Source: a bacterium
GTDB lineage: Bacteria > CSSED10-310 > JAJRTK01
Direction of reading: 5' to 3'
Length of the DNA: 6,879 nt
NCBI GenBank assembly: GCA_024278345.1
Contig: JAJRTK010000258.1
Coordinates: 1 to 6,879 of the forward strand
The notes under the pieces were generated by a model. It made no database searches and was not told where the DNA came from. It saw only the letters and a list, made by a program, of their open reading frames with translations. Both the position numbers and the translations under genes were made by a program. Below, in pieces: positions 1 to 6,879 of the stretch (within the stretch, counting starts at the first letter, position 1; every line of letters starts with the position of its first letter).

Positions 1-5
1 CCCTG

Positions 6-47
6 GCAGGGCTTCACCCTGCACCCACCAGGGAGCGAGCTCCCTGG
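6..47. repeat. Two tandem hairpins separated by an acccac-type linker
   Basis: Two perfect hairpins lie side by side. The first is gcaggg (6-11) pairing with ccctgc (17-22) around a 5-nt loop. The second is ccagggag (28-35) pairing with ctccctgg (40-47) around a 4-nt loop. Each is followed by acccac or cacccac, so the arrangement looks like repeated hairpin-plus-linker units. The window starts with ccctgg, which suggests that a further unit continues to the left. This is typical of dispersed intergenic palindromic repeats. A role as a transcription terminator is possible, but no T-tract follows on either strand. Confidence 0.6.
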
Positions 48-136
48 ACCCACATTCTTGTACGGTGGGCCTCGCTTATGCTCGGCGTCTCGCTTCGCTC
101 GGCCCCGCGTTTTCCCTCTTCTTTTCCTGTTTTGTC
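48..136 (-). repeat. Left copy of a dispersed intergenic repeat (core ACAAGAATGTGGGT, minus strand)
   Basis: Read on the minus strand, a purine-rich stretch beginning GACAAAACAGG (136 downward) and ending GGGAAAACGCG (107) leads, after a GC-rich insert, to the 14-nt core ACAAGAATGTGGGT (61-48). The right end of the window has the same order on the plus strand: GACAAGAAAACAAGGG, then AAAAACCGC, then ACCAGAATGTGGGT (6696-6741). The cores match at 13 of 14 bases. The left copy has an extra insert (71-102) made of the duplicated ctcgctt..gctcgg unit. Function is unknown; the boundaries given are approximate. Confidence 0.5.
71..102. repeat. Short direct repeat, ctcgctt(at/c)gctcgg, two copies
   Basis: The copies ctcgcttatgctcgg (71-85) and ctcgcttcgctcgg (89-102) lie 18 nt apart from start to start. 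They differ only by at versus c in the middle. Each is nearly self-complementary (gagc against gctc type), so each could fold into a small stem. They sit inside the left repeat element and are absent from its right-hand counterpart. Confidence 0.55.
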
Positions 137-399
137 CCGTCTTACGTGGATCCCCCGAGGAAGGTCTCCTTCAATGGTCTCGCATGTACGTATGTCAATT
201 GACGCTGCCAACTGGTATTCAAAACGCCGATGGGATCGGGGGGTCCGATACCACGTGAACGGTTACGATCCGGCTGCCACTCCACCGTTGGGGTGACCTC
301 GTATTCGACCTGCCGCCGCCCGCCTGCCGTCCTCGCCTGCCTCCCGACCGGCCCGCCACAGCCATCCCGCCCCCCCTCCATTCCACGGTCGGAGGGAAG
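103..399. other. Non-coding stretch downstream of the esterase gene
   Basis: No convincing gene is seen. Short open frames occur on both strands but lack ribosome binding sites and have low-complexity Pro/Gly/Arg-rich translations. Recognisable items are a pyrimidine-rich tract (about 109-136, part of the left repeat), a 10-bp palindrome gtcaattgac (194-203), and a weak stem formed by atcgg and ccgat around ggggt near 234-252. On the minus strand that stem is followed closely by GCGTTTTGAA, so it could be a weak terminator for the esterase transcript. The support for that is slight. Confidence 0.4.
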
Positions 400-1518
400 C
401 TACGACCCTTCCGCCGGGGGCTTCCGGGATCGGGGGCCGTCCGCCCTCGGCACCGAAGGCGCTCCGGCCTTCTCCAGCTCCTGAAGTCGATGGCGAAGCT
501 CGGCGGCCCGGCGAAGCTTGCCGCTGAAGAGCTGGAGCGGCAGGTGGACTCTGGCCGCCCATGCGGCCTCGGTGTGGGCGGCCAGAGGAAAGGCCAGGTG
601 CAGGAGATCCCGACCGAAGATGAAGCCCCGCTCCAACAGCGCGGCAGCCATGCTGAGCGTCACTTCGTAGTTATCGCCGGGCCACCCGCTGTCGAGGTAA
701 ATCTTGAGTCCACGCCTCTTCCCCACCGGCTCGCGGCGCACGCGCTCGATGAGGTCGTCCTTGTTGGAAAAAGTGCTGGACAAGGCCGCCACGTTGCCAA
801 AGACCTCGGGCCACTGCCAGCCAAGAAAAAAGGAGACGACACCGCCTCTTGAAGAGCCCATCACACCCGTATTCCTGGGTCCGCCCAAGGTCCGGTAGTT
901 CCCTTCGAGCCAGGGTTTGATCTCTCGCACCAGGCTGCGGCCATAGGGTTCATAGCCCGGCTGCGTATAGTCCATCTCCCGATCCCCGGCAAACAGGCCG
1001 ACGACAATCACCTCGTCAATGACGTTCATGGCATCGAGGCGGTCGAGATTTTCGTCGATCTCCCACTCCTGCCCCAAAAACGCCTCTTCTGGGAAAAAAA
1101 GGTTCTTCCCATCGTGCATATAAAGAACGGGGTAGCGTTTGAGAGGATTCTCCGTGTAACCCGCCGGCAGATAGAGGCGCATGAGCTGCTTCCGCCCAAG
1201 AATCTTCGACGGCACCTTCATCACGTCGGTAATCCGGCCTCGGAGCCCGGAAAGGAAACAGGGGTAGACGTCGTGGGGAAGCGACTTCGTCATGAGGGCG
1301 ATCTCGTTGGTCCCCTCGGCCCAGCGGCCACCGCTTTCATCCCGTAGATAGGGCTTGAAATCCAGGTATGGCCGGACGTGAGTCACCTCAAACTCAAACT
1401 TGGAGCGATCCCGGGAAACTCGGGTTGGCTCCAGATCCAAATCCCAGCCCTGCTCCGTCCGAAGCACGATGGTTCCGGATTTCACGGGATAGAACACCCG
1501 TATGAGCACTCGATACAT
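400..1518 (-). CDS. Esterase family protein (alpha/beta hydrolase, esterase D/Fes-like)
   Basis: A predicted 372-residue cytoplasmic hydrolase with no signal peptide. Residues 1-95 look like a beta-rich N-terminal domain resembling the early-set/CBM48-type modules seen before some esterases. The catalytic domain begins near residue 105. Visible family motifs are YPVLYMHDGKNLF (129-141), GSSRGG (221-226) with Ser223 as probable nucleophile, an acidic candidate in the DSGWPGDN loop (Asp276 or Asp282), and AAHTEAAWAARVHLP with His315 as probable catalytic base. The complete triad suggests an active serine esterase; the substrate is unknown. The charged, Pro-rich C-terminal tail (about 335-372) lies outside the fold. 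ATG 1518 is chosen because GGAGGA (1528-1523) lies 4-5 nt upstream; an in-frame GTG at 1530 overlaps that site. It follows the membrane methyltransferase gene by 33 nt, so the two are probably co-transcribed. Confidence 0.85.
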   Translation of the reverse strand: MYRVLIRVFYPVKSGTIVLRTEQGWDLDLEPTRVSRDRSKFEFEVTHVRPYLDFKPYLRDESGGRWAEGTNEIALMTKSLPHDVYPCFLSGLRGRITDVMKVPSKILGRKQLMRLYLPAGYTENPLKRYPVLYMHDGKNLFFPEEAFLGQEWEIDENLDRLDAMNVIDEVIVVGLFAGDREMDYTQPGYEPYGRSLVREIKPWLEGNYRTLGGPRNTGVMGSSRGGVVSFFLGWQWPEVFGNVAALSSTFSNKDDLIERVRREPVGKRRGLKIYLDSGWPGDNYEVTLSMAAALLERGFIFGRDLLHLAFPLAAHTEAAWAARVHLPLQLFSGKLRRAAELRHRLQELEKAGAPSVPRADGPRSRKPPAEGS

Positions 1519-1551
1519 CGCTTCCTCCACCGCTCCGCCCCGTTTCGTGGG

Positions 1552-2235
1552 TCAAGTGGCCGAGGCACCATTGGCCGGTTTTCCATAAATCCGCCGAATG
1601 TCCGGCAATTCGGTGCAATAGTAGTGAACCCAGATGTAAAGGTGGTTGAACAAGGCCACCACCAACGCCGCCTTGGAGAGTAACAGCAATCCGGGCACCC
1701 ACAGGATCAAAAACCCGAAAACGTACATTCCGTTGTCCGTGAACCTAAAGATACCTTTCTTCACAAAGGGTTTACCCCGGTAGTCCTCATCGAAATGATC
1801 GATTCCATAGGCTCGCTCGAATCCGAAATACTTTTGGACGGAATAGAACAAATAAGCTGCCAGCCCCAGGAAAACGCCGGCAACCGGAAGGGCGATGGCG
1901 GGAGGGAGGGCGAGCGTGCCCCTGTTGGCGGCGGCCAGAAGGATGATCGAGATCAGCCGGAAGGCGAAAAGGAGCGAAAAACCGATGGCATAGTAACCGA
2001 ATCCACGGGCGCCAAACCTTCGGCTAATCGAGTTGCGGTGCAGCTCCGTTCTCCAGATCAGCCATACATAGACCTGGTGGCAGATGGGAACGGCAAGGGA
2101 AAAAATGAACCAGCTCCTGGTGGGGATGCCAAGAAACCGCCCGGTAAGGAGGCTCTCGCTGGCGACCGCGACGATACCGGCCAGTAGAACCGCCAATCCC
2201 AGGAGGTGCCAGCCTTGTTTTTCGAAAACCATCAT
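1552..2235 (-). CDS. Integral membrane methyltransferase-like protein (PEMT/ICMT superfamily)
   Basis: A 227-residue membrane protein with about six hydrophobic segments (near residues 10-27, 40-62, 79-101, 113-133, 170-187 and 189-205). The C-terminal part has the layout of phospholipid and isoprenylcysteine methyltransferases. KKGIFRFTDNGMYVFG (159-174) corresponds to the G-Y-R-x-x-R-[HN]-P-M-Y signature, and HYYCTELPDIRRIYG (204-218) corresponds to the terminal E-E/E-P-D...YG motif. Both bind S-adenosylmethionine in known members. Here the first motif reads DNGMY, with the usual Pro replaced by Gly, and the second reads TELPD rather than EEPD, so substrate or even activity may differ. Starts ATGATG at 2235/2232, with GGGGAGG about 5 nt upstream of the first. 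The 134 nt separating it from the upstream secreted-protein gene make joint transcription with that gene uncertain. Confidence 0.7.
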   Translation of the reverse strand: MMVFEKQGWHLLGLAVLLAGIVAVASESLLTGRFLGIPTRSWFIFSLAVPICHQVYVWLIWRTELHRNSISRRFGARGFGYYAIGFSLLFAFRLISIILLAAANRGTLALPPAIALPVAGVFLGLAAYLFYSVQKYFGFERAYGIDHFDEDYRGKPFVKKGIFRFTDNGMYVFGFLILWVPGLLLLSKAALVVALFNHLYIWVHYYCTELPDIRRIYGKPANGASAT

Positions 2236-2369
2236 CCGTCCCTCCCCAAATCTGATTGAACCTGGAAACCCACCGTGGTGCCCGACCGAGAATCCCCGCG
2301 GGCCGGAACGTAGCCTCTACCGGCGAAACCACCGTCTTTCCGGCTCCGGAAGCGACCCGTGCGCCGCTC

Positions 2370-3224
2370 CTAATGGTCCGGATAGGGATTCACTTTGGGG
2401 ATTCCGCCTTTCCGGCCACCTCGGTTCCCGCGACCGTCACACTCTCCATCAAACACTTCCTCGCAGAGCTTCCGCCGTTCCTCCGTACAGAAGCCGGTCA
2501 TCCGCATTTTTTGACTGCCCGCCAAGCCGCCAAGGCATTTTCGGTAGGCCGTCATGCAGCCTTTGAAGTACCCGTTCAGCGACGAGCGGACTTGGATTTT
2601 GGTCAAATGTTCCAGGGAGGGAAACTCCTGTTCCTCCTCGCCGATAAAAATCTCGCCCATGCTGAAGGCAATGGCCTTCCGTTCCTGGCGGCAAACATTT
2701 TCATGGTCGATCATGGCGATGTCGCGGAAGAGGTCAAAACTGGCTTCCCGGGTCAACAACTCACTGGGATGTGGCTTGACCACGACCTTGTAGACCGTGG
2801 AACGCATGGGGCGTCCCTTTTTGTTCACCGCCACGATGGCCAGGACCCGCCGCCCTTGCTTGCGTGGGTTTGCCACGGTGAAGTTCTTCCCGAAAACCAC
2901 CGATGTGGACGGCGACACCCCCTGGATCTTGCTGGCAAAGGCCTCCCGGGAAAAGCGGTAAGCCTCCCGATGCCCCGTGCGATCCAGGATCCGGATTGCC
3001 GACACATTCCTGAGCTCGCCAGCCGTGAAATAAATCCGCATGTAGAGCGGGTTGACATCGTCGGAGATCTCCAGGGGAATGACCTTCCCGATCTGGCGGA
3101 TCTCCGGCCCCTTCACGGGCTTCAAATACCGCCCGGCATGAGCCGTGGACACGTTACCCAGGCCCAATAGCGGCAGAAGGGCAACTCTAAGGCAAAAGCG
3201 AAAGCGGTTTGCTAAGTGGCTCAT
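2370..3224 (-). CDS. Secreted protein of unknown function, beta domain plus Cys-containing helical domain
   Basis: I do not recognise the family. The product has 284 residues with a signal peptide (arginines at the N-terminus, hydrophobic core 11-23, cleavage after AHA at residue 30). Residues 31-150 are rich in alternating hydrophobic strands (IPLEI, MRIYF, SAIRIL, VLAIVAV, STVYKVVVK) and may form a beta-sandwich. Residues 155-262 look helical and carry six cysteines (178, 223, 230, 246, 254, 262), an even number suited to disulfides after export. The last 20 residues are Gly/Arg/Pro-rich and probably disordered. ATG 3224 is chosen because AAGGA (3235-3231) sits 6 nt upstream and the signal peptide begins there; the open frame extends upstream to 3356 but through a strong hairpin. 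It is the third of three consecutive exported-protein genes. Confidence 0.7.
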   Translation of the reverse strand: MSHLANRFRFCLRVALLPLLGLGNVSTAHAGRYLKPVKGPEIRQIGKVIPLEISDDVNPLYMRIYFTAGELRNVSAIRILDRTGHREAYRFSREAFASKIQGVSPSTSVVFGKNFTVANPRKQGRRVLAIVAVNKKGRPMRSTVYKVVVKPHPSELLTREASFDLFRDIAMIDHENVCRQERKAIAFSMGEIFIGEEEQEFPSLEHLTKIQVRSSLNGYFKGCMTAYRKCLGGLAGSQKMRMTGFCTEERRKLCEEVFDGECDGRGNRGGRKGGIPKVNPYPDH

Positions 3225-3243
3225 GTCAATTCCTTTTGAAAAG

Positions 3244-3279
3244 GCTCCCGTCGCCCGCCGGACGGCGGGCGACGGGAGC
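3244..3279 (-). terminator. Strong 17-bp hairpin between two secreted-protein genes (terminator or attenuator)
   Basis: gctcccgtcgcccgccg (3244-3260) and its exact complement (3263-3279) are separated by only ga, giving a 16-17 bp perfect GC-rich stem. On the minus strand the stem is followed by CTTTTC, a short T-run, then directly by the AAAAGGA ribosome binding region of the 3224 gene. It could terminate most transcripts after the 3982-3389 gene, or act as an attenuator or mRNA stabiliser that sets different levels for the two genes. The T-tract is short for an intrinsic terminator, so the structure is certain but its role is not. Confidence 0.6.
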
Positions 3280-3282
3280 GGA

Positions 3283-3377
3283 CACAACCCAGAGAAAAGA
3301 CCGACTTTCCCTTGAGTTGTGCCCCGGCAAACGCAAGTGCCCCCAAGGCCCCGCACCGCATGGGGCTGGACACTTGC
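3283..3377 (-). repeat. Two further stem-loops in the same intergenic leader
   Basis: Between the stop at 3389 and the strong hairpin lie two more inverted repeats. gcaagtg (3333-3339) pairs with cacttgc (3371-3377) and encloses an inner stem gcccc/ggggc (3348-3352 with 3362-3366). cacaac (3283-3288) pairs with gttgtg (3316-3321). With the 3244-3279 hairpin, most of this 164-nt spacer can fold. No known riboswitch consensus was recognised. Confidence 0.4.
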
Positions 3378-3388
3378 CCAAGGGGCCG

Positions 3389-3982
3389 TCAGTAAGCATC
3401 TCCGACACAGACTGAATAGAAGTTGTCAGCGGGCATGCGCTGGCCGAACACCACAAAATATCGGTCTCCAAGCTGTTGCTGACAAGCAGACAGAGTTTGG
3501 CAAACCTTGAAGGCGAACTGGGCCTTGAGAATGGGTTCGGCAATTTCCACCAAGGTGCCTACGTGGGCAAGCTTCCGCTGGCAAGCATCGAGGAATGGGA
3601 TCATGGTGCGAACCACGAAAACGACATCGAGGCAATCCTGTCGGTGCTCTTTGTTAATCTTCGCGATTTCATCGTAATAGGCACTGACATAGGTGGGGAT
3701 AAATGTCCTGAGGAGGAGCCTCTTGTCCATGGTCTTGGAATGTTGGTCAATGGCTCGAACGGCGCGGAGGAGTATATCGGGCATCTTTTCGTCCCGAATC
3801 CAGCGCCACTCGTAACCTTGGGTCACCAGGTTGTGGTAAATAGTCTGGACTGCGGTCCTTGCCGCAAAATCGGCGGCGCGGACAGCATCGCCCTTCTGGG
3901 CTTCCGCGCCGCCGGGCTGCATCACCAGGATGCTCCCCACAAGCAGCGCCAAGACCAGCGGCATTCTTTTCTTGTTCGACAT
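3389..3982 (-). CDS. Small secreted helical protein of unknown function
   Basis: Not a family I recognise. It has 197 residues with a classical signal peptide (KKR near the N-terminus, hydrophobic LVLALLVGSILVM, cleavage after AEA at residue 28). The mature part appears mostly alpha-helical and contains five cysteines (117, 134, 161, 167, 192), including the closely spaced pair CQTLSAC. No catalytic motif is visible, and the odd cysteine number could mean a free thiol or an intermolecular disulfide. ATG 3982 is preferred: AAGGAGGT (3994-3987) is 4-5 nt upstream, whereas the in-frame GTG at 3985 lies too close to that site. It begins 40 nt after the stop of the preceding secreted-protein gene, so the two very likely share an operon. 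Location should be periplasmic or extracellular. Confidence 0.7.
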   Translation of the reverse strand: MSNKKRMPLVLALLVGSILVMQPGGAEAQKGDAVRAADFAARTAVQTIYHNLVTQGYEWRWIRDEKMPDILLRAVRAIDQHSKTMDKRLLLRTFIPTYVSAYYDEIAKINKEHRQDCLDVVFVVRTMIPFLDACQRKLAHVGTLVEIAEPILKAQFAFKVCQTLSACQQQLGDRYFVVFGQRMPADNFYSVCVGDAY

Positions 3983-4022
3983 CACGACCTCCTTGACAAA
4001 CGGAATTGGGCCACACTGGCGA

Positions 4023-4634
4023 TCAATGGCGCGGCGGGTTGTAAGAGCAAGCGCCGCCTCGATCCGACAGGTAGTAGCCCTCGTAATGGCTCCGCTCGAT
4101 GGGCGTCTGCCCTGTAAAGTTCATGCACTCGTTCATTGTGATGTTCTCGAACGAAATCTCACACTGGATCCGGTAGGGTTCCCCGCAGGTGATGTTTGGC
4201 ATGTCCTGCATGCGGATAAACACTGGGATCTCGCCGAGCAGATCGGCGATTTCGCAGTAAACGATTGCACTTGCCGTGCCGGCGGCTTCGCCGATGGCCG
4301 CGCACTTGTCGGTACACTTGAAGGCGACCTTTCGAAGGGCCGACCGAAGCCCGTGGAGATATCCTTCGGCGTAATCGACCATATCCCGTTTCCCGTAGCG
4401 GCGGGCCGTCCGCGCAATCCGTCTGGCGGACCGGCTGATCACGGCCACTAGGTCGTCGGCCGCGTCACAACCGCGGCCTCGGCTAATACTCATCCAAGCC
4501 GATTCCGTCGTTCTACTGCCAAGCTGACGACCAAGATCGTAGCTGAACGAGTCGGCTAGGGCCAAATCAGCCGTCGTCAGGACAAGCCCACACAAGAGTG
4601 CCGTCAGAACGTGACTCCAGTTTCGTGTCATCAT
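4023..4634 (-). CDS. Cysteine-rich secreted protein of unknown function, first gene of the minus-strand cluster
   Basis: Unrecognised family. It has 203 residues; residues 1-27 form a signal peptide with cleavage predicted after LALA. The mature chain has eight cysteines (56, 107, 111, 127, 150, 158, 170, 196), an even count compatible with four disulfides and including a CTDKC motif. The first half is helical and strongly basic (RSARRIARTARRYGKR, 68-83); the C-terminal quarter is Tyr-rich (HYEGYYLSDRGGACSYNPP). No catalytic signature is seen. The start is ATGATG at 4634/4631 with GAGAGG about 6 nt upstream of the first ATG; the open frame runs further up to 4913, but that stretch is not signal-peptide-like and crosses the divergent promoter region. 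It faces away from the ECF sigma gene across about 390 nt. Confidence 0.7.
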   Translation of the reverse strand: MMTRNWSHVLTALLCGLVLTTADLALADSFSYDLGRQLGSRTTESAWMSISRGRGCDAADDLVAVISRSARRIARTARRYGKRDMVDYAEGYLHGLRSALRKVAFKCTDKCAAIGEAAGTASAIVYCEIADLLGEIPVFIRMQDMPNITCGEPYRIQCEISFENITMNECMNFTGQTPIERSHYEGYYLSDRGGACSYNPPRH

Positions 4635-5028
4635 CGGATTCCTCTCTCCGTCCGTTGTGGCAATGCGGTTTGGCAAGAAGCCCCACAGGCGCCAAGATCC
4701 GCTCTTCCCCGCGAAGTGAATCAATATCGTCGGAAAACGTGGCGGACAGGTCTGCGGGATCGGGTCCGCTCTCCTTGGCAACAACCGTTTGCCAGCATTC
4801 CGCCAATCCATCCAATAACAGGATTCGGCGACGAATCCAATGCCATTCGGAAATCCACTGGACCACGGGAGCGGCCATGGGGGTGCCGATCTTTTTCTTA
4901 CGATTTTTAACAAAAAAGGGGAACTTTTCCTTCGTGGCCGGTGTATAGGTAGGTGCCATAGTATATGGGATCATCTGAGGTTGGGGAGTTCTGGATTGCT
5001 GCTACCCCAGGCCTGCCGAGGAGGCAAC
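4635..5028. other. Divergent intergenic region between secreted-protein cluster and sigma factor gene
   Basis: No convincing gene is seen here. Open frames on both strands are upstream extensions of the flanking genes without ribosome binding sites. The stretch 4889-4930 is markedly AT-rich for this DNA, with ctttttc, atttttaa and six A in a row, including a ttttt-aac-aaaaa inverted repeat (4904-4916). This resembles an UP element and leads directly into the GGAACTT box on the plus strand. No clear sigma-70 or ECF promoter was found facing the minus-strand cluster. Confidence 0.5.
4920..4950 (+). promoter_or_regulatory. Candidate ECF-type promoter upstream of the sigma gene
   Basis: GGAACTT (4920-4926) matches the -35 consensus of sigma-E-like ECF factors exactly. 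It is followed after 17 nt by TATAGGT (4944-4950), a possible though not canonical -10. An A/T-rich tract lies just upstream. Position, orientation and the common autoregulation of ECF sigma genes make it a reasonable autogenous promoter, with a leader of about 75 nt. A seven-base match can arise by chance. Confidence 0.35.
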
Positions 5029-5670
5029 ATGAGCGCACTGCGAAAGAACCGCCCCCGCACCGACATCGTGCCTCTCCAAGAGGTCGCCCGCCGCACCTAT
5101 GACGGAGTGACGGACCACCGGTTGATGGAGCTTTGTTGCGAGGGGGACAAGGGGGCCTTCAACGAAATCGTCCTGCGCTACAAAGATCCGCTGGTCAACT
5201 TCGTTTATCACCTGGTGGATGACTATGGGACAGCGAAGGACATCGCTCAAGAAGCCTTTATTCGAGCCTATTTGAATGCTCACCGCTACAGGCCCATCGC
5301 CAGTTTTTCCACTTGGCTGTACCAGATCGCGAAAAACCTTGCGTACAACGCTCTCAAAAAGCGAAAGCGGTATCAAAAGACGTCCATCAACGACCCCATC
5401 TTTCCTGACTCGCCGGGCTTCACCTTGGATCTGGAAGACGGAAAGCGCAAGCCCGACGAAGAACTTGAAAACAGCGAGCTGGGCAAGCTCATCTTCTCGG
5501 CATTGAGAACGATTCCCCACAAGTACAGGGTCCCCATCGTGCTTCGGGACATTGAGGGATTCAGTTACGAGCAGATCGCGGGGATTCTCCGCTGTCCAAA
5601 AGGGACGGTCAAGTCGCGTATCAATCGTGGCCGACGCATGATGAGGGCGAAATTGGAACCGTTTGTGTGA
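5029..5670 (+). CDS. ECF (RpoE-like) RNA polymerase sigma factor
   Basis: A 213-residue sigma-70 family protein with both ECF domains. Region 2 (about 33-112) contains DKGAFNEIVLRYKDPLVNFVY, DIAQEAFIRAY (71-81) and FSTWLYQIAKNLAYN (93-107), the core-binding and -10-recognition segments. After a charged linker (about 113-150), region 4 (151-208) contains IPHKYRVPIVLRDIEGFSYEQIAG and a helix-turn-helix ending GTVKSRINRGRRMM, which reads the -35. Regions 1 and 3 are absent, as expected for this class. It directs RNA polymerase to a dedicated promoter set, probably under control of the downstream zinc-finger protein. ATG 5029 follows GAGGAGG (5018-5024) by 4 nt; the open frame extends upstream to 4840 but without family sequence. 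A 28-30 residue N-terminal extension precedes region 2. Confidence 0.93.
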   Translation: MSALRKNRPRTDIVPLQEVARRTYDGVTDHRLMELCCEGDKGAFNEIVLRYKDPLVNFVYHLVDDYGTAKDIAQEAFIRAYLNAHRYRPIASFSTWLYQIAKNLAYNALKKRKRYQKTSINDPIFPDSPGFTLDLEDGKRKPDEELENSELGKLIFSALRTIPHKYRVPIVLRDIEGFSYEQIAGILRCPKGTVKSRINRGRRMMRAKLEPFV

Positions 5671-5705
5671 TTTGTGGTGCAAGGCACTGGAAGGAGCCAC
5701 CCGCC

Positions 5706-5879
5706 ATGAAGGCAGTGGGATCCTCCCTGGGAACACCGATGAGATCCGGGCTGAGACCGGACGGGACGGCGACGCTCGATTCCGTCAATGGTCGGTCTCC
5801 CTGGTTCTTGCCTGATGGGGGAGCATCCGCGAAACGCACAGCCAGACTTTGGAAGTGGGGACGCGGCATGGGGCGGTGA
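5706..5879 (+). CDS. Possible 57-residue ORF between sigma and anti-sigma genes
   Basis: An ATG at 5706 preceded by AAGGAG (5691-5696) with 9-nt spacing opens a 57-residue frame ending TGA at 5877-5879. The translation is basic and Trp/Gly/Arg-rich at its end (RLWKWGRGMGR), with no signal peptide, membrane segment or known motif. It begins 35 nt after the sigma stop, so it would lie in the same transcript. The ribosome binding site is the main support. The alternative is that this 240-nt gap is simply leader for the anti-sigma gene. Confidence 0.3.
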   Translation: MKAVGSSLGTPMRSGLRPDGTATLDSVNGRSPWFLPDGGASAKRTARLWKWGRGMGR

Positions 5880-5951
5880 ACCTATTTTATTCCTTCACCC
5901 GGGGCGAGCCCGATGTTGTCTTCGAGCTCACCCCACCAGCCGGTTGCCAGC

Positions 5952-6551
5952 ATGATGGATTGTCGGACGGTCGAGAGCTGCGTTTCTCTTTTGTTAGATG
6001 GAGAACTCGACGCAAAGACGCAATGGATGGTGGAGATCCACCTCAGGCGATGTGCCTGTTGCCAGGCCCAACGTGACAGACTGGCCCACATCAAGGCATG
6101 CTTGGGGCAACAGCAGCCGGTGACGGCTCCGGAGGATTTTACTCAATGCCTCCAGTCACGCCTTCGCAGCCTTGAAAAAGAGCAACTCCTGGAATCCTGC
6201 CGCCGCCATGTCCTGCTTCGCCGCGGTTTTTTTGCAGCCGGGATTCTGGGACTGATCCTGCTTGCTGGGATCCAGTTGCTGATTCTATTCGCAGGTGGCT
6301 CCCGATCTTCCCATGACGTGGAAAACGGTCGAGCCGCCACACAACCCGTTTTGAAAAGTGGCTCCGGGGAAACAGTCGCCGAAGCCGGCCTCTATCCGGC
6401 ATACGTTTTTCCGGCGCTGAAAAATAGTGGACTTGACTTCGGTCATGGCATGGGTGAGCGCCTAACCTCCGACGCACAGGATCTTCCAATGCCGAAGACC
6501 GGCAAGACGGAAAATGACGAAGAGCGGTTCTGGACCCGTGCGGTCTACTAA
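5952..6551 (+). CDS. Membrane-anchored zinc-finger (ZAS) anti-sigma factor
   Basis: A 199-residue protein if started at the ATGATG at 5952. The N-terminus has the zf-HC2/ZAS layout: MDC with Cys4, the LLLDGELD helix segment, then VEIHLRRCACC giving His30-x3-Cys34-x2-Cys37, the zinc-site pattern of RsrA/ChrR-like anti-sigma factors. Extra cysteines are at 10 and 36. One transmembrane helix follows (FFAAGILGLILLAGIQLLILFAGG, about 93-116), then an 80-residue low-complexity segment predicted outside the cytoplasm. It presumably sequesters the adjacent ECF factor until a membrane or redox signal releases it. The frame opens earlier at ATG 5913 (13 more residues), but neither start has a strong ribosome binding site. 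The ZAS convention (Met-x-Cys) and the MM starts at 2235, 4634 and 6781 favour 5952/5955. Confidence 0.8.
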   Translation: MMDCRTVESCVSLLLDGELDAKTQWMVEIHLRRCACCQAQRDRLAHIKACLGQQQPVTAPEDFTQCLQSRLRSLEKEQLLESCRRHVLLRRGFFAAGILGLILLAGIQLLILFAGGSRSSHDVENGRAATQPVLKSGSGETVAEAGLYPAYVFPALKNSGLDFGHGMGERLTSDAQDLPMPKTGKTENDEERFWTRAVY

Positions 6552-6624
6552 TCCCGCAAATGCCCAAACCAATCTCGTGCCCCCACGACAACGGCGGAAA
6601 GGCGAGCTTTGCTCACAACCTTCC

Positions 6625-6748
6625 AAGCACCACCCAAGGTCCCACCGGGGACCCCACTACCGCTTGCTGCCCCGGAGATCTCACGGAGCACGCCCGACAA
6701 GAAAACAAGGGAAAAACCGCACGGCACACCAGAATGTGGGTGGTGCTT
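6625..6748. repeat. 12-bp inverted repeat flanking about 100 nt, plus an internal hairpin
   Basis: aagcaccaccca (6625-6636) and its exact complement tgggtggtgctt (6737-6748) bracket 100 nt. Just inside the left arm is a perfect hairpin, ggtccc accg gggacc (6638-6653). The right arm overlaps the core of the right-hand repeat copy. The bracketed DNA holds no gene. It may be a small structured element or the 3' end of the anti-sigma transcript; no T-tract supports intrinsic termination. Confidence 0.45.
6696..6741 (+). repeat. Right copy of the dispersed intergenic repeat (core ACCAGAATGTGGGT)
   Basis: A purine-rich stretch from GACAAGAAAACAAGGG (6696) leads through AAAAACCGC to ACCAGAATGTGGGT (6728-6741). 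This matches, in order and orientation, the minus-strand element at 136-48, with 13 of 14 bases identical in the core. The two copies are therefore inverted relative to one another and lie near opposite ends of the window. Confidence 0.5.
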
Positions 6749-6780
6749 CGGCCTTAGGGCAGTGGAGAGTGAGAGCGGCG

Positions 6781-6879
6781 ATGATGGCGAACAGCGGCGG
6801 ACGGACTGCCGCCGATGTGAGCGGAACGCAACACGTAGAAAACAAAGGGTTTGCCGACAACCCCGCCCTAAAAGAAGAG
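6781..6879 (+). CDS. 5' end of an unidentified gene, truncated by the window edge
   Basis: An ATGATG at 6781 opens a frame of 33 codons without a stop to the last base. GGAGAG (6764-6769) and GAGAG (6771-6775, 5 nt before the ATG) can serve as ribosome binding site. The visible N-terminus (MMANSGGRTAADV...FADNPALKEE) is hydrophilic, with no signal peptide or motif, so no function can be given. It lies 229 nt downstream of the anti-sigma gene on the same strand. Thirty-three open codons in GC-rich DNA is modest evidence. Confidence 0.4.
   Translation, partial: MMANSGGRTAADVSGTQHVENKGFADNPALKEE

Follow-up and report, generated by a model that had tools for sequence, protein, structure and literature searches.

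Many ECF sigma factors control adjoining envelope genes, and modules of an ECF sigma factor and a zf-HC2 anti-sigma factor with envelope genes nearby are the described systems to which the locus analysed here comes closest. The window, by which we mean the whole of contig C182 (6,879 bases, from a genome of 6.06 Mb in 550 contigs that is about 88% complete), contains an RpoE/SigW-like ECF sigma factor gene on the plus strand at 5029–5670. Its product scored over the cut-off for the NCBIfam family sigma70-ECF and for Sigma70 regions 2 and 4 (Sigma70_r2, E 9.7e-18; Sigma70_r4_2, E 1.8e-14). The gene for a probable zf-HC2 (ZAS) anti-sigma factor lies on the same strand at 5952–6551; the protein matches PF13490 at 24.1 bits (cut-off 22.2) and displays an HxxxCxxC motif and, later in the chain, one hydrophobic transmembrane segment (HLRRCACC and LGLILLAGIQLLILFA were read). 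Divergently from the sigma gene run three minus-strand genes for putative exported orphan proteins, denoted P1, P2 and P3, downstream of which are genes for a PEMT-like membrane protein (1552–2235) and a putative esterase (400–1530). No RNA family was found in the 6,879-nt window.

P1 (4023–4634, minus strand) encodes 203 amino acids, with a predicted mature part of about 176 residues and a neutral net charge. P2 (3389–3982, minus) encodes 197 amino acids, 169 of them in the mature part, and P3 (2370–3224, minus) encodes 284, of which 254 form a mature protein with a net charge of +15. Shine-Dalgarno-like sequences are found upstream of the starts of P1 (GAGAGG), P2 (AAGGAGG) and P3 (AAAGGA). 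The start of P2 is the ATG at the 3982 end, with an in-frame GTG at 3985. A dicodon (hexamer) coding model was built from 119 long ORFs on 14 contigs of this genome. In it, P1, P2 and P3 exceeded the next-best frame by 67, 34 and 63 log units, respectively, and scored as coding like their recognised neighbours; they are real genes. The preliminary description of three adjacent minus-strand genes with signal peptides, separated by gaps of 40 nt (P1–P2) and 164 nt (P2–P3) and encoding mature proteins with 8, 5 and 6 cysteines, is borne out by the ORFs, the dicodon model and the N-termini, the cysteine counts being exact after the predicted cleavage. Antisense ORFs on the plus strand (2256–3170, 3476–4117 and 3930–4451) were rejected as shadows by the dicodon model, the scores obtained being −53, −36 and −30. 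A further minus-strand ORF of 135 residues (4567–4974) extends over the beginning of P1. Its coding signal is weak and uneven and it has no clear ribosome-binding site; it could be a small gene upstream of P1, or a chance frame.

The N-termini of all three proteins have the features of Sec signal peptides cut by signal peptidase I, with a basic n-region, a hydrophobic h-region, an AxA-type site and no later transmembrane segment. Cleavage is predicted at ALA^DS in P1, AEA^QK in P2 and AHA^GR in P3, by inspection and hydropathy rather than by SignalP. A basic residue (R, K or H) precedes the h-region in each case, and hydropathy analysis revealed no strongly hydrophobic segment in any mature part. 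We considered the possibility that the proteins are lipoproteins processed by signal peptidase II, and rejected it: the only cysteines in the signal regions (TALLC in P1 and FRFC in P3) do not fit the lipobox [LVI][ASTVI][GAS]C.

The three proteins are distinguished by their cysteine content, which amounts to 4.5, 3.0 and 2.4 per 100 residues in P1, P2 and P3, respectively. As a comparison, we applied a mechanical signal-peptide rule to 235 kb of this genome, represented by 184 proxy genes. Sixteen of the 184 were exported-like, with a mean of 0.7 and a maximum of about 2.0 cysteines per 100 residues, so that each of P1–P3 lies above all 16. The sample included no same-strand run of three exported-like genes. 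If independence is assumed (0.09 cubed, in about 5,000 genes), a few exported triples per genome would be expected by chance; the run is thus unusual, not extraordinary. The cysteine density is the stronger signal, and three neighbouring exported genes with such a cysteine content are notable.

The genome also encodes a VKOR-like and a DsbB-like oxidase (the L036/L037 pair), with one VKOR-family match, in a 492-residue frame, and one DsbB-family match over the cut-off. Oxidative folding outside the cytoplasm is therefore plausible. Matches to both families in one genome amount to two alternative oxidases for disulfide formation. P1–P3 show the export signals and the cysteine excess, and their genome the oxidase, that are circumstantial features of disulfide-bonded envelope proteins, and the disulfide stabilisation proposed earlier is plausible in view of the high cysteine density and the two oxidase genes. 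With five cysteines, P2 has at least one that is unpaired within the chain; this odd number would allow an intermolecular disulfide, although it does not show one. Free cysteines could bind metal instead. In P3, all six cysteines fall in the C-terminal part (178–262).

No family in Pfam or NCBIfam scored over its cut-off with P1, P2 or P3, PHROGs and PADLOC gave no match below E 0.06, and the matches among PDB sequences were at chance level. In single-sequence searches of 386 genomes, including eight of the same phylum, each protein retrieved only itself and weak partial matches; within those eight genomes, P3 gave one chance-level match. Pattern scans of GTDB contigs with P1 and P3 and of viral contigs with P2 and P3 revealed no relative, and neither did tblastn searches of plasmids with all three. 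There is no credible paralogue in the same genome and no similarity among P1, P2 and P3 themselves. The weak genome matches (E 7e-4 to 0.08) were rejected as relatives, being short and partial. One (L014) lies within a 566-residue transporter-like ORF, and two others (L016 and L012) span five stops and one stop, respectively; L013 and L017–L019 are located in long open frames. The novelty of P1–P3 is an absence of relatives in the libraries and genomes searched, which agrees with their previous description as unrecognised, and the absence of relatives puts their function out of reach from sequence.

Because pattern scans would miss all but close relatives, these results leave room for distant homology. 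P1–P3 might be diverged members of known families that lie beyond the reach of single-sequence profile searches, a reading to which we give slightly less than an even chance. It draws on the fact that all searches started from single sequences and that structure comparison was confined to P2; against it stand the family libraries, none of which gave a match over its cut-off, and the PDB sequences, none of which matched credibly. The single-sequence model of mature P2 comprises five helices and is of moderate confidence (pLDDT 66.8, pTM 0.66), whereas that of P3 was poor (pLDDT 42.9) and unusable. A Foldseek search of the PDB with the P2 model returned only generic helical bundles, the best at E 0.54. 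In its helical arrangement, P2 resembles the de novo designs 7mwr and 8cwy and a module of the Munc13-1 MUN domain (3swh), with Z scores of 9.7–11.3 and RMSDs of 2.7–4.8 over 121–143 residues, at 7–12% identity, which is in the chance range for helical models and implies no common function.

The gap between P2 and P3 contains a near-perfect palindrome of 36 nt (3244–3279), which is a copy of a dispersed repeat, and strong folding is predicted for the transcribed strand. With at most one mismatch allowed, the 20-nt core of this repeat, CGAYGKGAGCGGAMCNCAAC, has 404 matches in this genome; it is absent from the seven other genomes of the phylum that were searched, and a reversed control pattern gave no occurrence. 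The gap copy has three mismatches to the core and is therefore not counted among the 404; its alignments with other copies extend for about 40–65 nt at 75–90% identity. Copies in the window are located at 3244–3300 and at about 6768–6835. Most of the core matches on the contigs sampled (18 of 27) fell outside long ORFs. The repeat is possibly REP- or MITE-like, with no mobilising gene tied to it. A search of the genome for Y1_Tnp yielded one match, the single-copy locus L034 (1012–1737 on contig C390), closest to the REP-associated tyrosine transposase family NF047646 (67.2 bits, under the cut-off of 80). It carries two in-frame copies of the palindrome GGGCGGGTTCGGAACCCGCCCCTAC, and a match to the repeat core with three mismatches starts just past its stop codon (0.01 expected). 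At the ends of the window (1–140 and 6680–6760), a common AGAATGTGGGT stretch in opposite orientation was read by eye, a sign that dispersed repeats probably interrupted the assembly.

Placed ahead of P3, the hairpin may reduce or terminate transcription, and its position in the 164-nt gap weakens the claim of a single transcript. The transcription unit put forward in the preliminary description consequently holds in part: P1 and P2, only 40 nt apart, are probably co-transcribed, whereas continuation across the larger gap to P3 is doubtful.

The explanation that we favour, with confidence evenly balanced, is that P1–P3 form a gene cluster, restricted to this lineage, for Sec-exported cell-envelope proteins that fold oxidatively and act together. 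The three proteins would be exported by Sec and lose their signal peptides, and their cysteines would be oxidised by the VKOR/DsbB-type machinery to disulfides that stabilise small folds: a helical bundle in P2, a mixed fold in P1, and in the basic P3 a possible beta-rich N-terminal domain followed by the cysteine-containing C-terminal part. P1 and P2 would probably be made from one transcript, perhaps shared by P3, whose expression may be lowered by the repeat-derived hairpin ahead of it. The proteins most likely cooperate in the periplasm or on the surface of the envelope, where their role is presumably one of structure or binding and not of catalysis.

The argument for a joint function, and for the periplasmic or extracellular complex suggested in the preliminary description, is one of adjacency alone, and P1–P3 might instead be independently evolving exported orphans, neighbours by chance and without a common complex. 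We consider this unlikely: the few exported triples per genome in our own estimate, the lack of detectable similarity to each other or to any relative and the hairpin that separates P2 from P3 are all consistent with it, but it leaves unaccounted for the unusual cysteine density and the orientation common to the three genes, the P1–P2 gap of just 40 nt and the strong ribosome-binding site ahead of P2.

P1–P3 might also serve the ECF pair as its output or as a sensory arm: an envelope signal would free the sigma factor, P1–P3 would be transcribed and their products would answer or report envelope stress. This reading appears similarly doubtful. P1 divergently adjoins the sigma and anti-sigma genes, an arrangement in keeping with the local control exerted by many such factors. 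However, a GGAAC-type −35 candidate occurs just once between the two units, as GGAACTT at 4920–4926 on the plus strand (found by pattern only), and it faces the sigma gene; no GGAAC within 4635–5028 faces P1. Sigma control of P1–P3 is therefore a guess from adjacency, as is autoregulation of the sigma gene through GGAACTT a guess from the motif. The most novel proposal, in which three new protein families would build a hitherto undescribed complex outside the cytoplasm, linked by disulfides, that detects or carries out an envelope response via the ECF sigma/anti-sigma pair, is very improbable.

Should the proposal hold, a poorly sampled phylum would gain three exported protein families, and an ECF switch a candidate output; for now, P1–P3 are three real cysteine-rich orphan genes worth deeper metagenome searches. 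Unlike in known ECF sigma/zf-HC2 modules, the tie of P1–P3 to the sigma factor is here one of adjacency alone. As in those modules with envelope genes nearby, the sigma and anti-sigma genes are placed divergently from, and directly adjoin, genes for exported proteins.
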